From the NCBI RefSeq assembly GCF_020514235.1, contig NZ_VTLB01000001.1, positions 434,001 through 498,000 on the forward strand: a stretch of DNA of 64,000 nt, written 5' to 3'. The notes under the pieces were generated by a model. It searched no databases, was not told where the DNA came from, and worked only from the letters and a program-made list of their open reading frames with translations. Below, one piece after another: positions 1 through 64,000 of this stretch; within the stretch, counting starts at the first letter, position 1; every line of letters starts with the position of its first letter. A program made the translations under genes and the position numbers. This DNA comes from Synechococcus sp. MU1617 (GTDB lineage: Bacteria > Cyanobacteriota > Cyanobacteriia > PCC-6307 > Cyanobiaceae).

Positions 1-611
1 TCACCGATGAAGTCGACACCCCAGATTTTCTCCAGCAGCTGATCGCGACTCCAGACGCGCTTGGGGTTCTGAATGAACAGCTCGAGAATCTTGTATTCCT
101 TGGGGGAGAGAGTGAGGTCAGTGCCATCCCGGGTGACCCTGCATTCACTGGGAAACAGGCAAAGGTTGGCGTGACTGAGGGATTTCGGTTCGGACGACGA
201 CGTCTCCGTCTGACGGGATCGCCGCAGCAAGGCCCTGCAGCGTGCCACCAGCTCGCGCAGCCCAAAGGGTTTGACCAGGTAATCGTCGGCACCCACCTCC
301 AGCCCAAGCACCCGATCGGTCTCGCTGTCACGGGCGCTGATCACCAGGATCGGGGTGGTGTTGTTAATGCGACGGAGCTCACGGCAAAGATCAAGCCCCC
401 CCAAACCCGGGAGCATCAGATCGAGGACAATCAGATCCAATGGGTCTGAACTGTCAGCCGTGATCAGGTTGAGGGCTGAGGCGCCATCGGCGCAGGTGTG
501 AACCTCGAAACCCTCCGCACGCAAGGCCTCTCCGACTGTTTCCCGAATACTGTCATCGTCTTCCACAACGAGGAGACGACTTGTGGAGACAGCCGCAGAA
601 AGGGTTGTCAT
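1..611 (-). CDS. OmpR/PhoB-family response regulator (3' end outside window)
   Basis: Two-component response regulator that should bind DNA when phosphorylated by a sensor kinase. The visible 203 residues hold a receiver domain (about 12-130) with acidic pocket E17/D18/D19, phosphoacceptor D64 in the stretch IVLDLMLPG, and the conserved lysine K114 in LVKPFG. The first half of a winged-helix domain follows (from about 150, with LSPKEYKILELF). The end of the DNA-binding domain is cut by the window edge. The ATG was chosen because an AAGGAG-like site precedes it directly and the receiver starts about 12 residues later. The sequence does not match my memory of RpaA or RpaB, so no symbol is given; a SphR/PhoB-type role is possible but unproven. 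Confidence 0.88.
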   Translation of the reverse strand, partial: MTTLSAAVSTSRLLVVEDDDSIRETVGEALRAEGFEVHTCADGASALNLITADSSDPLDLIVLDLMLPGLGGLDLCRELRRINNTTPILVISARDSETDRVLGLEVGADDYLVKPFGLRELVARCRALLRRSRQTETSSSEPKSLSHANLCLFPSECRVTRDGTDLTLSPKEYKILELFIQNPKRVWSRDQLLEKIWGVDFIG

Positions 612-727
612 CTCCAAAAGGAGTGGTTGATAACCATTCTGCTTCGCGGCCACTCTCTTTCAAACAGAACAGCGGCTTCGCTTAAGGGCTCAGATCACGA
701 ACGAGAAACGACCAGGTCAGACGAAGC

Positions 728-1147
728 TCAGAAGAATTCGTCGAAGTTGTCGAAGTCAACCGCTTTGAACTTGCCCGCTTCAACCTGCTGCATCAGGCGC
801 TCGAGCTGAGAAAACAAAGCTCCACCGGTCAGCAGCGAGAGCAGCAGGGCAACCAGCAGGGCAGCGCCTGAGGCAAACCCGAAGATCTGAAGACAACACC
901 CAATGAACAGCGTCACCCCGATGAGGGTGCCGGCATAGCTGAGGTTGATCTCTGCTGTCCCCAGTGGCAACAGGGGGAGCCGGTCTTGCTTCCAGCCATC
1001 CAACTTGTTCTGCACCTGACGGCCGAAGGTCAGGCCGCAGAGCACACCCATCAACAGACCAATGCCAGCCAGTAGGTAGGGGGGCTGGGGCAGAGTCATC
1101 ATCTGGAGCAGCTGCTCAAGCTCCTGGGCGCTGATCTCCTCAGGCAT
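728..1147 (-). CDS. conserved membrane protein of unknown function
   Basis: About 139 residues starting MPEEISAQELEQLL; an in-frame ATG lies five codons upstream. Hydrophobic stretches near residues 24-42 and 74-110 suggest two or three membrane helices, followed by an acidic, Phe-rich tail ending DFDNFDEFF. No catalytic motif is visible. It lies between the ABC1 kinase gene and the response regulator, all on the minus strand. I do not recognise the family. Confidence 0.7.
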   Translation of the reverse strand: MPEEISAQELEQLLQMMTLPQPPYLLAGIGLLMGVLCGLTFGRQVQNKLDGWKQDRLPLLPLGTAEINLSYAGTLIGVTLFIGCCLQIFGFASGAALLVALLLSLLTGGALFSQLERLMQQVEAGKFKAVDFDNFDEFF

Positions 1148-1218
1148 CGACGCCGATCTCAAAGAGCTGAGACCTTAGCGGTGAGTTCGGCAATCTCGCT
1201 GGAGTCGTGATCTCAGCC

Positions 1219-2868
1219 TCACGCTGCCGCCAGGGGATTGAGAACCCTCAGGAACCCACCGGCCAGACGCCCAGGGCCGAAGGTGCGTCCGAGCAGTCCG
1301 ACAAGGGCACGCACGTCGTCGGTGTGCAGACGATCGTCACGGATCAGCGTCATCAGAAGACGCTTGCGCAGGTCAGCACCATCTCGGCTGAACAGAAGCC
1401 GCAGGCCTGCCCCGGCCACAGGGATCAGTTCCTTCCCTGGAGCGGGAGCGTCCTGACCCACCACGTCCAGCAAACTTTCCAACCGATCCAGGCGCAGGCG
1501 GCCTGACTCATCAAAGATCACCTCCAGCAGCTTCTCTCGCATCTCGCTGGTGTCTCCCGCCAACAGTCGACGGGCCACATAGGGATAGGCCACAGCAATG
1601 ATCCGGAAGTTCGGATCGAGCCGCAGAGCAAGACCTTCCTGGCTAACAACGGCACGGATGATCAGGGCGAAGCGAGCCGGCACCCGGAAGGGGTAATCGA
1701 ACATCAGCTCCGAAAAACGATCGGTGATCGCCTTGAAGTTGAACGATCCAACCGAGTCGCCAAGACTGCCGCCGAGCACCTCTTGGAGAGCAGGAATGAT
1801 CGGTGTGAGATCGGCCGTGGGGCTGAGGAAACCGAGGGATTGGAAGTCCTTGGCCAACTCAGAGAAATCACGGTTGATCAGGTGCACCACAGCACCAGTG
1901 AGGGTGAGCCGGTCGCTGTCGCTGATGGAGTCCATCATTCCGAAGTCGACATACCCCACATGGCCGAGATCGCCGGTGCGACCCGGCAGGGCGAAGAGGT
2001 TGCCGGGGTGAGGGTCGGCGTGGAAATAGCCGAACTCCAACAGCTGCTGTAGGCCGCAGATCACGCCGGTGCGGATCAACGCCGTTGGATCAAGACTTTG
2101 AGAGCGCAGCTCTTCGCTGTTGCGCATCTTGGCGCCATCGATCCAGGTGGTGGTCAACACCCGAGTGGAGCTGAGCATCCGCTCCACCTTCGGGATGTAG
2201 ACCGCATCGTTGTCCGCGAAGAGAGCCGAAAACCGCTCGGCATTGGCCGCTTCCAGGCCGTAATCGATCTCCTCAAACAGGCTGCGGCCAAACTCATCAA
2301 TGATTCCGCCCAGGCCGAAACCCAGGTTGAGCGGCAACAGCGGCGCCGCCATCACCCCCAAGGCCCGGATCAACACCAGATCCCGCCGCAGAATGAAGCT
2401 GAGATTGGGGCGCTGCACTTTCACCGCAACCCAGTGCTGGCCCTGCAAACGGGCTTTGTAAACCTGGCCAAGACTGGCAGCGGCAATCGGCGAGTCGGGG
2501 AACTCCTCAAACAACTCCTCGGCCGGAGCACCGAGTTCCTCGCGAATGCAGGCCAGGGCGGTGGCATGGGGAAAGGCCGGCAGATCGTCCTGCAGGCGCG
2601 TTAGTTCCTCCAGCCAATCCCGACGCACCAGATCCGGTCGGGTGGAGAGAGCCTGCCCCAGCTTGATGAAGCAGGGCCCCAGCCCCGTCAGGGTGTTGAG
2701 AATGCGACGCGCCAGCCCCTGCTGAACGGCGGGGTCACTGCTGCCTCCACGCAGCAGCAACACCAGCACAAGCCCCGCCAAGGACCACAGCACATGGACT
2801 AGGCGCGGAATGGCGACCCAGGGACGCAGCAGCAACCAGGCCAGATCCCGCCCGGGGTCGTAACGCAT
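1219..2868 (-). CDS. ABC1/UbiB-family protein kinase-like protein
   Basis: Atypical kinase of the ABC1 (ADCK/UbiB) family, usually membrane-associated and linked to quinone or isoprenoid lipid metabolism; cyanobacteria carry several copies. The 549 residues show a hydrophobic N-terminal stretch (20-40), the family KxGQ motif (KLGQ, near 69-72), the Ala-rich nucleotide loop AAASLGQVYKA (about 130-140), the lysine of VAVKVQRP (about 151), the catalytic loop FHADPHPGNLF (about 300) and the metal-binding YVDFGMMD. All signature elements are present, so it should be active. The substrate cannot be told from sequence. Confidence 0.93.
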   Translation of the reverse strand: MRYDPGRDLAWLLLRPWVAIPRLVHVLWSLAGLVLVLLLRGGSSDPAVQQGLARRILNTLTGLGPCFIKLGQALSTRPDLVRRDWLEELTRLQDDLPAFPHATALACIREELGAPAEELFEEFPDSPIAAASLGQVYKARLQGQHWVAVKVQRPNLSFILRRDLVLIRALGVMAAPLLPLNLGFGLGGIIDEFGRSLFEEIDYGLEAANAERFSALFADNDAVYIPKVERMLSSTRVLTTTWIDGAKMRNSEELRSQSLDPTALIRTGVICGLQQLLEFGYFHADPHPGNLFALPGRTGDLGHVGYVDFGMMDSISDSDRLTLTGAVVHLINRDFSELAKDFQSLGFLSPTADLTPIIPALQEVLGGSLGDSVGSFNFKAITDRFSELMFDYPFRVPARFALIIRAVVSQEGLALRLDPNFRIIAVAYPYVARRLLAGDTSEMREKLLEVIFDESGRLRLDRLESLLDVVGQDAPAPGKELIPVAGAGLRLLFSRDGADLRKRLLMTLIRDDRLHTDDVRALVGLLGRTFGPGRLAGGFLRVLNPLAAA

Positions 2869-2918
2869 CGCATCGCGATTAATACAGAGAGAGACTTTAA
2901 GGAGATCAGGCGGATTCG

Positions 2919-4322
2919 ATGGCGCTTCTGCCCCAGCTCACCCGTCGAATCGGTCAGCCCCTTTTTCTGCCGGCCCATGGACGGGGGGCTGCCCTCCCGG
3001 ATGGACTGCGTCAATTGCTGCGCCGCCGCGCTGGCATCTGGGATCTGCCGGAACTGCCAGCCCTTGGCGGTCCGCTGGAAGCAGACGGCGCCATCGCAGA
3101 AAGCCAACGCTTCGCCGCGGCACAGATGGGTGTGGAGCGCTGCTGGTACGGGGTGAACGGGGCCACGGGGTTGCTGCAGGCCGCACTGCTGGCCATGGTC
3201 CGGCCGGGAGAGCGGGTCCTGCTGCCCCGCAATGTCCATCGCAGCCTGATTCAGGCCTGCGTTCTTGGGGACCTACGGCCGGTGCTGTTCGATCTCCCCT
3301 TCCAAAGCGATTGCGGCCAGCCGGCACCGGCAGATGCAGCTTGGATCGAACGGGTGCTGGAGGCTCTGCCCTCCGACGGAGCACCCATCCGTGCTGCGGT
3401 TCTGGTGCATCCCACCTACCAGGGCTATGCCAATGACCCGACGGCGGTGATTCAGCGGCTGCAGCAACAGGGCTGTTGCGTTCTGGTGGATGAAGCCCAC
3501 GGCTGTCATTTCGCTGCAGGAGTGGATCACCCCCTCCCCCCCAGCGCCCTGCATTGCGGCGCTGATCTGGTGGTGCATTCCCTGCAGAAATCAGCGGCTG
3601 CTCTGGCGCAAACAGCGGTGCTCTGGCTGCAGGGGGAGCGTCTGGATCCCGTGCGGGTGGAACGCAGCCTGGGCTTGCTGCAGACCACCAGCCCCAGTGC
3701 GCTGCTGCTGGCCTCCTGCGAAGAAGCCCTTCAACACTGGCAACGCCTCAAGGGACGCCGGCAATTGCTGCGGCGTCTGCAGGAGGCTGAAGAGCTCGGC
3801 GAGGGCCTACGCAACAGCGGCGTACCTCTGCTGCACAACCAGGATCCGCTGCGCCTGATCCTGCACACAGGCCAGGCCGGAATCACTGGCCTGGATGCCG
3901 ACGAATGGTTTCTGGCCCGCGGGCTGGTAGGCGAATTACCGGAACCAGCCACCCTCACCTTCTGCCTGGGGCTGGCACGCCACAGAGGGCTGGGGCGCCA
4001 AATGCGACACCACTGGCAGAACCTGCTGCAGCACTTTCCCGATCGCGCTCCCTTGCCGGCGTTCGAAGCCCCACCGCTGCCACTGGTCACCACCACAGCG
4101 CAGTCACCCAGCCAGGCCTGGACGGCTGTGCATCACCAGGTGGCGTTGAAGGACGCGGAGGGATGCATTGCGGCTGAATTGCTGTGCCCTTACCCCCCTG
4201 GTATCCCCCTGCTGATTCCCGGCGAACGGCTGGATCGTCAGCGGCAGAGCTGGCTCGAGCGCCAGCAGCTGTTCTGGGGAGACCAAATGCCCGACACGCT
4301 GTCTGTGGTGAACGGGGGGTGA
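2919..4322 (+). CDS. Orn/Lys/Arg decarboxylase-fold PLP enzyme
   Basis: Fold-type I PLP enzyme related to the short arginine/lysine/ornithine decarboxylases (YaaO-like). In its 467 residues the cofactor site is clear: D191 in LVDEAHGCHF binds the pyridine nitrogen and K224 in VVHSLQKSAAAL forms the Schiff base. The N-terminal FLPAHGRG resembles the family's H-x-PGH region. A smaller C-terminal domain ends in PYPPGIPLLIPGE, typical of this family. Decarboxylation of a basic amino acid, feeding polyamine synthesis, is the usual role; which amino acid is unknown. It is transcribed divergently from the ABC1 gene with about 50 bases between the starts. Confidence 0.85.
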   Translation: MALLPQLTRRIGQPLFLPAHGRGAALPDGLRQLLRRRAGIWDLPELPALGGPLEADGAIAESQRFAAAQMGVERCWYGVNGATGLLQAALLAMVRPGERVLLPRNVHRSLIQACVLGDLRPVLFDLPFQSDCGQPAPADAAWIERVLEALPSDGAPIRAAVLVHPTYQGYANDPTAVIQRLQQQGCCVLVDEAHGCHFAAGVDHPLPPSALHCGADLVVHSLQKSAAALAQTAVLWLQGERLDPVRVERSLGLLQTTSPSALLLASCEEALQHWQRLKGRRQLLRRLQEAEELGEGLRNSGVPLLHNQDPLRLILHTGQAGITGLDADEWFLARGLVGELPEPATLTFCLGLARHRGLGRQMRHHWQNLLQHFPDRAPLPAFEAPPLPLVTTTAQSPSQAWTAVHHQVALKDAEGCIAAELLCPYPPGIPLLIPGERLDRQRQSWLERQQLFWGDQMPDTLSVVNGG

Positions 4323-4368
4323 AATCCAACCCCACAGCCGCTTCAATCCACGCATTCGGCTGCGGTGG

Positions 4369-4872
4369 ATGAAACCTCTGACATCGCTGCTGATGGCGCT
4401 GATGCTGGGCCCCTCCGTTGCGGCCAGCCCCCATGGCGAAGAGTTCGTGATTAAGGCCATCCAGGAGAGCGAAGAGATCACAGGAATCCTGGAGGCCGTC
4501 CCGGTCAGGCCCCTGCCAGCCCCTCCTCCGAAACCGATAGCAACCGACTCAGCCATGCCAAGCAAGCTGATCGAGGTGGTTCAGGGGGCCGCAAGTTGGT
4601 ATGGGCCGGGGTTTTACGGCCGCACAACTGCCAATGGTGAGCGCTTCCGCAAGGGCACGCTGACGGCGGCCCATCGCACACTCCCCTTTGGCACCAAGGT
4701 GCGCGTCACCAATCTGAGCAATGGCCGCAGTGTGGTGGTGAGAATCAATGACCGTGGCCCGTTCAGATACCACCGGGTGATCGATCTGGCCCATGGAGCC
4801 GCATCCCAGCTCAAAATGATGCAGGCGGGGGAAGTGCCGGTAAAGCTCGAGATCCTCTCCAAGGGCGATTGA
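4369..4872 (+). CDS. RlpA-like double-psi beta-barrel protein
   Basis: A 167-residue exported protein with N-terminal signal peptide (MKPLTSLLMALMLGPSVAAS) and a C-terminal double-psi beta-barrel of the RlpA (septal-ring lytic transglycosylase-like) family, about residues 62-165. Landmarks are GAASWYGPGFYGRTTANGE, AAHRTLPFGTKVRVTN, NDRGPF and IDLAHGAASQL. The family acts in the periplasm on peptidoglycan denuded of stem peptides. A proline-rich linker precedes the domain and no SPOR domain is present. The gene is followed within 10-15 bases by cdsA on the same strand. Confidence 0.9.
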   Translation: MKPLTSLLMALMLGPSVAASPHGEEFVIKAIQESEEITGILEAVPVRPLPAPPPKPIATDSAMPSKLIEVVQGAASWYGPGFYGRTTANGERFRKGTLTAAHRTLPFGTKVRVTNLSNGRSVVVRINDRGPFRYHRVIDLAHGAASQLKMMQAGEVPVKLEILSKGD

Positions 4873-4887
4873 TAGGGTGACTTGAGG

Positions 4888-5769
4888 ATGCCTCCAATCA
4901 GCGTGATTCGTGAGGTTGTCCTCGATCAGAGCCAAGTCCCAACGGCCCGAGCAGCGCTGCGAAAACGGTTAATCAGTGGCCTGGGTGTAGGCGGTTTCGG
5001 CCTGCTGGTGGTGAGCCTGGGGGGATGGTGGTTCACCGCAGCGCTGGGGGGAATGGTGCACCTCGGCCTGCTCGAGTTCTTCCGGATGGCGCAATTCAAG
5101 GGAATTCGCCCCGCCACCAAAACCACCCTTGTGGCTTGCCAACTGCTGCTGTTCACCACCCAGTGGGCGATTCAGGGCGGACTCCCGGCTGATGTAGCCC
5201 ATGCTGTTTTGCCCCTCTCTGGAGCCGCCATCTGCGGTTGGCTGCTGCTGCAACCGGTCACGGGTTCCATCGCCGACATTGCGGCATCGATCTTCGGGTT
5301 GTTCTACCTCGGTTTTTTGCCCAGCCACTGGCTAAGTCTTCGCGGTTTGGACAACGGTCTGGAGATCACGCTGTCGGCCTGCTTGATGATCGTCGCCACC
5401 GACATCGGCTCCTGGGCCGTGGGACGGCACTACGGGCGACGGCCCCTCTCTCCGATCTCCCCCGGGAAAACCATCGAAGGGGCGATCGGTGGATTCATCT
5501 CAGCCATGCTGATCGGCCTGGTCTGCGGCCAGCTGATGGGTTGGCCCCTGCATGGCCTACCGGGGCTGCTGCTGGGCGCACTGATCGCTCTGTTCGCCCT
5601 GGTGGGAGACCTGACCGAATCGATGATGAAACGCGATGCAGGCGTGAAGGATTCCGGTGACGTGCTGCCCGGCCATGGCGGAATCCTTGACCGGATCGAC
5701 AGCTATCTGTTCACCCCAGCAGTGGTCTTTTACGCCATCGCGCTGTGCCAACCGCTGTTGGCCCCATAA
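4888..5769 (+). CDS. cdsA: phosphatidate cytidylyltransferase
   Basis: Makes CDP-diacylglycerol from phosphatidic acid and CTP, the branch point for phosphatidylglycerol synthesis in the membrane. Multiple hydrophobic helices fill the protein, and the C-terminal CDS signature is intact: GDLTESMMKRDAGVKDSG followed by LPGHGGILDRIDS. An ATG start at 4888 gives 293 residues; a TTG two codons upstream is also in frame. It follows the RlpA-like gene closely, suggesting a cell-envelope operon. Confidence 0.95.
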   Translation: MPPISVIREVVLDQSQVPTARAALRKRLISGLGVGGFGLLVVSLGGWWFTAALGGMVHLGLLEFFRMAQFKGIRPATKTTLVACQLLLFTTQWAIQGGLPADVAHAVLPLSGAAICGWLLLQPVTGSIADIAASIFGLFYLGFLPSHWLSLRGLDNGLEITLSACLMIVATDIGSWAVGRHYGRRPLSPISPGKTIEGAIGGFISAMLIGLVCGQLMGWPLHGLPGLLLGALIALFALVGDLTESMMKRDAGVKDSGDVLPGHGGILDRIDSYLFTPAVVFYAIALCQPLLAP

Positions 5770-5775
5770 CAAGCG

Positions 5776-6396
5776 CTATGGGGTGACGCTGGCCTGACCT
5801 TTGAGGGCCAACTGACCACTCGCCAGCTGCACGTGCACGATCCGAATGGCAGGATCCATCGGAAGCAAGGTGCACGGTTCATCGGCGGTCTCCGGCCGGA
5901 AGCACAACGTTCCCTGCTCAGCATTGAGGCGGAAGCGACGGCGAGCAGGATCTTGATGAGCAGCGACGGGCACCTGCAACTCGAGCAGATCCGCTTCAAT
6001 ACGCAGAGCCCCCAACGGGCTGAGGCCCATCAGTTGCTCAGCCATCCAATCCCCGAGCCAGCGCCAGGGTTCGGCCAGCAGAGCGCTGTTGAGCTGACGC
6101 CCGTTGAAGCTCACCTCTCCCTCCACCTGGAACGGCTGCTGCAGGGCCAACATCTGACCGGGACTCAGCAGCTTCATGTCCACCGCAATCGGACCGCTGC
6201 ACAACTCCACGCTCTGCAAGGGCAGCCCCTGAAAACAGGCATCCCTCGCCTTGAGAGTCACGCCATCCAGACGCCCCCGCAGCAAAGACCAGGTGGAACC
6301 GTTCAGGGCCAGCTCGAGGCTGCCGAGGCTCTCGCATTGGCTGCGAATCCAAAGGCGCAGGGCCCCTGCCAGCACATTGAGAACGGGATCAGCCAT
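5776..6396 (-). CDS. DUF2993-type protein
   Basis: A 206-residue protein resembling the cyanobacterial/actinobacterial DUF2993 (LmeA-like) group: amphipathic start (MADPVLNVLAGALRLWIRSQCE), then alternating strands with LRGRLDGVTLKARDACFQGLPL and a conserved-looking EVSFNGRQLN segment. A lipid-binding or membrane-surface role is known for some members; nothing here fixes the function. It is the last gene of the minus-strand series from clpC and overlaps the hydrolase stop by 8 bases. It converges on cdsA with only 6 bases between. Confidence 0.72.
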   Translation of the reverse strand: MADPVLNVLAGALRLWIRSQCESLGSLELALNGSTWSLLRGRLDGVTLKARDACFQGLPLQSVELCSGPIAVDMKLLSPGQMLALQQPFQVEGEVSFNGRQLNSALLAEPWRWLGDWMAEQLMGLSPLGALRIEADLLELQVPVAAHQDPARRRFRLNAEQGTLCFRPETADEPCTLLPMDPAIRIVHVQLASGQLALKGQASVTP

Positions 6397-7255
6397 TGGT
6401 CAACAGCGCATGACAACGGTCAGCCACCTTGCGGGGCTGATCGATATGGGGGAGGTGGCCGCAGGAGGGGAAGGTCTCCACAGGCTGATCCAGCAAGGCC
6501 TGAAGCGCCTGTTTCTGCGGAGCACGCAGAATCCGATCATTGTCACCCCAGATCACATGCAGTGATTGGGAGGGCAGGGGATCTCCACATCCGGCGAAAC
6601 CACCACTGCGGGCGAAGGCTGCCAACGCCTCAGCCCAGCCGGGGCATTGCAGGTGCAAGGAGGCAATTTGTTCTTCTGGAGCTCCCACATCCGTATCGGG
6701 ATCGGCGAAGGCCTGGCGACAAAGCCCCCGCCGCACGCCGGGACGACCCAGGAACCAGGCACCAACACGATCCAGCAGGGGCGGCACGGGCATCGGACGC
6801 CCCGTGAGACCGGCTGGAGCAAGCAGCAGCAGAGAAGCCACGCGCTCGTGATGACGCCGGGCCAACTCCACGGCCACTGAGCCACCCATCGAAGCACCGA
6901 TCAGGCCCACTGGAGCCTCTGTAGGAAGCCGCTCCAACAGGGCATCGAGATGTCGCAAAACAGCCTGCGGCCCATAGGTCAGACCCAAGGGACGTGGCGA
7001 AAAGCCAAAGCCGAACAGGTCGGGGATAAACAGCTGAAAGCGATCAGCCAGGAGTGGAGCCAGGCGCCGGTATTCGAGAAAACTGCTGTCGAAACCATGC
7101 AGCAGCAACAACGGAGAGCCTTGGCCGAGCACCGCAACCGGGAAGGGATCATCGACTCCCAGGCCAGGCAAATTCCACCACTGCACCTCAGCAGCCAGGG
7201 ACTCGGCCTGCGGGTCAAGCAGAGCCGGCCGCAGTTGATCCAGAAGCGTCTTCAA
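6389..7255 (-). CDS. alpha/beta hydrolase
   Basis: Soluble alpha/beta-hydrolase of about 288 residues. The nucleophile elbow is GLIGASMGGSVAVE, the acid is probably the Asp of IWGDNDRIL, the histidine is in SCGHLPHIDQP, and the oxyanion HG motif is LLLLHGFDSS. The start was chosen as TTG at 7255 because it overlaps the stop of the upstream dehydrogenase (TTGA) and gives a natural N-terminus; the frame stays open 38 codons further upstream but that part lies inside the dehydrogenase gene. Substrate unknown. Confidence 0.88.
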   Translation of the reverse strand: MKTLLDQLRPALLDPQAESLAAEVQWWNLPGLGVDDPFPVAVLGQGSPLLLLHGFDSSFLEYRRLAPLLADRFQLFIPDLFGFGFSPRPLGLTYGPQAVLRHLDALLERLPTEAPVGLIGASMGGSVAVELARRHHERVASLLLLAPAGLTGRPMPVPPLLDRVGAWFLGRPGVRRGLCRQAFADPDTDVGAPEEQIASLHLQCPGWAEALAAFARSGGFAGCGDPLPSQSLHVIWGDNDRILRAPQKQALQALLDQPVETFPSCGHLPHIDQPRKVADRCHALLTNG

Positions 7256-8351
7256 AGGTTGATGGGGCTGAGTTCCGCAGCACCCACAAGGGCCTCCAGC
7301 AAAGCACCAGGCGTTACAGCGAAGGGCAAATGATGCAGATCGGAACCCTCGCGGCAGGCGAAGCGACACACCTCCTGCAACTCACTGAGGCTGGCCTGCG
7401 CCAGACCCAGATCATCAAGGCTGACAGGCAAACCCAGCTGTCGCAGCAACGGCAGCAGCTGGCGATGCGCCTGACCTGCAAGGCGGTTGCCGCCCAGACG
7501 TTCCTCCAAGCGAAGCTGCACAAGAATTCCGAAACCCACCTTCTCGCCATGGAGAACGTGGTGACAAGCCTCCAGCTGGGTAAGGCCGTTGTGAACGGCA
7601 TGGGCCGCGACAGTGCGGCAACGGGCGCCGCCCAGTCCCCCCATCACCCCGGCGGTGAGAGCACAGGCTTCGGCGGTGCGCACCCAGGCCGCACTGTCTG
7701 GATCTTCCAGAGCCGTGAGGCTGTCGATCAGCAGTTGATCCCGCAGCACCCGAGCCATCTGCACGGCCTGCTGCACCAGACCATCGCAGCTGTCGCCGCT
7801 GCTCACTGAGGCTTCGTACCACTTGGCCAGGGCATCAGCGACACCACTGGCAAGGGTGCGGGGTGGGGCCTGGCGCACCAAGCCGTGATCGAAGACAAGA
7901 AGATCAGGGCAACGATCCAGGGCCACATCCCCTTTGAAAGCACCCTGAGGGGAATAGATGTTGGACAGAGCCGTCCAACCGGCACAGGTGGAGGCGCTCA
8001 GCGGAACAGTGATGCAGGGGAGGGAAAGGCGGTGGGCCAGCAGCTTGCCGGCATCCAGCACTTTTCCGCCCCCGGCTGCCAGAACGGCGTCGCAGCCCTG
8101 GGCTTCCAAAGCCACTTTGTGGAGATCCTGCTCACAGCAGTCGAACTGAAGCTGAGCCTGAACGGGGAGTAGCCCTTGGGCCTGAAGATCCACGACCAAA
8201 CACTGACGCTGGTCAGCCGTGGAGGAACTGCGACCCAGCACCAACGGACGTGAGCAGAGGGATTTGATCTGAGGCAAGGCCTCATCCCAGGCCCCATCCC
8301 CCCGCAAAACGCTGGCGGGGGCAATGGAGTGGGACGAGATGGATCGAACCA

Positions 8352-8352
<1 letters not shown>
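7252..8352 (-). CDS. iron-containing alcohol dehydrogenase family (glycerol-dehydrogenase-like)
   Basis: A 366-residue NAD(P)-dependent dehydrogenase of the glycerol dehydrogenase / dehydroquinate-synthase-like superfamily. Seen: the nucleotide-binding segment VLAAGGGKVLDAGKLLAHRL, the following PLSASTCAGWTALSNIY loop, and metal-ligand candidates in DALAKWYEA, VAAHAVHNGL and LEACHHVLHGEKVGFG. Its ATG overlaps the clpC stop (TGATG), so it is translated with clpC. The real substrate is unknown. Confidence 0.83.
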
Positions 8353-10892
<2,540 letters not shown>

Positions 10893-10971
10893 CGCTGGGC
10901 CAGTGCAGTGATGTGACCAAGCTATCAGGGTTGAGGGATCGCTGCGAGTGTTCGGTCTGTTCGGTCACTTT

Positions 10972-10986
10972 CCAGTCTGAGACTGG
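10972..10986. promoter_or_regulatory. palindrome upstream of clpC
   Basis: CCAGTCTGAGACTGG is a perfect inverted repeat, with 7-base arms around one central base. It sits in the 175-base gap between clpC and the acetyltransferase gene, about 80 bases before the clpC start. The size and symmetry suit a dimeric repressor site. No known cyanobacterial operator is matched. Confidence 0.35.
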
Positions 10987-11067
10987 CCTGAAGCGCACAA
11001 AAAATATCAATGAATCCCACAAGATTCACCGCTTTTTTGTCTCCCAGGGACGGGAAACCGAACAACT

Positions 11068-11583
11068 TCAAGCCGCCGACGTGGGCGACGGAGGTGACGG
11101 GATGCGACACCACAGAATGAGGGCGTCGCGACCATCGGAGTAGTACCCGGAACGGGTGCCTGCGGTGCGAAAACCGGCTTTGGCGTAAAGCGCCAGAGCG
11201 GCAACGTTGTCGCTGGCCACTTCGAGGGTGGCGTGCACTGCACCGTGCTGTCGTGCCCGTTGCAACAGTGCATGCAAAAGCAGACCTCCATGGCCACTGC
11301 GACGCCTGTCGGGATCCACAGCCACCGCAGTGATGTGCAGCTCATCGGCCACCATCCAGCCACAGGCCACACCCCAAAGGACGTCGATCTGCACAACACC
11401 GATGCAGAGGCGCCGGGGGTCGTCCAGCTCCCGCCGCCATTGCTCTCCTGTCCAGAGGCCGTTGAGCGCCCGTTGATCCAATGCCAGACAGGCTTGCTGC
11501 CAGGACGGATCAAGACGCAGGATCTGCGGGATCTGTCCGCCCTCTACAGGGTCGATTCTTAGATTGCCCTCCGACGCCGCCAC
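11068..11583 (-). CDS. GNAT acetyltransferase, RimI-like
   Basis: N-acetyltransferase similar to ribosomal-protein-alanine acetyltransferase RimI. The acetyl-CoA site is seen as ITAVAVDPDRRRSGHGGLLL, followed by LEVASDNVAALALYAKAGF, the usual RimI signature. With the GTG at 11583 it has about 171 residues. No ATG lies near, so the start is uncertain. This GTG is only 3 bases from the divergent lysA start, so at least one of the two starts or promoters must be embedded in the other gene. Confidence 0.8.
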   Translation of the reverse strand: MAASEGNLRIDPVEGGQIPQILRLDPSWQQACLALDQRALNGLWTGEQWRRELDDPRRLCIGVVQIDVLWGVACGWMVADELHITAVAVDPDRRRSGHGGLLLHALLQRARQHGAVHATLEVASDNVAALALYAKAGFRTAGTRSGYYSDGRDALILWCRIPSPPSPTSAA

Positions 11584-11586
11584 TCC

Positions 11587-12966
11587 GTGACCCAAACCAT
11601 CACCAGTCAACGGCCCTTCGAGGCCAACCGGGATGCGGAGAGCCCCAATCGCAACCTGACCCCGATCACCACAGAACTCGACGGCACCGACCGTCTTGTT
11701 GTTGGGGGGTGTCGTCTCAGCGATCTGGCCGAGCGTTACGGCACACCGTTGTATGTGCTGGATGAAGCGACCGTTCGGGCCACCTGCCGGGCCTACCGGC
11801 AGGCCCTGGAAAAGCATTACGCCGGGCCATCCCTACCGATCTACGCCTCCAAAGCCAACAGCTCTCTGGTGATGAGCAGCCTGGCGGCCTCCGAGGGGCT
11901 GGGTCTGGATGCCGTGTCAGCCGGTGAATTGCTGACGGCGCTGCGCGGGGGGATGCCCGGGGATCGCATGGTGCTGCACGGCAACAACAAATCCGACGAG
12001 GAGTTGCTGCTCGCCTACGCCAACAAAGTGACGATCGTTGTGGACAACCAGCACGATCTGGATCGCCTCGCCGAACTGGTGCCCGCTGGAGCCGAACCGG
12101 CTCGTCTGATGCTGCGCTTCACCCCCGGCATCGAGTGCCACACGCACGAATACATCCGCACCGGTCACCTGGACAGCAAGTTCGGCTTCGATCCCGACCA
12201 GGTGGAACCCGTGCTGCGCAGCCTTATGGGACAACCCTGGGCCCAACTCACCGGACTTCACGCCCACATCGGCTCCCAGATTTTTGAACTCGAGCCCCAC
12301 CGGGATCTGGCGGCGGTAATGGCCGACAAGCTGAAGCTGGCCCGTGAGCTGGGCCATCCGGTGACCGACCTCAACGTGGGCGGTGGCCTGGGCATCCGCT
12401 ACGTGGAATCGGACGATCCCCCGAGCATTGAGCAGTGGATCCAGGTGGTGGCCGAAGCGGTCACCAGCGCATGCCAGGAACGGGGCCTCGAGCTGCCGCG
12501 GTTGATGTGCGAACCGGGTCGTTCCCTTGTGGCGACCGCCGGCGTGACCCTTTATTCGGTGGGCTCGCGCAAAACGATCCCGAACGTGCGCACCTACGTG
12601 GCCATCGACGGTGGCATGAGCGACAACCCTCGCCCGATCACCTACCAGTCTCTCTACACCTGCTGCCTGGCCGATCGCCCGCTGGCCAAGCCAGACGAAA
12701 GTGTGAACTTGGTGGGCAAGCACTGCGAATCCGGCGATGTGCTGCTGAAGGACCTCCCCCTACCCACCACCGAGAGCGGTGACATCGTCGCCGTGTTTGC
12801 CACCGGTGCTTACAACGCCTCAATGAGTTCGAACTACAACCGGATCCCGAGGCCCGCTGCCGTTCTGGTGCACGACGGTTCAGCGGAACTGGTGCAGAAA
12901 CGGGAGCAGCCGGATGACCTGCTGCGCTACGACGTTTTGCCAGAACGATTCAACGCGTTACGTTGA
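11587..12966 (+). CDS. lysA: diaminopimelate decarboxylase
   Basis: Last step of lysine synthesis: meso-diaminopimelate to lysine plus CO2, PLP-dependent. The fold-type III barrel shows the PLP lysine in YASKANSSLVMSS (about residue 87), the glycine loop NVGGGLGIRY, the CEPGRS motif and the C-terminal SGDVL / AVFATGAYNASMSSNYN segments. Length 459 with a GTG start; an N-terminal extension of about 40 residues precedes the domain. It is followed after 22 bases by the diadenylate cyclase gene. Confidence 0.96.
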   Translation: MTQTITSQRPFEANRDAESPNRNLTPITTELDGTDRLVVGGCRLSDLAERYGTPLYVLDEATVRATCRAYRQALEKHYAGPSLPIYASKANSSLVMSSLAASEGLGLDAVSAGELLTALRGGMPGDRMVLHGNNKSDEELLLAYANKVTIVVDNQHDLDRLAELVPAGAEPARLMLRFTPGIECHTHEYIRTGHLDSKFGFDPDQVEPVLRSLMGQPWAQLTGLHAHIGSQIFELEPHRDLAAVMADKLKLARELGHPVTDLNVGGGLGIRYVESDDPPSIEQWIQVVAEAVTSACQERGLELPRLMCEPGRSLVATAGVTLYSVGSRKTIPNVRTYVAIDGGMSDNPRPITYQSLYTCCLADRPLAKPDESVNLVGKHCESGDVLLKDLPLPTTESGDIVAVFATGAYNASMSSNYNRIPRPAAVLVHDGSAELVQKREQPDDLLRYDVLPERFNALR

Positions 12967-12988
12967 AGTCAGCAGTGAGAAGGGCGGA

Positions 12989-13819
12989 GTGAACGTGTTG
13001 GCGGTGGTGGATCCGCGCCTAGTGCTCGACGTTCTCTTTGCCTCTTCCATCGGCTTTCTGCTTTTTTCCCGCGTCAACGAGCAGCGCACCCTCTGGCTGC
13101 TTCGGGGTTGGTTGTTTCTGGTGGCGATGGCCTGGTTTGTCCAGCGCTTCGCCAACCTGCCCCTCACCACAAAGCTGGTTGACGCGCTCGTCATGGCCTG
13201 TTCGCTGTCCCTGGCCATCCTTTGGCAAGGGGAGCTGCGTCGCCTGATGGAGCTGCTGGGCACCGGTCGTCTTGCCGTGTTGCTGGGCAACCCTCAGAAA
13301 GAGTTCAGCGCTTCGGCGGGCACCGTCAGCCAGATCACTGAGGCCGCGGGCCGGCTGTCTCAGTTGCGGCGTGGTGCCTTAATCGTGGTGGACCTGGGAA
13401 GCGACCTGAGGCCCGAGGATTTTCTCAATCCCGGCATCCCCATTGGTGCTGTGCTGAGTCGAGAGCTGATGCTCAACTTGTTCGCCGCCGACACCCCCCT
13501 CCACGACGGTGCCGTGCTGGTGCGGGGCAATCGAATCGAATCGGCGGGCGTGATTCTTCCCCTGTCGAGGCACAGCGTGAGCCGATTCGGCACCCGTCAT
13601 CTGGCGGCACTCGGCATCACCGAACGCTTTGATCGCTGCATCTGCATTGTGGTGTCAGAAGAAACCGGAACGCTGTCTCTGGCGAACCAGGGCAAGCTGG
13701 AACGACCGATCACCAGTTCTCGCCTCCAGGAACTGCTCAGGGAGCTGTTCAACACCGCCGAATCGATGCCGCCGGCACGACGTACGGTGGGTAGCGCTCC
13801 GCCCGAATCGCTGTCTTGA
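12989..13819 (+). CDS. CdaA-like diadenylate cyclase (DisA_N domain)
   Basis: Membrane-bound DAC-domain protein that should make cyclic di-AMP from two ATP. The N-terminus carries about three hydrophobic helices (residues 5-85). The catalytic domain has [11 protein letters not shown] (the DGA motif) and [12 protein letters not shown], where the usual RHRAA motif reads RHLAA. GTG at 12989 was chosen because it follows an AGGGCGG ribosome site and begins just after lysA; 276 residues. The cyanobacterial context (before uppS, cell-wall precursors) fits a CdaA-type role in osmotic and envelope control. Confidence 0.88.
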
Positions 13820-14598
13820 GCCGCCCTCCGGCCACCAGCACTGACACGGCCGATCGTTCGCTTCTGCCTGCGGACCTCGACCCAGGTCGGCTCCCGCAGC
13901 ATGTGGCCCTGATCATGGATGGCAACGGTCGCTGGGCGAAATCCCGCGGTTTGCCCCGCGTGATGGGGCATCGTGCCGGCGTTGAAGCGCTGAAGTCCAC
14001 CCTGCGGCTGTGCAGCGACTGGGGCATCCAAGCCCTCACGGCCTACGCCTTCTCAACGGAGAACTGGTCGCGCCCTGGGGAGGAAGTGAATTTCCTGATG
14101 ACCCTGTTCGAGCGGGTGTTGCAGGCTGAACTGCAGGCCCTGGAGGCCGAACAAGTGCGGATTCGCTTTCTCGGCGATCTGCAGGCCCTGCCCCCGAAAC
14201 TGCAGGAGCTGATTGCCGACGCCACAGCCCGAACGGCGAGCAACAATGGCATTCACTTCAATGTGTGCACCAACTACGGCGGACGACGGGAGCTGGTGCA
14301 GGCTGCTCAGCGTCTGGCCCGACGCGCTGCTGCCGGGGAGCTAGACCCCGACAGCATCGACGAGAACAGCATCGCCGCCGAGCTGTTCACGGCTGGCGAA
14401 CAGGATCCCGATCTGTTGATCCGCACCAGCGGAGAACACCGCATCAGCAATTTCCTGCTCTGGCAGCTGGCCTATGCCGAAATTCACGTCACCGATGTGC
14501 TTTGGCCTGACTTCAATGCCGATGCCTTGAAAGCCGCCCTGCTCGATTTCCAACGTCGTAACCGCCGCTTCGGCGGTCTTGATCCGATCAGCCCATGA
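13816..14598 (+). CDS. uppS: undecaprenyl diphosphate synthase (cis-prenyltransferase)
   Basis: Condenses isopentenyl diphosphate units into the C55 lipid carrier for peptidoglycan and polysaccharide synthesis. Seen: [21 protein letters not shown] (catalytic Asp and P-loop), [12 protein letters not shown], and [22 protein letters not shown]. Normal length (260 residues). The TTG start overlaps the cyclase stop (TTGA) and the stop overlaps the bioB start, so the three genes are coupled. Confidence 0.96.
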
Positions 14599-15590
14599 CC
14601 CTCAGCATCCGCCACGACTGGACTACCGAGGAGATCCAGACCCTGCTGGAACTTCCCTTGATGGAGCTGCTCTGGCAGGCCCAAACCGTGCATCGGGAAG
14701 CCAACCCGGGCTACCGGGTCCAGCTGGCCTCGCTGCTCAGCGTGAAAACAGGGGGCTGCGAAGAAGACTGCGCCTACTGCTCGCAGTCGATCCACAACAG
14801 CAGTGACGTCACGGCCTTTGAGGCCCAGATGCAGGTGGAGCCGGTGCTTCAGCGTGCCCAGGCCGCCAAGGAGGCCGGTGCTGACCGCTTCTGCATGGGC
14901 TGGGCCTGGCGCGAGATCCGCGATGGCGCTCCCTTTGAGGCAATGCTCGAGATGGTGCGGGGGGTCCGCGGCATGGGGATGGAGGCCTGCGTGACCGCAG
15001 GGATGCTCACCGACCAACAGGCGGAACGGTTGGCAGAAGCCGGCCTCACGGCCTACAACCACAACCTCGACACCAGCCCTGAGCACTACGACCGGATCAT
15101 CTCCACACGCACCTACCAGGAACGGCTGGAAACCCTGGAACGGGTGCGCAATGCCGGCGTCACCCTCTGCTGCGGCGGCATCATCGGAATGGGTGAAACC
15201 CTGCGGGACCGTGCCTCCATGCTGCAGGTGCTGGCCAGCATGAACCCCCATCCCGAAAGCGTTCCGGTGAACGGGCTGGTGGCGGTAGAGGGCACCCCAT
15301 TGGAAGACCAGGCTCCCTTTGAACCGCTGGAGCTGGTGCGGATGGTGGCGACCGCGAGGATCCTGATGCCCCACGCCCGGGTGCGGTTGAGCGCAGGCCG
15401 TGAATCGATGAGCCGGGAAGCGCAGATTCTCTGCCTTCAGGCGGGGGCCGATTCAATCTTCTACGGCGATGTTCTGCTCACGACCGGCAACCCGGATGTT
15501 GAGGCCGACCGCCAACTGCTCGCCGATGCGGGGGTGACAGCCAACTGGCTGGAGGAAGCGGCGGCTCCGGCCAGCCGCTCGCCCCACTGA
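14595..15590 (+). CDS. bioB: biotin synthase
   Basis: Radical SAM enzyme inserting sulfur into dethiobiotin. The SAM-cluster motif is [13 protein letters not shown] (CxxxCxxC, about 55-62). [19 protein letters not shown] and a C-terminal region with LSAGRESM and [12 protein letters not shown] match BioB, including the second-cluster cysteines. 331 residues. The ATG overlaps the uppS stop by 4 bases. Confidence 0.96.
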
Positions 15591-15616
15591 TCAGCCGACC
15601 CATGTAACGATTGCTC

Positions 15617-15641
15617 CACTGGCACATTGGGGGTGTCAGTG
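15617..15641 (+). terminator. hairpin after bioB
   Basis: Nine-base-pair inverted repeat CACTGGCAC / GTGTCAGTG with a 7-base loop, 27 bases after the bioB stop. It may end the lysA-cdaA-uppS-bioB transcript, but no T-run follows, so intrinsic termination is uncertain. Confidence 0.35.
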
Positions 15642-15678
15642 CAGGGCTAGACCAGAAACAGCCCGTCGATGAGGCGCC

Positions 15679-15786
15679 GTGATTGATCCCATCGTCATCC
15701 CCTCCCTGCTTGGCCTGTTTGTTCTGTCCGTGATCCTGGAGGCAATCAAAGACGACAAGCAGCGTCATCACCATCACCGCTATTGA
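15679..15786 (+). CDS. 35-residue membrane peptide with His-rich tail
   Basis: GTG-started reading frame MIDPIVIPSLLGLFVLSVIL then EAIKDDKQRHHHHRY. One hydrophobic helix (about 4-22) is followed by a charged tail with four consecutive histidines. A GAGG-like site lies 5-8 bases before the GTG. The amino-acid pattern (one clean helix, positive end) looks coding. Function unknown. Confidence 0.5.
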   Translation: MIDPIVIPSLLGLFVLSVILEAIKDDKQRHHHHRY

Positions 15787-15907
15787 GATCCGGCCGACAG
15801 GTCCTGCGCCGACAATCCCGACTGTCACCAACCGGAAACACTGCACAAAAGACTCATTGTTGGTGGCGTCCCTGTTGAGCTACACCGTGTAGGTCTGTGG
15901 CACAGCC

Positions 15908-16033
15908 ATGAAGATCGACAGCGCCAACGCTCAACCCATGGGAAGCCTGATCTTTGAAGGGGGACACAAGCCCTTCCATGCCCTGGCCTGTCCGCTGAAA
16001 CCGGCGGCGGTGCGCATCAGCAAGAAAGCCTGA
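15908..16033 (+). CDS. 41-residue hypothetical protein
   Basis: ATG-started small frame MKIDSANAQPMGSLIFEGGH ending AAVRISKKA. No domain recognised. It fills the gap between the His-tailed peptide and trhO on the same strand. The ribosome site is weak, so support is moderate at best. Confidence 0.4.
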   Translation: MKIDSANAQPMGSLIFEGGHKPFHALACPLKPAAVRISKKA

Positions 16034-16100
16034 CGACCAACAACACGGGTAGAACACCCCGGCCTGATGCAGGCTGGAGGACTGTTGAACCCGTAACAGC

Positions 16101-17069
16101 GTGGACCCGAGCAACCTGGAGCCTGTGCTGGCGAAAGACAGCCGACTCCTGGTAGCGGCGTTTTATGCCTTCACGCCCCTGGACGACAAGCGACGGGAGA
16201 CATTGCTAAGCAGCTTGCCGACCCTGGCTCGCGATGGCAGCGTGCTCGGCTCGGTGTTGGTGGCCCATGAAGGGGTGAACGGCACGATCAGTGGCCCGGA
16301 ATCAGCGGTTGATGCGGTGCTGGATCATCTGCGCGCTTCCCTGGTGCTCGGCAACGACCACTACGCACGGCTGGAGGTGAAGCGCAGCTGGGCCAAAAAG
16401 CCGGTGTTCCGCCGCTTCAAAGCCAGGCGCAAAAAGGAGATCGTGACCATCGGCGTGAACAGCGTGGACCCCCGCACCAGCGTGGGCACCTACGTGGAAG
16501 CGAACGACTGGAATGCACTGGTGGATGATCCCGAGACCCTGGTGATCGACACCCGCAACAGCTACGAAACAGCGATCGGCACGTTCGAGGGGGCCATCGA
16601 CCCCAGCACCGAGAGCTTCCGCGACTTTCCGCAATGGGCAGAGTCCACGCTGCGGCCCCTGATCGAACAGAAGGGCAGCAAACGCATCGCCATGTTCTGC
16701 ACTGGCGGAATCCGTTGCGAGAAAGCCAGCAGCTACCTGCAGCAACAAGGCTTCGGGGAGGTGCATCACCTGCGTGGGGGCATCCTGAAGTACCTCGAGC
16801 AGGTACCGGAAACCGAGAGCCGCTGGCGAGGGGAGTGCTTTGTTTTTGATCAACGGGTGGCGTTGAACCACCAGCTGGAACCCGGCGAGCACAGCCTTTG
16901 CCACGCCTGCGGCCTACCGGTGTCAGCCCAGCAACGCGAACTGCCGAGCTACATCAAAGGGGTGCAGTGCGTGCACTGCGTGGATCGCTTCACCGATGCC
17001 GATCGGGAACGCTTCGCCATGCGGCAACACCAGATCGACCAACACAACATCGACCAGCAGCAAGCCTGA
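16101..17069 (+). CDS. trhO: rhodanese-like tRNA uridine hydroxylase TrhO
   Basis: YceA/TrhO-family protein that hydroxylates uridine-34 of some tRNAs. Domain order: N-terminal acylphosphatase-like region (about 10-95) and a rhodanese domain (about 125-235) with the active cysteine in RIAMFCTGGIRCEKA. A C-terminal Cys pattern follows, SLCHACGLPVSAQQ and GVQCVHCVDRF, a probable zinc site. GTG start; 322 residues, typical for the family. Confidence 0.92.
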   Translation: MDPSNLEPVLAKDSRLLVAAFYAFTPLDDKRRETLLSSLPTLARDGSVLGSVLVAHEGVNGTISGPESAVDAVLDHLRASLVLGNDHYARLEVKRSWAKKPVFRRFKARRKKEIVTIGVNSVDPRTSVGTYVEANDWNALVDDPETLVIDTRNSYETAIGTFEGAIDPSTESFRDFPQWAESTLRPLIEQKGSKRIAMFCTGGIRCEKASSYLQQQGFGEVHHLRGGILKYLEQVPETESRWRGECFVFDQRVALNHQLEPGEHSLCHACGLPVSAQQRELPSYIKGVQCVHCVDRFTDADRERFAMRQHQIDQHNIDQQQA

Positions 17070-17118
17070 AGAGATCAGGCCGCATCGGACAATCCCTGCC
17101 AGGGACCATCCGGATGCC

Positions 17119-18090
17119 GTGCTGCCGATCCTTTACAGCTTTCGCCGTTGCCCCTACGCCATGCGCGCCCGCTGGGCCCTGCTGGAGGCCGGGTTACTGG
17201 TGCAGTGGCGCGAAATCGCCCTGAAGGCCAAACCGGCTGAGATGTTGGCGGTCTCCCCCAAGGGCACGGTGCCCGTGTTGGTGTTGCCGAACGGCGAGGT
17301 GATCGAGGAAAGCCTGGCCGTGATGGACTGGGCCCTTGCTCAGGCGGACCCTCGCGAGCTGCGCAACACCGGCGATGCCTCAGCACTGATCGAGCAGAAC
17401 GACGGCCCGTTCAAGCACCATCTGGACCGGTTCAAGTACACCGACCGCTACCCCGGTACCAACAAAGAGGAACAGCGCGCCGCCGGTCTGGCGATCCTGA
17501 CCAGCTGGAACCAAAGGATCGCTGCTCAGGGCTGGCTGCTGGGAGAGCACTGCTCACTGGCGGATGCCGCCCTCTGGCCGTTCGTGCGGCAGTGGCGCAT
17601 CGCCGATCCGGAGGGCTTCGATAACGACAACGCGCTGGAGGCACTGCGCCACTGGCTCCATCGCTTCCTCGAGGATCCCCGCTTCGAGCGGCTGATGCAG
17701 CGCGCCGACCCCTGGAATGCCGGTGGGCAGCAACACCACTTCCCCGCCGATGCCATCGCGGTGCCCCTGGATCAACCCCTGTTTCACCTGGCCCTCAAGG
17801 CCGACTGGCAAGCGGCCCAGGCCAGCGGCAGCTACCGCATCTCAACCCGGGGGATGACGTTGGAGCAGGTGGGCTTCATCCACTGCTCCTGGCAAGAGCA
17901 GGTGAAGGCAACCTTTGAACGGTTCTATGCCGACGCTGGCGAGGTGCTGCTACTGGAGATTGATCCCGCCGCAGTGAATGCTCCCCTACGGGCCGATGCC
18001 ATTCCCACCGGCGACCTGTTCCCCCATCTCTATGGGGCGCTGCCTCTGGAGGCGGTGTGCTCGGTCGGCTTCATGCCAGAGGCAGCATGA
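17119..18090 (+). CDS. glutathione S-transferase-like protein fused to DUF952
   Basis: Two-part protein of 323 residues. Residues about 1-205 are GST-like: thioredoxin-fold start LPILYSFRRCPYAMRARWAL, the cis-Pro segment GTVPVLVL, EESLAVMDWAL for the gamma-glutamyl contact, and a helical C-domain with LADAALWPFVRQW. Residues about 215-320 match DUF952: FHLALKADWQAAQ, GFIHCSWQEQV and LFPHLYGALPLEAV. GTG at 17119 was chosen because it puts the first beta strand at the N-terminus; upstream codons lie in the trhO 3' region. The role of the fusion is unknown. Confidence 0.87.
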   Translation: MLPILYSFRRCPYAMRARWALLEAGLLVQWREIALKAKPAEMLAVSPKGTVPVLVLPNGEVIEESLAVMDWALAQADPRELRNTGDASALIEQNDGPFKHHLDRFKYTDRYPGTNKEEQRAAGLAILTSWNQRIAAQGWLLGEHCSLADAALWPFVRQWRIADPEGFDNDNALEALRHWLHRFLEDPRFERLMQRADPWNAGGQQHHFPADAIAVPLDQPLFHLALKADWQAAQASGSYRISTRGMTLEQVGFIHCSWQEQVKATFERFYADAGEVLLLEIDPAAVNAPLRADAIPTGDLFPHLYGALPLEAVCSVGFMPEAA

Positions 18091-18100
18091 CTGCAGGACG

Positions 18101-18622
18101 ATGACCACGGCCAGATCCCGATCGATGCTTGAGCAATTGGAAGCCGAGGCCCGCGAGCGGGAGCTTCTGCTGCGATTACAGGTGGGCCGTCCCCTGGGGC
18201 TGTGGAGCCTGCGCTTGGTGGTGGCCCGGCAAGCCGCCAGCGGCAGTCTTTTGCTGCTGGGGGAAATGAAGGGATGGGCCTACCCCGCTGCCACGGGCCT
18301 GCAGCTCGACACGATGCGGGTGATGCCGAAGGCACCGGCGGGCGTGGGTGATCTGATCTGGGCGGCCACCATGGCCTGGGCCCAGGAGGCCACCCCCTGT
18401 TCACGGGCCCGGTTACTGGCCATCCGCGACGACGAGCAGCAGCACCGCCGGCTGGTGCGCTACTTCCGCCAACGCGGCTTCAGCAAATCTCGCGATGTGG
18501 AAGCAGCCCTCGGGGATCTACCCCTGCGCATGGTCTGGGGTGGTGCCGGGGCCCTGATGAGCGGTGAGGTGGCCACCGTGCTGGATCGCAGTCTGCAGGG
18601 CTGGCGTCAATCGGCGGCGTGA
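18101..18622 (+). CDS. conserved hypothetical protein
   Basis: 173 residues starting [21 protein letters not shown] helical N-terminus is followed by a mixed region with [26 protein letters not shown]-like character (helix then turn), which resembles the tail of GNAT folds, but no acetyl-CoA loop is clear. It begins 10 bases after the GST-DUF952 gene and its end overlaps the convergent lipA end by 16 bases. Confidence 0.7.
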
Positions 18623-19506
18623 TAGCTGCTGCGCACCAGCGGGCCACTGCGCACCTGGGCAAACCCCAGCTCACGGGCCACCTCCGCCAATGCGTCGAAC
18701 TCCTGCGGCGTCCAGTAGCGGGCCACTGGAATGTGCTCCAGCGAGGGACGCAGGTACTGCCCCAGGGTGATCCTTTGGCAATCCACGGCACGGAGATCCT
18801 GGAGGGTGGCGATCACCTCATCGCGGGTTTCCCCCAAGCCGAGCATCAGGCCACTTTTTGTCGGGATCTCGGGCGCCAGCTCTCGGGCCGCCGCCAGTAA
18901 ACCAAGCGATCGTTCATAGGTGGCACCCCGGCGCACCTCCCCCTGCAACCGCTGCACCGTTTCCAGGTTGTGGTTAAAGCACACTGGTTGGGCCGCCAGC
19001 ACCGTCGCCAGCCGCTCCCGCTGGGCCATCACGGCCCGCTCGGGGTCCGCCACACCGCCCCAGAAATCGGGGGTGAGCACCTCAAGGGCGATGAGCGGAT
19101 TGCGGGCCCGGATCGCCGCCATGGTGCTGGTGAACAGGTTGGCGCCGTGGTCGGCAAGATCGTCACGGGCCACCGCCGTGAGCACCACGTAGCGGAGTTG
19201 CATCGCCTCCACCGCATCGGCCACCCGCTCCGCTTCAGCCGCATCCAGCGGCATCGGGGCCTGGCCCTTGTCCACCTGGCAGAAGGCACAACTGCGTGTG
19301 CAGATCGATCCGCCCAGGAGGAACGTCGCCGTTCCGGCGGCGTAGCACTCGCCGCGGTTGGGGCAACGCCCCTCCTCGCAGATGGTGTGCAGGCGGTTCT
19401 GTTTGACCAGCCCCTGCACCCGCTCCAACTCGGAGGCGTTGCCAATCGGCCGCCTCAGCCATTCCGGCAATCGCTCGGCGGGAGGGATCGCGCTGTACTT
19501 GCTCAT
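18607..19506 (-). CDS. lipA: lipoyl synthase
   Basis: Radical SAM enzyme adding two sulfurs to protein-bound octanoate. Both clusters are visible: the auxiliary-cluster segment [12 protein letters not shown] (about residues 43-54) and the SAM motif CTRSCAFC (about 69-76). FNHNLETV and the C-terminal RSSYHAAD ending (the Arg-Ser-Ser auxiliary-cluster serine) are also present. 299 residues. It starts just after recR with a 4-base overlap. Confidence 0.96.
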
Positions 19507-20168
19507 ACCGGCCGGCGCCCCTCCAGGGCCCTGCTCAGGGTGACCTCATCGGCGTATTCAAGTTCACTGCCCATCGGCAGGCCGTAGGCGATCCGGCTCA
19601 CCGAACAGAAGGGCTTGAGCAGCCGCCCCAGATACAAGCTGGTGGTATCCCCCTCCACGCTGGGGGTGAGAGCCAGAATCACCTCACTGATCTCCTCATT
19701 GGTGATCCGCTGCACCAGTTCGGTGACGTGCAGCAGCTCCGGTCCAATGCCGTCCATGGGCGAAATCAGGCCCCCAAGCACGTGGTAGCGCCCCTGAAAT
19801 TCACGGGTGCGCTCCAGCGCCAGAAGATCCCGGGAATCGGCAACCACGCAAATCACCCCGTTGCGGCGCTCGGGGTTGCGGCAAATTTCACATTCGGGAT
19901 CCGCGGAGAGGTGGAAACAGGTTTGGCACTGGCCCACCTGGGTGCGGGCCGCCAAAAGGGCATCAGCGAACTGATGGATCTGCTCCTCTGGTTGATTCAG
20001 TAGATGCAGGGCAAGCCGCTGGGCCGTGCGCGGGCCAATGCCGGGCAGACGCTCGAACTGATCAATCAGCCGGGCCAACGGTTTGGTGAAGCCGCTCAGT
20101 GGTCTGCCGCCAATGCGGGAAATGTAGGAGTTGCGGAGATCATCTGCCGCAACAGTGGTCACGGCCAT
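19503..20168 (-). CDS. recR: recombination protein RecR
   Basis: Part of the RecFOR gap-repair pathway. Seen: helix-hairpin-helix segment [18 protein letters not shown], zinc site [16 protein letters not shown], and a Toprim domain with [15 protein letters not shown] and [14 protein letters not shown]. The ATG at 20168 gives 221 residues, about 20 more than usual. The typical RecR N-terminus begins near FTKPLARLI, so a downstream non-ATG start is possible. Confidence 0.93.
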
Positions 20169-20212
20169 CAGGGCACGAAGGCAGAATGGCCCGTGGATTG
20201 ATCGCCCCGCTG

Positions 20213-20767
20213 ATGCAGCTCCTCCAATCTCTGAGTCGCGTGATCGTTTGCAGCGTCCTGGCACTGGTGCTGGGAGCCTGCGCAGCGGGACCAACGGCCG
20301 GGCTGCAGTCGTACCAAAGCCCGGATGGCCGTTTCGCCTTCCTCTATCCCACCGGTTGGACCGAGGTGCAGGTGAGCAACGGCCCCCGGGTGGTGTTTCA
20401 CGACCTGATCCACAGCGATGAAACCGTGAGCCTGATGATCAACAAGGTGAGCGAAGACAACGAGCTGAGTGAACTGGGCAGCGCCGTCGCCGTGGGAGAG
20501 CGGCTGCGCCGTGAGGTGATCGCCACCGCCGGCAGCGGCCGCACCGCCGAGCTGGTGGAAGCGCAGGAGCGCGAGGTGAATGGCCACACCTTCTACGACC
20601 TCGAATACGCCGTGCACCTGGAAGACCGCGACCGCCACGAGCTGGCGACCGTGGTGGTGGACCGAGGGCGCCTCTACACCCTGGCCACCAGCGTCAACGA
20701 AGACCGCTGGGCCAAGGTTGGAGACCTCTGCGGACGGGTGGTGCACTCACTGACCCTGCTGATCTGA
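20213..20767 (+). CDS. psbP: PsbP-like photosystem II lipoprotein (CyanoP)
   Basis: Lumenal lipoprotein of the PsbP family, involved in photosystem II assembly or stability. The start [20 protein letters not shown] leads to the lipobox LGAC (Cys near 24). The mature part has the PsbP pattern [21 protein letters not shown], then [17 protein letters not shown] and a C-terminal strand-helix ending VVHSLTLLI. An ATG nine codons upstream is also possible. Length (184) fits CyanoP. Confidence 0.87.
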
Positions 20768-21712
20768 TCAGAACAGGAAGCGGAAGCGCTGGCTGCTGGC
20801 CTTACTCGCATCAGCCCCACTGCTCGACTTGGCGGGCCACTCCGTATCCAGATAGCTGATGCCATCGGCATTGAACGGCACCGCCTTCAGGCTGGAGGCA
20901 TTGAGGTCGGTGGTGCCCATGGCGGTGATCAATCCCCCCAGTTCCATCGGCCCCAGATCCGTCTCCAAGGCCTGGCCAGCAGCGGTGATCAAAGCCGGCA
21001 GGCGGATCAGATTCTGCGGTTGTTTCATCTGCTCAAACAGACCCTTCAACGCCAGCTGCTGCCGTTCAAGCCGGCCGAAATCGCCGCGGCCGTCGTTGCG
21101 CCAACGCAGAAAGCCCTCCAGATCCTTGCCCCTTAACAGCTGAGGGCCGGGCTGCAGGTCGATCACCAGGTTCTGACTGCGATCGACGTAATAAAGGCGC
21201 TTGGGAACATCCACTTCGATGCCCCCCACCAGGTTGGCCAGGGTTTCGATCGCATCCAGGCGCACGAGGATGTGATGGCGGATCGGGCGGTTCATCAACC
21301 GCGACAACTCCCGCTCCACCGCCTCCACACCGCCGTAAGCCATCAGTGCATTCAGCTTGATGCCACCGAAGCCCTCGGCATCGATGTAGCTGTCGCGGGG
21401 GATCTGGGTGATCGTTGTGGTGGTGCCATCCACCCGCACCGTGAAAATCACATCAGTGTTGTTGCCAGTGCGGTCTCGGCCCAGCACCACCACCTCCCTT
21501 GCCCCGAAGCCGGTCCAACCAACAAATGGGTTGGCAAGCGGCGCAGGCTGAGGCAGCGCGAAAGGTTGATCTGCAGTCCTGGACGGCGCCATGATCAACC
21601 GACACAGAGGCACCGACAAGATCAGGCCGCCGCTGAGACCCACAACCACAGCAGCAACCACCGGCCATGTGATGGCCTCAGTTGACGCCTTAGCAGGGGG
21701 GGCTTGTGGCAT
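20768..21712 (-). CDS. LytR-CpsA-Psr (LCP) family protein
   Basis: Membrane-anchored ligase of the LCP family, which attaches polyisoprenoid-linked glycopolymers to the cell wall. One N-terminal helix (about 15-38) precedes an outward-facing domain with VVVLGRDRTGNNTDVIFTV, ITQIPRDSYID, KLNALMAYGG, and ending in LRWRNDGRGDFGRLERQQ. The conserved arginines and aspartates are present. 314 residues. It converges on psbP with no gap. Confidence 0.9.
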   Translation of the reverse strand: MPQAPPAKASTEAITWPVVAAVVVGLSGGLILSVPLCRLIMAPSRTADQPFALPQPAPLANPFVGWTGFGAREVVVLGRDRTGNNTDVIFTVRVDGTTTTITQIPRDSYIDAEGFGGIKLNALMAYGGVEAVERELSRLMNRPIRHHILVRLDAIETLANLVGGIEVDVPKRLYYVDRSQNLVIDLQPGPQLLRGKDLEGFLRWRNDGRGDFGRLERQQLALKGLFEQMKQPQNLIRLPALITAAGQALETDLGPMELGGLITAMGTTDLNASSLKAVPFNADGISYLDTEWPAKSSSGADASKASSQRFRFLF

Positions 21713-21778
21713 GGACTACACGCTATGCAGCATCTTGGCGCGCTCGTCCCATCTCGGGAAGAGGTGCGCAGGCCTCTG

Positions 21779-23932
21779 TTAAACCAAGGGATCGCTGATC
21801 ACCATCGAGGCACAGGGGAGCTGGCGGATCAATTTGCTGATGCGATCACTGCCGGGAATCGGCAGTCCAGCCACCCGCCTGCGCTGAGTGCGCAAGATCA
21901 CCAGATCGTGTTCGCGGCTGAGGCGATGAATGGCCCCATCGATGCCGGGCCCCCGCACGATCACGATGTGGAACCGCTCCTCTGGAATCCCCGGCGGACG
22001 CCAGCGAATCAGCTGCTGTTCCATCCAGTGACGGTCCTGGCCGCTGAAGCGGGGGTCGTGCACATGCAGCAGGGTGATCCGAACGCGCTGATCCTCCGGG
22101 GCTGAGTTGATCACCCGCAGCGCCAGTTCGAACTGCTCGCGGGCGCTGGCGGAGAGGTCTTTGATCGGAACAAGGATTCGACCCAGGCTGCTATCGGTCT
22201 CACGGCCCAGGTTCACCACCACCACCGGACAGTGAGCCGTGCGACAGACCCCATCAACGATGTCGCCCATTAGCCAGGCCCGAAGTTGATCGGTGCGGGC
22301 TGCACCGATCAGCAACAGATCCGCGGCCTGTTCCAAAGCTGTGCGGCTCATACCACCGGCAATGTCTTCATCCAGCCTCAGCAGGCTGCGGGTGGGCACA
22401 GCCAACTGGGCACCGATGCTCTCCGCCGTGCTGAGGCGTCCACGGGCTGCGGCAACAGCCCGGTTCAAACCACCGCGCATTTCTTCGAGGCTGGGATTCA
22501 CCATCGCCAGGGGGAGCAGCAACCCTTCAGCCCCCGACGATCCCCGTACCAATCGGGCCGCCATGCTCAACAACCCCTTCTCAGTGCTGGGGTTGGCCAC
22601 CGGCACCACGATGCGCAGGGGGCGCTGCACCACCTCATTGACGCCGTCCAGCACCGCTGCCTCCTCACCGAAGCTGACCGGCACCGCATCGGGACTGGGA
22701 TCCTTGAGCCGTGTCACCGACTGCTCCGTGAGGATCGGCCCCAGGGTGGCCGTCACCACCATCACCGCCAGCACACTGTTCAGCACGGTCTGATTGAGCA
22801 GACCCGCCTGGTAGCCGATGAAGGCCGTGGCCAGGGTCGCCGCCACCTTGGGCATCGTCAGCGACCACATCATCAGGATCTGGGCGCGGCGATAACCGAA
22901 CAGCCGTCCGCTCAGCCAGGACGCCAGACCCTTGCCGCCGATAGCGCCTACCAGCATCAGCGCGGTGAACTGAAAGTTGGCCAGGCTTTGGCCGAGGCTG
23001 CCCAGATCCAGCAGCAATCCAAGGTCGATGAAGAAGATCGGGATGAACAGCACGCCACCCACAAAAATCACCTGTTCCTTCACCCGGCCCTCGGGCAGCA
23101 CGGAATTCACCGCCAGACCAGCCAGGAAGGCGCCGACAATCTTCTCGACGCCGGCCAGCTCAGCCCCAAGGGAGGCCAGGAACAGTGCCACCAAAACAGC
23201 GAGCACCATCCGGTTTTCATCGCTGATGCCCCGCAGCACCAGGCGCCGGCCCAGCCAGCGGATGCCGATCACCACCACCAGAGCGAAGCCACCGATCTTG
23301 AGCAGCAACAGGCCCAGGCCAAGACCGCTGAGGCTGCCCTGGCCCAGCCCCAGCCCCACCGCCAGGAGCAGCAGGGCCACGATGTCGGTGAAGATCGTGC
23401 TGCCAACGCTCACCACCACCGCCTCGTCCTTCTGGGCGCCGTAACTGCGCACGATCGGATAGCCCAGGGGGGTGTGAGTGGCCATCAGGGCGCCGAGCAA
23501 CAGGCACGACACCGAGGCGAAGCCCGCCATCAGGCCGATCGACACACCCGTACCCACACCGATCAACAGGATCAATAGGCCATAGATGAACGAGCGGCGC
23601 TTGACCCGGTTGAACTCCTCGAGGTCAATCTCCAGACCCATCGTGAACAGCAGATACACCGCCCCGAGATCGGAGAGCAGCCGTACCGTTTCGCTGCTGC
23701 TGTCGACCCAGTTCAAAGCGTGGGGACCCACCAGCACGCCAGCTGCCAGCAACCCCACCAGATCGGGAAGACCCAGCCGCCGGATCAACGGCGGCACCGC
23801 CGCACTGATCGCCACCAACAGCGAGAACACCCCAAGGGGGTGATGCATCACATGGCTGATCGAGGCCTGCATGGCCATGGCTGCACCGCCGGCTTGCGGA
23901 CCCAGCATGGTCGCCGGATCTGCCGGCAACAA
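21779..23932 (-). CDS. CPA2-type cation:proton antiporter with C-terminal USP-like domains
   Basis: Na+ or K+/H+ antiporter of the CPA2 (NapA/NhaS-like) family. The N-terminal half (about 25-425) has 11-13 hydrophobic helices, including VGLLAAGVLVGPHAL, LFTMGLEIDLEEF and the core region with SVGSTIFTDIVALLLLAVGLG. The C-terminal 270 residues form two universal-stress-like modules, with DLLLIGAARTDQLRAWLMGD and a closing DLVILRTQRRRVAGLPIPGSDRI. 717 residues from the first ATG; an internal ATG at about residue 19 is equally likely. Confidence 0.92.
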   Translation of the reverse strand: MLPADPATMLGPQAGGAAMAMQASISHVMHHPLGVFSLLVAISAAVPPLIRRLGLPDLVGLLAAGVLVGPHALNWVDSSSETVRLLSDLGAVYLLFTMGLEIDLEEFNRVKRRSFIYGLLILLIGVGTGVSIGLMAGFASVSCLLLGALMATHTPLGYPIVRSYGAQKDEAVVVSVGSTIFTDIVALLLLAVGLGLGQGSLSGLGLGLLLLKIGGFALVVVIGIRWLGRRLVLRGISDENRMVLAVLVALFLASLGAELAGVEKIVGAFLAGLAVNSVLPEGRVKEQVIFVGGVLFIPIFFIDLGLLLDLGSLGQSLANFQFTALMLVGAIGGKGLASWLSGRLFGYRRAQILMMWSLTMPKVAATLATAFIGYQAGLLNQTVLNSVLAVMVVTATLGPILTEQSVTRLKDPSPDAVPVSFGEEAAVLDGVNEVVQRPLRIVVPVANPSTEKGLLSMAARLVRGSSGAEGLLLPLAMVNPSLEEMRGGLNRAVAAARGRLSTAESIGAQLAVPTRSLLRLDEDIAGGMSRTALEQAADLLLIGAARTDQLRAWLMGDIVDGVCRTAHCPVVVVNLGRETDSSLGRILVPIKDLSASAREQFELALRVINSAPEDQRVRITLLHVHDPRFSGQDRHWMEQQLIRWRPPGIPEERFHIVIVRGPGIDGAIHRLSREHDLVILRTQRRRVAGLPIPGSDRISKLIRQLPCASMVISDPLV

Positions 23933-23940
23933 CAGCTGCT

Positions 23941-25746
23941 TCAGGAAGCGATAACCCCTTCGCCGGCCTGCACCTGCCAGAGGTTGGTGTAGATCCCGCC
24001 CTGGGCCACCAGGCTGTCATGGCTGCCCTGCTCCACAATCCGGCCCTGGTCCATCACCACAATCCAATCGGCAAGGCGAACCGTGCTGAGCCGGTGGGCG
24101 ATCACCACGGTGGTGCGGTGCTGGGTGATCTGCACCAAGGAGCGCTGAATGGCGGCTTCGGTGTCGTTGTCCACCGCTGCGGTGGCTTCATCGAGCACCA
24201 GCACCGGGGCATCTTTGAGGATGGCGCGGGCCAGGGCGATGCGTTGGCGCTGTCCGCCCGAGAGGCGCTGCCCCCGCTCCCCCACCAGGGTGTCGTACCC
24301 CTGGGGCAAGGCATCGATGAATCCAGAGGCTTCCGCCAAGCGAGCGGCCTGCTCAATCGCCACCGGATCGGGATCTGCGACCCCGTAGGCGATGTTCTCG
24401 GCCACGGTGCCGTGGAAGAGGTAAACGTCCTGACTCACCAGGGCGATGCAGCGGCGCAGGTCTTGAAGCTGCAGGGTGTCGATGGGGACACCATCCAGGC
24501 AGATGCTTCCGCCATCGCGCTCATACAGCCGCAACAGCAGCTTCACCACCGTGCTCTTGCCGGACCCCGTCGCCCCGACGATGCCGAGGGTCGATCCCGC
24601 TTGCACGGTCAGGTCGAAGCCCTGCAGCAGGGCTGATCGGCCGGCATAGGCGAAATCCACCGCTTCAAAGCGAATCTCACCCCGCAGCCGCTGCGGATCC
24701 ACAGGCACCGTTCCTCCCTGGATCAGCACCGGCGTGTCGATCAGATCGAGCACCCGTTGCGTGGAGGCCATCGACCGCTGGTATTCATCCAGGGTTCGGC
24801 CAATGGCGGTTAACGGCCAGAGCAGGCGCTGGGTGATGAACACCAGAACGCTGTAGGTGGCTACCGGCAGTTCCCCTGCCAAGGCCTTGAAGCCACCGAT
24901 CAACAGGATCGCCAGGAAGGCGAACAGAATCGCGAAGCGAATCAAGGGGATAAAGGCCGCCGAGAGACGAATCGCCCGGGCATTGCTCTGGCGGTAGGCC
25001 AGGCTCTCCGCCCGCAGACGTTCCAATTCCAGAGCTTCAGCGGTGAAGCTCTTGATCGTGAGCATTCCCCCCAGATTGTTGGCAAGCCGGGAGGCGAGGT
25101 CGCCCGCCCGGGCCCGCACCTCCCGGTAACGCGGCGCCAGCTGGCGCTGGAAATGCAGCGATCCCCAAAGAATCACCGGAATCGGCAGGTAGGCGAACAG
25201 GGCCACCTCCGGCGCCACCATCGCCATGCCGATGCCCACCACCAGCACGGTGGTGATCAATTGCAGGATCTGATTGGCACCGCGATCCAGAAAGCGTTCG
25301 AGCTGATTGATGTCGTCATTAAGCACCGCCATCAGGCGACCGGTACTGTCCTGCTCGAAAAAGGCCAGCTCCAGCTTTTGCAAATGGTCGTAAGCCTCGA
25401 GCCGCAGGCTGTGCTGGGTGGTTTGCGCCAGGTTGCGCCAGAGCACGTCGTAGAGGTACTCGAACAGCGACTCCGCCGCCCAGATCACAAAGGTGAGCAG
25501 GGCCAGAAACCACAGTTGCTGGCCGGCGGTCCTCAGACCGAAACCCGCCAGCACAGACTGCTCACCGCGCAGGACCACGTCCAGGGCCAGACCGATCAAG
25601 GCGGGTGGGGCCAGATCGAACAGCTTGTTGAGCAGGGAGCAGCTAACCGCTGCGAGCACCAGGCGGCGCTGCGGCGCCAGATGGCGCATCAGCCGCATCA
25701 AGGGGGAGCGATTTGCTGAAGCTTTCCTGAGGGTTCGTTCCGACAC
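23941..25746 (-). CDS. ABC transporter, fused permease and ATPase (MsbA/HlyB type)
   Basis: Half-size exporter: transmembrane domain (about 20-315) and nucleotide-binding domain (about 350-590). Walker A is GIVGATGSGKSTVVKLLLRL, the Q-loop is ALVSQDVYLF, the signature is LSGGQRQRIALARAI, Walker B is VLVLDEATAAVD, and the switch His is in VIAHRLSTV. GTG at 25746 was chosen because AGGG lies 8 bases before it; other in-frame starts exist upstream. Substrate (lipid or peptide) unknown. The antiporter gene follows 8 bases downstream. Confidence 0.92.
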   Translation of the reverse strand: MSERTLRKASANRSPLMRLMRHLAPQRRLVLAAVSCSLLNKLFDLAPPALIGLALDVVLRGEQSVLAGFGLRTAGQQLWFLALLTFVIWAAESLFEYLYDVLWRNLAQTTQHSLRLEAYDHLQKLELAFFEQDSTGRLMAVLNDDINQLERFLDRGANQILQLITTVLVVGIGMAMVAPEVALFAYLPIPVILWGSLHFQRQLAPRYREVRARAGDLASRLANNLGGMLTIKSFTAEALELERLRAESLAYRQSNARAIRLSAAFIPLIRFAILFAFLAILLIGGFKALAGELPVATYSVLVFITQRLLWPLTAIGRTLDEYQRSMASTQRVLDLIDTPVLIQGGTVPVDPQRLRGEIRFEAVDFAYAGRSALLQGFDLTVQAGSTLGIVGATGSGKSTVVKLLLRLYERDGGSICLDGVPIDTLQLQDLRRCIALVSQDVYLFHGTVAENIAYGVADPDPVAIEQAARLAEASGFIDALPQGYDTLVGERGQRLSGGQRQRIALARAILKDAPVLVLDEATAAVDNDTEAAIQRSLVQITQHRTTVVIAHRLSTVRLADWIVVMDQGRIVEQGSHDSLVAQGGIYTNLWQVQAGEGVIAS

Positions 25747-25799
25747 GGTTTTCACCCTTGAAGACGCACTACAACGGAACCACAACTGAAGGAGGTGCC

Positions 25800-25994
25800 A
25801 TGAGCCGATCAAGGTCTTTCAACCGCTTTCACCGTTACCTCGCGCGACAGAAACGCCGCGGACTGCGGGATGTCTTGCCCCAGTTCCAGGACGCCCTTGA
25901 GCATCAACAAAGCCCAGCAGACAGCAGTGATGACGTGCTGCGTCGGCTGAGCTTGCGTGAAATGGAATCAGAACTGATAGAGGCGGAAGCCTGA
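25800..25994 (+). CDS. 64-residue basic hypothetical protein
   Basis: The ATG has a very strong ribosome site (GGAGGTG, 3 bases before). Residues 1-25 are rich in Arg/Ser/Phe (MSRSRSFNRFHRYLARQKRR), the rest acidic, ending SELIEAEA. No domain recognised. It is divergent from the ABC transporter and converges on the RRM gene with 3 bases between. Confidence 0.65.
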   Translation: MSRSRSFNRFHRYLARQKRRGLRDVLPQFQDALEHQQSPADSSDDVLRRLSLREMESELIEAEA

Positions 25995-25997
25995 GCC

Positions 25998-26288
25998 TCA
26001 GCCGCGGTAACCGCCACCACCACCACCACGGGGGCCGCCTGAGCGCTCCCGAGGGGTGGCTTTGCTGACGCGGATCATGCGGCCCATCCACTCCACGTCC
26101 TGAAGATCGTCGATGGCTTTTTGCTCATCGGCATCATTGACCATCTCGACGAAGGCGAAACCGCGTTTGCGGCCCGTCTCACGATCCAGGGGCAGGCTGC
26201 AGTTCTTGACCTCGCCGTACTCATTGAAGAGATCAACAAGATGCTCTTGCTCCGCCTGGAATGAAAGATTGCCGATGTAGATGGTCAT
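25998..26288 (-). CDS. RRM-type RNA-binding protein
   Basis: Cyanobacterial Rbp-family protein: one RNA recognition motif (residues 1-78) with RNP2 IYIGNL (3-8) and RNP1 RGFAFVEM (42-49), then a short Gly-rich tail (GGPRGGGGGGYRG). Members bind single-stranded RNA and often respond to cold. 96 residues. The next gene downstream on this strand is the ABC exporter; a DEAD-box helicase gene lies about 700 bases upstream. Confidence 0.93.
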   Translation of the reverse strand: MTIYIGNLSFQAEQEHLVDLFNEYGEVKNCSLPLDRETGRKRGFAFVEMVNDADEQKAIDDLQDVEWMGRMIRVSKATPRERSGGPRGGGGGGYRG

Positions 26289-26485
26289 GGACCGTGGAAC
26301 CGTTGAACTTGATCGATCGCTTGAGCCGGTTCCGAAAGCTCGGAGAGGGCCAATGCTCAGGCGTGAACCCGATGACGTTACAGGGCAGTCGCACGAATCA
26401 ACACAAAAAAAAGAAGCAATTCCGAAGACCCGCCCACAACCAAGCCATCCACTCCATTGTCAGAAGACCCTGACATAGGAGAGAG

Positions 26486-26680
26486 ATGACATTCGACAGC
26501 CTTTGTTTCCAAGCCCTGGCCTGGACCGCCGATGGAGAACTGGATCCGGTGGACAAGCTTGTGCTGCTCAACAACTTGATCCGGCAGTCCACGCCGAGCG
26601 AGCAGATCGAGTTGATTCAAGTGGTGGAGAAGTTGGCCCTGCTTCAGCCCGAGGCCACCGTGCAGGTGAGCCATCTCTGA
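26486..26680 (+). CDS. conserved small protein, 64 residues
   Basis: ATG preceded by AGGAGAG at ideal distance. The helical, Leu-rich sequence MTFDSLCFQALAWTADGELD continues with VDKLVLLNNLIRQSTPSEQI; I recognise this style from picocyanobacterial genomes but know no function. It converges on the secreted-protein gene at 26701. Confidence 0.6.
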   Translation: MTFDSLCFQALAWTADGELDPVDKLVLLNNLIRQSTPSEQIELIQVVEKLALLQPEATVQVSHL

Positions 26681-26700
26681 CCCTTCTTGATCCCCGGGGA

Positions 26701-26949
26701 TCAGAGGCCATAGGTCTCGGCTGCCTTGGCCTTGCAGGTGGCCTGGGCCGTCTGGATCCCTGCCCCGTTCTGCACCTCCGCCAGAAAACAACGGCAGGTG
26801 TCGTCCACCATTCCCTCAGGAGGAACAGTCCCAGCCCTCTGTAGCTCGGCCTTGACGGCCGTTCTGCAGAACTGGGTGATAAGGCTGTTGTCCGAAGCCG
26901 AAGCAGCCAGAGGAGCCGCAATCAGGCCAACAGCCAGAAGCGCACGCAT
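26701..26949 (-). CDS. small exported Cys-containing protein
   Basis: 82 residues: signal peptide MRALLAVGLIAAPLAASA, then a mature domain with cysteines in QFCRTAV, DDTCRCF and ATCKAKA, plausibly paired as disulfides in the periplasm. The ATG overlaps the helicase stop (TGATG), so it is coupled to the helicase. Function unknown. Confidence 0.7.
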   Translation of the reverse strand: MRALLAVGLIAAPLAASASDNSLITQFCRTAVKAELQRAGTVPPEGMVDDTCRCFLAEVQNGAGIQTAQATCKAKAAETYGL

Positions 26950-28736
26950 CAAGAGGCCTGGCTGATCTGCAGTTCGCGGTTCATCACTTTCAAGCAACGC
27001 AAGCTGTTGAACACGTCCTCGGGCATGCCCTTGGGCAGATCCACCAGGCTGTGATTGTCGAAAATCTGGATGCGGCCAATCATTCGGCCCTGCAGACCGG
27101 TCTCGCCAGCGATGGCGCCCACCAAGTTGCCCGGCTTGACCCGATCGCGGTGACCCACCTCAACCCGGTAGCGCTGCATGTTCTCCTCAGGGGCCCGTGC
27201 CGGACGCTCGCGCCGCTCACGGCGCTCGCCCGAATTGCGGTCGCGATCGCGGTCACGGTCGTTGCGACGGGTGTTCTGGATCCAGTCATCGTCTCCCTTG
27301 CGCAGCAGCGCATCGGGTCCGATCGCCAGATTGAGCGCCGCCATAGCCAGTTGCTCGGGGCTGAGCTCGAGCTCCGTGGCCACCCGCTGCATCAACTCCT
27401 GAAGCAGGGCCGCTTCATCGGCTTCAGGGCGTTGCGCCTGGGCTGCCTCACTTAAACGCTTGCGCAAACGGTCCAACCGCCCCTGGTTGATAGCCGTGTT
27501 GCCAGGCACCTCCATCGCTTCAATCGGCTGACCCGTAGCCCGCTCGAGGTTGCGGATGAAACGCCGTTCCCGTGGGGTCACGAACAGAACCGCTTCTCCG
27601 GTACGTCCAGCGCGGCCCGTCCGGCCGATGCGGTGCACGTAGGCCTCGCTATCGAACGGCATGTCGTAGTTGATCACCAGGCCGATGCGCTCCACATCAA
27701 GACCCCGCGCCGCAACGTCGGTGGCCACAAGGATGTCGACCGATCCACTGCGCAGGCGCTCCACGGTGCGTTCCCGTTGGTTCTGAGGAACGTCGCCATT
27801 GAGGACCGCCACCTGATGGCCGCCGGCATCAAGGGTTTCAGCCACGGTCAAGGTGATCGCCTTGGTGCGGGCAAAGATGATCACACCCTCACCACCACAG
27901 GCGTCGAGGACCCGTTGCAGGGCTTCGAGCTTGTGCGGCATCGGCACCGTGATCGCACGCTGGCGGATCCGCTTGCCTTCCTGATCCTTGGTGCGAATCG
28001 TGACCTCAGCAGGGTCCTTCAGATAACGCTTGGACAGGCGACGGATCTCGGGGGGCATCGTCGCGGAGAACAGCACCACCTGGCGCTGCTCAGGCAATTG
28101 ATCGAGGATCCACTCGACATCGTCGATGAAGCCCATGCGGAGCATTTCGTCCGCTTCATCAAGCACCAGGCTGCGCAGACCGCTCGTGTCGAGCGTGCCC
28201 TGACGCATGTGGTCCATCACCCGACCCGGGGTGCCCACCACAACATCAACCCCGCGCCTGAGGGCACTGATCTGGGAGCGGAAATCCGTGCCGCCGTAAA
28301 CCGCCAGCACCTTCAGGTGGGGATGGCCAGCGGAGTAAGCCTTGAACGACTCAGCCACCTGCATCGCCAGCTCCCGTGTGGGGGCGAGCACCAAGGCCTG
28401 GGGTGTTTTCTGGCCACTCTCAAGACGCTCGAGCAACGGCAACGCAAACGCTGCTGTTTTGCCGGTACCGGTCTGGGCCTGACCCACCAGATCGCGGCCG
28501 AGCATCAGCTCGGGGAATGCGGCCTTCTGGATGGGGGACGGATCGGAATATCCCTTGTCCGCCAGGGTGCGGAGCAGGGCCTCACTGAAACCAAAACCGG
28601 CAAAACCGGATTCCGGCTCAGCCGATGTGATCGTGGTGGTGAACACCTCAGCATTGGAATTGGATTCCGGCAGCGCGGATGCAGAAAGATCCACTGCGCA
28701 GGCGGAATCGTCGCGCTGCTGTTGCTGTTCCGTCAT
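26949..28736 (-). CDS. DEAD-box RNA helicase (DeaD/CsdA-like)
   Basis: ATP-dependent RNA helicase of about 595 residues. Seen in order: Q-motif region FGFSEALLRTLADKGYSDPSPIQ, motif I AQTGTGKTAAFALPL, motif Ia PTRELAMQV, motif II VLDEADEML, motif III FSATMPPEI, motifs V/VI LVATDVAARGLDVERI and HRIGRTGRAGRTG. The C-terminal part holds a charged Arg-rich linker (DRDRDRNSGERRERRERPAR) and a DbpA/CsdA-like RNA-binding domain ending in RELQISQAS. The ATG at 28736 is preferred over an upstream in-frame ATG because the N-terminus MTEQQQQRDD is typical of the variable tail. Roles in ribosome assembly or mRNA decay under cold or redox stress are usual. Confidence 0.95.
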   Translation of the reverse strand: MTEQQQQRDDSACAVDLSASALPESNSNAEVFTTTITSAEPESGFAGFGFSEALLRTLADKGYSDPSPIQKAAFPELMLGRDLVGQAQTGTGKTAAFALPLLERLESGQKTPQALVLAPTRELAMQVAESFKAYSAGHPHLKVLAVYGGTDFRSQISALRRGVDVVVGTPGRVMDHMRQGTLDTSGLRSLVLDEADEMLRMGFIDDVEWILDQLPEQRQVVLFSATMPPEIRRLSKRYLKDPAEVTIRTKDQEGKRIRQRAITVPMPHKLEALQRVLDACGGEGVIIFARTKAITLTVAETLDAGGHQVAVLNGDVPQNQRERTVERLRSGSVDILVATDVAARGLDVERIGLVINYDMPFDSEAYVHRIGRTGRAGRTGEAVLFVTPRERRFIRNLERATGQPIEAMEVPGNTAINQGRLDRLRKRLSEAAQAQRPEADEAALLQELMQRVATELELSPEQLAMAALNLAIGPDALLRKGDDDWIQNTRRNDRDRDRDRNSGERRERRERPARAPEENMQRYRVEVGHRDRVKPGNLVGAIAGETGLQGRMIGRIQIFDNHSLVDLPKGMPEDVFNSLRCLKVMNRELQISQAS

Positions 28737-28839
28737 AGAAGGTGGCTTCGCCTGATTGATCCTTGAAATCAGGCTCACAACCTCCCTGCAACGAAGAGTT
28801 GCGCTCTGGTTGTGTTGCCTACGCTTCAAAGGTTGGATC

Positions 28840-29181
28840 TCAAGTTATCACCCGGCCGTAATCATCCTGAAGACGTTCGATGTCGTCTTCCCGAAGATCA
28901 TCACCGTGCTGAACTTCGAGAATCAGCAGATCCAAGCCATCTGCACGGGCGCGATGCACAGCGCCGCAGGGGATGGAGAGCATGACGCCCTGGCCTGCGG
29001 CATGCCATGTCTCACCGCAGAGCAGAGCCCCCGAACCTGACACCACGGTCCAACTTTCGCTGCGATGACGATGCCGCTGCAGAGACAACTGCTGCCCGGC
29101 ACGAACGAGCAGCCGTTTCACCAAATAGTTGTCCCCCTGAATCAACGTTTCGTACCAGCCCCAGGGACGCTCAACCCGCAT
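28840..29181 (-). CDS. cupin, mannose-6-phosphate isomerase type II-like
   Basis: 113-residue single-cupin protein like the isomerase half of GDP-mannose pyrophosphorylase/phosphomannose isomerase: RVERPWGWYETL, LLVRAGQQLSLQRHRHRSESW (His-His-Glu metal ligands), SIPCGAVHRA and LEVQHGDDLREDDIERLQDDYGR. Standalone forms exist. It begins 13 bases after recD; isomerase activity is inferred. Confidence 0.85.
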   Translation of the reverse strand: MRVERPWGWYETLIQGDNYLVKRLLVRAGQQLSLQRHRHRSESWTVVSGSGALLCGETWHAAGQGVMLSIPCGAVHRARADGLDLLILEVQHGDDLREDDIERLQDDYGRVIT

Positions 29182-29194
29182 CAGATCACCCGCT

Positions 29195-30775
29195 TCAGAT
29201 CAGCGTCACCAGGTCAAGGCTGGCACGAGCACGCGTGATCGCTGTGTAGAGCAAACGGCGTTGATGTTCTGCAGCAAGACCATCCTCGAGGGGATCGGGC
29301 CAGAGCACGATCACCCGATCCGCCTCACTGCCCTGGGCCCGATGGATGGTGAGAGCAACTGCGGGCTCCAAACGCCGCAAACGGGCTGGATGCAAACGGC
29401 GCACCTGCGGCTGGCCTTCCGGATCCACCACCTGAAACAACAGGCGTCGTTCAGAGCCGGCCCCGATCACCACCCCGAGGTCGCCATTGGCCAAGCCGAG
29501 TTCCGGTTGATTGCTGCCGCAGATCACCGGCAAGCCGATCGGCCAACGCTCGACCTTGCCCGCGGAATTGGCCCCCAGCAACGTGCGATGCACATCATCA
29601 AGACTCCACGGCCCCCGGCGGCGTGGACAGAGCAACAGGTCCTGCTCCAGAAACGCGAACAAGGCCCGCGACTCCGACATCAAACCCTGCTCGGGGCAGC
29701 GGTCGAGATCAACAGTCAGCTCCTGAAGCTGCTGGAGGCGCTGGATCCAGCGCTGCCGCACCAAGGCCGGAAAACGACGCAGGGGGCTGGGGTGCACTTG
29801 AAGATTGGCCTGCTCAGGCAAGGCGGCCAGATCCACTGCAAAAGCCCGCAGATCCCCCTGGCGAAGCTGTTGAGCCACCTGCGCAAGGGCTCCGCGGTTG
29901 CGGTAGGTGCGCTCGAGATGCACGGCGCCGGCAGCGAAACGGTCGCGCACGTCCGGCTGCTGAAGCCGATGCCAGACCGCTCCACTCCCCACTGGCGGCA
30001 GCTGGGCTGGATCCCCCACCAACAGCAGCCGGCAACTGCTGGGCAACGCCTCCAGCAAGGCCTGGGTCAAGGCCAGATCCAGCATCGACATCTCGTCGAT
30101 CACCAGCAGATCCAGCTCCAAGGGACGCTGTCGATGCCTGCCGAAGCCACGGCTGCCGGCCTCCAACCAGCGGTGAAGGGTGCTGCAGGGCAACGGAGCC
30201 CGCTGTGCCAGCACTGCCTCCCCCAGGCGCCGAGCCGCCTTGCCCGTGGGGGCCGCCAAACCAATGCGTAGGCCTGGATGGCGGGCTTCCGCCCGGGCCA
30301 GAATCTCCACCACCGTGCTGGTTTTACCCGTGCCCGGGCCACCGCTGAGCAGCACAACCGAGGCCTGATCCAGGGCGCGCACGGCGGCGCACTGTTCAGC
30401 GTTGAGACGATCCGACAGCTGGGGATCAACAACCTTGACGGACTTTGGAACGGGAGCTTGGGCCCGCTCTACCAGCTCGGCCACCACCTGCTCCATGGCC
30501 TGCAACCAGCGGCGCCAGCCCAGCCGATCACCCTGAAGCAGCAGGGGGGAGGCATCCCCCTCCAGCCAGCCACTGGCTTGGGCAACGGCCAGCCGTTCCG
30601 GCGTCAGCGCCACCGTCAACTCCCCCTGCTCCAAGGCCAGCACCAAGTCGCGGCTGAGCTCCTCCAATGCGGGGCCATCCGCCTGGGGCGGAATCCGTCG
30701 CCGCAGAGCGGCATGGAGGCCAGCCGAGAAGCTGGAGGGCCAAGAGCTGATTCCCGGGGGCAGAAGCTCTGTCAC
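29195..30775 (-). CDS. recD: exodeoxyribonuclease V alpha subunit RecD
   Basis: 5'-3' helicase subunit of the RecBCD end-resection machine. Walker A is LLSGGPGTGKTSTVVEIL, followed by GLAAPTGKAARRLGEAV, the DEMSMLDLAL Walker B, LVGDPAQLPPVGSG, and the C-terminal VALTIHRAQGSEADRVIVLWP and LLYTAITRARASL. 526 residues, slightly short of E. coli RecD. It overlaps the recB stop by 4 bases. Confidence 0.95.
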   Translation of the reverse strand: MTELLPPGISSWPSSFSAGLHAALRRRIPPQADGPALEELSRDLVLALEQGELTVALTPERLAVAQASGWLEGDASPLLLQGDRLGWRRWLQAMEQVVAELVERAQAPVPKSVKVVDPQLSDRLNAEQCAAVRALDQASVVLLSGGPGTGKTSTVVEILARAEARHPGLRIGLAAPTGKAARRLGEAVLAQRAPLPCSTLHRWLEAGSRGFGRHRQRPLELDLLVIDEMSMLDLALTQALLEALPSSCRLLLVGDPAQLPPVGSGAVWHRLQQPDVRDRFAAGAVHLERTYRNRGALAQVAQQLRQGDLRAFAVDLAALPEQANLQVHPSPLRRFPALVRQRWIQRLQQLQELTVDLDRCPEQGLMSESRALFAFLEQDLLLCPRRRGPWSLDDVHRTLLGANSAGKVERWPIGLPVICGSNQPELGLANGDLGVVIGAGSERRLLFQVVDPEGQPQVRRLHPARLRRLEPAVALTIHRAQGSEADRVIVLWPDPLEDGLAAEHQRRLLYTAITRARASLDLVTLI

Positions 30776-33700
30776 GCCGGCACCTGCCCCAGGGCTCGAT
30801 CCAGGGCTGCGATGCGATTGAGCGACACGGGTTCGACGATGCGCCCAGGCCCGACAGCATCATCTGGAGAGGCAGCTACCGATCCGGGCATCCCCCGCAG
30901 GAAGCAGTAGACGTAGCCGCCCAGATGCTGCTCCGGGTCGTAATCCGGCAGCCGCCAACGCAGATGGCGATGCAAAGCCACCAGGTAGAGGTGAGCCTGA
31001 AGAGGGTAGTGGTGATGCAGCATCTGCTCCTCCATCGCCTCCTGGGAGTAGTGATGCGGACCGCACCGTCCCGGCTCAGCACCGGTGCGCCGTTCACCGA
31101 TCCAATTGCTCTTCCAGTCGAGAACCCACCAGCGCTTCTGCTGGGGGTCCTGGAACACCAGATCGATTGAACCGGTGAGAAAACCGCGGCTGTTGATCGA
31201 GAGCGACGCCAACGCCGGGCTGTAGGAGCGGCCAAAACGGGCCTGGGCATCACAGCCGAAGGCGGCCACCAAATCGGCCGTGCGCACGTGCTGAACCGGC
31301 AGATCAAAACTGAGTTCAGGCAGGCGCTGATGCGGCCCCAGCCGATCCAGAGACAAGGCACCCAGCGGTCCCCCCAGGGGGGTCTGCAACACCTGCTCCA
31401 AACCCATCAACACATCGTTCTGAAGATCGGGATCAAGCCCAGCCCGCCGCAACTCTGCGGCGATCAGATCAAGCCGTTGGCCGGGCTCAGAGGCCTCCGC
31501 CGCAGAAAAGGGGAACTGTTCGAGGATCCGGTGCAGGCAGTCCCCCGCCCCGGCCCCGCGCGGGAAGGCCGCCAGCGGTCCCGTCTCAGCCCATGCCGGT
31601 TCTGCCCCGGCCAAGATCGATTCCTCGGCACCAGGATCGCGATCGCGACCTTGCTCATGGAGCTGAACGTCGTCGGATGAGGCAATCCAGGCCGAGTAGC
31701 TGGCCCTGCCCCAACTCCGATCGATGCGCTTGGGAACCGAACCAAGGGCCAATGGCTCCGCCACCAGCGGAGGCCGCCAGCGCTTTCCGCTGGGCAGGCT
31801 CTCGACCAGGCCATCGATGCTGATCGGAACCTTTCGCGATGCCAAGGCATCGCTCAGCCGCTCATCGGTGAGGCTGTCGATCGCAGCCCCAGCGGCCTCA
31901 GCACCGAACAACCAGGCGGGCAAGGGGGAATCCTCCTGGCCGTTGGCCCTGGCCCAGATCAGAATCAACTGGGATTGGGCTCGGGTCACCGCGACATAGG
32001 CCAGCCGCTCGGCCTCGGCCGCAATCTCCTGCTGCGCCTGTTGCGCCGCCTGCCAGCCCTCCCCCCAGTGAACATCCACCCGCACCAGGCACTCCCCGGA
32101 GCGGGGGTCACGCCAGAGCGGACCGGACACAGCTGGGGGGGACTGCCAGAGGTAGGGGCAGATCACCACCGGATATTCCAGACCCTTGCTGCGGTGGATG
32201 GTGACCACGGCGATGGCGCTATCGGCCTGATCGCTGTGGGGCTGGCGGGCCTCCGGCACCGGCTGGCTGGGGTGCAACCGCTCCCGCCGCAACCAATCCG
32301 CCGCAGTGGCCACATCCAACCCCTGGCGGTGCATCGCCTCCTGCACCAGCCGCGCCGCCTGCTGCAGATCCCCCAACATCCGTCCCCGTTCCGACAGCCC
32401 CGCCATCTGTTCACCGTTCAGCAGATCGGCCAGGGCCCCGAGCAGGCCCAGCCGCGGCATCACCTCAGCCAAACCGCGCAACTGCAGCGCCAGCTGATCC
32501 AGCAGGGCCGGCTCCAGGGCATCGGGCGCGATGTTCATCAATCCCGAGCAAGCCAGCAAACGCAGGCGAGCGTCATCACCCGGTTCCGCCAGGGCATCCA
32601 GGAACCACTGCAACAGCAACGCAGCTTCACTGTCGAGCACATCCCCCTGGGTCACCAGGCGGGTGGGGATCCCGCAGCCCCCCAGGGCGCGCCGCAGGTC
32701 TTCCGCCTGTTGATGGCGACTCACCAGGACACAAAGATCTGCTGGGGTGAGACCCTCCCGTTGCTGCAGTTGATCCAGCACCATCGCGGCGAGCCGCTGG
32801 GGCAGCTCTTCCTCCAGGGCACTGCGGCTGGAGGGCGCCTCGGTGGACAACAGCAGCAGTTGCAATGCCGGGGCGTCCTGAGGTGGGGTGGCGGAGCTGC
32901 AGGACTGCACCGCGGGCACCGGCAGTTCAGATCGGGGGAGACCCGGAGCCATCAACCGGTTCAACCCCTCCATCAGCGGAGCCGTTGTGCGGAAGTTGTC
33001 GAGGAGGTGATCGATCCGCTCCACCCGATCCCGCGCTGCCATGTAGGTGGCCAGATCACCACCACGGAAGCGGTAGATCGCCTGCTTGGGATCACCGACC
33101 ATCAGCAGCAGGTGGCGTTCACCACCACCAAAGGCACGCTGCAACAGGCGCCACTGCACGGGGTCTGTGTCCTGAAACTCATCCACCATCACAGCCCGGT
33201 AGCGCTGTTGCAGGGGGGCAAGCCAGGCAACGTCGCCATCGCAGGGGTCCATAGCGGCCAACAAGCCGCCAAAGGTGATCACACCGCGGCGGCGGCGGCG
33301 GAGGTCCAGCTCCCGCAAGCCCCGTTCCAGCAGGAACTGCCAGGTGCGCTCGATCGGTGCATCCCATAGCGCCGCAACAGCGGCCTGCAGGGCCGGCGTC
33401 ACCAGGCTGGGGTCGGTCTCACCGCACTTGCGCGCGACCTTGCACCAACTGCCGGGGTGGAAGTACTCCTTCAGCGGCTTCTCATGGGCTGCAATCTCCA
33501 GCAGCGATGGCACTGCGGTCTGCCCATTCAGCCACTGGTTGATCTGCGCGCAACGATCACTTTTGGGCTTGGCGGAGTAAGGGGTTGTGGCTGCACAACC
33601 CTGGGCTTTCCACTGCTCGGCCGCCTGACGGAACCCGGCATCCAGGGCGACATGCTCCCGCTGCCAGAGCGGCACGAAGTCGTCCCAGAGCTGCGCCAGC

Positions 33701-34380
33701 CAGTGCTCCAGCTGTGGGGCGAGGGACTGGTCCAGATCGATCGCCCCATCACCGGCCCGGAACCGCGGCTGCTGTTGGCCATCGAGTTGCGCCAGCCCTC
33801 TGCGCAAGGTCTGGGGCGAGAGGCCACGTTGACGCAACGCCTTGAGCTGATCCGGCGGCAGGCTATGCAGCTCCTGTAGCCAGAGGTCCTGCACCACCTC
33901 GGATTGGAGCGCGGTGGCGTCAGTGTCCAGCTGAGGCTCCATCGCCGCAGCGTTGCTGAGGGCCAGACGTCGAAGACTCCGGCGGCAAAAGCCGTGGATG
34001 GTGGTGATGTCGGCCCGGTCCAACTGCTCCAGGGCCACCAGCAAGCGCCGAATCCACCGCTGACGCGCCTCCCCTGGCTCGGAACCCGCCAGCCACTCCG
34101 CCAGGACGGGGTCCGGGGCAACAGCCTCCATACCCTCCTCCAGCTGTTCGAGTCCCTGCAACGCCTGTTGCAGCCGCTGGCCGATGCGGGAGCGCAGCTC
34201 TTCGGCCGCTGCATCGGTGAAGGTCACCACCAACAAGGCCTCGAGGGCGTGGTCGGCCTCCGTGATCAGCCGCAGGCAGAGATGCGCCAGGGCGAATGTT
34301 TTGCCGGTGCCAGCGCTGGCCTCAAGCAGGCGGACCCCAGGGCCGAGGGGGTAGGTGTTGGCATCGAAGCGCTGGGCCAT
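30772..34380 (-). CDS. recB: exodeoxyribonuclease V beta subunit RecB
   Basis: 3'-5' helicase and nuclease subunit of RecBCD. UvrD-like helicase with Walker A RLLEASAGTGKTFALAHL, DEFQDTDPVQWRLLQRAF, the 1B insert, VVTIHRSKGLEYPVVICP and YVAVTRAQSQL. The C-terminal nuclease domain has GDCLHRILE, the SIDLVF and WVLDWKSNW motifs (catalytic Asp-x-Lys). The start is taken as the ATG at 34380 (MAQRFDANTYPLGPGVRLLE), which matches the family N-terminus; an in-frame ATG at 34428 adds 16 residues. About 1200 residues. Confidence 0.95.
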   Translation of the reverse strand: MAQRFDANTYPLGPGVRLLEASAGTGKTFALAHLCLRLITEADHALEALLVVTFTDAAAEELRSRIGQRLQQALQGLEQLEEGMEAVAPDPVLAEWLAGSEPGEARQRWIRRLLVALEQLDRADITTIHGFCRRSLRRLALSNAAAMEPQLDTDATALQSEVVQDLWLQELHSLPPDQLKALRQRGLSPQTLRRGLAQLDGQQQPRFRAGDGAIDLDQSLAPQLEHWLAQLWDDFVPLWQREHVALDAGFRQAAEQWKAQGCAATTPYSAKPKSDRCAQINQWLNGQTAVPSLLEIAAHEKPLKEYFHPGSWCKVARKCGETDPSLVTPALQAAVAALWDAPIERTWQFLLERGLRELDLRRRRRGVITFGGLLAAMDPCDGDVAWLAPLQQRYRAVMVDEFQDTDPVQWRLLQRAFGGGERHLLLMVGDPKQAIYRFRGGDLATYMAARDRVERIDHLLDNFRTTAPLMEGLNRLMAPGLPRSELPVPAVQSCSSATPPQDAPALQLLLLSTEAPSSRSALEEELPQRLAAMVLDQLQQREGLTPADLCVLVSRHQQAEDLRRALGGCGIPTRLVTQGDVLDSEAALLLQWFLDALAEPGDDARLRLLACSGLMNIAPDALEPALLDQLALQLRGLAEVMPRLGLLGALADLLNGEQMAGLSERGRMLGDLQQAARLVQEAMHRQGLDVATAADWLRRERLHPSQPVPEARQPHSDQADSAIAVVTIHRSKGLEYPVVICPYLWQSPPAVSGPLWRDPRSGECLVRVDVHWGEGWQAAQQAQQEIAAEAERLAYVAVTRAQSQLILIWARANGQEDSPLPAWLFGAEAAGAAIDSLTDERLSDALASRKVPISIDGLVESLPSGKRWRPPLVAEPLALGSVPKRIDRSWGRASYSAWIASSDDVQLHEQGRDRDPGAEESILAGAEPAWAETGPLAAFPRGAGAGDCLHRILEQFPFSAAEASEPGQRLDLIAAELRRAGLDPDLQNDVLMGLEQVLQTPLGGPLGALSLDRLGPHQRLPELSFDLPVQHVRTADLVAAFGCDAQARFGRSYSPALASLSINSRGFLTGSIDLVFQDPQQKRWWVLDWKSNWIGERRTGAEPGRCGPHHYSQEAMEEQMLHHHYPLQAHLYLVALHRHLRWRLPDYDPEQHLGGYVYCFLRGMPGSVAASPDDAVGPGRIVEPVSLNRIAALDRALGQVPA

Positions 34381-34426
34381 GGATGGAGTCTGCTCAACTC
34401 CGCCCTCAAAACCAGTGTTAACTTCC

Positions 34427-34495
34427 ATGAAGCAGCCGGAGAAAGCTGCGAACTGGACTGGGTGCAGTCACACCCCAGAACAGAAGACGACCTGA
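34427..34495 (+). CDS. 22-residue micro-ORF opposite the recB start
   Basis: ATG frame reading MKQPEKAANWTGCSHTPEQK then TT and stop; the stop is one base before a strong terminator stem. Its ATG shares the CATG palindrome with the minus-strand ATG at 34428. No good ribosome site is seen, so it may equally be part of a non-coding RNA. Confidence 0.3.
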   Translation: MKQPEKAANWTGCSHTPEQKTT

Positions 34496-34524
34496 GCGAG
34501 GGCCTGAAGAACCCTCGCTTTTTT
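34495..34524 (+). terminator. intrinsic terminator, plus strand
   Basis: Eight-base-pair stem AGCGAGGG / CCCTCGCT with a 9-base loop, then six T. It is a textbook Rho-independent terminator pointing rightwards, between the 5' end of recB and the small plus-strand gene. Confidence 0.8.
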
Positions 34525-34532
34525 GTGGGCTT

Positions 34533-34796
34533 GTGAACGGATGCAACCCAACCCTTGAGAGAACAGGGGCTTGCGATGTTGCCGTGCCATCAGGCCAACA
34601 CGTTGTGGGAAGCCACCGGCCTGTTGTGTCCCACGAACGTCGTCAGAAATTGGCCCAGCTGCTGGTGCGAAAGGCAGCCGCTGTTGAAAGCATCAACCAA
34701 GAACATCGGGCCTACTTCTTTCGCCGTCAGGCAGGCGAGCCCGCGGTGATTTCCAACGAACGCATGCGCGAAATGCTGGACGAGTTGTTCGACTAA
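34533..34796 (+). CDS. small hypothetical protein
   Basis: Up to 87 residues from the GTG at 34533. The well-formed part is HERRQKLAQLLVRKAAAVES through FFRRQAGEPAVISNERMREM, helical and charged, ending DELFD. The Cys-rich first 30 residues look less protein-like, so the real start may be a GTG at 34626 (giving 56 residues). It sits on the opposite strand inside the recC-recB-recD run and its last 4 bases overlap the recC end. Function unknown. Confidence 0.55.
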   Translation: MNGCNPTLERTGACDVAVPSGQHVVGSHRPVVSHERRQKLAQLLVRKAAAVESINQEHRAYFFRRQAGEPAVISNERMREMLDELFD

Positions 34797-37700
34797 CGCA
34801 GCTGCGCCAGAAGGGGGCCGTACAGCAGCTGACACGCCTCCTGGAATCCGGCCTGATCCATCAGTTGCTCCGCAGCGATCTCCGCACCGAAGCAGAGCTG
34901 CATCACCGGTGTCGCCCCTTCGTCTTGCCAGGTCTTGCGGAAGTCCTGCTCCCCGGTCCCCGGTTTGCGCCGGTCTTTGACCACCATCTGCCAGCCGCTC
35001 TTCGGGGGGACCGGCCAGCAGCGCTCCAGCCCCTGCTGCGCCAGCCGCACCAGCTGCTGCAACTGGTCTTCGGCTTCAACCGTCGGCAAGGCCGTCCAGC
35101 GCAAGTGCACCTCGGCGCCGGCCACCCGGGTGCTGCGCGCCACCACAGCTGAACCGGCGCCTGGAGCCAATCCTTCGGCGCACAGCAACAGGTGCTGTAA
35201 CCAGCCGCGCATCACCGCCGCGGCAGTAAGCATGCCGGGCTGCACCACCACCTGGGTGTCACCGGCGTAAAGCAGGGGCATCGGCAGGCCGCCGAGCACA
35301 GGCACCTCCCGCCGGCAGGGACCGAGCGATGCCAGCTGCCGTTGCAGGGCCTGCCAACGCCGCTGCAGTTCCTCCTGCTCAAGGGCCGCGCCAGCCCCCG
35401 CCGGCAACACACCCTGGCCCGCCAGCGACGCCGTCCAATCAGGCGCCGATCCAACAATGAATTGCTCCTCAAGCTCGTGGTTGAGCAGCAGATAGCGCTG
35501 CAGACCATCCAACTCGAGCGTCTCAAGATCCTCCACTGCCTCAATGCCTTCCCCAGGCCGCAACCCCCGCGCCTGCAACCAGGCCTTCTGGGGCTGCTGC
35601 ATCCAGGCCAGCAACGCTTCAGGATCCAGGGCTAGATCGTCTCCATCACGTCCCTCGGCCTCGTCATCGATCGTGTCCTCCTGCCAGAGCGATGCCCAGG
35701 CCAGCCCTTGGGCATCCTGGGCCGATGCCGGAGCACGATCCAGGCAGCGCCGGGCGTCCAGCTGGCGCCGATCACAGCTGAGCGGTGCGTTGGGCTGGAA
35801 ATTCTCACGGGAGAGAGGGTTGGCCGCCGGCGTGATCAACAACCCCTCCATGGACGCGCCGGCCCGTTGCAACTGCTCCTGCAGCACGGCAAGCCACTGT
35901 TCAACCGGCGCAGCAGGTGGCTGGGGCTCACCGGTGCGCTCCAGCCGCCCGCACCAGCTGATCAGCAGATGACGGCGTGCCGACATCAAGGCCTCCAGCA
36001 GCACGTAGCGGTCCTGATCGCTGCTGCGGGGATCCCCCAGTCGCCGTTGCTGCTCGAGCAGATGAAAGCCAGGGCGGCGGCTTGGGCGCGGGAAGTCGGC
36101 GCTGTCGAGGCCCATCAAGACCACCACCTTGTGGGGAATCGCCCGCATCGGCTCCAGGGCACTGATGGTGAGTGCGCCACTGCGGTGCCCAAAGCGGCCG
36201 CTGTCCACCGACAAGGCCTCCTGCAGCACCTCCAAGGCCACGGCAGCGTCGAGATCCAGGGGGCAGCCATGGGCCCGCAGCCGCCACTCCTCCAGCGCCG
36301 CCGCCCAGCTCTGCGCCTCATCGGCCCAGGCCCCGCCCCCAGCAAACAGCTCCTGCAACAGAGACTGCAGCACCTGCACCCAGCCATGGCACGGCCGGGG
36401 CTGTCGCAGCCGGTCAAGCATGCAGGCCAGACGATCCAGCAGCGTCCACCAACGCACCAGACGATCAGGGTCCAGCTCCTGTTGGAACGGTGCCGCCCCT
36501 GCCGGAGCCAGGCCCGGCTCCACCGGCAGCACCAGCCCCAGCAGCCAACGGTCGAGACACCAACGCAGGCTGTGCATCTCGTCCCCGCCCCGCTCACGGG
36601 CATCCAACCCCCAGCGAAAACCGCTGCGTTGCAGCGTTTGGGTGATCAGCACCGCCTCCTCCGCCGTCAGTCCCTGCTGGCCCTGCAGAGCCGGGTTGGC
36701 CAGGAGACGTTCCAGCCCCGTGGCGGTGAAGCGTGTAGCAGCCAGCTCCAGCAGCGTGAACATCGCCATCGACAACCCCGGACTGCTCTGCTGACTGCGA
36801 TCGGTTAGACGCCAGGGCAAATCAAGACCGATGGCCGCCGTGTCGTTGAACACGGAGCTGAGCAACGGTGCATAGCGCTCAATCTGCGGTGTCATCACCA
36901 GCACGTCGCGTGGCGCGAGATCGGGATCGGCCGCCAGCCACTGCAGGATGCGATCACGCACCAATTGCACCTCCCTCCAAGGCCCCGGTGCCGCCTGAAA
37001 CAGCAGCGACTGATCGCCTGAGGAACGATTCAGCTCAGAGATGCTCTCCGCATCCACCAGCTGCTGCTGAAGCTGATCGAGCAGGGTGGGCTGGCGCTCT
37101 TCCGCCGCGGCGATCTGCAGTGAACCTGCAAACAGATCACCCTCACGTCGCTCCCCCAGCTGCACTTCACCGGAGCCCTCCAGCAACTGCTGAAATTCAG
37201 CGCCCATCCGGCCAAGGACAGCCTCCAAACGCGGTGCCTCCGCCAACCAGCCCCCATCGGGCGGGACCAGCCAGTCATCCCTGAGCGAAGCGCGCCGACT
37301 GCCGCAGCGCTGCCAGAGATCCGGACACGGGGTCAGCAGGTAGATCTCCACCTCCAACAGGCCTGACAAGGCCTGAATTAGATCCACCTGCACCGGCGCC
37401 AGAGCACTGATGCCGAACAGCCGCAGCCGCTGCGGCAGCAGGTCCGGATCAACGTCTCCTCGCCGGAGACGATCGACGGCCTCACGCACCTGCAGACCGA
37501 AGGGAGCTCGGGGCAGCCGTTGGGCCAGCAGTCGCCAGAGCACGGGCTGCCAGTCGTCTTCAGGTCGCGTCCGTTTCCACTGCTCCAGTTGATCGGGGCG
37601 GTAGAGGGCGTAATCGTCCATGGCATCGGCGATGGAGCGCGCCAACTGCCAGCGATCCCGTGTCAACCCCGAGGAGGTTCCTTCACGCTGGGCCAGCCAG

Positions 37701-38038
37701 GCCTGAAGCGGCTGGGCGACGGGCTGATCCAACAGCTCCGGCAGCAGCTCGAGCACAGCCCACACCAGCTGGCCCGCCCGCCATGGATCGTCTTCCTGCG
37801 CGGGGAGATGCAGCACCTGCCGCACGAGCTGCCGCAGGCGACTGCCCGGGAAGGGGAACCGCACCAGGGAACTGATGCCATTGGCTGTGGCCAGCTGTTC
37901 CCCCAACCATCGACTGGTGGGCCAGGTGTTAACCATCACCTCCACCGTCTCCAGGGGCCCCGGCTGCTGCTCGATCAACTGACGGGAGAGCAAGCGAGCC
38001 AGAAATTCAGCCCTGTTGCTTCGGTAAACCCTCAGCAA
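34793..38038 (-). CDS. recC: exodeoxyribonuclease V gamma subunit RecC
   Basis: Chi-recognition and scaffold subunit of RecBCD. 1081 residues with the N-terminal pattern LRVYRSNRAEFLARLLSRQL, MVNTWPTSRWLGEQLA, the dead-helicase segment and LFGISALAPVQVDLIQAL, plus VVLMGLDSADFPRPSRRPGF and RHLLISWCGR. These match RecC. The start lies 7 bases inside the metallophosphatase gene end. Confidence 0.95.
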   Translation of the reverse strand: MLRVYRSNRAEFLARLLSRQLIEQQPGPLETVEVMVNTWPTSRWLGEQLATANGISSLVRFPFPGSRLRQLVRQVLHLPAQEDDPWRAGQLVWAVLELLPELLDQPVAQPLQAWLAQREGTSSGLTRDRWQLARSIADAMDDYALYRPDQLEQWKRTRPEDDWQPVLWRLLAQRLPRAPFGLQVREAVDRLRRGDVDPDLLPQRLRLFGISALAPVQVDLIQALSGLLEVEIYLLTPCPDLWQRCGSRRASLRDDWLVPPDGGWLAEAPRLEAVLGRMGAEFQQLLEGSGEVQLGERREGDLFAGSLQIAAAEERQPTLLDQLQQQLVDAESISELNRSSGDQSLLFQAAPGPWREVQLVRDRILQWLAADPDLAPRDVLVMTPQIERYAPLLSSVFNDTAAIGLDLPWRLTDRSQQSSPGLSMAMFTLLELAATRFTATGLERLLANPALQGQQGLTAEEAVLITQTLQRSGFRWGLDARERGGDEMHSLRWCLDRWLLGLVLPVEPGLAPAGAAPFQQELDPDRLVRWWTLLDRLACMLDRLRQPRPCHGWVQVLQSLLQELFAGGGAWADEAQSWAAALEEWRLRAHGCPLDLDAAVALEVLQEALSVDSGRFGHRSGALTISALEPMRAIPHKVVVLMGLDSADFPRPSRRPGFHLLEQQRRLGDPRSSDQDRYVLLEALMSARRHLLISWCGRLERTGEPQPPAAPVEQWLAVLQEQLQRAGASMEGLLITPAANPLSRENFQPNAPLSCDRRQLDARRCLDRAPASAQDAQGLAWASLWQEDTIDDEAEGRDGDDLALDPEALLAWMQQPQKAWLQARGLRPGEGIEAVEDLETLELDGLQRYLLLNHELEEQFIVGSAPDWTASLAGQGVLPAGAGAALEQEELQRRWQALQRQLASLGPCRREVPVLGGLPMPLLYAGDTQVVVQPGMLTAAAVMRGWLQHLLLCAEGLAPGAGSAVVARSTRVAGAEVHLRWTALPTVEAEDQLQQLVRLAQQGLERCWPVPPKSGWQMVVKDRRKPGTGEQDFRKTWQDEGATPVMQLCFGAEIAAEQLMDQAGFQEACQLLYGPLLAQLR

Positions 38039-38715
38039 GGGCCTACCTCTCCAGCCAGCACCGACAGCCGCCGATTGAGGTCCGAAGGACGGGGAAAACT
38101 GGTGTCGGTTGCGGCCCCCTGCACCTGCACGACCGCATCTGTTTCAGGGCAGTAAGCCGACAGATAGCCCCCATAAACCGCCCCGGTGTCAATCAAAACG
38201 ATGGAGCCAAGCCGTTCCACCTGGGGACGTGGCGTGTGCCCCACAACAACCAGGCCAAAACGACCGTCATAGGCCTCCCAGAACGGATCGCGAATCGACA
38301 GATCCGGCTGGCCCTCGGTGTTGAACCCGGCATGGGTGGCGCACCAACCGTCACCGCGATAGATGAGCGGAAGCTGTTGCAGGCGCGGCAGCCACTGGTG
38401 TGCGCGGCTGTCGCCCAACTGGCCGTAGGTGGCGTGTTCACTCAAGCCGTCCTGGGATTCAAGAGCCTCAATGAGGTCTTGCTCATGGTTCCCGCGCAGC
38501 CACGTGGCACGACCGGTCTGGATCAGATCCCAGACCAGATTCAGCGTGGCGGGGATGGCCTCGCCACGGTTGATCACATCCCCGCAGAAGACCAGATGGT
38601 CGTTCGGCGGCAGGCTGGCGAGCAGATGGCATAGGGGCTGGTAACAGCCATGCACATCTCCAATCACCCAATGCCGGCGGCTGCGCAGGTTCAAAGCAAC
38701 AACCTGGAGATGCAT
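38032..38715 (-). CDS. calcineurin-like metallophosphoesterase (ApaH/PrpA type)
   Basis: Metal-dependent phosphatase of about 227 residues with the full signature: GDVHGCY (about 21-27), FCGDVINRGE (GDxxxRG), RGNHEQDLIE, and two late histidines in ATHAGF and VVGHTPRP. Substrate could be phosphoprotein or diadenosine tetraphosphate. It overlaps recC by 7 bases. Confidence 0.9.
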   Translation of the reverse strand: MHLQVVALNLRSRRHWVIGDVHGCYQPLCHLLASLPPNDHLVFCGDVINRGEAIPATLNLVWDLIQTGRATWLRGNHEQDLIEALESQDGLSEHATYGQLGDSRAHQWLPRLQQLPLIYRGDGWCATHAGFNTEGQPDLSIRDPFWEAYDGRFGLVVVGHTPRPQVERLGSIVLIDTGAVYGGYLSAYCPETDAVVQVQGAATDTSFPRPSDLNRRLSVLAGEVGPC

Positions 38716-38761
38716 CAATTCTGATGCTCAGCCAGGCACCGCCAATACTCCGTAATGCAGA

Positions 38762-39097
38762 TCAGAACAAACCGAGAAAGCGTTTGCGTTCCTTGGGTTG
38801 GCTCGGGTCTGGCTTGGGCTTATCGGGGGTTTCGCGGCGATAGCGGGCCTTGGCATCACCGACGGTGACCAGGGGATCGTTGTTCTTGAACCAGATCCAA
38901 TCGCGAATCGGCGGCGTTTCTGTGAGATCCCGACGAGTCAGCCCCAGCCCAAGTTTGGCCGAAGCCCCCAGAAGGATGTCCACCATCGCGTCCCCGTCGG
39001 CACAGGTAGCCAACGCCTTGTTGGTTTTCTGCGCACCATCGAGAGCCTGCACCAGAAGTGCGATGCGCTGCTGAACGGGTAGGGAACTGGGATTCAT
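38762..39097 (-). CDS. conserved hypothetical, weakly Nif11-like
   Basis: 111 residues. The first 60 (helices with ALATCADGDAMVDILLGA then KLGLGLTRRDL) have the helix-turn-helix and Gly pattern of Nif11-type leader domains, though similarity is weak. It continues with a WIWFKNNDPL core and a basic tail ERKRFLGLF. The ATG overlaps the ycf54 stop (TGATG). Confidence 0.7.
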   Translation of the reverse strand: MNPSSLPVQQRIALLVQALDGAQKTNKALATCADGDAMVDILLGASAKLGLGLTRRDLTETPPIRDWIWFKNNDPLVTVGDAKARYRRETPDKPKPDPSQPKERKRFLGLF

Positions 39098-39417
39098 CAG
39101 ACGGCACCGGCAAGAGCATCGGGAATCCCCGCGGACGGTGCTTCAAAGGACCCCACAACCACGTACTCAAGACGCAGTTTGAGGAAGGTGATGAAGGTGG
39201 GATCGGTGGACACCACAGCGGCAGCTGGCTGGGGAATGCTCTCCTTCAGCTCAGCCAGCTCAGGAGAAGACAGGAAAGCTGGTTGCTTCACCAACCAGAA
39301 ATCAATGGTCTTGCCGGTTTCGGCGTAGTTGCGTTGGCGCTCCCGCAGCACTTCCTCCAGCGGCTCCTCCACGGTGAGGAAGCGCTCGCTGGCTGCAACG
39401 AAGTGATATTTGGTCAT
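39097..39417 (-). CDS. ycf54: Ycf54-like Mg-protoporphyrin monomethyl ester cyclase accessory protein
   Basis: 106 residues, nearly all matching Ycf54/DUF2488: [66 protein letters not shown]. The family is needed for the oxidative cyclase step of chlorophyll synthesis. It overlaps pdxJ by 4 bases (ATGA). Confidence 0.93.
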
Positions 39418-40163
39418 CCGGGCGCCTGTCCGAAAAGGGGATCAAGGCGGGGATTCTGAACCAAGACCTTCATATCCCGCACAGCCTGTTGCAGTCCGAC
39501 GGCGACAGAGCGGGCCACGATCGTGTGACCGATGTTGAGTTCCTCCATCCCAGGAATGGCCGCGATGGGCTCGACGTTCTGATAGGTGAGGCCATGGCCG
39601 GCATTGACCCGCAGACCGAGCTGACGGGCGATGGCTGTGCCCTCTTGCAACCGCGCCAGCTCCTGGGGCTGGGTGCTCCAGTCGGCATCGGCGTAGCGAC
39701 CCGTGTGCAATTCCACCCAGCAGGCCCCCGTGTTTTTGCAGGCTTGGAGCTGGGTGGCCTCCGGATCCACAAACAGGCTCACCGGAATCTTGGCGGCCTG
39801 AAGGGTTTGCACCATGGACTCCAGGGAGGCTTCTTGTGCAGCCACATCCAGGCCCCCCTCCGTGGTGACCTCCTCGCGCCGTTCCGGCACCAGGGTGACC
39901 ATGTCGGGCTTGATCCGCAGCGCAATCGCCACCATCTCCTCGGTGGCCGCCATTTCAAGGTTTAGGCGGGAGCGCACGGTTTGGCGCAGCAACTCCACAT
40001 CCCGATCCTGGATGTGACGCCGGTCTTCCCTCAGGTGCACGGTGATCCCATCGGCCCCACCGAGTTCAGCCAGGAGTGCCATCGACACCGGGTCCGGCTC
40101 AACGGTTCGCCGAGCTTCACGGATGTTGGCGATGTGGTCGATATTGACGCCGAGGCTGGCCAT
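39414..40163 (-). CDS. pdxJ: pyridoxine 5'-phosphate synthase
   Basis: Final ring-closing enzyme of DXP-dependent vitamin B6 synthesis. Seen: [80 protein letters not shown] and [16 protein letters not shown]. 249 residues, full length. It is divergent from the acyltransferase gene with 26 bases between starts. Confidence 0.97.
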
Positions 40164-40189
40164 GACGGGGCAGTCGTTGGCCGGATCCT

Positions 40190-40945
40190 ATGCAGCTTTG
40201 CCTAGGGGATTTAGGTTCTCAGGCACCGAATTCGATCAGCCCGTTGCAAGCGGCCCTGGCGACACGAGAAAACAGCCTGCGAGTCGGAATCGACAGCTTC
40301 TGGGCCCCCCTGGCGATGTTCACCACCCAGGATCTGGCGCTGCGGTTTCAATTTCGTGAGCGGCTGGTGCTGAATCCGGAGCATCTCCCCCATCAGGGAC
40401 CGGTGCTGTTGGCACCGACGCACCGCGCCCGCTGGGATGCCCTGATGCTGCCGATGGCCGCCGGCCGGCGGGTCAGTGGTCGCGACTGCCGCTTCATGGT
40501 GACCACCACCGAAATGCGGGGACTGCAGGGCTGGTTTCTGCAACGGCTGGGCTGCTTCCCTGTGGACCAGGGACGACCCTCGATGACCACTCTTCGTCTT
40601 GCCATCGACCTGTTAGCCGGCGGACAACAGGTGGTGATGTTCCCCGAAGGCAGGATCCACCGGCAGGACGAAGCGATTGCGCTGCGGCCCGGCCTGGTGC
40701 GTCTGGCCCAACTGGCCCAGAGCCGCGGCGTTTCCGTTCCTGTGGTTCCCGTTGGCTTGGGCTACAGCCAGGCCCCACCACGGCCTTTCAGCCGGGCAGC
40801 CCTCTGTTTCGGAGCACCGCTCACCGTGCCAGCCAAGGGAGATCGCGAGGCGACGCGGCAGTTCAACAGCCAACTTGCTGCTGCGATGCATACGGCTGAA
40901 CAAGCGGCCCGTGCTGCCGTTGGCCGACCCCTACAAAGCTTCTAA
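40190..40945 (+). CDS. 1-acylglycerol-3-phosphate acyltransferase family (PlsC-like)
   Basis: Acyltransferase of membrane lipid synthesis. The HX4D catalytic motif is HRARWD, and VVMFPEGRIHRQDEAIALRPG holds the FPEG motif. The first 30 residues are poorly conserved in character, so an internal start such as MFTTQDLALRF is possible. 251 residues from the first ATG. Confidence 0.88.
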   Translation: MQLCLGDLGSQAPNSISPLQAALATRENSLRVGIDSFWAPLAMFTTQDLALRFQFRERLVLNPEHLPHQGPVLLAPTHRARWDALMLPMAAGRRVSGRDCRFMVTTTEMRGLQGWFLQRLGCFPVDQGRPSMTTLRLAIDLLAGGQQVVMFPEGRIHRQDEAIALRPGLVRLAQLAQSRGVSVPVVPVGLGYSQAPPRPFSRAALCFGAPLTVPAKGDREATRQFNSQLAAAMHTAEQAARAAVGRPLQSF

Positions 40946-40972
40946 AGTCCGCCCACGTTTTCTTCTGGTCTC

Positions 40973-41500
40973 ATGGGTTGTCGCGCATTGCTGACGACTG
41001 CTGCACTGGTGGCAACCCTGGGCGTCACCGCCGCTCCTGGCATCGCCCAAACATCAGCCGAGAACCGTGTTCTGGCTCAGACCCAGGGTGGATTCAATCC
41101 AGCGGCCGTCCGTTCGATGCTTGCCGCAGGGGATGCAGCCGCCAGCCGGGGAGATCTGGCCGAGGCACGGGCCGATTACGACAAAGCCCGCAAAGCCTCC
41201 AAGCAACTGTTGGCCTTCTACCGCGACCTGAGTGGTGCCTTCCGCGGGCTGGATGCTCGGATTCCTCGTGAGATGGACACCAAGGGCCGTGAAGCTCTGG
41301 AACTGTTGGCGGAAACCAACCTCCGACTGGCCGCCCTGTTCCGCCGTCAGAACCAGCCCGAAGTGGCTGTTCCAGTGCTTGTCGAGGTGGTCAAGCTGAT
41401 GACACCCGCCAAACCCCAGGGACAAAAGGCCTATCAGAGCCTGCTGGAGCTGGGCTTCGTTGAAACTGAATTCCGGGGCGCATCAGCAGTCGGCCAATGA
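40973..41500 (+). CDS. exported hypothetical protein
   Basis: 175 residues with a signal peptide (MGCRALLTTAALVATLGVTA) and probable cleavage after PGIAQ. The mature helical domain has AAGDAAASRGDLAEARADYD and LLAETNLRLAALFRRQNQPE, a TPR-like rhythm. Periplasmic location is inferred; no enzyme motif is seen. Confidence 0.75.
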   Translation: MGCRALLTTAALVATLGVTAAPGIAQTSAENRVLAQTQGGFNPAAVRSMLAAGDAAASRGDLAEARADYDKARKASKQLLAFYRDLSGAFRGLDARIPREMDTKGREALELLAETNLRLAALFRRQNQPEVAVPVLVEVVKLMTPAKPQGQKAYQSLLELGFVETEFRGASAVGQ

Positions 41501-41548
41501 GCCGGTCTGTCAACATCTGAGCCAGTACCCCCTCGCGCAACCACCGCC

Positions 41549-41797
41549 ATGGTGCAGCCGGATGCCGTTGAAGCAGCGATCCAACAGGTCATTCCCGACG
41601 CCAACGTCACCGTTGAAGACCTCACCGGTGGCGGTGATCACCTCCAGGTGACAGTGGTGTCGTCCGCCTTTGCTGGCCTTTCACGCATCCGTCAACATCA
41701 AATGGTGTACAGCGCGCTGCAGCAGGAATTGGCCAGCGAGGCGATTCATGCCCTCGCCCTCAACACCTCAACCCCCTCGGACGCTGCGTCCGCTTAA
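41549..41797 (+). CDS. BolA-family protein
   Basis: 82 residues with the BolA fold pattern: [40 protein letters not shown] then HQMVYSAL. The conserved His in RQHQMVY can help ligate a 2Fe-2S cluster with a CGFS glutaredoxin. That partner is the very next gene, 20 bases downstream. Confidence 0.93.
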
Positions 41798-41817
41798 CGC
41801 TTTACCCACGCTCAACG

Positions 41818-42141
41818 ATGGATCCCTCCACCAAAGCTCGCATCGAAACGCTGGTCGCTTCCAGCCCAATCTTCGTGTTCATGAAGGGCTCCAAGCTGAT
41901 GCCCCAGTGCGGATTCTCAAACAATGTGGTGCAAATCCTGCACTCCCTCGGTGTGGCATTCGAGACATTCGACGTGCTTTCCGATCCTGAAATCCGTCAG
42001 GGAATCAAGGAGTTTTCCAGCTGGCCCACCATTCCGCAGGTGTATGTCAAAGGTGAATTCATGGGCGGATCAGACATCCTGATCGAGATGTACAACTCCG
42101 GAGAACTTCGCGAAAAGCTGGAAATCGCACTCGCCAGCTAA
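41818..42141 (+). CDS. grxD: monothiol glutaredoxin (CGFS type)
   Basis: 107-residue Grx4-type glutaredoxin that carries 2Fe-2S clusters with glutathione. The active site reads MPQCGFSNNVVQIL (CGFS near 31-34). FVFMKGSKLMPQ, the cis-Pro loop TIPQVYVKGEFMGGSDI and EMYNSGEL are all typical. Together with the adjacent bolA it forms an iron-sulfur pair. Confidence 0.96.
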   Translation: MDPSTKARIETLVASSPIFVFMKGSKLMPQCGFSNNVVQILHSLGVAFETFDVLSDPEIRQGIKEFSSWPTIPQVYVKGEFMGGSDILIEMYNSGELREKLEIALAS

Positions 42142-42142
42142 C

Positions 42143-42415
42143 TCAATAACCCTGGGGATGACGCATGTACAAAGTGCTCACATCCCCGTCAGGGCCAATA
42201 AAGCTGGAGGGATCCATGATCCAGCGATCGATCAATTGCTCGAGGCGATGCTGAGAGCGGGGATCAAGCGATCCTGACTTTCGCAACGCATGAAGGTAAC
42301 CGTCGGAATACAACCGCAACTCCGAAGGGGTGTGATATCTCGTGGTCAGCTCCTGGCAGGCATCGCAGAGCGACTGGAAATGACGGATGGATTCAGGGTC
42401 GTCGAGTGATGTCAT
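42143..42415 (-). CDS. conserved cyanobacterial hypothetical, about 90 residues
   Basis: Starts MTSLDDPESIRHFQSLCDAC, helical, with ELRLYSDGYLHALRKSG and QLIDRWIMDPSSFIGPDGD. The style matches a short protein found widely in cyanobacteria but I cannot assign a role. It converges on grxD with 1 base between. Confidence 0.7.
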   Translation of the reverse strand: MTSLDDPESIRHFQSLCDACQELTTRYHTPSELRLYSDGYLHALRKSGSLDPRSQHRLEQLIDRWIMDPSSFIGPDGDVSTLYMRHPQGY

Positions 42416-42489
42416 GAGATGCAACAGCAGCCCCTGCTACCAGCCTGCCAGGAATTTCGGCTTAGCGTAGGCGCGCCTCGGCCGATCCA

Positions 42490-43257
42490 GTGACCTCCAC
42501 TCCCCACGACCTCAAGGCGGAAGCATCTGCTGCCAGCAGCGATCCGGTGGTGATGCCAAGCGCAAACACCGGTCAGGAACCTTCGCGGGTGCTGGTGGTC
42601 GAGCCACACCCCACCCTTCGCACGGTGCTGGTGCAACGGCTGCGGCAGGACGGTCATCTCACCGCTGCAGTGGCCAGTGCCGCCGAAGCATTGGAGGTTT
42701 GTCAAGAACAGTCACCGGATCTGCTGGTGAGTGCAGAACTGCTGGAGCGCAGCTCTGCCCTGCGGTTGGCTGAGCAGCTGCGTTGCCCCGTGATTGTGCT
42801 CACGGCACGTGCCGGTGCAGAGCCGGTGGTGGGCCTACTGGATGACGGTGCCGACGATGTACTGCGCAAGCCCTTTGGCCTCGAGGAATTGGCTGCTCGA
42901 TGCCGCACCCTGCTGAAGCGGGGCCACAGCGGCCTGCAGGAACGGGTCACCGTTGGTCCGCTGGAGGTTCATCTGCTGCTGCGCCAGGTGACGCTGCGGG
43001 ATCAGCCGGTGGAGCTCAGCCCCCGCGAATTTGCGCTGCTTTGTGCCTTGTTGATGCCGCCCGGACTTGTCCGCAGCCGTCAGGAACTGCTGCGGATGGC
43101 CTGGCCTCCCTTCAGCGGTGGGCCCCGTTCCGTGGACACCCAGGTGCTGACTCTGCGCCGCAAGTTGGAGCAGGCCGGTCTTGGCGAGGGCGGTGGTATC
43201 ACCACCGTGCGTCAGCGGGGCTACCGCTTCAGCCTCGACAACCTGCCAGCCAGTTAA
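42490..43257 (+). CDS. OmpR-type regulator with degenerate (pseudo) receiver
   Basis: 255 residues: a 30-residue leader, a receiver-like domain (about 32-145) and a winged-helix DNA-binding domain (about 155-250) with LSPREFALLCALLM and the C-terminal TVRQRGYRFSL. In the receiver the usual acidic pair is replaced (VLVVEPHPTLR) and the phosphoacceptor position reads Ala in PDLLVSAELLE, while the conserved Lys is kept in LRKPFG. Aspartate phosphorylation should therefore be impossible. GTG start. Confidence 0.88.
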   Translation: MTSTPHDLKAEASAASSDPVVMPSANTGQEPSRVLVVEPHPTLRTVLVQRLRQDGHLTAAVASAAEALEVCQEQSPDLLVSAELLERSSALRLAEQLRCPVIVLTARAGAEPVVGLLDDGADDVLRKPFGLEELAARCRTLLKRGHSGLQERVTVGPLEVHLLLRQVTLRDQPVELSPREFALLCALLMPPGLVRSRQELLRMAWPPFSGGPRSVDTQVLTLRRKLEQAGLGEGGGITTVRQRGYRFSLDNLPAS

Positions 43258-43493
43258 GGCAAGTGAATTAATTCCAGTCACAGACTGGAATTTTGGGGTT
43301 GGTGCCAATCAACTCCACCCCGAACCAACCCATTGCCTCGAGCCCTTTGAAGAGGCCTTAATTTGTCTTGTGGTGACGAAGGGCCTGCTTCAGTTGCTCT
43401 TCTTTGGGCGGGACCAGATGGTGTGACGACACCCACCCCAATTCACAAAGGTGATTCGAGCAGACTTTGAGCTGAACCGTCCCGCAGGGGAGG

Positions 43494-43736
43494 TTGGTGA
43501 GTTCGGTTGTCATCCCATCGGAGCAACTGGATCGATTCCAACGCCTGAACGACAGATGGCAACGCCAAACATCTGGACAAAATCAAGAGTTGTTCGAAGG
43601 ACCATCTTCATTGCTTGATCAGCGCAAGCCGGTCAAGATGGCTCTGTCGACACCCGGGAGCCCCCGCCGTGATCGGATTGACCAGGCTGTATTGCAACCA
43701 AGGAGAGAGATTTCTCCTCATCGATGTTGCGTCTGA
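43494..43736 (+). CDS. possible small protein, 80 residues
   Basis: TTG frame preceded by GGGGAGG. The first half (SSVVIPSEQLDRFQRLNDRW) looks protein-like; the second half is Arg/Pro-rich and overlaps the next small frame. Weak evidence. The 43258-43493 stretch before it holds no gene I can support. Confidence 0.25.
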   Translation: MVSSVVIPSEQLDRFQRLNDRWQRQTSGQNQELFEGPSSLLDQRKPVKMALSTPGSPRRDRIDQAVLQPRREISPHRCCV

Positions 43737-43806
43737 AGACGCTTGCCAAAGGGCCGAAGAGCTACTCAACGACGGCTGGGAAATCGAAGCAGCAATACCG
43801 GTCTGA
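43669..43806 (+). CDS. 45-residue hypothetical protein
   Basis: GTG frame MIGLTRLYCNQGERFLLIDV continuing ASEDACQRAEELLNDGWEIE; a beta-hairpin then helix pattern with plausible coding character. A GGGAG lies about 10 bases upstream. Confidence 0.45.
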   Translation: MIGLTRLYCNQGERFLLIDVASEDACQRAEELLNDGWEIEAAIPV

Positions 43807-43954
43807 CGCAAAAAACCATTTCACGTCCAGATTGGGAGGGAATCTTGGGACGGCATCCCTGAAATGGGGGATCTGGCCTGGGAAAAACATCACTCAAATG
43901 GGGGAGTTGTTCTCAGACAGGAACTGAGATGGTGTGTTCAGAGAGGAGAACACC

Positions 43955-44041
43955 ATGCTGCCAATGCTCACCATCGCAATAGCCGTTGCTATCTGGACTC
44001 CAATCACTTGTGTCGCATGCAAGTGGATTGCTGATGCCTGA
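43955..44041 (+). CDS. 28-residue single-helix membrane peptide
   Basis: MLPMLTIAIAVAIWTPITCV then ACKWIADA. An excellent ribosome site (GAGAGGAG) stands 6 bases before the ATG. One membrane helix with two Cys near its end. A plus-strand terminator lies 135 bases downstream. Confidence 0.5.
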   Translation: MLPMLTIAIAVAIWTPITCVACKWIADA

Positions 44042-44175
44042 AAGATTGCGTCGGGAAGCCTGATACCTGCCAAAGGGCGTCTTTGAGACAGGCTGAAAGC
44101 CATACAAGACCCGAAAGGGAAAGAAGTGTGTCCTGATTGCAGCCACCTATCTCCCGACCAAACCTCACACACACC

Positions 44176-44200
44176 ACCCCGTCAGCACTGGCGGGGTTTT
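44176..44200 (+). terminator. intrinsic terminator
   Basis: Stem ACCCCG / CGGGGT closed by an inner CAG/CTG pair and followed by TTTT. It points rightwards and so ends plus-strand transcription from the 43.5-44.0 kb small genes. Confidence 0.7.
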
Positions 44201-44222
44201 CTGTTTGCAAATACAGCTCTGA

Positions 44223-44777
44223 TCAGCCTGGATACCCCGCTGGCAAACTGATCCATCCCTGAGCCAGCGCCAGAGACATCAGCAACTCGCCGGCAATCAT
44301 CACAACGGCCAATCCTGCCAACAGTTGATAGGTCCAGGGCGGCGTCAGACGCCCGATGCCCTTGGTCGAGACACTTGTGTTCGCCGCAAGAAGCTCCAGA
44401 AATCGATCGAAGCGCTCAATGCGTTGCGGCAAGAGCTGGTGGCGTAGATCGGCTGCCTTCACGTAGTACACCGTTCCGCCCTGACTGGTGCCAACGGGAA
44501 CCAAGGCCCGAATGTTCTGCCAACGCATGGTCCAGCCGCGCCGCAGCAACCAACTGATCCAGGCGGGGTAACGCACCTGAATTCCCTCGGCATCGGTCTC
44601 CACCCGTTCACTCAACAGACCGATCACCAACAGCAGGCCCAGCAGCAGCCCGGCCACCATCAGCCAACGCGACTCCGCAGGAGCCAATAACGGCAAGGGC
44701 AACACCAAGGCTCCGTACAGGCTGAGCAGGGTGAAGCGGATCAACGGAGAAAGGCCGAAGCGTTCGATGCCGGTCAT
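44223..44777 (-). CDS. membrane protein of unknown function
   Basis: 184 residues: two N-terminal helices (about 12-55, hairpin), a cytosolic PH-like middle part with ADAEGIQVRYPAWISWLLRR-like strand pattern and IRALVPVGTSQGG, and a C-terminal helix (about 150-172). This two-helix plus PH-type arrangement recalls cyanobacterial Ycf-like or DUF304-like proteins. It overlaps the next upstream gene by 4 bases. Confidence 0.75.
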   Translation of the reverse strand: MTGIERFGLSPLIRFTLLSLYGALVLPLPLLAPAESRWLMVAGLLLGLLLVIGLLSERVETDAEGIQVRYPAWISWLLRRGWTMRWQNIRALVPVGTSQGGTVYYVKAADLRHQLLPQRIERFDRFLELLAANTSVSTKGIGRLTPPWTYQLLAGLAVVMIAGELLMSLALAQGWISLPAGYPG

Positions 44778-45058
44778 CGGTCGTCCGGAGAACCCGGCAA
44801 CGGTTCAATCAGTTCAGACGGTTGGTAAGTGCCACCAAACACCTGCTGTTCACGGCCTTTCCAGAACTGGCCAAGACGCATCAGATCGGCATGGGCCTCC
44901 TGCACCTTCTCGAGATACAGCTGAGGATCCATCGAGTCCTTGGCTTCCTTGAGCTTTTTAAGCCGGAGCATTTGGAGATTCCAAGGCTTGGTCAGCTCAC
45001 CCCTCTGCTCGAGGTAGCGGGCCAGATCTTCCGAAGACGGCTGAAACTCAGGCGGCAT
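44774..45058 (-). CDS. conserved hypothetical, 94 residues
   Basis: Helical, charged: MPPEFQPSSEDLARYLEQRG, NLQMLRLKKLKEAKDSMDPQ, LMRLGQFWKGREQQVF. No membrane segment. It is coupled to the following membrane protein and lies 35 bases after crtH. Function unknown. Confidence 0.72.
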   Translation of the reverse strand: MPPEFQPSSEDLARYLEQRGELTKPWNLQMLRLKKLKEAKDSMDPQLYLEKVQEAHADLMRLGQFWKGREQQVFGGTYQPSELIEPLPGSPDDR

Positions 45059-45093
45059 CCCAACTCCTACTTCAAATCACGCTAGGCAGAAGA

Positions 45094-46650
45094 TCAGGCT
45101 GGCAGTGCCCAAGGGTTCAGGCCGAGGTCAGCACCAACCCGATGGGCACAGGCAAACCCACTGAAGGCAACGGCGTTGAGGCCCTGGCCGGGGAAACAGG
45201 AGTCACCCACGCAGTACAGGTTCTTCAGACCGGTGCGGTTGAACGGCATCGGCAGCAGACCCGGGAGCTGCATCGCAGGGATCGGGCCGTAGCTGCCCTG
45301 AAAGCGACCCAGAAAACGCCGGTGGCTGCGTGGCGTGCCGATCTCCTTGTGGGTGATGGCATCGGCGAGGCCCGGCAGGATCGCCTCCAGGCGCTGGATC
45401 AACCGTGCCGCATCCGCCTCCTTTTTCTCGCGGTACTGGCTGGGGGTCAGTCCTTGCCACGCCTCCATCGATGACGGCGTGAAGGTGTGGACGATGTGAT
45501 GCCCAGCCGGCGCCAAATCCGGATCCAGCAGCGAGGGCATCGACACGAAGATCACCCCCTGCTCGTCCTCCATCCGGTTCCAGTCTTCGAGCAGGAGGTG
45601 ATGGCAGTGGGTGCCGGCCGGAATCAGGTCAGCCCGAACCCCCAGATGCAGCGAAAGGAACGAAGGAGATGGCACATAACGCTTTCGCCAGAACTGCTCC
45701 TTGCCAGGGGTGTGGGCGGCATCCACCAGGGCTTGGCCAGAGCGGTGCTGCTCGTGAGCCACTCCCGAAAAGGTGTCCCAGCGGGTGGCATTGGAGATCA
45801 CACGCTTGGCACGGATGACCTCGCCATCGGCCAGCTTCACACCAACCGCCTGATCGTTCTCGATCAACACCTCGGTGACCCGGGCCTTGTAGCGAATGGC
45901 GCCGCCATGGCGTTCCAATCCCTGCACCAGTTTTTCGGCAATCACGCCGACGCCTCCCTTGGGGTAGTTGATCCCTCCCGCATGCCGATCGGAAAACACC
46001 ATGCCTGCGTTGATCATCGGGGTTCGATCCGCCGGCATCACCGACCAGCAGAAGCACTCGATGTCAATGAACTTGAGCAGCTGCTCATCCTTGATGTGCT
46101 GGCGGGCAACCGCACCGACATTGAAGGGCAACCAGCGCGCCAGCCCCAGGCAGGCCAGAGGTGCTTTGAAGAACACCTTGGTGAGGTAGGCCGGATCCTC
46201 CAGCGAGAGAAGCGGCATGGCATCGAGGCAGTTGAACACCTGCCAGCAGGTGTCGTAGAAGCGGCGGATCCCCTCAGCCTCATGGGGAAACCGCGCCGTG
46301 AGGTCGGCGATGAACTGCTCGTAGTCACGATCCACCGCGATGCGCAGCCCACCGGGCATGTGGTACTCAAGCTGGGCTCGGTCGGGGATGGTGTCGCAGT
46401 GCTCCCCCACATCGGCCAAGGCCCTGGTGAGCAGGTTGGTGAAACCCTTCTTGCCGAAGCCAAAGATCATCGAGGCCCCCACATCGAAGGTGTAGCCCTC
46501 GCGCTTGAAGGCACCGCCACTACCGCCAGGGATCAGATACCGCTCCAAGACGAGGGTCTTGGCTCCCTTGGCCGCCAACTGGCTGGCGGTGACCAAACCA
46601 CCGATGCCGGAACCGATCACAACGGCATCCCACTGCTGGTTCTCGCTCAT
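45094..46650 (-). CDS. crtH: carotenoid (prolycopene) isomerase
   Basis: FAD/NAD-fold enzyme converting poly-cis lycopene to the all-trans form. The Rossmann motif VIGSGIGGLVTASQLAAKG is at the N-terminus, followed by LERYLIPGGSGGAFKREGYT. The mid region has INYPKGGVGVIAEKLVQGL and the C-terminus has YCVGDSCFPGQGLNAVAFSG. 518 residues, the CRTISO length. Confidence 0.95.
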   Translation of the reverse strand: MSENQQWDAVVIGSGIGGLVTASQLAAKGAKTLVLERYLIPGGSGGAFKREGYTFDVGASMIFGFGKKGFTNLLTRALADVGEHCDTIPDRAQLEYHMPGGLRIAVDRDYEQFIADLTARFPHEAEGIRRFYDTCWQVFNCLDAMPLLSLEDPAYLTKVFFKAPLACLGLARWLPFNVGAVARQHIKDEQLLKFIDIECFCWSVMPADRTPMINAGMVFSDRHAGGINYPKGGVGVIAEKLVQGLERHGGAIRYKARVTEVLIENDQAVGVKLADGEVIRAKRVISNATRWDTFSGVAHEQHRSGQALVDAAHTPGKEQFWRKRYVPSPSFLSLHLGVRADLIPAGTHCHHLLLEDWNRMEDEQGVIFVSMPSLLDPDLAPAGHHIVHTFTPSSMEAWQGLTPSQYREKKEADAARLIQRLEAILPGLADAITHKEIGTPRSHRRFLGRFQGSYGPIPAMQLPGLLPMPFNRTGLKNLYCVGDSCFPGQGLNAVAFSGFACAHRVGADLGLNPWALPA

Positions 46651-46674
46651 GGCATCGCTTCTTTGGGGGTGACG

Positions 46675-47640
46675 CTAAGGGGCCGTCTGCGGCCTTTGAT
46701 CCTGGCGGTGAATCGGGGGCATCACCGTGAGGATCACCTCAGAGCGCACGGGACGTGCAAGTTCGGCACTGCAGCGGGCATCGATGTGATGGCGCAGCCC
46801 ATCAATCACCCGACTTTCCAAAGGCTGCAGCGGATTGATGTAAACCACGACAAAGGCCGTGCGGCCCAGCTGCTGCACCGTGAAGTCCATCATCTGCAGC
46901 TGAAGCCCCACCAGCTCCTGCATCAACACCAGCCGTGTGCGCTGCAGCACATCCGGGTCGGCAGCACAACCGGCGGCCTGGGCCATGGCATCCCGCAGGG
47001 CCGCCAGCGGTTCGCGCAGCAAGGCCAGGCTCACCGCCAGCACCAGCAGGGCATCGGTGATCGGCGCCAGGGCAGACAAAGGCGTTGCCAGCAATAGGGG
47101 AGACGCCAACAGGGCCAGGCCAGTAGCCAGGGTGATCACGGCATCAATCCGGGCATTGCGGGCCTCTGTGAGCAGCAGCAGCGACACCCGCCCCGTGCGG
47201 CGCCAATCGCGGCGGTGCCGCCAGGCCAGCAGGCCGCAGAGCGCTGTCATCAAAGCGGTGTAGAGCGCCACCGGCTCCAGATGCAGCGCCGCGATGCTGT
47301 TCCCCCGCCACCAGTCGATCAAGGTGGAGCAGGCGCTGCCGACGCCAAAGCCGATCACCCCGAGCAGCACCAGGGAGCGAAACAGCACATACAAAGTTTC
47401 CTGGCCTTCGTAGCCGTAGGGCCAGGCTCGATCCGGCGGCCGCACCACATTGCAGCTGATGCGACTGGCAATCAAAGACGAGCCCACTAACACGGCGGAA
47501 TAAAGGCCATCCAAGAGAAGGGCCGAAGATCCGGTGAGCACATGGGCGGAAAAACCAGCCAATGCCATCACTGCGTTGGCTCCGACCCCGAAGCGCAAGG
47601 AGCGCTGTTCGATCCGGCGAGCCTCCGCAGGGTTGTTCAT
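46675..47640 (-). CDS. cation diffusion facilitator-like membrane protein
   Basis: 321 residues with six membrane helices and a C-terminal cytosolic domain (about 230-310), the CDF layout. In helix 2 the usual DxxxD reads [10 protein letters not shown], and in helix 5 the HxxxD reads NARID, so about half of the standard metal ligands are changed. Metal export is therefore uncertain. It overlaps trmFO by 4 bases. Confidence 0.82.
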
Positions 47641-49007
47641 GCCGTCACGGTCTCGGGTTGGAGGGCGCGCATCGGCTCCAGATCTTGGAGTGCACGATCG
47701 CGGTAGGCGCCATAGCGGGCCCGTTTGTCGCGAATGCGTTCCGGCAAATTTGGCAAGAGACCGAAATTAGGGGGCATCGGCTGGAACTTGGCCGTTGGTG
47801 CCTCGCTGACGAAATGGGTGAGGGCTCCACTCATGCAGGTGGCCGGCAGATCAATGGGCTCCAGGCCACGGGCCAAACGGGCCGCATTGGTGCCGGCCAA
47901 CCAGCCACCGGCCACGGCGGCGGCATAGCCCTCGGTGCCGGTGATCTGGCCTGCCGCCAGGAGGTTTGGGCGCTGGCGGAACTGCAGGGTGGGCTGCAGC
48001 AGCTGTGGCGATTCGAGAAAGGTGTTGCGGTGCATCACCCCAAAGCGCACGAATTCCGCCTGACCCAGCCCTGGAATCATCTGCAGAACTCGCTTCTGCT
48101 CACCCCATTTGAGGTTCGTCTGGAAACCCACCAGATTCCAGAGGCGACCGTCCTTGTCTTCCTGCCGCAGCTGCACCACGGCATAAGCGCGCTTGGCCCG
48201 GCGCACATCGCGATCATTCACATCACCCCAACGGGGATCCCAGAGCCCGATCGGCTTCAGGGGGCCGTAACGCATGGTGTCTTCGCCACGACGCGCCAAC
48301 TCCTCGATCGGCAGGCAGCCTTCAAAGAAGGTGGCGTCATTCTTGTCGAAGTCTTTGAGTTCAGCCTGTTCAGCCTCCAGCAGGGCCTGACGGAACGCCA
48401 GGTACTGCTCCTTGTCCATCGGACAATTGATGTAATCCGCATCGCCCTTGTCGTAACGGCTGGCGCGGAAGGCCACCGAAAGATCGATGCTCTCGCCATG
48501 CACAATCGGGCTGGCCGCATCGAAGAAATGGCAGTCGGCACGACCGGTGAACTGGCGTAGATCCTCTGCCAACGGTTCACTCGTGAGCGGCCCCGTCGCC
48601 AGAACGGTGATCGCATCCTGCGGCGGCAGGGCCTGCTGCTCGCGCCGTTCAATCGTGACCAGGGGATGCTGGTCGAGGGCTTCGGTGAGGGCAGCGCTGT
48701 AGCGACCGCGATCAACCGCCAATGCACCACCTGCTGGAACAGCATGGGTGTCAGCCGTGCCGATCACCAACGAGCCGAGCCGGCGTAGCTCCTCCTGCAG
48801 CAAGCCCGCAGCACGGTCACTGCTCAGGGCACCGAAACTATTGCTGCACACCAGTTCAGCAAAATCACTGCTGTGGTGAGCCGGGGAGCGTCGAATCGGA
48901 CGCATCTCCACCAGGGTGACCGCAACCCCTGCACGGGCGATCTGCCAAGCAGCCTCAGTGCCGGCCAGACCGGCACCAAGAACGGTGACATGGGGGGATT
49001 GAGACAA
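47637..49007 (-). CDS. trmFO: methylenetetrahydrofolate-tRNA-(uracil-5-)-methyltransferase TrmFO
   Basis: Folate- and FAD-dependent enzyme forming ribothymidine-54 in tRNA. Seen: [65 protein letters not shown], and [20 protein letters not shown]-like signature (residues about 220-240), then [20 protein letters not shown]. 456 residues. Confidence 0.97.
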
Positions 49008-49054
49008 CCGGCTGCATCAAGCAGCCTTCAGCCTACGAATCTCGCTTGCCTGGA

Positions 49055-49267
49055 TCAGGCGCGGCTGCGCTTGAGCATCAGCTGAAGCTGGCCCACAGCC
49101 GCACGGCCGATGTTGAAAGCAGCCCAGCTGACAGCGGCCAGGATCGGGGCAACCACCAGGAACAGGCGGGCGTCAATACCCAGAACTTGGCCTGTGGTAA
49201 TCACGCTGAAGGCCGAGTAACCGACGATCACAAGGATGAGGACCAGACCGATGGCAACTCGGACCAT
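49055..49267 (-). CDS. psbY: photosystem II PsbY, with an extra N-terminal helix
   Basis: The C-terminal half (about 33-66) reads RLFLVVAPILAAVSWAAFNI then GRAAVGQLQLML, which is PsbY, the small PSII subunit near cytochrome b559. The ATG-started frame has 70 residues and adds a first hydrophobic helix (VAIGLVLILVIVGYSAFSVI). A short PsbY of about 40 residues would need a start at IDARL, where only ATT is present. Either the N-terminal part is a cleaved leader or this is a two-helix form. Confidence 0.82.
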   Translation of the reverse strand: MVRVAIGLVLILVIVGYSAFSVITTGQVLGIDARLFLVVAPILAAVSWAAFNIGRAAVGQLQLMLKRSRA

Positions 49268-49370
49268 TCTTGAAAACGGAAATCTGTGTCGCCGATCTTA
49301 CGGACTTCTCCGTTGATCCCACGACCTTCTCTGAAAGCTGATCGAATTCGCAGCAATCAGGCGGTTGCGT

Positions 49371-49883
49371 TCAAGGCCTGATCTGGGCGTGGGATGCCGC
49401 CAATTGCGCGTAGCGCCGAGCATGGCAGCGCTGTTCAGCAATCGCCTCAGGAGACAACTCCCGCTTCACCACCGCAGGCGTGCCCATCACCAAGGTTCCG
49501 GGAGGCACATCCTTGGTGACAACAGAACCAGCAGCCACCAAGGCGCCGGCACCGACGGTGACGCCATTGAGAACGATGGCGCCAATCCCCACCAGGCATC
49601 CATCCTCGAGCGTGGCGCCGTGGATCACGGCCCGATGGCCAACGGTGACGTCGGCACCGAGTCGCACCGGTTGCTCCGGATCGCCATGGAGCACGGCACC
49701 GTCTTGAACATTGCTGCCCGCTCCGATGCTGATCTGCTCGAGATCGCCGCGCGCAACAGCTGTGGGCCAGAGGCTGCTGCCTGCTGCCATCCGCACATTG
49801 CCGATCACGACGGCGGATTCAGCAACCCAGGCGGCAGCATCGATTTGGGGATCGGGCCAGGGCTTAGAGCCAGTCATGGCCAT
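49371..49883 (-). CDS. gamma-carbonic-anhydrase-like hexapeptide-repeat protein
   Basis: 170 residues of left-handed beta-helix, from [20 protein letters not shown] to [19 protein letters not shown]. It has the metal-site histidines of the gamma-CA family in GAVLHGD and [11 protein letters not shown]. Catalytic activity is unproven because many relatives are inactive or have other uses. The start may be two codons later at a second ATG. Confidence 0.9.
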
Positions 49884-49962
49884 GGTTCAGAAGCCACCAG
49901 TCTCCCCGGCGACCTGAGTGATAACCTCATTTGGTGCCGAAATGGCATGCCCAAGCGGGCAC

Positions 49963-50034
49963 GGGTCGCTAGCTCAGCGGTAGAGCATCCGGCTTTTAAC
50001 CGGCTGGTCCTGAGTTCGAATCTCAGGCGACCCA
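49963..50034 (+). tRNA. tRNA-Lys (UUU)
   Basis: Full cloverleaf: acceptor GGGTCGC / GCGACCC, D-arm GCTC...GAGC, anticodon loop CTTTTAA (TTT), T-arm with TTCGAAT, discriminator A. CCA is not encoded. The top pair of the anticodon stem is a T-C mismatch. Confidence 0.97.
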
Positions 50035-50128
50035 TACCAGCGCTTTGATTTCGTCTCGTAACTCAAGCGAGCCGACACCCCTGCGGCTGTTAGAAAGCCG
50101 TGAATCTCTGATCAAGCCAACAGTTCAG

Positions 50129-50221
50129 ATGGCGTATTTCGCGTTCTTTGGCGTCACGATTCTTCTGGCATTGCTGGGTGGTTTGTTTTCTCGAGTCGCC
50201 GCAGAGCGCTACTGGATGTGA
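50129..50221 (+). CDS. 30-residue membrane peptide
   Basis: MAYFAFFGVTILLALLGGLF then SRVAAERYWM. One helix with a basic end, in the style of small photosynthetic-complex subunits, but no match I can name. It lies between tRNA-Lys and the FAD oxidoreductase. The ribosome site is weak. Confidence 0.5.
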   Translation: MAYFAFFGVTILLALLGGLFSRVAAERYWM

Positions 50222-50245
50222 TCGACGGCGGAGACTTCAGCGCTT

Positions 50246-51397
50246 GTGACTGAGGTTGATCTAGCCGTTATTGGTGCGGGGCTGTCTGGTTGCAGCCTGA
50301 TTGGCCGACTCCAGCAGCTGGGATCTGAGCTCAACATCGCCTTGATAGAGGCCGGCCGGGGACCAGGTGGCCGTGCGGCCACCCGCAGAAGACGCGAACA
50401 AGGCGGCTGGCTGCTTAACCATGGAGCACCGGGCTTTGCCCTCAGTGATTCCATTCCGGAGAGCATGGAGGCACTGCTAGCGCCGTTGCGCTTCGCGGGT
50501 GTTCTTCAGCGTGACGAGCGAGCTGTGCTTGCGCTCGACGCCCAAGCAGGTTTATCGCCAGCCAACTGCCCTGAAGCCTGTCCAGACGGGGGCTGGTGGC
50601 ATGGGATTCCCTGCATGGCCAGCATCTGCGAGGTGCTGCTCGATGCTCCTGGCTCCATGCAACTGAGTCGTCAATTCGAGACCCGCGTGCGCTGGTTGGA
50701 GCGACGCCAGGATCATTGGCTGCTGAAAAACGAGGATCGAAGCTGGTGCCTCAAGGCCAAGCGCCTTGTGCTCAGTGGAACCTTGCTGGCCCATCCCCGC
50801 TCGCTGAAGATGCTGGCCTGGAACGACGTCCCCCTGCGCTCAGCCGTTGAAGAGGGGGAAGACGTCGGCCTCGATGCGGCACTGAGCCTGCTGCAACACA
50901 GCCAAGCCGAGGTGCGCTGGAACTTGATGGTGGACCTGGGCGTGCTCGCGCTCAACGGTGAACAGCTTCCGGCTCAGATCTGGTTGAAAGACGCTGCCAA
51001 AGAGCGCTGGAAGGTGGAACGCCTCGTGCTGCAGCCGCAAAGCGATGCTCGCTGGGGGCTGGTGGTGCATGGCTTGGATACCGGGGAAGCGATCACGCCC
51101 GAAAGCCAGGGTCGCCTGCTGGCTCAGGAGCACCAACGTCTGGTGGAGCTGTTGCCCGAGTTGCTGCAAGGCCTGCCGGTTGTTTCAGCTGCGTTGGACC
51201 AAGCGACGCCGTTGGGGGTGATGCGCTGGGGCGCTTCTCGGCCCCTCGACCACCCTCTGCCGAAGGAGCTGCAGTGGTGCCCCACCAGCGCAGTGGGGTT
51301 CTGTGGTGACTGGATCGAAGGGCCTGGCTTTGGCAGAGCAGAGGGAGCGATCCGCAGCGGCGTCAACCTCGCTGAACAGCTGCACGCTGACCGCTAA
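50246..51397 (+). CDS. FAD-dependent oxidoreductase (amine oxidase / renalase-like)
   Basis: 383 residues. The Rossmann motif LAVIGAGLSGCSLIGRLQQL is at the N-terminus, followed by the family GRGPGGRAATRR segment and WLLNHGAPGFAL. The C-terminal FAD contact region is VGFCGDWIEGPGFGRAEGAI. Overall like cyanobacterial renalase-type NAD(P)/FAD proteins. GTG start. Substrate unknown. Confidence 0.9.
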   Translation: MTEVDLAVIGAGLSGCSLIGRLQQLGSELNIALIEAGRGPGGRAATRRRREQGGWLLNHGAPGFALSDSIPESMEALLAPLRFAGVLQRDERAVLALDAQAGLSPANCPEACPDGGWWHGIPCMASICEVLLDAPGSMQLSRQFETRVRWLERRQDHWLLKNEDRSWCLKAKRLVLSGTLLAHPRSLKMLAWNDVPLRSAVEEGEDVGLDAALSLLQHSQAEVRWNLMVDLGVLALNGEQLPAQIWLKDAAKERWKVERLVLQPQSDARWGLVVHGLDTGEAITPESQGRLLAQEHQRLVELLPELLQGLPVVSAALDQATPLGVMRWGASRPLDHPLPKELQWCPTSAVGFCGDWIEGPGFGRAEGAIRSGVNLAEQLHADR

Positions 51398-51410
51398 TCT
51401 CTAAGTGCGC

Positions 51411-51484
51411 CGGGGAGTGGCGCAGTTTGGTAGCGCGCTTGCTTTGGGAGCAAGATGCCGCAGGTTCGAATCCTGTCTCCCCGA
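51411..51484 (+). tRNA. tRNA-Pro (UGG)
   Basis: Cloverleaf with acceptor CGGGGAG / CTCCCCG, anticodon stem CTTGC/GCAAG around loop TTTGGGA (TGG), T-loop TTCGAAT, discriminator A. CCA is not encoded. It is followed by a terminator and marks the left edge of the small-gene region. Confidence 0.97.
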
Positions 51485-51488
51485 TGCG

Positions 51489-51549
51489 ATCAGAAACCAG
51501 TCCCCAGCTGGTATCAGAGCCGTCCCTCAAGGGGCGGTTTTTTATTGCT
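51489..51549 (+). repeat. tRNA-proximal repeat, copy 1
   Basis: Starts ATCAGAAACCAGTCCCC and ends in ATTGCT. It contains two hairpins: ACCAG/CTGGT and the terminator stem. A diverged copy stands at 56335-56396. Confidence 0.75.
51519..51543 (+). terminator. intrinsic terminator after tRNA-Pro
   Basis: Stem CCGTCCC / GGGGCGG with loop TCAA, followed by six T. Ends the tRNA-Pro transcript. No gene is seen from 51545 to about 51798; this stretch is AT-rich and holds a TATCCT box that may be a -10 element for the next gene. Confidence 0.85.
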
Positions 51550-51798
51550 GATGAGCTCTTGCGCGCAAAACGTGCCTATAGCCACCTAACCGCAATCCTT
51601 TTTGCGCACGACTTCTCTCCCCCCCTGACAGTTGGAAGACAGCAGACAAGGTTTATTCAGCAATGGCCGACAAATTTTTTTCTCATTTGAGGCAATTTTC
51701 TAGCTCGCGCAGGCCAATGACGAGTTCAGATTGATACACATAAACGGTATCCTAGCGAACCTGCATCAACAACTATCACGCATCTGGGAGGTTTTTAG

Positions 51799-52023
51799 AT
51801 GTGCCCAGTAGCGTCTTGCGGCTTGAAAAGACATGTGCCGTTCAGGACTTCTCCTCTCTCAGCCCCCTTCCATGTGACTAATCCCAAACCCAAAAGGTGG
51901 AGAACTGCCATCAAAGCGAGAGAGAACCAGCTCCTGACTCTTGCCAAAGAAGCTTTGCAAGAGAAGAAGGAGAGAAAAGTGATTCATTTTCTGGACTATG
52001 TCGATCAGGACATAGCGGCTTAG
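51799..52023 (+). CDS. 74-residue hypothetical protein
   Basis: Start MCPVASCGLKRHVPFRTSPL, then a lysine-rich helical part AIKARENQLLTLAKEALQEK. The ribosome site GGGAGG is well placed before the ATG. Unknown function; first gene of the small-gene region. Confidence 0.5.
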   Translation: MCPVASCGLKRHVPFRTSPLSAPFHVTNPKPKRWRTAIKARENQLLTLAKEALQEKKERKVIHFLDYVDQDIAA

Positions 52024-52123
52024 CCATCCCCAGAAGCCCAGCCCATCTCCTTCATCCACTCGAGTGGAGCGGATCATGGGTCAGACGTGATTGGCTTGAG
52101 TGTTCCTCCCATTGCTCAACCAA

Positions 52124-52159
52124 TAAAAAACCCAGGAGGGAAGAGAAGGGCTCCTGGGT
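52124..52159 (-). terminator. intrinsic terminator, minus strand
   Basis: Nine-base-pair stem ACCCAGGAG / CTCCTGGGT; on the minus strand it is followed by six T. It lies downstream of the minus-strand gene at 52417-52689 and after the first terminator at 52335. Confidence 0.75.
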
Positions 52160-52192
52160 CTGGTGCTGTGTGTTGCCTCGCAGCCCAGCCAG

Positions 52193-52324
52193 TTAAATGG
52201 CATTCATCGGATTTGTTCTGAGGCTTCTCTGAGAGTTTTGGAGTATTTCATCAGCAGCATCCCCAAAATGGTCCGCAAGGATCAGAAGCCTGCGGGAACA
52301 AAATAGCCAGCCCTTTCGGGTGGG
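52193..52324 (-). pseudogene. protein-like frame without a start codon
   Basis: An open frame of 43 residues on the minus strand reads through LLILADHFGDAADEILQNSQ and ends NPMNAI. It lies between two minus-strand terminators. No ATG, GTG or TTG is available before the conserved-looking part. Possibly a remnant of a small gene. Confidence 0.3.
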
Positions 52325-52334
52325 TTAGTTGCAT

Positions 52335-52364
52335 TCAAAAAGCCCCCGCTTGGTAGTCGGAGGC
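52335..52364 (-). terminator. intrinsic terminator, minus strand
   Basis: On the minus strand GCCTCCG / CGGGGGC (one mismatch) with a 9-base loop is followed by five T, 50 bases after the stop of the gene at 52417-52689. Confidence 0.7.
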
Positions 52365-52416
52365 CATATCTGTTCTGAACTACCGAATTGGTTAGAGCAA
52401 AAGAATTATGCGTTCT

Positions 52417-52689
52417 TCACTCTGCCGGAACGCCATGGGTCATGTGTGACAAGGTCAGGAAGTTGGTGATGTCGCCACCGTTGCAGTAATGGACAGCAAC
52501 AGGGCGCTCTAGGAAGCCGGGCTTGCCATCTTTGTCGAGGAACTCAACTCCAGTCAGCTTGACGATCGCTTTCTCAGAGTTCTTGACGCAGTTCACAAAC
52601 TCCTTGGATTGCTTGGCCATAGGTGCCAGCAAAAAAAGAGCTCCAAGTACAGCGGCTCCGATCAGGCCCTTTTCAATTTTGGAATTCAT
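52417..52689 (-). CDS. small exported or membrane-anchored hypothetical
   Basis: 90 residues. N-terminal hydrophobic helix (about 8-25, GLIGAAVLGALFLLAPMA), then a soluble part with two Cys (FVNCVKN and VHYCNGG) and FLDKDGKPGFLERP. Likely faces the periplasm or lumen. It is followed by two tandem terminators. Confidence 0.6.
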   Translation of the reverse strand: MNSKIEKGLIGAAVLGALFLLAPMAKQSKEFVNCVKNSEKAIVKLTGVEFLDKDGKPGFLERPVAVHYCNGGDITNFLTLSHMTHGVPAE

Positions 52690-52907
52690 GCACGTTGCTT
52701 GGTTAGCCCACCGGTTTTAAGAGAGAGAAGCCTTGTTCGCCAGGAACATCTGCCCCCCTGGCCAGCTTCAGGAGTCCAACTCATCTTCTTCTGCCAGATA
52801 AACGCCATAGACGCAGATGGTTACAAGCATCTCAGCGGGCTGGAACTCCTGCCGTGCGCAAGGGCCTCCTGGAATTTGACGTTCAAACCCGTCAGTTTTC
52901 TAATGAT

Positions 52908-53735
52908 CTAGCCATAGGGTCCAAAGCGCGTCGCACAGGCGGCACCACATTGGGCACCCAAGGCGATGGCTTTCGCCAAGGTCCAACGCGCAGCGAGTCC
53001 GGTGACCACCCCCGCCGCAAAGCTGTCACCGCAGCCATAGCTTTCTACCAATGGCCCCGGGAGGGGTGAAGGGTCATAGCGCCCGCCCGGAAGACTGAAA
53101 CCACCTGCGGCACCTTCCGTGCGAATCAGCATGTGGGGAGCTGGGTTCAACTGCTCCGGCTCCACCCGCTCACCGGGATCAAGGCCACTGCCAATCAGGG
53201 CATCGAGGGAAACCTTGGCCTCTTGAAGCACAGGCAAACGCACCCGCGGAGTCGCGGCCAGGACTGCAGCAGCGCGACAGGCTTTCAATAAAGGAACATC
53301 AGCTGCAGTAACGAAGAGACCGTCGCAGTCGCCGAGGGCCTCCCAGGGCAACGCATCGTCCAGTGATGGCGTCAGCCGCTCGCCGATCACGGTGATTGCT
53401 CGGTCCCCCTCCCCATCAACCAAGCTGATGCCACGCCGGGTTGATGCATCTCTCCAGGCGACATGAACCACAAGGCCCAGGTCTTCAAGCCGCTTGACGC
53501 AGGCTTCGCCGACCGAATCGCGGCCTAAGGCCGTAAAGAAATGGACAGGTTGCTGCTGCAACCGTGCCATCTGCACAGCAACGACGGCACCACCACCAGC
53601 AGGTTCCTGCAAGGTTCGCAGGGCGTGGCCAATGGTCCCGGGATGGGGCAACTGATCCACCGCCAGAAATTCCACCCACTCGACATGGCCGACCACAGCC
53701 AAACGCAGGGGCGGCAAGGATGAGACGCAAGACAA
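52908..53735 (-). CDS. PfkB-family sugar kinase
   Basis: 275-residue ribokinase/PfkB-type kinase. Seen: N-terminal VVGHVEWVEFLAVDQLPHPG, LGRDSVGEACVKRLEDLGL, and the catalytic C-terminal signature VESYGCGDSFAAGVVTGLA, with the Asp as general base and the anion-hole glycines. Sugar specificity is unknown. It is the most ordinary gene of this region. Confidence 0.88.
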   Translation of the reverse strand: MSCVSSLPPLRLAVVGHVEWVEFLAVDQLPHPGTIGHALRTLQEPAGGGAVVAVQMARLQQQPVHFFTALGRDSVGEACVKRLEDLGLVVHVAWRDASTRRGISLVDGEGDRAITVIGERLTPSLDDALPWEALGDCDGLFVTAADVPLLKACRAAAVLAATPRVRLPVLQEAKVSLDALIGSGLDPGERVEPEQLNPAPHMLIRTEGAAGGFSLPGGRYDPSPLPGPLVESYGCGDSFAAGVVTGLAARWTLAKAIALGAQCGAACATRFGPYG

Positions 53736-53850
53736 CGGCAGTCCCAGACGACTGGAGTCCCATCCTCACTGGTCATTCGGCCCAACAGAGGTCCCCAAAG
53801 CGGGCTGGGGCTCGACTTAGCGGTGAGGGTTGGTTTTTACCGCTGAATCT

Positions 53851-54090
53851 CTAGGTTTCCTGATCAGCGTGCCTTCTCCACGGAGTCCATGGCCGCTGGG
53901 CTTGAGGAGCGATCTCCGGTTGATGTGCGAGCTGCTGTGCTGTTGCGGCTTTCTGCAGGGCTTGCTGGTCGAGTTCCGCAGAAAGGAACAGTCCGGCGAT
54001 GAACACCATCAGGATGGTGAGTAGTGCTGCGACCAGATACATCGTTGACCGCGCGATGGCTTGTTCCTGCTCCTTGGTCAGGTCGCCCAT
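53851..54090 (-). CDS. 79-residue membrane protein, unknown
   Basis: Start MGDLTKEQEQAIARSTMYLV, one helix (about 16-38, TMYLVAALLTILMVFIAGLF), then a Gln/Ala-rich soluble tail. An alternative ATG lies four codons upstream. It is oriented like the sugar kinase gene 115 bases further left. Confidence 0.55.
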   Translation of the reverse strand: MGDLTKEQEQAIARSTMYLVAALLTILMVFIAGLFLSAELDQQALQKAATAQQLAHQPEIAPQAQRPWTPWRRHADQET

Positions 54091-54320
54091 GGCTTGGCCC
54101 AAATCTGGTCAAGGTGTATCAGTCAGAACTCTTTGCTGCGATTACAGAGCATGTGGTTTTGTGTGCTCACTTCAAGCTTGGTCCAACTCCACAGGGGATT
54201 GGTGGCGAGCACCTTGCTCGGCATGGATTGGAATCTGGCGGCTTCCCCGCTTCGCTAGCCCGGATCTGGTGCGGGCTTTGCACGCCATTCCCACAATCGG
54301 CCGATTCGCCCCAGAAGGCA

Positions 54321-54395
54321 ATGAGCACGACAGCTGATTGCCGGGTGCTCCACGGCTGCCGAGAGTGTGTGCATCGAGATCGGAGGAGCCCATGA
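54321..54395 (+). CDS. 24-residue Cys-containing micro-ORF
   Basis: MSTTADCRVLHGCRECVHRD then RRSP; three Cys and two His. AGAAGG precedes the ATG. Its stop overlaps the next micro-ORF (ATGA). Low-support candidate. Confidence 0.28.
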   Translation: MSTTADCRVLHGCRECVHRDRRSP

Positions 54396-54436
54396 CGGCC
54401 GACACTCCACCTGAGCAAACCGCAGAAGCAGCCTGA
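54392..54436 (+). CDS. 14-residue micro-ORF
   Basis: MTADTPPEQTAEAA. GGAGG stands 5 bases before the ATG, and the start overlaps the preceding stop. Too short to judge by composition. Nothing further is supported in 54437-54700. Confidence 0.22.
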   Translation: MTADTPPEQTAEAA

Positions 54437-54710
54437 CTTTTCTGGCCCCTGCTCCAACTTTTCAACCCAACCGTGAGCGCCTCGTCTGTGACGACACTGA
54501 TGTGCGTCTGATCAGTCGACACTCCTCTGCACCGTCCGTCTAGGTGCCCCGTAGGAGTCCTGCTTCACACCTGGACAAAATGGCCCCAGGGTTGCCACTA
54601 GCCAGACGCTTCGACCTTTCTCTTTCAGTTCACTGTCCTTCGATAAGCACTTCGCTTCACGGATACAGCTTCACTGATTAGGTCGACTGCAATGCATAAA
54701 CGAGCGAGCT

Positions 54711-54744
54711 AGGCCGTCTCTCCATCGGGAGGGGCGGCCTTCCT
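54711..54744 (+). repeat. hairpin repeat B, copy 1
   Basis: Thirteen-base-pair stem AGGCCGTCTCTCC / GGAGGGGCGGCCT with loop ATCG, followed by TTCCTCTTTGCG. It resembles a terminator for plus-strand transcription. A diverged copy is at 55867-55903. The surrounding 54745-55041 has no gene I can support. Confidence 0.65.
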
Positions 54745-55041
54745 CTTTGCGAGCAGATCGGCAGTTCTTTACAACGCCTTGCTGTTCTCGCAGGGGCGTT
54801 CACCTCGCTGGAGATGTCTCATGCAATGCAGCTTCGGCACGTCTCCTCGCGGCAATGATGAAGCGGTCTGTCTTGTCTACGCCTTCAAATCCCACGTCCC
54901 TCAAAAGGACGACGGTCGCAACGTAGGCATACGAAACTGGAGTGCATCGCATGCAAGTGAGCCCTCACTTCAAACGAGGACAAGCGCTAACCACGGACTC
55001 CAATCACCCAACCCAATCTTGGCCGTCGCCAACGATTTCTT

Positions 55042-55266
55042 TCACGCCGTTGCCTGTTCAGCCGTGTCATTGAGGACATCTTGCTGAAGCTGCTGAACTG
55101 CGCAGAGGGCTTCATGCGCGGGCCATCCATGAACATCCATCAACTCTTTAACCAGAGCATCAGGGGCCCGAGTGATCGAGGTGCGAATGGCATTGACAAC
55201 CTTGTTGTCCCTCGCGAGTGCAGACAGCCGCAGAGCCCGGAGTCGCTGAGTGTTCGGCTGTTTCAT
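55042..55266 (-). CDS. 74-residue hypothetical protein
   Basis: MKQPNTQRLRALRLSALARD, then a helical body NAIRTSITRAPDALVKELMD and a tail with CAVQQLQQDVLNDTA. Composition looks coding. An in-frame start 14 codons upstream is possible. Unknown function. Confidence 0.5.
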   Translation of the reverse strand: MKQPNTQRLRALRLSALARDNKVVNAIRTSITRAPDALVKELMDVHGWPAHEALCAVQQLQQDVLNDTAEQATA

Positions 55267-55343
55267 GACAGCACTCTGGACTAACGCTGGTTTTGCTCCA
55301 GTTGCCAACTGCTGATACGGACTGGGCTAACTCGTTAAGTGCC

Positions 55344-55622
55344 CTATCGCAGTGGACCGGCGCATCTCCTCCAACCCATTGACTTGAGTGCATTCCATTT
55401 CTCCAGCGCCTCCTGTCGTGTCATCAGTTGACTCCCCTGAGGGATCGGGTCGTCAGGTGGTCGCCAATGGAAGCTGCGCATGACGATCGACTCGCCTTGA
55501 GAGCCATCCTGATGAGCGGTGAATTGGTAGTAAAGCTGCTGTGACTCATTGGCAAGCCAGGCACCAACAGACTTGTAGGAGAGTTCTTCAGTGATGAGTT
55601 CACTCCATAGAAGGGGCGCCTG
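55344..55622 (-). pseudogene. DUF1651-like frame without a start codon
   Basis: The frame from about 55607 reads WSELITEELSYKSVGAWLAN, then FTAHQDGSQGESIVMRSFHW, and ends in TRQEALEKWNALKSMGWRRC. The late R-x-EA-x-x-W-x-x-L-x-x-x-GWRRC pattern matches DUF1651 proteins of picocyanobacteria. The frame opens after a TGA and offers no ATG/GTG/TTG before the domain; the first ATG (MRSFHW) would remove half of it. Either an unusual start, a frameshift, or decay. Confidence 0.5.
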
Positions 55623-55800
55623 ATCGGTCGGTCAGACGGCTTTTTTCGTAGGTGAGCTGACGGAGCTTTTCGATGTGCTGCTCATGCTCTCCGCTGCTCC
55701 AATGGTGGGGGAAGGCGACTCGGGCTTGAAGTTCCGAGATCTCGTTGTTGAGTTCTCTCGCTGGGTCCTCGGACCAAAGTTCCTCTCCACAGTGGAGCAT
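55600..55800 (-). CDS. 66-residue helical hypothetical protein
   Basis: MLHCGEELWSEDPARELNNE, EISELQARVAF and EHEQHIEKLRQLTYEKSRLT; helical, probably coiled coil. The ribosome site (GGCGGGG) lies inside a CCGCC/GGCGG hairpin, which could limit access. Its end overlaps the opening of the DUF1651-like frame. Confidence 0.45.
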   Translation of the reverse strand: MLHCGEELWSEDPARELNNEISELQARVAFPHHWSSGEHEQHIEKLRQLTYEKSRLTDRSGAPSME

Positions 55801-55866
55801 CGCCCCGCCTTACTGGCGGTGGAGAAGTGAATCTCCTCAATTACTACTGATGCAACCTCTCGGGGC

Positions 55867-55903
55867 AGGTCGTCTCCCCATCAGGACAGGCGACCCTTCT
55901 CTT
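55867..55903 (+). repeat. hairpin repeat B, copy 2
   Basis: Stem GGTCGTCT / AGGCGACC followed by CTTCTCTTTCGCG. The arrangement and flanks match 54711-54744 with substitutions. Confidence 0.6.
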
Positions 55904-55980
55904 TCGCGGAGATTTAGGCATTAAGCCTTAGCCATTGGCCAGAGAAAAACCTGCAGACTGATCCGACCCACACAAGCTGC

Positions 55981-56073
55981 ATGAAAGGACTCCACACGAA
56001 CGTTGCCTACTTCAGCGGCACCGTCGCGATTGCAGTCCTAGTCATGACTTTCGTTGTCAAAGCAACGGCCTAA
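55981..56073 (+). CDS. 30-residue membrane peptide
   Basis: MKGLHTNVAYFSGTVAIAVL then VMTFVVKATA. A single helix from about residue 11 to 27. Ribosome site weak. Unknown function. Confidence 0.45.
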   Translation: MKGLHTNVAYFSGTVAIAVLVMTFVVKATA

Positions 56074-56166
56074 GAAAGCGTTACTTCAGCCAGGCGCGAT
56101 CGTTAGGTATGACTCAGTCAGGCCACGCCCTGCTTCCTATTGATTGAGTTAGCAGGGATAAATGAC

Positions 56167-56244
56167 ATGAGAGCCACCAAACTCACCACAGCTCCACAAG
56201 GCGATGAGTACTACAGAGTCTGCGACCAGGAAGCACCTCGTTGA
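56167..56244 (+). CDS. 25-residue micro-ORF
   Basis: MRATKLTTAPQGDEYYRVCD then QEAPR. AGGGAT lies just upstream. Weak support; could be the stump of a longer gene. Nothing else is seen up to the repeat at 56335. Confidence 0.22.
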   Translation: MRATKLTTAPQGDEYYRVCDQEAPR

Positions 56245-56334
56245 GGACACCTCCGACCTGAGCGCAACTAGGACACGGCTCTATCCACCGGAATGGAATT
56301 AGAGCCCTGACTCTCAAGGCTTGCTCCTCGACCA

Positions 56335-56396
56335 ATCAGAAACCGGTCCCTCAGCTGGTCTTTAAGCCGTCCCACAAAGGGCGGTTTTTTGTTGCT
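56335..56396 (+). repeat. tRNA-proximal repeat, copy 2, with terminator
   Basis: Starts ATCAGAAACCGGTCCC and ends GTTGCT; about four-fifths of bases agree with 51489-51549. It contains a terminator stem (GCCGTCCC / GGGCGGT, one bulge) followed by T6. No tRNA precedes this copy. Confidence 0.72.
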
Positions 56397-56472
56397 CTGG
56401 CCAGCAGTGCGTGCTGCGCATATTGATCAGTGCAAGCTGATCAATAACGAGTCACCTGGAGCAACGCGTGAC

Positions 56473-56583
56473 TCAGATGATCTCTTTACGGCCAGCCTTG
56501 ATCTTGGCTTGGGCTGAAACGAGACCAAAAATCAGCAGAATCAGCAGGCCCGCGTTCACGCCAACGAAAAACATTGTGTCCAT
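56473..56583 (-). CDS. 36-residue membrane peptide
   Basis: MDTMFFVGVNAGLLILLIFG then LVSAQAKIKAGRKEII. One helix (5-24) and a basic cytosolic tail. Unknown function. Confidence 0.5.
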   Translation of the reverse strand: MDTMFFVGVNAGLLILLIFGLVSAQAKIKAGRKEII

Positions 56584-56708
56584 GACTTCAAGATGGCTTG
56601 CCTCGTAATAAGGAAAGAGAGCAAAACAGCCCATCGGTCAAAAGACTCAATTCAGGACCAAAAGAAGATGAAGCCTTGCGCTGATCTTGAGAGATCTGTC
56701 GAGACCAC

Positions 56709-57005
56709 CTACGACTGCAAACCGCCATCGCCATCACGATCAGCCCAGCCCTTCGCTTGCAGCTGACGCAGACGGTCCAGGAGCTCAAGATCACCAACAA
56801 TCTGACGACGACACCCGTCCTCCCCCATGTAGGTCAAACGCCCATCGGCATCGATGACCAGGGCGGTCATGGGGGTGACTGGAAACAAATCGTCGATGGC
56901 GAAGTGCTCCTCATTCAGATCAACCCAGTCTGCGTCCTCGAAGCGCTCCAGCCCAAAATCATGACCAAACCAAACAGGGGGGCCAGCCGCTAGGGCAGCT
57001 TTCCT
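56709..57005 (-). pseudogene. protein-like frame of up to 98 residues, start unclear
   Basis: A clearly protein-like minus-strand frame: GHDFGLERFEDADWVDLNEE, HFAIDDLFPVTPMTALVIDA, DGRLTYMGEDGCRRQIVGDL and a tail WADRDGDGG with calcium-loop-like acidity. The first usable starts are TTG at 56888 and ATG at 56870, which would drop the N-terminal half. A run of six G near 56978 is a possible indel site. May be a live gene with an odd start, or a recent frameshift. Confidence 0.5.
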
Positions 57006-57007
57006 CT

Positions 57008-57205
57008 ATGAAGGATGCGATGGACTGGATCCTTTCCCGACGCGTGACTGATCAACAAGGCAAAGACAAGACCTATTGGATTGATGAGATCGCGTTCCTG
57101 GAGGCACGGTTGAACGGCAGTCAGGGTGACATCGACAACGAAGACCGAGCGGCTTGCGAAGAAGCCCTGAAGGCAGCAAAAGCGAACTTGGCAGACTCTC
57201 ACTGA
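57008..57205 (+). CDS. 65-residue hypothetical protein
   Basis: MKDAMDWILSRRVTDQQGKD then WIDEIAFLEARLNGSQGDID and a helical end. Charged, soluble. The start is back to back with the minus-strand frame above. Unknown function. Confidence 0.55.
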   Translation: MKDAMDWILSRRVTDQQGKDKTYWIDEIAFLEARLNGSQGDIDNEDRAACEEALKAAKANLADSH

Positions 57206-57329
57206 AGACGGGGCTGACCGAAGCTCGAGCCAGATCTATGGTTGGGATGTGAGAGGGAGACCTCTTCGGGCGTGGTTGCTTGATTTGGTGGGTGGTGTCA
57301 CGACCTACTGCCTCTCTCACACCTCTTCG

Positions 57330-57545
57330 TCAAGGCTGATCGAGGCCTCTCTCCTTGGCATAACTCTTGTAATGATTGGGAAATTCATCGGCCAGCTGGG
57401 CAAGCAGATCGCTAGCAGAGCCCATTTGCTCGTTAACTTCATCAAAAACCGAGGCAAAACAGCTCTCACACCTGATTTCAAGACAAAGATCTTCCCAGGT
57501 CGTTTCTTTTTGATTGAAACTGGCCACAAGCTCTTTAAAGGTCAT
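57330..57545 (-). CDS. 71-residue hypothetical protein
   Basis: MTFKELVASFNQKETTWEDL, then CLEIRCESCFASVFDEVNEQ and helical ASDLLAQLADEFPNHYKSYA. Two close Cys (ESC and LCLE). Composition looks coding. An upstream ATG three codons earlier is also possible. Unknown function. Confidence 0.55.
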   Translation of the reverse strand: MTFKELVASFNQKETTWEDLCLEIRCESCFASVFDEVNEQMGSASDLLAQLADEFPNHYKSYAKERGLDQP

Positions 57546-57668
57546 CAGCAACAAACTGTTTTTCTTAGAGTGAGCCTAAACCCAATAGCGTTACATAATT
57601 CTGAACCGAATAAAATCAAGGTTGTCATGACCTGATGTGCCAAGGCTGTGATGGCGCAAAATTGAAGG

Positions 57669-57794
57669 ATGAAACGACTGCTGCAACTCCTTTTGAAATG
57701 GGCTGGCAAACGGGAGAAACCCCCATTGAACACCCCTGAAGAGTTGGAGTGCTTTAAAACAGATGCGATCGAAAACCGCGGCAAGCACTACTAA
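57669..57794 (+). CDS. 41-residue amphipathic protein
   Basis: MKRLLQLLLKWAGKREKPPL then NTPEELECFKTDAIENRGKH. Basic amphipathic start, acidic end. An AAGGATG context leaves the ribosome site weak. Its stop overlaps the next start (TAATG). Confidence 0.5.
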   Translation: MKRLLQLLLKWAGKREKPPLNTPEELECFKTDAIENRGKHY

Positions 57795-57973
57795 TGCAAG
57801 GGGCAACTGAACTGGCACTACTCGCCCTCGCATTTGTCGGGCTCCAGATCTGGTGGCTCAGCAAGGTTTTTTTGAATCGACCTCGGCAGCCAAGACCGCT
57901 TGGCAAGCCCATGAGGGCCAATTCACTCCAGACCAAGAGAACCGCACTGCAAAAGATCTTTGATCAATCCTGA
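57794..57973 (+). CDS. 59-residue single-helix membrane protein
   Basis: MQGATELALLALAFVGLQIW, then a Trp/Ser turn and a basic Arg/Pro-rich tail (FLNRPRQPRPLGKP). One helix, tail probably in the cytosol. It is coupled to the preceding gene by a one-base overlap. Confidence 0.55.
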   Translation: MQGATELALLALAFVGLQIWWLSKVFLNRPRQPRPLGKPMRANSLQTKRTALQKIFDQS

Positions 57974-58062
57974 TCATCGCTAGCACGAGGAGATCACTAG
58001 GGACAAACACCGATGCCTGATGCGATCTGAACAATCAGCGTGGTGCATCAGCAACGAAAGCC

Positions 58063-58209
58063 ATGGCACTGATTTGTTGTGCGAACTGCGGTCACATGCA
58101 CTCAAGCTTGAGAAACGGTTGCCCCCAGTGCATCAAGCAGGGGCGACTAGGGTCCCCTCAGGCGTTATCTGATCGGATCAAGCAAACCCCGAGCAACACC
58201 AAGGAGTGA
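58063..58209 (+). CDS. 48-residue zinc-ribbon microprotein
   Basis: MALICCANCGHMHSSLRNGC then PQCIKQ. Two knuckles, CANC and CPQC, spaced as in a rubredoxin-like zinc ribbon, with a helical tail. Unknown partner. Confidence 0.6.
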   Translation: MALICCANCGHMHSSLRNGCPQCIKQGRLGSPQALSDRIKQTPSNTKE

Positions 58210-58214
58210 CCACC

Positions 58215-58385
58215 ATGGCTTTTGATGCTCCCCCTGCACAAGGACGTCAATGCAGATGCTGCGGTTACATCAAACCTCTAAATTTCTTTGGATTGGATCA
58301 ACAGGAGTGCCGGAACTGTGAAGTACAACGACGACGCCAACAGGCCATGAAAGAAAACGCCAATGATTCAGTCGAGGAGTCTTGA
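58215..58385 (+). CDS. 56-residue zinc-ribbon microprotein
   Basis: Two knuckles, CRCCGY (17 region) and CRNCEVQ, around the hydrophobic KPLNFFGL, then a basic/acidic helix. It begins 5 bases after the preceding zinc-ribbon gene, so they probably share a transcript. Confidence 0.62.
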   Translation: MAFDAPPAQGRQCRCCGYIKPLNFFGLDQQECRNCEVQRRRQQAMKENANDSVEES

Positions 58386-58471
58386 ATCAAACCCAGCCTC
58401 AATGAGCATATGCACCAATGTTCAATTGACATCCATGGGCTATCACATGGGAAGAGTTGAAAAGAGGCGTC

Positions 58472-58660
58472 ATGGGCAAGGTTCTTTCAGCAGCAAAATG
58501 GTCGTTCGATCTACTTGGCCAGCGCATCACTGCTCTTCGTCTTAAAAGGAGCTTTCCAGAATCAAGGATCTACAGCGACTGGGCTTACGACGAATCACAG
58601 ATGAAAGAGGCCAATCTTGACAAGCGTGAGCAGAAGTCTCATCTGGAATACGATTGCTGA
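58472..58660 (+). CDS. 62-residue hypothetical protein
   Basis: MGKVLSAAKWSFDLLGQRIT, then RLKRSFPESRIYSDWAYDES and a charged end. AGAGG stands 5 bases before this ATG; an in-frame ATG five codons upstream exists. Unknown function. Confidence 0.5.
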   Translation: MGKVLSAAKWSFDLLGQRITALRLKRSFPESRIYSDWAYDESQMKEANLDKREQKSHLEYDC

Positions 58661-58831
58661 AGCCACAAACCAATCAAGCAAGGGCAAAGATAGCGACTTA
58701 GCAGTCGTCAAACCAACACATCAAATGGCGAACAAACCGCTTTGGGATGGAGGTTGGCAATCTCAGCCAAGTCCCCTAGAACGCTGTTCAGCATCGTTGT
58801 TGTTATGGCCTTGATTCCCCGCTGGCAGTAC

Positions 58832-58981
58832 ATGACTGACAGCAGCAAAACCATGGTGAAACGATCTGCAATCACACTTGTGGTTGTTCTGATTGGATTA
58901 ACACTGCTGCGCGCAATCTTTCCATGGATCCTGCTCGGCCTGGCCTTCTATGGTGCCTGGTGTTTGTTGAACCGGAAATAA
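58832..58981 (+). CDS. 49-residue membrane protein
   Basis: MTDSSKTMVKRSAITLVVVL then IGLTLLRAIFPWILLGLAFY: one or two helices. The frame stays open 30 codons upstream with several possible starts, including ATG at 58805. Unknown function. Confidence 0.5.
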   Translation: MTDSSKTMVKRSAITLVVVLIGLTLLRAIFPWILLGLAFYGAWCLLNRK

Positions 58982-58984
58982 CCG

Positions 58985-59131
58985 ATGAGCGAAGACTCAA
59001 CCCAAGCCAGACGAACGCTCTATCTCTGGGCCCTAGGCCTCAACGTTGTCGCTTGGGGCGGATACCTTTATCTGACCAAGGTGATGGGAATCGATTTTGA
59101 ATCGATTCAGCAAGCGAGAATGGCCGGTTAA
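58985..59131 (+). CDS. 48-residue membrane protein
   Basis: MSEDSTQARRTLYLWALGLN then VVAWGGYLYLTKVMG; one helix (12-31). It starts 3 bases after the preceding gene, so co-translation is likely. An inverted repeat CCTGGTCCGACCAGG follows at about 59160; the rest of 59132-59274 shows nothing. Confidence 0.55.
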   Translation: MSEDSTQARRTLYLWALGLNVVAWGGYLYLTKVMGIDFESIQQARMAG

Positions 59132-59274
59132 GTTCCCACCCTTCAAGAGGGATCCGCCTGGTCCGACCAGGACGTTGCCCTGAGGTGTCTGCTTGACCGG
59201 ATAAGAATCCTCATGCCTCCTGCACCAATCAAAGAGATCGCGTCATAACCTCCTCTTAACGAGAAGGCTGCTTC

Positions 59275-60270
59275 GTGAATCACCCCCTAACGCATGGCTT
59301 TGAGGGTCACCCGTCCTCAGAAAAGAGCCGATCAGAGAGCTTGATGAGGCAGGAGACGGTGCAGCGCATCTGCGGCCAGGTCTGTGTGTGGTTTGGAGTC
59401 GTTGTTCTCGGCGTCTCTCTTTATAAATTCATCAGCGCTTTTTGGGTGGATGCTTCCCCTTGGCCTGAGTTGCAACTGGGTACCGCTGGCTTGATTTTGG
59501 TTGCAGGAGGACGAATTTTTCGAAACTCAGCATTCATAACAACACTGCTGGCAGAAAAGAGTCCTTCAGCACGAGCTCAACGAGCCTTTCTGATGCTTGC
59601 CCTCGCCTCATTCATCATGGGCTGCGTTGTTTTACTGAAACTTTCTGTTCAGGACATTTATCGCTACAAGCGTCTGCTTGGCGAAGGAGGAATTCTGGAG
59701 TATTTGCAAGCCCTAATTCTTTTCACATCCGCCTGGATATCGTGGCTCATCTCCAAAGATCTACGCAAGCGCTTGTCCATGCGCCTGCCTTCAGTGGTTT
59801 ACGCGATCATTTCTTTGACCATGCTGTTTGTTGGCCTCGAGGAGATTGCCTGGGGGCAAATCCTATTCGGCTGGAAAACACCTGAAAACATCGCTGCGGT
59901 AAACGCCCAAAACCAGACAACGCTCCATAACCTTGAGTTCTTCCAGAGCCACCTCGACCTCAATCTTTTCTTGGTCTCAATCGTACTTTTGGTGCTCGTC
60001 CTGTGGCGACCTTCAATCCGATGGATACGCACAAACCCTCTTAATGGAAATCGGATTGCCAACAGCAACTTCTTCATACCGAGATACTTCTGGCCTCTCT
60101 TCTTCTGCGCCGCATTTCTGTCTTATTTTGTGGCGACAGAATCGGGAACAGAAGTGGTGATTAATATCGATCAGGAGTGGGCAGAGTTTCTTCTATACCT
60201 GGCCGCTGGTCTGAATTTATTGAGAACCTACATCCTTCTTAGTGACTCACAACCGAACCCAACCCACTGA
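59275..60270 (+). CDS. 331-residue polytopic membrane protein
   Basis: About eight hydrophobic helices. Between helices lies a conserved-looking stretch FVGLEEIAWGQILFGWKTPE followed by NAQNQTTLHNLEFFQSH; I know this Glu-Glu...WGQ...N-x-Q...LHN pattern from other uncharacterised bacterial membrane proteins. The polar signature within a helix bundle suggests an enzyme or channel. GTG start; an internal ATG at about residue 24 is possible. The region 60271-60456 to its right has no supported gene. Confidence 0.78.
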   Translation: MNHPLTHGFEGHPSSEKSRSESLMRQETVQRICGQVCVWFGVVVLGVSLYKFISAFWVDASPWPELQLGTAGLILVAGGRIFRNSAFITTLLAEKSPSARAQRAFLMLALASFIMGCVVLLKLSVQDIYRYKRLLGEGGILEYLQALILFTSAWISWLISKDLRKRLSMRLPSVVYAIISLTMLFVGLEEIAWGQILFGWKTPENIAAVNAQNQTTLHNLEFFQSHLDLNLFLVSIVLLVLVLWRPSIRWIRTNPLNGNRIANSNFFIPRYFWPLFFCAAFLSYFVATESGTEVVINIDQEWAEFLLYLAAGLNLLRTYILLSDSQPNPTH

Positions 60271-60456
60271 ACAAATGCTCATTGCACTTCCTGATCAGCC
60301 CTGATCACCGCAGTGTTGTTGTAAGCAATTCGCTCTACCTCCGTCTTAGCCCTCACCAAGGCAAGGGTTACAGGTGCAGATGCACAGCTGACCTAATCCA
60401 ACCGCAGCGGGCTTGATCCACAAGACACCAAGGGTATAAATCGTTCGGTGCAGACA

Positions 60457-60482
60457 AAAAACCGCCCCATGCTTGGGGCGGT
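60457..60482 (-). terminator. intrinsic terminator, minus strand
   Basis: Perfect stem ACCGCCCC / GGGGCGGT with a 6-base loop; read on the minus strand it is followed by six T. It lies just after the 27-residue minus-strand frame. Confidence 0.8.
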
Positions 60483-60505
60483 CTACATAGCCAAGGCAAT
60501 CCCCA

Positions 60506-60589
60506 TCACCCGGCGATCTGCACCAATCTTTGATGCAATAAAAAAATAATACCCAGCAGACACCACATGTAGTGGACGTCAACACTCAC
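60506..60589 (-). CDS. 27-residue membrane peptide
   Basis: GTG frame MSVDVHYMWCLLGIIFLLHQ then RLVQIAG; one helix with a basic end. It is followed after 24 bases by a strong terminator. The ribosome site is weak; an internal ATG seven codons in would give 20 residues. Confidence 0.42.
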   Translation of the reverse strand: MSVDVHYMWCLLGIIFLLHQRLVQIAG

Positions 60590-60751
60590 TTAAGACTCTG
60601 GTGAACATGCGTAAAGAAGCCAGTTCAGGCAAGCAGCACTGCTACAGCCAATAGAAGCCTGCTTCTGAGGAGACACTAAATCTGGAGCAAGAGGTCAAAA
60701 AACCTCGGGATTGCGATGCTTCATGATGAAGACATCCTTAAGGGAGAAGCC

Positions 60752-60946
60752 ATGATTTCTGGCCCATCCTGCCCATTGCGCTTGGGAGTTCTCGACAGCC
60801 CCGACTATTGGACTGATGACGCACTGATGTCTGCAGTGCGTCCATTGAATCCAGAGGAACTTCACCACTTGGCCATCGGATCCCTTCAACGAAGGGCTCG
60901 AGAACGCGGTGTTCGCCAAACCTCTTTACTCAACCCCGTTGGCTGA
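60752..60946 (+). CDS. 64-residue hypothetical protein
   Basis: MISGPSCPLRLGVLDSPDYW, then DDALMSAVRPLNPEELHHLA and a basic helix (QRRARERGVRQ). GGGAGAA lies well placed before the ATG. Its end overlaps the convergent gene at 60930 by 17 bases. Confidence 0.55.
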   Translation: MISGPSCPLRLGVLDSPDYWTDDALMSAVRPLNPEELHHLAIGSLQRRARERGVRQTSLLNPVG

Positions 60947-61160
60947 ACCCAGCCAAGAGTTGATGGAACTGCGCAAACAGCCTGTCGAACCAGGTGCCTG
61001 AACGTCGACCAGCTGGTCGCTGCAATACCGAGGCATGCAGCATCGGCCCGTTGGTGCCGTATCCATCAAAGGCAATCAAGGCGTCTTGGGCTCCCTGAAG
61101 CTCCTGGTCGATTCGACGGGAGGAGAAGCGCTCGTGAGCTCGGTTTCGTGACGTTGACAT
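60930..61160 (-). CDS. 76-residue hypothetical protein
   Basis: MSTSRNRAHERFSSRRIDQE, a middle part with LQGAQDALIAFDGYGTNGPM, then a basic linker and a Phe/Leu-rich end WFDRLFAQFHQLLAGF. The ATG choice is uncertain because the frame is open 32 codons further. Divergent from the hli gene. Confidence 0.45.
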   Translation of the reverse strand: MSTSRNRAHERFSSRRIDQELQGAQDALIAFDGYGTNGPMLHASVLQRPAGRRSGTWFDRLFAQFHQLLAGFSQRG

Positions 61161-61255
61161 GACTGGGGCGAATGCACCTACCTCCGGTCTGCCACCGGAC
61201 CGAGCTGCTTGGCCGTAGTTGGTGACGCTTCTTAGGGAGCCGAACCTCGACTCCA

Positions 61256-61273
61256 TTTACAAACCGTTACGCA
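61256..61273 (+). promoter_or_regulatory. HLR1-like site upstream of hli
   Basis: TTTACAAACCGTTACGCA fits the direct-repeat HLR1 consensus bound by RpaB (two TTACA halves, second one reading TTACG) with the right 10-base phase. A TAACAT -10-like box follows at 61279. It stands 33 bases before the hli start. Confidence 0.6.
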
Positions 61274-61305
61274 AGGCTTAACATTTCGAAAGATTTCAAC
61301 GAAAG

Positions 61306-61503
61306 ATGGCTACTTCAACTCCCAATGACGACTGGTTCCAAAGCGCTGCAGCAGCTCAAATCCGCAGTGAGCGTTTCGCGAAAGCAGAGCTCCTCAATGG
61401 CCGCACCGCAATGATCGGCTTTGTGGTGGGCCTGCTGACGGAAGCCCTGACAGGGCACGGGATCGTCAGTCAGATCACCTTTGGCGTGTTCGGCTGCAAC
61501 TGA
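61306..61503 (+). CDS. high-light-inducible protein (Hli/SCP)
   Basis: Single-helix chlorophyll-binding stress protein of 65 residues. The signature is AKAELLNGRTAMIGFVVGLL, with the Glu-x-x-Asn-Gly-Arg chlorophyll ligand pattern, then TEALTGHGI. Hli proteins protect photosystem assembly in high light. The HLR1-like site upstream suggests RpaB control. Confidence 0.93.
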   Translation: MATSTPNDDWFQSAAAAQIRSERFAKAELLNGRTAMIGFVVGLLTEALTGHGIVSQITFGVFGCN

Positions 61504-61657
61504 ACCGGTCAACTGCTGAGGGGATGCTCTGGGACTGCAGTTGCAAGCCTGCACTCACCCATCCCTTGACCGAGGCTCTTACGAACATCTTTTTCGGCCA
61601 AAATGCTTGATGTTCCAGGCGTTTTGCGATAAAAGGTTATGAATTGGTTATGAAGCG

Positions 61658-61816
61658 ATGAAGACAAGCACCGCCCATTCACGTCTCGAGTCCCTCCAGC
61701 TCGCAGCTGAGGAGTGCCAGACCCGCGAAGAAGCGCAAAAGATTCTGAGGAAGGCAGACAAGGCCCACGCCAAGCTGGAGTCCTCAGCAGCTCCCTACCA
61801 CCGTCTCAAGAACTGA
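61658..61816 (+). CDS. 52-residue helical hypothetical protein
   Basis: MKTSTAHSRLESLQLAAEEC, QTREEAQKILRKADKAHAKL and a short tail; an amphipathic helical pair. No strong ribosome site is seen. Unknown function. Confidence 0.5.
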   Translation: MKTSTAHSRLESLQLAAEECQTREEAQKILRKADKAHAKLESSAAPYHRLKN

Positions 61817-61896
61817 CGGGCCACTCAACCCTGCAGAAGACGAAGACATAAACCTCTGATTCGTGAGTTGGATTGTTTCAACTCACTCCAACAACC

Positions 61897-62379
61897 TCAA
61901 ATCAACTCGGGATGGTTGGGATCCCCCTTGAAGGGACCTTGGATCCATGGGCTGATCCAGCCGCCATAAAACTCGCCTGGCTGCGCCAGAACCATCTCTT
62001 CTTCCAACATGCAGGTATCAACGCGGCGGGGATAAACGCTGATCCACCCTGCCAAGAGAGAAAAGGCTTGCGTTGGATTGGAGTAACTCCACCCCGCGCG
62101 AATACGGCGATCGGTGCCATCAACAGCACTCACATCCCAATAGGACGCCACTCCTTTCCATTCACAGAACGAAGGCCGTCCCGTTGAGGGGTGGAGCGTT
62201 CCGGGGCGAAATGCTGAAGGGTGCAGATAAATCGTGGGCGGGTGAAAGGTTTCACACACCCGCACGTAGCGCTGATCCTGGGCGATTGCCTGTCCTGCAA
62301 TCCAGATCTCGACAGAACCGGACACCAGCTCAATCAGGGGAGGACGGGGATAGTTCGAAACATTTTCAACGGGTTGCAT
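61897..62379 (-). CDS. DUF427-type protein
   Basis: 160 residues matching the DUF427 beta-barrel pattern: VSGSVEIWIAGQAIAQDQRY, HPPTIYLHPSAF, SFCEWKGVASYWDVSAVDGT and WSYSNPTQAF, ending WIQGPFKGDPN. The Cys-Glu-Trp-Lys-Gly core is typical. Function unknown for the family. Third gene of a short minus-strand operon, 3 bases after the previous stop. Confidence 0.83.
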   Translation of the reverse strand: MQPVENVSNYPRPPLIELVSGSVEIWIAGQAIAQDQRYVRVCETFHPPTIYLHPSAFRPGTLHPSTGRPSFCEWKGVASYWDVSAVDGTDRRIRAGWSYSNPTQAFSLLAGWISVYPRRVDTCMLEEEMVLAQPGEFYGGWISPWIQGPFKGDPNHPELI

Positions 62380-62382
62380 GGC

Positions 62383-62781
62383 CTAACCCATATCGAGCAG
62401 ATAGTGCATGACGGCAACCCGATGGGACACAGCAATTCCCTCGGGGGAGTCGGGGCCGATCAACGCCTCAGGAACACGATGAATGCGAGTGACCGGTTTG
62501 ATCTCATAGGCCGTTCCCTCGGGAGCACCGGAGCCGCGACTGCGGTCCCAGATCCCACTGGCATCTCCCTTGTAATGCCCCGCCACCTGCGACAGATGGG
62601 CATAGAAATTGGGCCCCATGCGACAGACCACGATGGCCAAACAGGCATCAAAATCGTCGGACGACAACACATTGATTCCATCACGGACAGCACGTTCATC
62701 GACACCGAGAACCATGTCCTCGAGTGCTGTTTCACCCGTCAATTGCCAGCAACGGATGGTGACGGCGTCGTGTTGGCTCAC
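62383..62781 (-). CDS. 132-residue hypothetical protein
   Basis: MSQHDAVTIRCWQLTGETAL, a middle MGPNFYAHLSQVAGHYKGDA and an end SHRVAVMHYLLDMG. A soluble mixed alpha/beta protein, no known motif. The GTG start overlaps the upstream stop by 4 bases (GTGA). Confidence 0.65.
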   Translation of the reverse strand: MSQHDAVTIRCWQLTGETALEDMVLGVDERAVRDGINVLSSDDFDACLAIVVCRMGPNFYAHLSQVAGHYKGDASGIWDRSRGSGAPEGTAYEIKPVTRIHRVPEALIGPDSPEGIAVSHRVAVMHYLLDMG

Positions 62782-62903
62782 TTTCTACGGGTGAGGTCAC
62801 CGAAATCATCGTCGTTGGGTTGCAAAAATTGCCAAACGACAGGAACTGTGAGGATGACTGTCAGACCGATGGTGACCCAGATCGCTGTTGTGTAATCGCC
62901 CAT
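62778..62903 (-). CDS. 41-residue single-helix membrane protein
   Basis: MGDYTTAIWVTIGLTVILTV then PVVWQFLQPNDDDFGDLTRR. One helix (8-28) and an acidic/basic tail. Lead gene of the minus-strand trio; the GTGA overlap couples it to the next gene. Confidence 0.62.
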   Translation of the reverse strand: MGDYTTAIWVTIGLTVILTVPVVWQFLQPNDDDFGDLTRRK

Positions 62904-63012
62904 GCCTATCAACCAGTCCAGCGGACCTTACCCAGTTCGTGCTGAGCAAGCAGCCTTGCATTGACGACAGAAAGGTCACTTCTTAATTTCTCCAGACCAA
63001 CCCACGAGCCAA

Positions 63013-63300
63013 ATGCGCCGATTCCTGACGGCTGGATTGCTCTTGGGCACGCTGGTCCCAGCGGGACAAGCAGCTGTTTTCACCGTGAAGCCAGGCACGG
63101 CGTTTTATTCCAAGCCCCAAGCCAAGCCGGAGTTTCTTCTACCGCTGCCGGAGGTCCGTGTTCACGTTCCAGCAATGAAAGACGCCGCTGGCTTCTGCCA
63201 CTTCAAGCTGATCTACAAAATTGTTGATCGTGAGAACCCCGAGCTGCCAGCAGCCGGCTGGGCCCGTTGCGTCTCAATCGACCAGCTTGTTCCGAACTGA
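63013..63300 (+). CDS. exported hypothetical protein, 95 residues
   Basis: Signal peptide MRRFLTAGLLLGTLVPAGQA, then VFTVKPGTAFYSKPQAKPEF, an SH3-like beta pattern, two Cys (GFCHFK and WARCVS) that may form a disulfide. Periplasmic by inference. The following 63301-63505 shows no supported gene. Confidence 0.7.
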   Translation: MRRFLTAGLLLGTLVPAGQAAVFTVKPGTAFYSKPQAKPEFLLPLPEVRVHVPAMKDAAGFCHFKLIYKIVDRENPELPAAGWARCVSIDQLVPN

Positions 63301-63505
63301 CGCCAAGTTGTTCTGCCTCAGCGATTCCTTGAACACGCGAGTTACGCCTGGACATGCCCTCGCCACAACCTGGTCATGCTTCACAAGGTCGCTGCCACCA
63401 CACTTCATTTGGGGAACAAGACACCCCTCACACGCGGACCAAAGGCCCAAACGAGACCAGCAAGCCTCATGATGAGATAATTAAGCAACCATTAAGGGCT
63501 GGCGG

Positions 63506-63757
63506 ATGGGTTACTTCGCAAGGCAGCTCAACGCGCAGGAAATCAAGCAGGGCTACGCCCTGCTCAACCTGATGGAGCATCTGGATCGCGAAATGGATCT
63601 GCTCAATCAGCAGCGAATCCGCGTCGGGCCAACAACCCAGGAAGGGCAGCGGCTCACCCAGATCAAGCAGGGCCATCTGCGCAAACTGCAGAGCTGCATC
63701 AGCGAACTGAACACCAGTGGCTTCAACGACTGGTTGCTGCACCAACAGCCTGCCTGA
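63506..63757 (+). CDS. 83-residue helical hypothetical protein
   Basis: MGYFARQLNAQEIKQGYALL, NLMEHLDREMDLLNQQRIRV and a second helix pair; likely coiled coil. Starts after a GGCGGAT context. Unknown function. Confidence 0.6.
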   Translation: MGYFARQLNAQEIKQGYALLNLMEHLDREMDLLNQQRIRVGPTTQEGQRLTQIKQGHLRKLQSCISELNTSGFNDWLLHQQPA

Positions 63758-63797
63758 CCCTTGAATGGGGCGGAGCCATCCCGGGTGAGACAGCCCC

Positions 63798-64000
63798 TTG
63801 CCGCTTCCGGTCGTTTACCACCCGCACTACTCCGCGCCGCTGCCGAGCACCCATCGCTTTCCGATGGCGAAGTTTCGGCTGCTGCATCAACTACTGCTTG
63901 AACAGGGAGTGGTGCAGGCCGACCAGGTGCATCGGCCCTTGAGCATCGCGCGCAAGGATCTGGAAAGCGTTCATCCCCGCACCTATCACGAGGCCTTCAG
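63798..64000 (+). CDS. histone deacetylase / AcuC-AphA superfamily protein (5' part)
   Basis: The first 67 residues, MPLPVVYHPHYSAPLPSTHR onward with FPMAKFRLLHQLLLEQGVV and KDLESVHPRTYHEAF, match the N-terminus of bacterial HDAC-like deacetylases (the HPxxxAPLP...HRFPM pattern). TTG start inferred from the family N-terminus. The zinc site lies beyond the window edge. Confidence 0.85.
   Translation, partial: MPLPVVYHPHYSAPLPSTHRFPMAKFRLLHQLLLEQGVVQADQVHRPLSIARKDLESVHPRTYHEAF

Follow-up and report, generated by a model that had tools for sequence, protein, structure and literature searches.

A predicted small RNA gene between recC and recB of Synechococcus sp. MU1617 and its relatives at other loci

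Small RNA (sRNA) families that are dispersed over non-syntenic loci are already known in marine picocyanobacteria, as exemplified by Yfr2-5, structured sRNAs of 89-95 nt that occur in marine Synechococcus and Prochlorococcus at widely separated loci with no constant gene neighbours (PMC1242208). Yfr1, of 54-57 nt, is located between guaB and trxA (PMC1242208) and carries a motif containing UCCU that is left unpaired between two stem-loops (PMC6778093), and Yfr103 has a length of 290-328 nt in Synechococcus CC9605 (PMC5069720).

The interval between recC and recB

The window is the whole stretch of 64,000 nucleotides of Synechococcus sp. MU1617 that was analysed (contig NZ_VTLB01000001.1, positions 434,001 to 498,000), and 34 genomes of its genus were compared. 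It contains a minus-strand run of three genes that we take to be recC (34793-38038), recB (30772-34380) and recD (29195-30775), following the initial annotation and the character of the protein sequences. Approximately 410 bases separate recC and recB, and plus-strand features lie inside this interval. A genome search retrieved a 181-bp stretch at 88-97% identity from 12 other genomes of the genus, which share the same locus (13 genomes including the window), and the position and orientation of the element were constant across these 13 genomes. A possible recB start had been noted at 34428, where the minus-strand ATG shares a CATG with the ATG of a plus-strand frame. The shared CATG is present, but the recB ATG was lost in 4 of the 13 genomes, one of which was also frameshifted, whereas a start at 34380 was conserved; because of these losses, recB probably begins at 34380, to which we revised its start, judging from this alignment.

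Three plus-strand hairpins, the last being a classic terminator that ends at 34524, had been proposed upstream of recB, and both the sequence and the fold bore this out. Hairpin P1 (34432-34449; this and the following features are on the plus strand) pairs GCAGC with GCTGC, and such a 5' hairpin recurs in most of the relatives described below. Hairpin P2 (34453-34483) contains an internal loop (GA/AA) and an apical GUCAC segment, and its pairs are changed on both sides across the relatives. It is followed by the unpaired stretch AAGACGACCT (34484-34493), a candidate base-pairing site that contains AAGACG, which appears as AAGACG or AAGACA in all relatives. The intrinsic terminator (34495-34524) consists of an 8-bp stem, a 9-nt loop (CCTGAAGAA) and six T residues, and is indicated by sequence, fold and compensatory changes. 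Upstream lies an extended -10-like promoter element, TGTTAACTT (34416-34424; TGn-TAnnnT), which is identical before the relative in G011. Reckoned from this -10, the RNA would start at ~34430 and have a length of ~95 nt (34430-34524).

The plus strand folded with a minimum free energy of -40.7 kcal/mol and a z-score of -3.15, which was equalled in 1 of 200 dinucleotide shuffles. The opposite strand folded about equally well (z -2.8), and a T-run follows the stem on the plus strand only. The terminator at 34524 was missed by a consensus terminator scan because the loop limit of the scan was 8 and the loop here is 9; a consensus promoter scan found none at the element, the -10 being a weak match to the consensus. 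Regarding the features of a transcription unit, the terminator is clear, and the -10-like element is conserved but weak.

Variable columns were counted segment by segment in the 13 genomes sharing the recB locus. In the unpaired stretch no column varied (0/10), and in the -10 region, which contains TGTTAACTT, one did (1/10), followed by the terminator (6/32), P1 (7/20) and P2 (10/34). The recB leader (20/34), the post-terminator stretch (9/13) and the spacer before the downstream small ORF (37/52) were much more variable, the flanking spacers varying at 59-71% of sites. By sequence comparison, what is conserved is a putative RNA gene comprising the extended -10, P1, P2, the invariant AAGACGACCT and the terminator. 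The initial annotation had suggested an sRNA ending near 34524, and RNA-like conservation, fold and covariation support this as a prediction; we consider it reasonably likely that this is a gene of its own, encoding an sRNA of ~95 nt.

The interval also contains a 56-aa ORF (34626-34796, plus strand) with a GTG start, which overlaps the end of recC. Its variable sites in the 13 genomes were distributed as 12/8/31 over the three codon positions, the signature of a protein gene, and the ORF looks protein-coding on this evidence. Homologues were found in the same place in the 13 genomes and at other loci in G011 and G012, and searches of Pfam and PHROGs gave no convincing match. The ORF is preceded by a conserved leader-like motif, GGATGCAAC...CTTGAGAGAACA (34539-34573, plus strand; also as GATGCAAC...TTGAGAGAACA), which is also present upstream of the G011 homologue, away from the G011 RNA.

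Relatives at other loci

A first covariance model built from the 13 recB-locus copies picked up, in G027, a second copy that has diverged from them (58.7 bits, E ~1e-14). When this copy was added, five base pairs were changed on both sides (0/500 shuffles), all five coming from this one paralogue. The refined model matched genus members without a recB copy (G010, G011, G016, G019 and G032), and a pattern search added a further relative in G005. These relatives have the -10-like sequence, P2, AAGACG or AAGACA, the terminator and mostly P1 in common, and their stem sequences differ; the -10-like sequences lie at similar distances, and the GUCAC apical segment recurs along with the AAGAC motif. 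Fold z-scores were weak in some relatives despite the same architecture. In a ten-member alignment, 21 cells were changed on both sides (0/500 shuffles) and the covariation score was 0.437 versus 0.164 for shuffled alignments, figures to be taken as indicative, given that MAFFT aligns some stems wrongly and that covariation scores are raised when the sequences are related.

With a third model, the training members were found again and, beyond them, matches were obtained to G006, a second copy in G013, G019, G020 and six genomes belonging to another genus. In total, matches occurred in 2 of 59 genera among 400 genomes of the family (E 0.003 or better). The alignment of the distant members is partly uncertain and the weakest matches owe part of their score to the terminator; we treat those in G020 and in the second genus as no more than candidates. 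The six genomes of the second genus (g34; L147-L152) share a conserved GCGAAAGCAAGACGCGCTGAGAGGGGTTGAGAGCCCTCTC module that adjoins glyQ in two loci and is possibly a distant branch of the RNA family. A separate pattern search for the recB-locus element gave four genuine matches, all in Synechococcus records, and the element is present on a contig of the cultured strain MU1642; three non-cyanobacterial records (L079, L080 and L084) also matched the pattern but were rejected as a misfit to the model.

Overall, non-syntenic relatives were present in G005, G006, G010, G011, G016, G019 and G032, in addition to the second copies in G013 and G027. The neighbours vary between loci and, in place of recC and recB, include an AbrB-like regulator gene close by in both G005 and G006, a HAD-like hydrolase in G010, sugar ABC transporter genes in G019, and glyQ in two of the second-genus loci; these names were given by inspection, except for the G006 AbrB-like regulator, which was identified by Pfam. 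In G011, a separate terminator closes the upstream unit ahead of the RNA's own -10, which fits an independent transcription unit.

Alternative readings of the element

The initial annotation had suggested local control of the RecBCD level, with transcription of the element opposing recB initiation. In this reading the plus-strand unit would act on recB either as an antisense RNA, pairing with an mRNA that reads through from recC into recB, or through interference of its transcription with the initiation of recB. The unit is head to head with recB, with ~50 nt between its start and the start codon of recB, any read-through mRNA would be complementary to the RNA, and the arrangement is constant over the 13 genomes. 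However, this reading is weakened because the relatives of the RNA are at unrelated loci and are not found with recB; in addition, recB is kept in genus members that have no RNA there, and the coding sequence of recB lies outside the predicted RNA. We regard local control as unlikely, and the fallback offered at the same time, an unrelated sRNA, is the best reading. More generally, position alone is no safe basis for conclusions on how recB is regulated, since the RNA has relatives elsewhere and recB also occurs without it.

The element might instead be the 5' leader, an attenuator or riboswitch, of the 56-aa gene, which is on the same strand ~100 nt downstream and occurs in the same 13 genomes; the presence of a terminator at the end of the element would also suit such a role. 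This reading is very unlikely, because the small ORF has its own conserved leader motif, retained in G011, where the gene and the RNA copy are on different contigs. Moreover, the genes downstream of the relatives differ, contrary to the conserved linkage expected of a riboswitch or attenuator, and neither an evident anti-terminator pairing nor a match to an Rfam riboswitch was found.

It is also highly improbable that the relatives are unrelated 3' ends that have only a terminator type of the genus in common. Part of the cross-locus similarity does sit in the terminator, and a different terminator-bearing element (L112-L114) also scored with the models; against this reading stand the covariation of P2, the recurrence of both the AAGAC motif and the apical GUCAC segment, and the presence of -10-like sequences at similar distances. 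L112-L114 were rejected as family members, having little in common with them beyond the terminator type. They represent a recurrent intergenic element of the genus, as in L113 (G000:C1:395186-395261, minus strand, outside the window), with ACAATGA...CCCCCAGCTCAGAACAGGGGG followed by a GGGAACCCTCCC terminator, and are possibly a second sRNA.

A micro-gene for a 22-aa peptide is scarcely credible: the open 22-codon frame (34427-34495, plus strand; ATG at 34427-34429, TGA at 34493-34495; MKQPEKAANWTGCSHTPEQKTT) is present as first described, but its start was gone in 4 of the 13 genomes and was GTG in a fifth, two genomes had internal stops, and its variable sites were spread evenly over the codon positions (7/8/5) without third-position bias, which together form a strong argument against a conserved peptide and led us to judge that the frame, refuted as a conserved feature, is not a gene. 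An overlapping frame (...NFHEAAGESCELDWVQSHPR...) was likewise rejected, with an in-frame TAG in L004 and many replacements in L012 (alignment by eye).

Proposed action, spread and comparison with known sRNAs

As a free-standing sRNA gene, the element would be transcribed from ~34430, giving an RNA in which two hairpins are followed by the exposed AAGACG motif and the intrinsic terminator; its conservation is that of an RNA and not of a peptide. By analogy with cyanobacterial Yfr-type sRNAs, the RNA would most likely act in trans by base-pairing, with AAGACG between P2 and the terminator as the predicted contact site since it is invariant, exposed and analogous to the Yfr1 motif; it offers a defined motif for testing. 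A search with the complement of this seed gave no target signal: apart from the gene itself, the genome contained 11 near-matches, versus 45 for the reversed control, which is no enrichment.

The place of the gene beside recB would be historical, with ~340 bp carrying the RNA and the small ORF having come between recC and recB. Entry into this spot in one subclade is most likely, because in other genus members the segment above recB either runs into recC after a few tens of bases or consists of other sequence that lacks the RNA. We conclude that the location by recB is incidental.

Two of the copies elsewhere lie near integrase genes: the second copy in G027 is at a distance of ~3 kb from a tyrosine integrase gene, which itself runs over the end of the tmRNA gene, and that in G013 is ~4 kb from an integrase-like gene scoring below the Pfam cut-offs. 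These two copies have promoter and P1 sequence in common, and their locations are consistent with, though not proof of, travel on integrative islands, providing a testable route for the spread of sRNA genes. The G027 region itself (L085; G027:C9:28000-47900), in which the integrase gene over the tmRNA gene end is followed by small ORFs and a Glutamine-II riboswitch match, is likely an integrative island. A broader scenario appears very doubtful as a whole: the sRNAs would form a mobile family of marine Synechococcus carried along by integrase-bearing islands, and in one lineage this family would have settled between recC and recB, where it would connect the processing of DNA breaks in the host with the activity of these elements. 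A phage origin was rejected, as blastn against phages gave no match and viral contigs, when scanned for the pattern, yielded in different scans one match at odds with the model, none, and 59 matches, 0/59 of the last fitting the model.

The element and five relatives had no match in Rfam 15 at gathering score, or with relaxed E-values, and recB and recC were not mentioned in the literature covered on picocyanobacterial RNAs or metatranscriptomes. The RNA family is apparently unlisted, although a prior description is possible, as the literature coverage was partial; a seemingly unlisted sRNA family is thereby added to organisms with numerous RNA regulators. Like Yfr2-5, the element is short, structured and present at scattered loci, but the GGAAACA repeat in the 5'-hairpin loop of those sRNAs (PMC1242208) is absent from the window RNA and the relatives inspected. 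With Yfr1 and Yfr10 it has in common a conserved unpaired motif (PMC6778093), located between stem-loops in Yfr1 as AAGACG is here; unlike Yfr1, it has a length of ~95 nt, lies between recC and recB, and contains no UCCU motif in its unpaired stretch. Yfr103, found in marine Synechococcus and Prochlorococcus, is likewise a multi-copy structured sRNA (PMC5069720), from which the ~95-nt element is set apart by description, not by sequence, Yfr103 being 290-328 nt long.

Follow-up and report, generated by a model that had tools for sequence, protein, structure and literature searches.

Seven unnamed small-protein genes in a marine Synechococcus genome are most likely co-resident units rather than a single operon

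Among described cyanobacterial micro-proteins, NsiR6, HliR1 and Norf1 are short, conserved and driven by their own promoters; some bear a membrane helix, and NsiR6 carries two cysteine pairs (PMC5126843). A second point of reference is PSHCP of Prochlorococcus and marine Synechococcus, a small, picocyanobacteria-limited protein of undetermined function that is universal in its clade and 100% identical (PMC4215834). The locus considered here lies in a 64,000-nucleotide stretch (the window) of a 2.3 Mb marine Synechococcus genome, where seven plus-strand open reading frames of 41-62 codons each, g1 to g7, occupy positions 57669-59131. Their products resemble NsiR6, HliR1 and Norf1 in being short and conserved, with own promoters that are candidates in the present case; NsiR6 (NsiR6/NblD), at 66 aa, is longer than the cysteine-pair proteins g3 (48 aa) and g4 (56 aa), beside which it is set by description only. 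With PSHCP they share small size, restriction to picocyanobacteria and undetermined function, but unlike PSHCP they are patchy and variable.

A sequence-only reading of this DNA had proposed an operon of seven genes of 41-62 residues, including two zinc ribbons and three membrane peptides, as parts of one membrane complex or regulator. The open reading frames fall exactly where that reading had placed them. Same-genus relatives exist for all seven, and orthologues are colinear in 12 other genomes of the genus. Median dN/dS values from g1 to g7 are 0.14, 0.07, 0.40, 0.26, 0.10, 0.09 and 0.18, as opposed to 0.71-3.29 in the two wrong frames of the identical alignments; g1-g7 are real genes under protein-level selection, the signal being short in g3 and weaker in g4. 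Pfam and NCBIfam return no family match for any of the seven, in agreement with the earlier statement that none belongs to a known family, and Pfam, NCBIfam and PDB yield nothing above threshold for the members searched. An origin from phage was considered and rejected: there is no significant match in phages for g3, g4 or g6, nor in viral contigs for g6. The seven families are unnamed and their arrangement is ordinary; the length of the run is not special, as conserved small genes also lie at 56473-57554 and 60695-61816.

Two membrane pairs, two cysteine-pair proteins and g5

The first two genes form a compact pair. The 41 aa g1 (57669-57794) has a basic N-terminal helix and a conserved PPLHTPEELECFKTDAIENRGKHY tail, and the 59 aa g2 (57794-57973) has one transmembrane helix (residues ~5-27) and, behind it, a basic tail rich in Arg and Pro. 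The g1 stop overlaps the g2 start (TAATG), an arrangement that may couple translation of the two; a one-base overlap is kept in 12 of the 13 genomes, counting that of the window. Wherever g1 is found it adjoins g2, and the pair recurs at other loci (in G007, G014, G032, G129, G154, G206 and G218, and behind a copy of g6 in G089 and G175); two genera carry such overlapping pairs away from the run. Judging from gene order and hydrophobicity, g1 and g2 would constitute a membrane module of two subunits, in which g2, its basic tail in the cytoplasm, is the anchor and g1 the peripheral partner.

A second pair closes the run. The 58 aa g6 (58805-58981) combines a MALIPRWxxMTD head with a long hydrophobic helix, and the 48 aa g7 (58985-59131) combines a single membrane helix with a conserved TKVMGxDxESxxQAR tail. 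In the window g7 begins 3 nt after g6, and the spacing is 3-4 nt in all 13 genomes. The g6 family is present in 113 of 201 Cyanobiaceae genomes, in up to three copies, and is almost absent from the other cyanobacteria sampled. An AlphaFold2 model of g6 consists of a single long helix (residues 6-55, mean pLDDT 84), with which one membrane crossing and a re-entrant loop are both compatible. NCBIfam NF033233, a twin transmembrane helix small protein, is matched weakly by 2 of 18 g6-family members (best E 0.0012); the g6 of the window has no match, and its model shows one long helix, not two. A g6-like gene is paired with g7 in G007 and G032, and g7 stands away from g6 in G020, G089, G154 and G175. 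Gene order and hydrophobicity again suggest that g6 and g7 may act as a membrane module, the second in the run. The expectation of three membrane peptides holds, as g2, g6 and g7 each have one hydrophobic stretch of membrane-spanning character.

Between these pairs lie two genes with paired CxxC motifs. In g3 (58063-58209, 48 aa) a predicted zinc-binding N-terminus of ~25 residues (CxxC-x10-CxxC) is followed by a drifting C-terminus: dN/dS is 0.24 over the first 25 codons, which hold both cysteine pairs, against 0.65 for the rest, which changes length. The 56 aa g4 (58215-58385) carries a predicted CxxC-x15-CxxC zinc finger. In both proteins the two pairs are kept across relatives, and in g4 they are retained down to other genera; the exceptions are a frameshifted g4 that has lost one Cys (G033) and a broken g3 in a single-cell genome (L064). 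A structural model of g4, of low confidence (mean pLDDT 67), places a knuckle before a helix that begins at the second CxxC pair, and the fold looks more treble-clef-like than ribbon-like; a Foldseek search with this model gave no significant structural match. Of the two zinc ribbons proposed, the paired cysteines stand, with spacings of 10 and 15. We infer that g3 and g4 may be small zinc-binding adaptors.

The gap between g3 and g4 ranges from -11 to 499 nt in the 12 colinear genomes and the window, and g4 occurs elsewhere without the rest of the run (L077-L080) or without g5 (G007, G026, G032). It is frameshifted in at least two genomes. Near its start, a run of C (58224-58237) differs in length by one base in 2 of 13 genomes, L058 (MU1642) and L059 (G033), and shifts the frame; the difference could be slippage, decay or assembly error.

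Comparison with phage families brought one resemblance, in which g4 matches the paired-CxxC region of the endonuclease VII zinc motif (phrog_1035; E 3.6e-4; 5 of 12 members). The match is to the metal site, residues 9-48, and g4, with only 56 aa, is devoid of a nuclease domain; nothing beyond the zinc site speaks for membership in that family. Separately, in genera that we infer, partly from kinship, to be Prochlorococcus-like, the g4 domain forms the N-terminus of a ~320-350 aa protein with an undescribed C-terminal domain (L120, L123, L127 and L163-L168), and that C-terminal domain is a separate gene in G069, G081 and G162. As a route to a g4 partner the fusion was set aside, the fused domain not being detected in the window's genome.

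The remaining member, g5 (58472-58660, 62 aa), has an N-terminal amphipathic-type segment and a C-terminal YDESQM...LEYDC segment. It lies 86-128 nt from g4 where g4 is intact and 140-251 nt from g6. Elsewhere g4 and g5 occur together without the rest of the run (L071 in G020 and L069 in G023), and g5 occurs without any other member nearby at L070 and L072-L075 (genomes G010, G012, G015, G016 and G022). A 58-60 aa protein encoded at L111-L116 (ISIASAQPIGTVI...ALDYDESQM...EYDC) shares its final 25-27 residues with g5 and is unrelated over the rest of its length. This recurrence at the end of two dissimilar small proteins suggests that the YDESQM...EYDC segment may be a binding surface of g5, itself probably a peripheral protein. 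A longer g5 was considered and rejected on the ground that the distance from an upstream box to the start varies by one base among genomes (27 versus 25-26 nt).

Conserved elements upstream of g3, g5 and g6

Three of the genes are preceded by conserved plus-strand elements that we regard, on the strength of their conservation alone, as candidate promoters. A conserved non-coding leader (CTAGGGACAAACACCGATG ... AATCAGCGTGGTGCATCAG; 57997-58062) precedes g3 as a candidate promoter or 5' UTR element; its start, TAGGGACAAACACCGATG, is kept among relatives, and in G017, where g1-g2 are missing upstream, part of it immediately follows a terminator hairpin. An upstream start for g3 was rejected, as the sequence following the in-frame TGA offers no start codon and lacks a coding pattern. 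The region upstream of g5 (58401-58444), which contains the box AATGAGCATATGCACCAATGTT and places GCTATC 27 nt before the start, is a candidate promoter of its own. The pattern [AG][CT]TAT[CT] occurs 25-27 nt before g5 in 20 of 20 loci; at seven of them g5 is separated from g1-g3, g6 and g7, and at five of the seven g4 is not adjacent either. The background of GCTAT[CT] in the window is 1.7e-4 per nt. The distance of the box shifts by one or two bases, and the box is therefore non-coding. Before g6-g7, a candidate sigma70-type promoter, TTGGCA-N17-TAGAAC (58754-58782), ends 22 nt ahead of the g6 start; TTGGC[AG]-N17/18-TAGAAC recurs at this distance in 13 of 13 genomes, with a related arrangement in G007, and the match upstream of g6 in G032 fell short of the pattern used.

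A generic consensus scan of the window found no canonical promoter. Folding of the g3, g5 and g6 leaders is not significant (z 0.01, -0.61 and -1.78), and Rfam over 55-62 kb gives nothing beyond two chance hits below threshold, both to animal RNA families. A motif common to the g3 and g6 leaders (CTAGGGAC versus GTCCCCTAG) was rejected; each has a single copy in the window, and degenerate matches are no more frequent than chance predicts.

One operon or several separately controlled units

The surroundings of the run are distinctive in composition. GC content is 0.50-0.53 over 56-62 kb, compared with 0.58-0.67 over the first 50 kb, and a tRNA-Pro gene lies upstream of the run (51411-51484). 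With atypical GC near a tRNA and variable gene content, the region fits the description of a picocyanobacterial genomic island; islands that hold gained genes are a well-documented feature of these organisms (PMC7522525). Several neighbours were noted in passing. The ~5 kb behind the tRNA (51485-56470) are lineage-specific, the corresponding interval being ~750 bp in L059 and ~140 bp in L065. A conserved 74 aa gene on the minus strand (57330-57554), divergent from g1, is present in 12 of 12 relatives and in L081, and matches no family above threshold. Downstream of g7, 59275-60270 encodes a 331 aa predicted membrane protein without a family, 43-86% identical among relatives and not detected in two. 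Farther on, 61306-61503 holds a high-light-inducible-type (Hli) gene, with PF00504 above cut-off.

The blocks g1-g2, g3, g4-g5 and g6-g7 are separable in evolution, and g4 and g5 each also occur alone. Together with the conserved elements, which in the case of g3 and g5 persist where the gene stands without most other members, this arrangement suggests that the run most likely comprises co-resident units under separate control, at least three to four in number, rather than one operon for one membrane complex. We consider it probable that these four gene blocks of marine Synechococcus share a lineage-specific neighbourhood close to tRNA-Pro, where GC is low and small genes are numerous. As for content, two two-gene membrane modules (g1-g2 and g6-g7), two small zinc-finger proteins (g3 and g4) and one peripheral protein (g5) are most likely.

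Separate promoters could still serve one regulon for one stress response, such as to high light, so that clustering would be functional without a shared transcript. The order g6-g1-g2 in G089 and G175, the placement of g1-g2 1 kb from g7 in G129 and the nearby Hli gene speak for such a regulon; with no evident common motif among the elements upstream of g3, g5 and g6, and with most genomes holding only some of the members, we judge it unlikely. Less likely again, to a degree that makes it hard to sustain, is the reading of all seven genes as one operon for parts of one membrane complex or regulator. The genes share a strand, and three of the six junctions are tight (gaps from g1 to g7 are, in order, -1, 89, 5, 86, 144 and 3 nt), so that the reported spacing or overlap of 1-5 bases holds for these three and fails for the other three, at 86-144 nt. 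No plus-strand terminator was found between the blocks in the window, and read-through along all seven genes is therefore possible. The colinearity in 12 genomes also favours an operon; these genomes are close relatives, however, and their agreement is not independent. Moreover, colinearity reaches into the flanking genes b53m, b59m, a65, g0m, mem331 and c74m, which lie at 56473, 56709, 57008, 57330, 59275 and 60695 in the window and are likewise kept in most of the 12; the kept order of the run thus reflects recent common ancestry, not a bond among the seven. Against a single operon stand also the elements before g3, g5 and g6, where a lone promoter would be expected, and the two genomes in which g4 is frameshifted while g5-g7 are intact.

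An operon would be expected to keep its genes together and in order in independent genomes; in many other Cyanobiaceae genomes, members stand apart. Separate and independent occurrence is what the sequence-only reading had itself named as evidence against an operon, and it is largely what we find, with linkage in pairs confined to g1-g2 and g6-g7 and with g4-g5 as neighbours. Neither the single operon it proposed nor a single complex finds support in these data. That the small frames are spurious or decaying remnants, as the drift of g3 beyond codon 25 and the g4 C-run differences in two genomes might hint, is so improbable as to need little discussion; for five of the seven (g1, g2, g5, g6 and g7), dN/dS of 0.07-0.18 and starts and stops fixed in nearly all genomes already contradict it.

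If the co-resident blocks have a common theme, acclimation of the photosynthetic membrane would be the likeliest, a suggestion drawn only from the genes' confinement to picocyanobacteria and from the Hli gene nearby. A bolder and doubtful extension, which we rate as a long shot, is that the last 25-27 residues of the g5 type act in picocyanobacteria as a docking peptide recognised by one shared partner and that, along with both membrane pairs and both zinc proteins, they belong to an undescribed modular, separately regulated small-protein acclimation system. The locus corrects a tempting reading, in that short genes side by side in a small-gene-rich region do not amount to an operon, and it adds seven unnamed but selected small-protein families to one of the most abundant groups of phototrophs. 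Should partners be found for the g5 tail or for the g1-g2 and g6-g7 pairs, they would open the way to accessory membrane subunits in picocyanobacteria.
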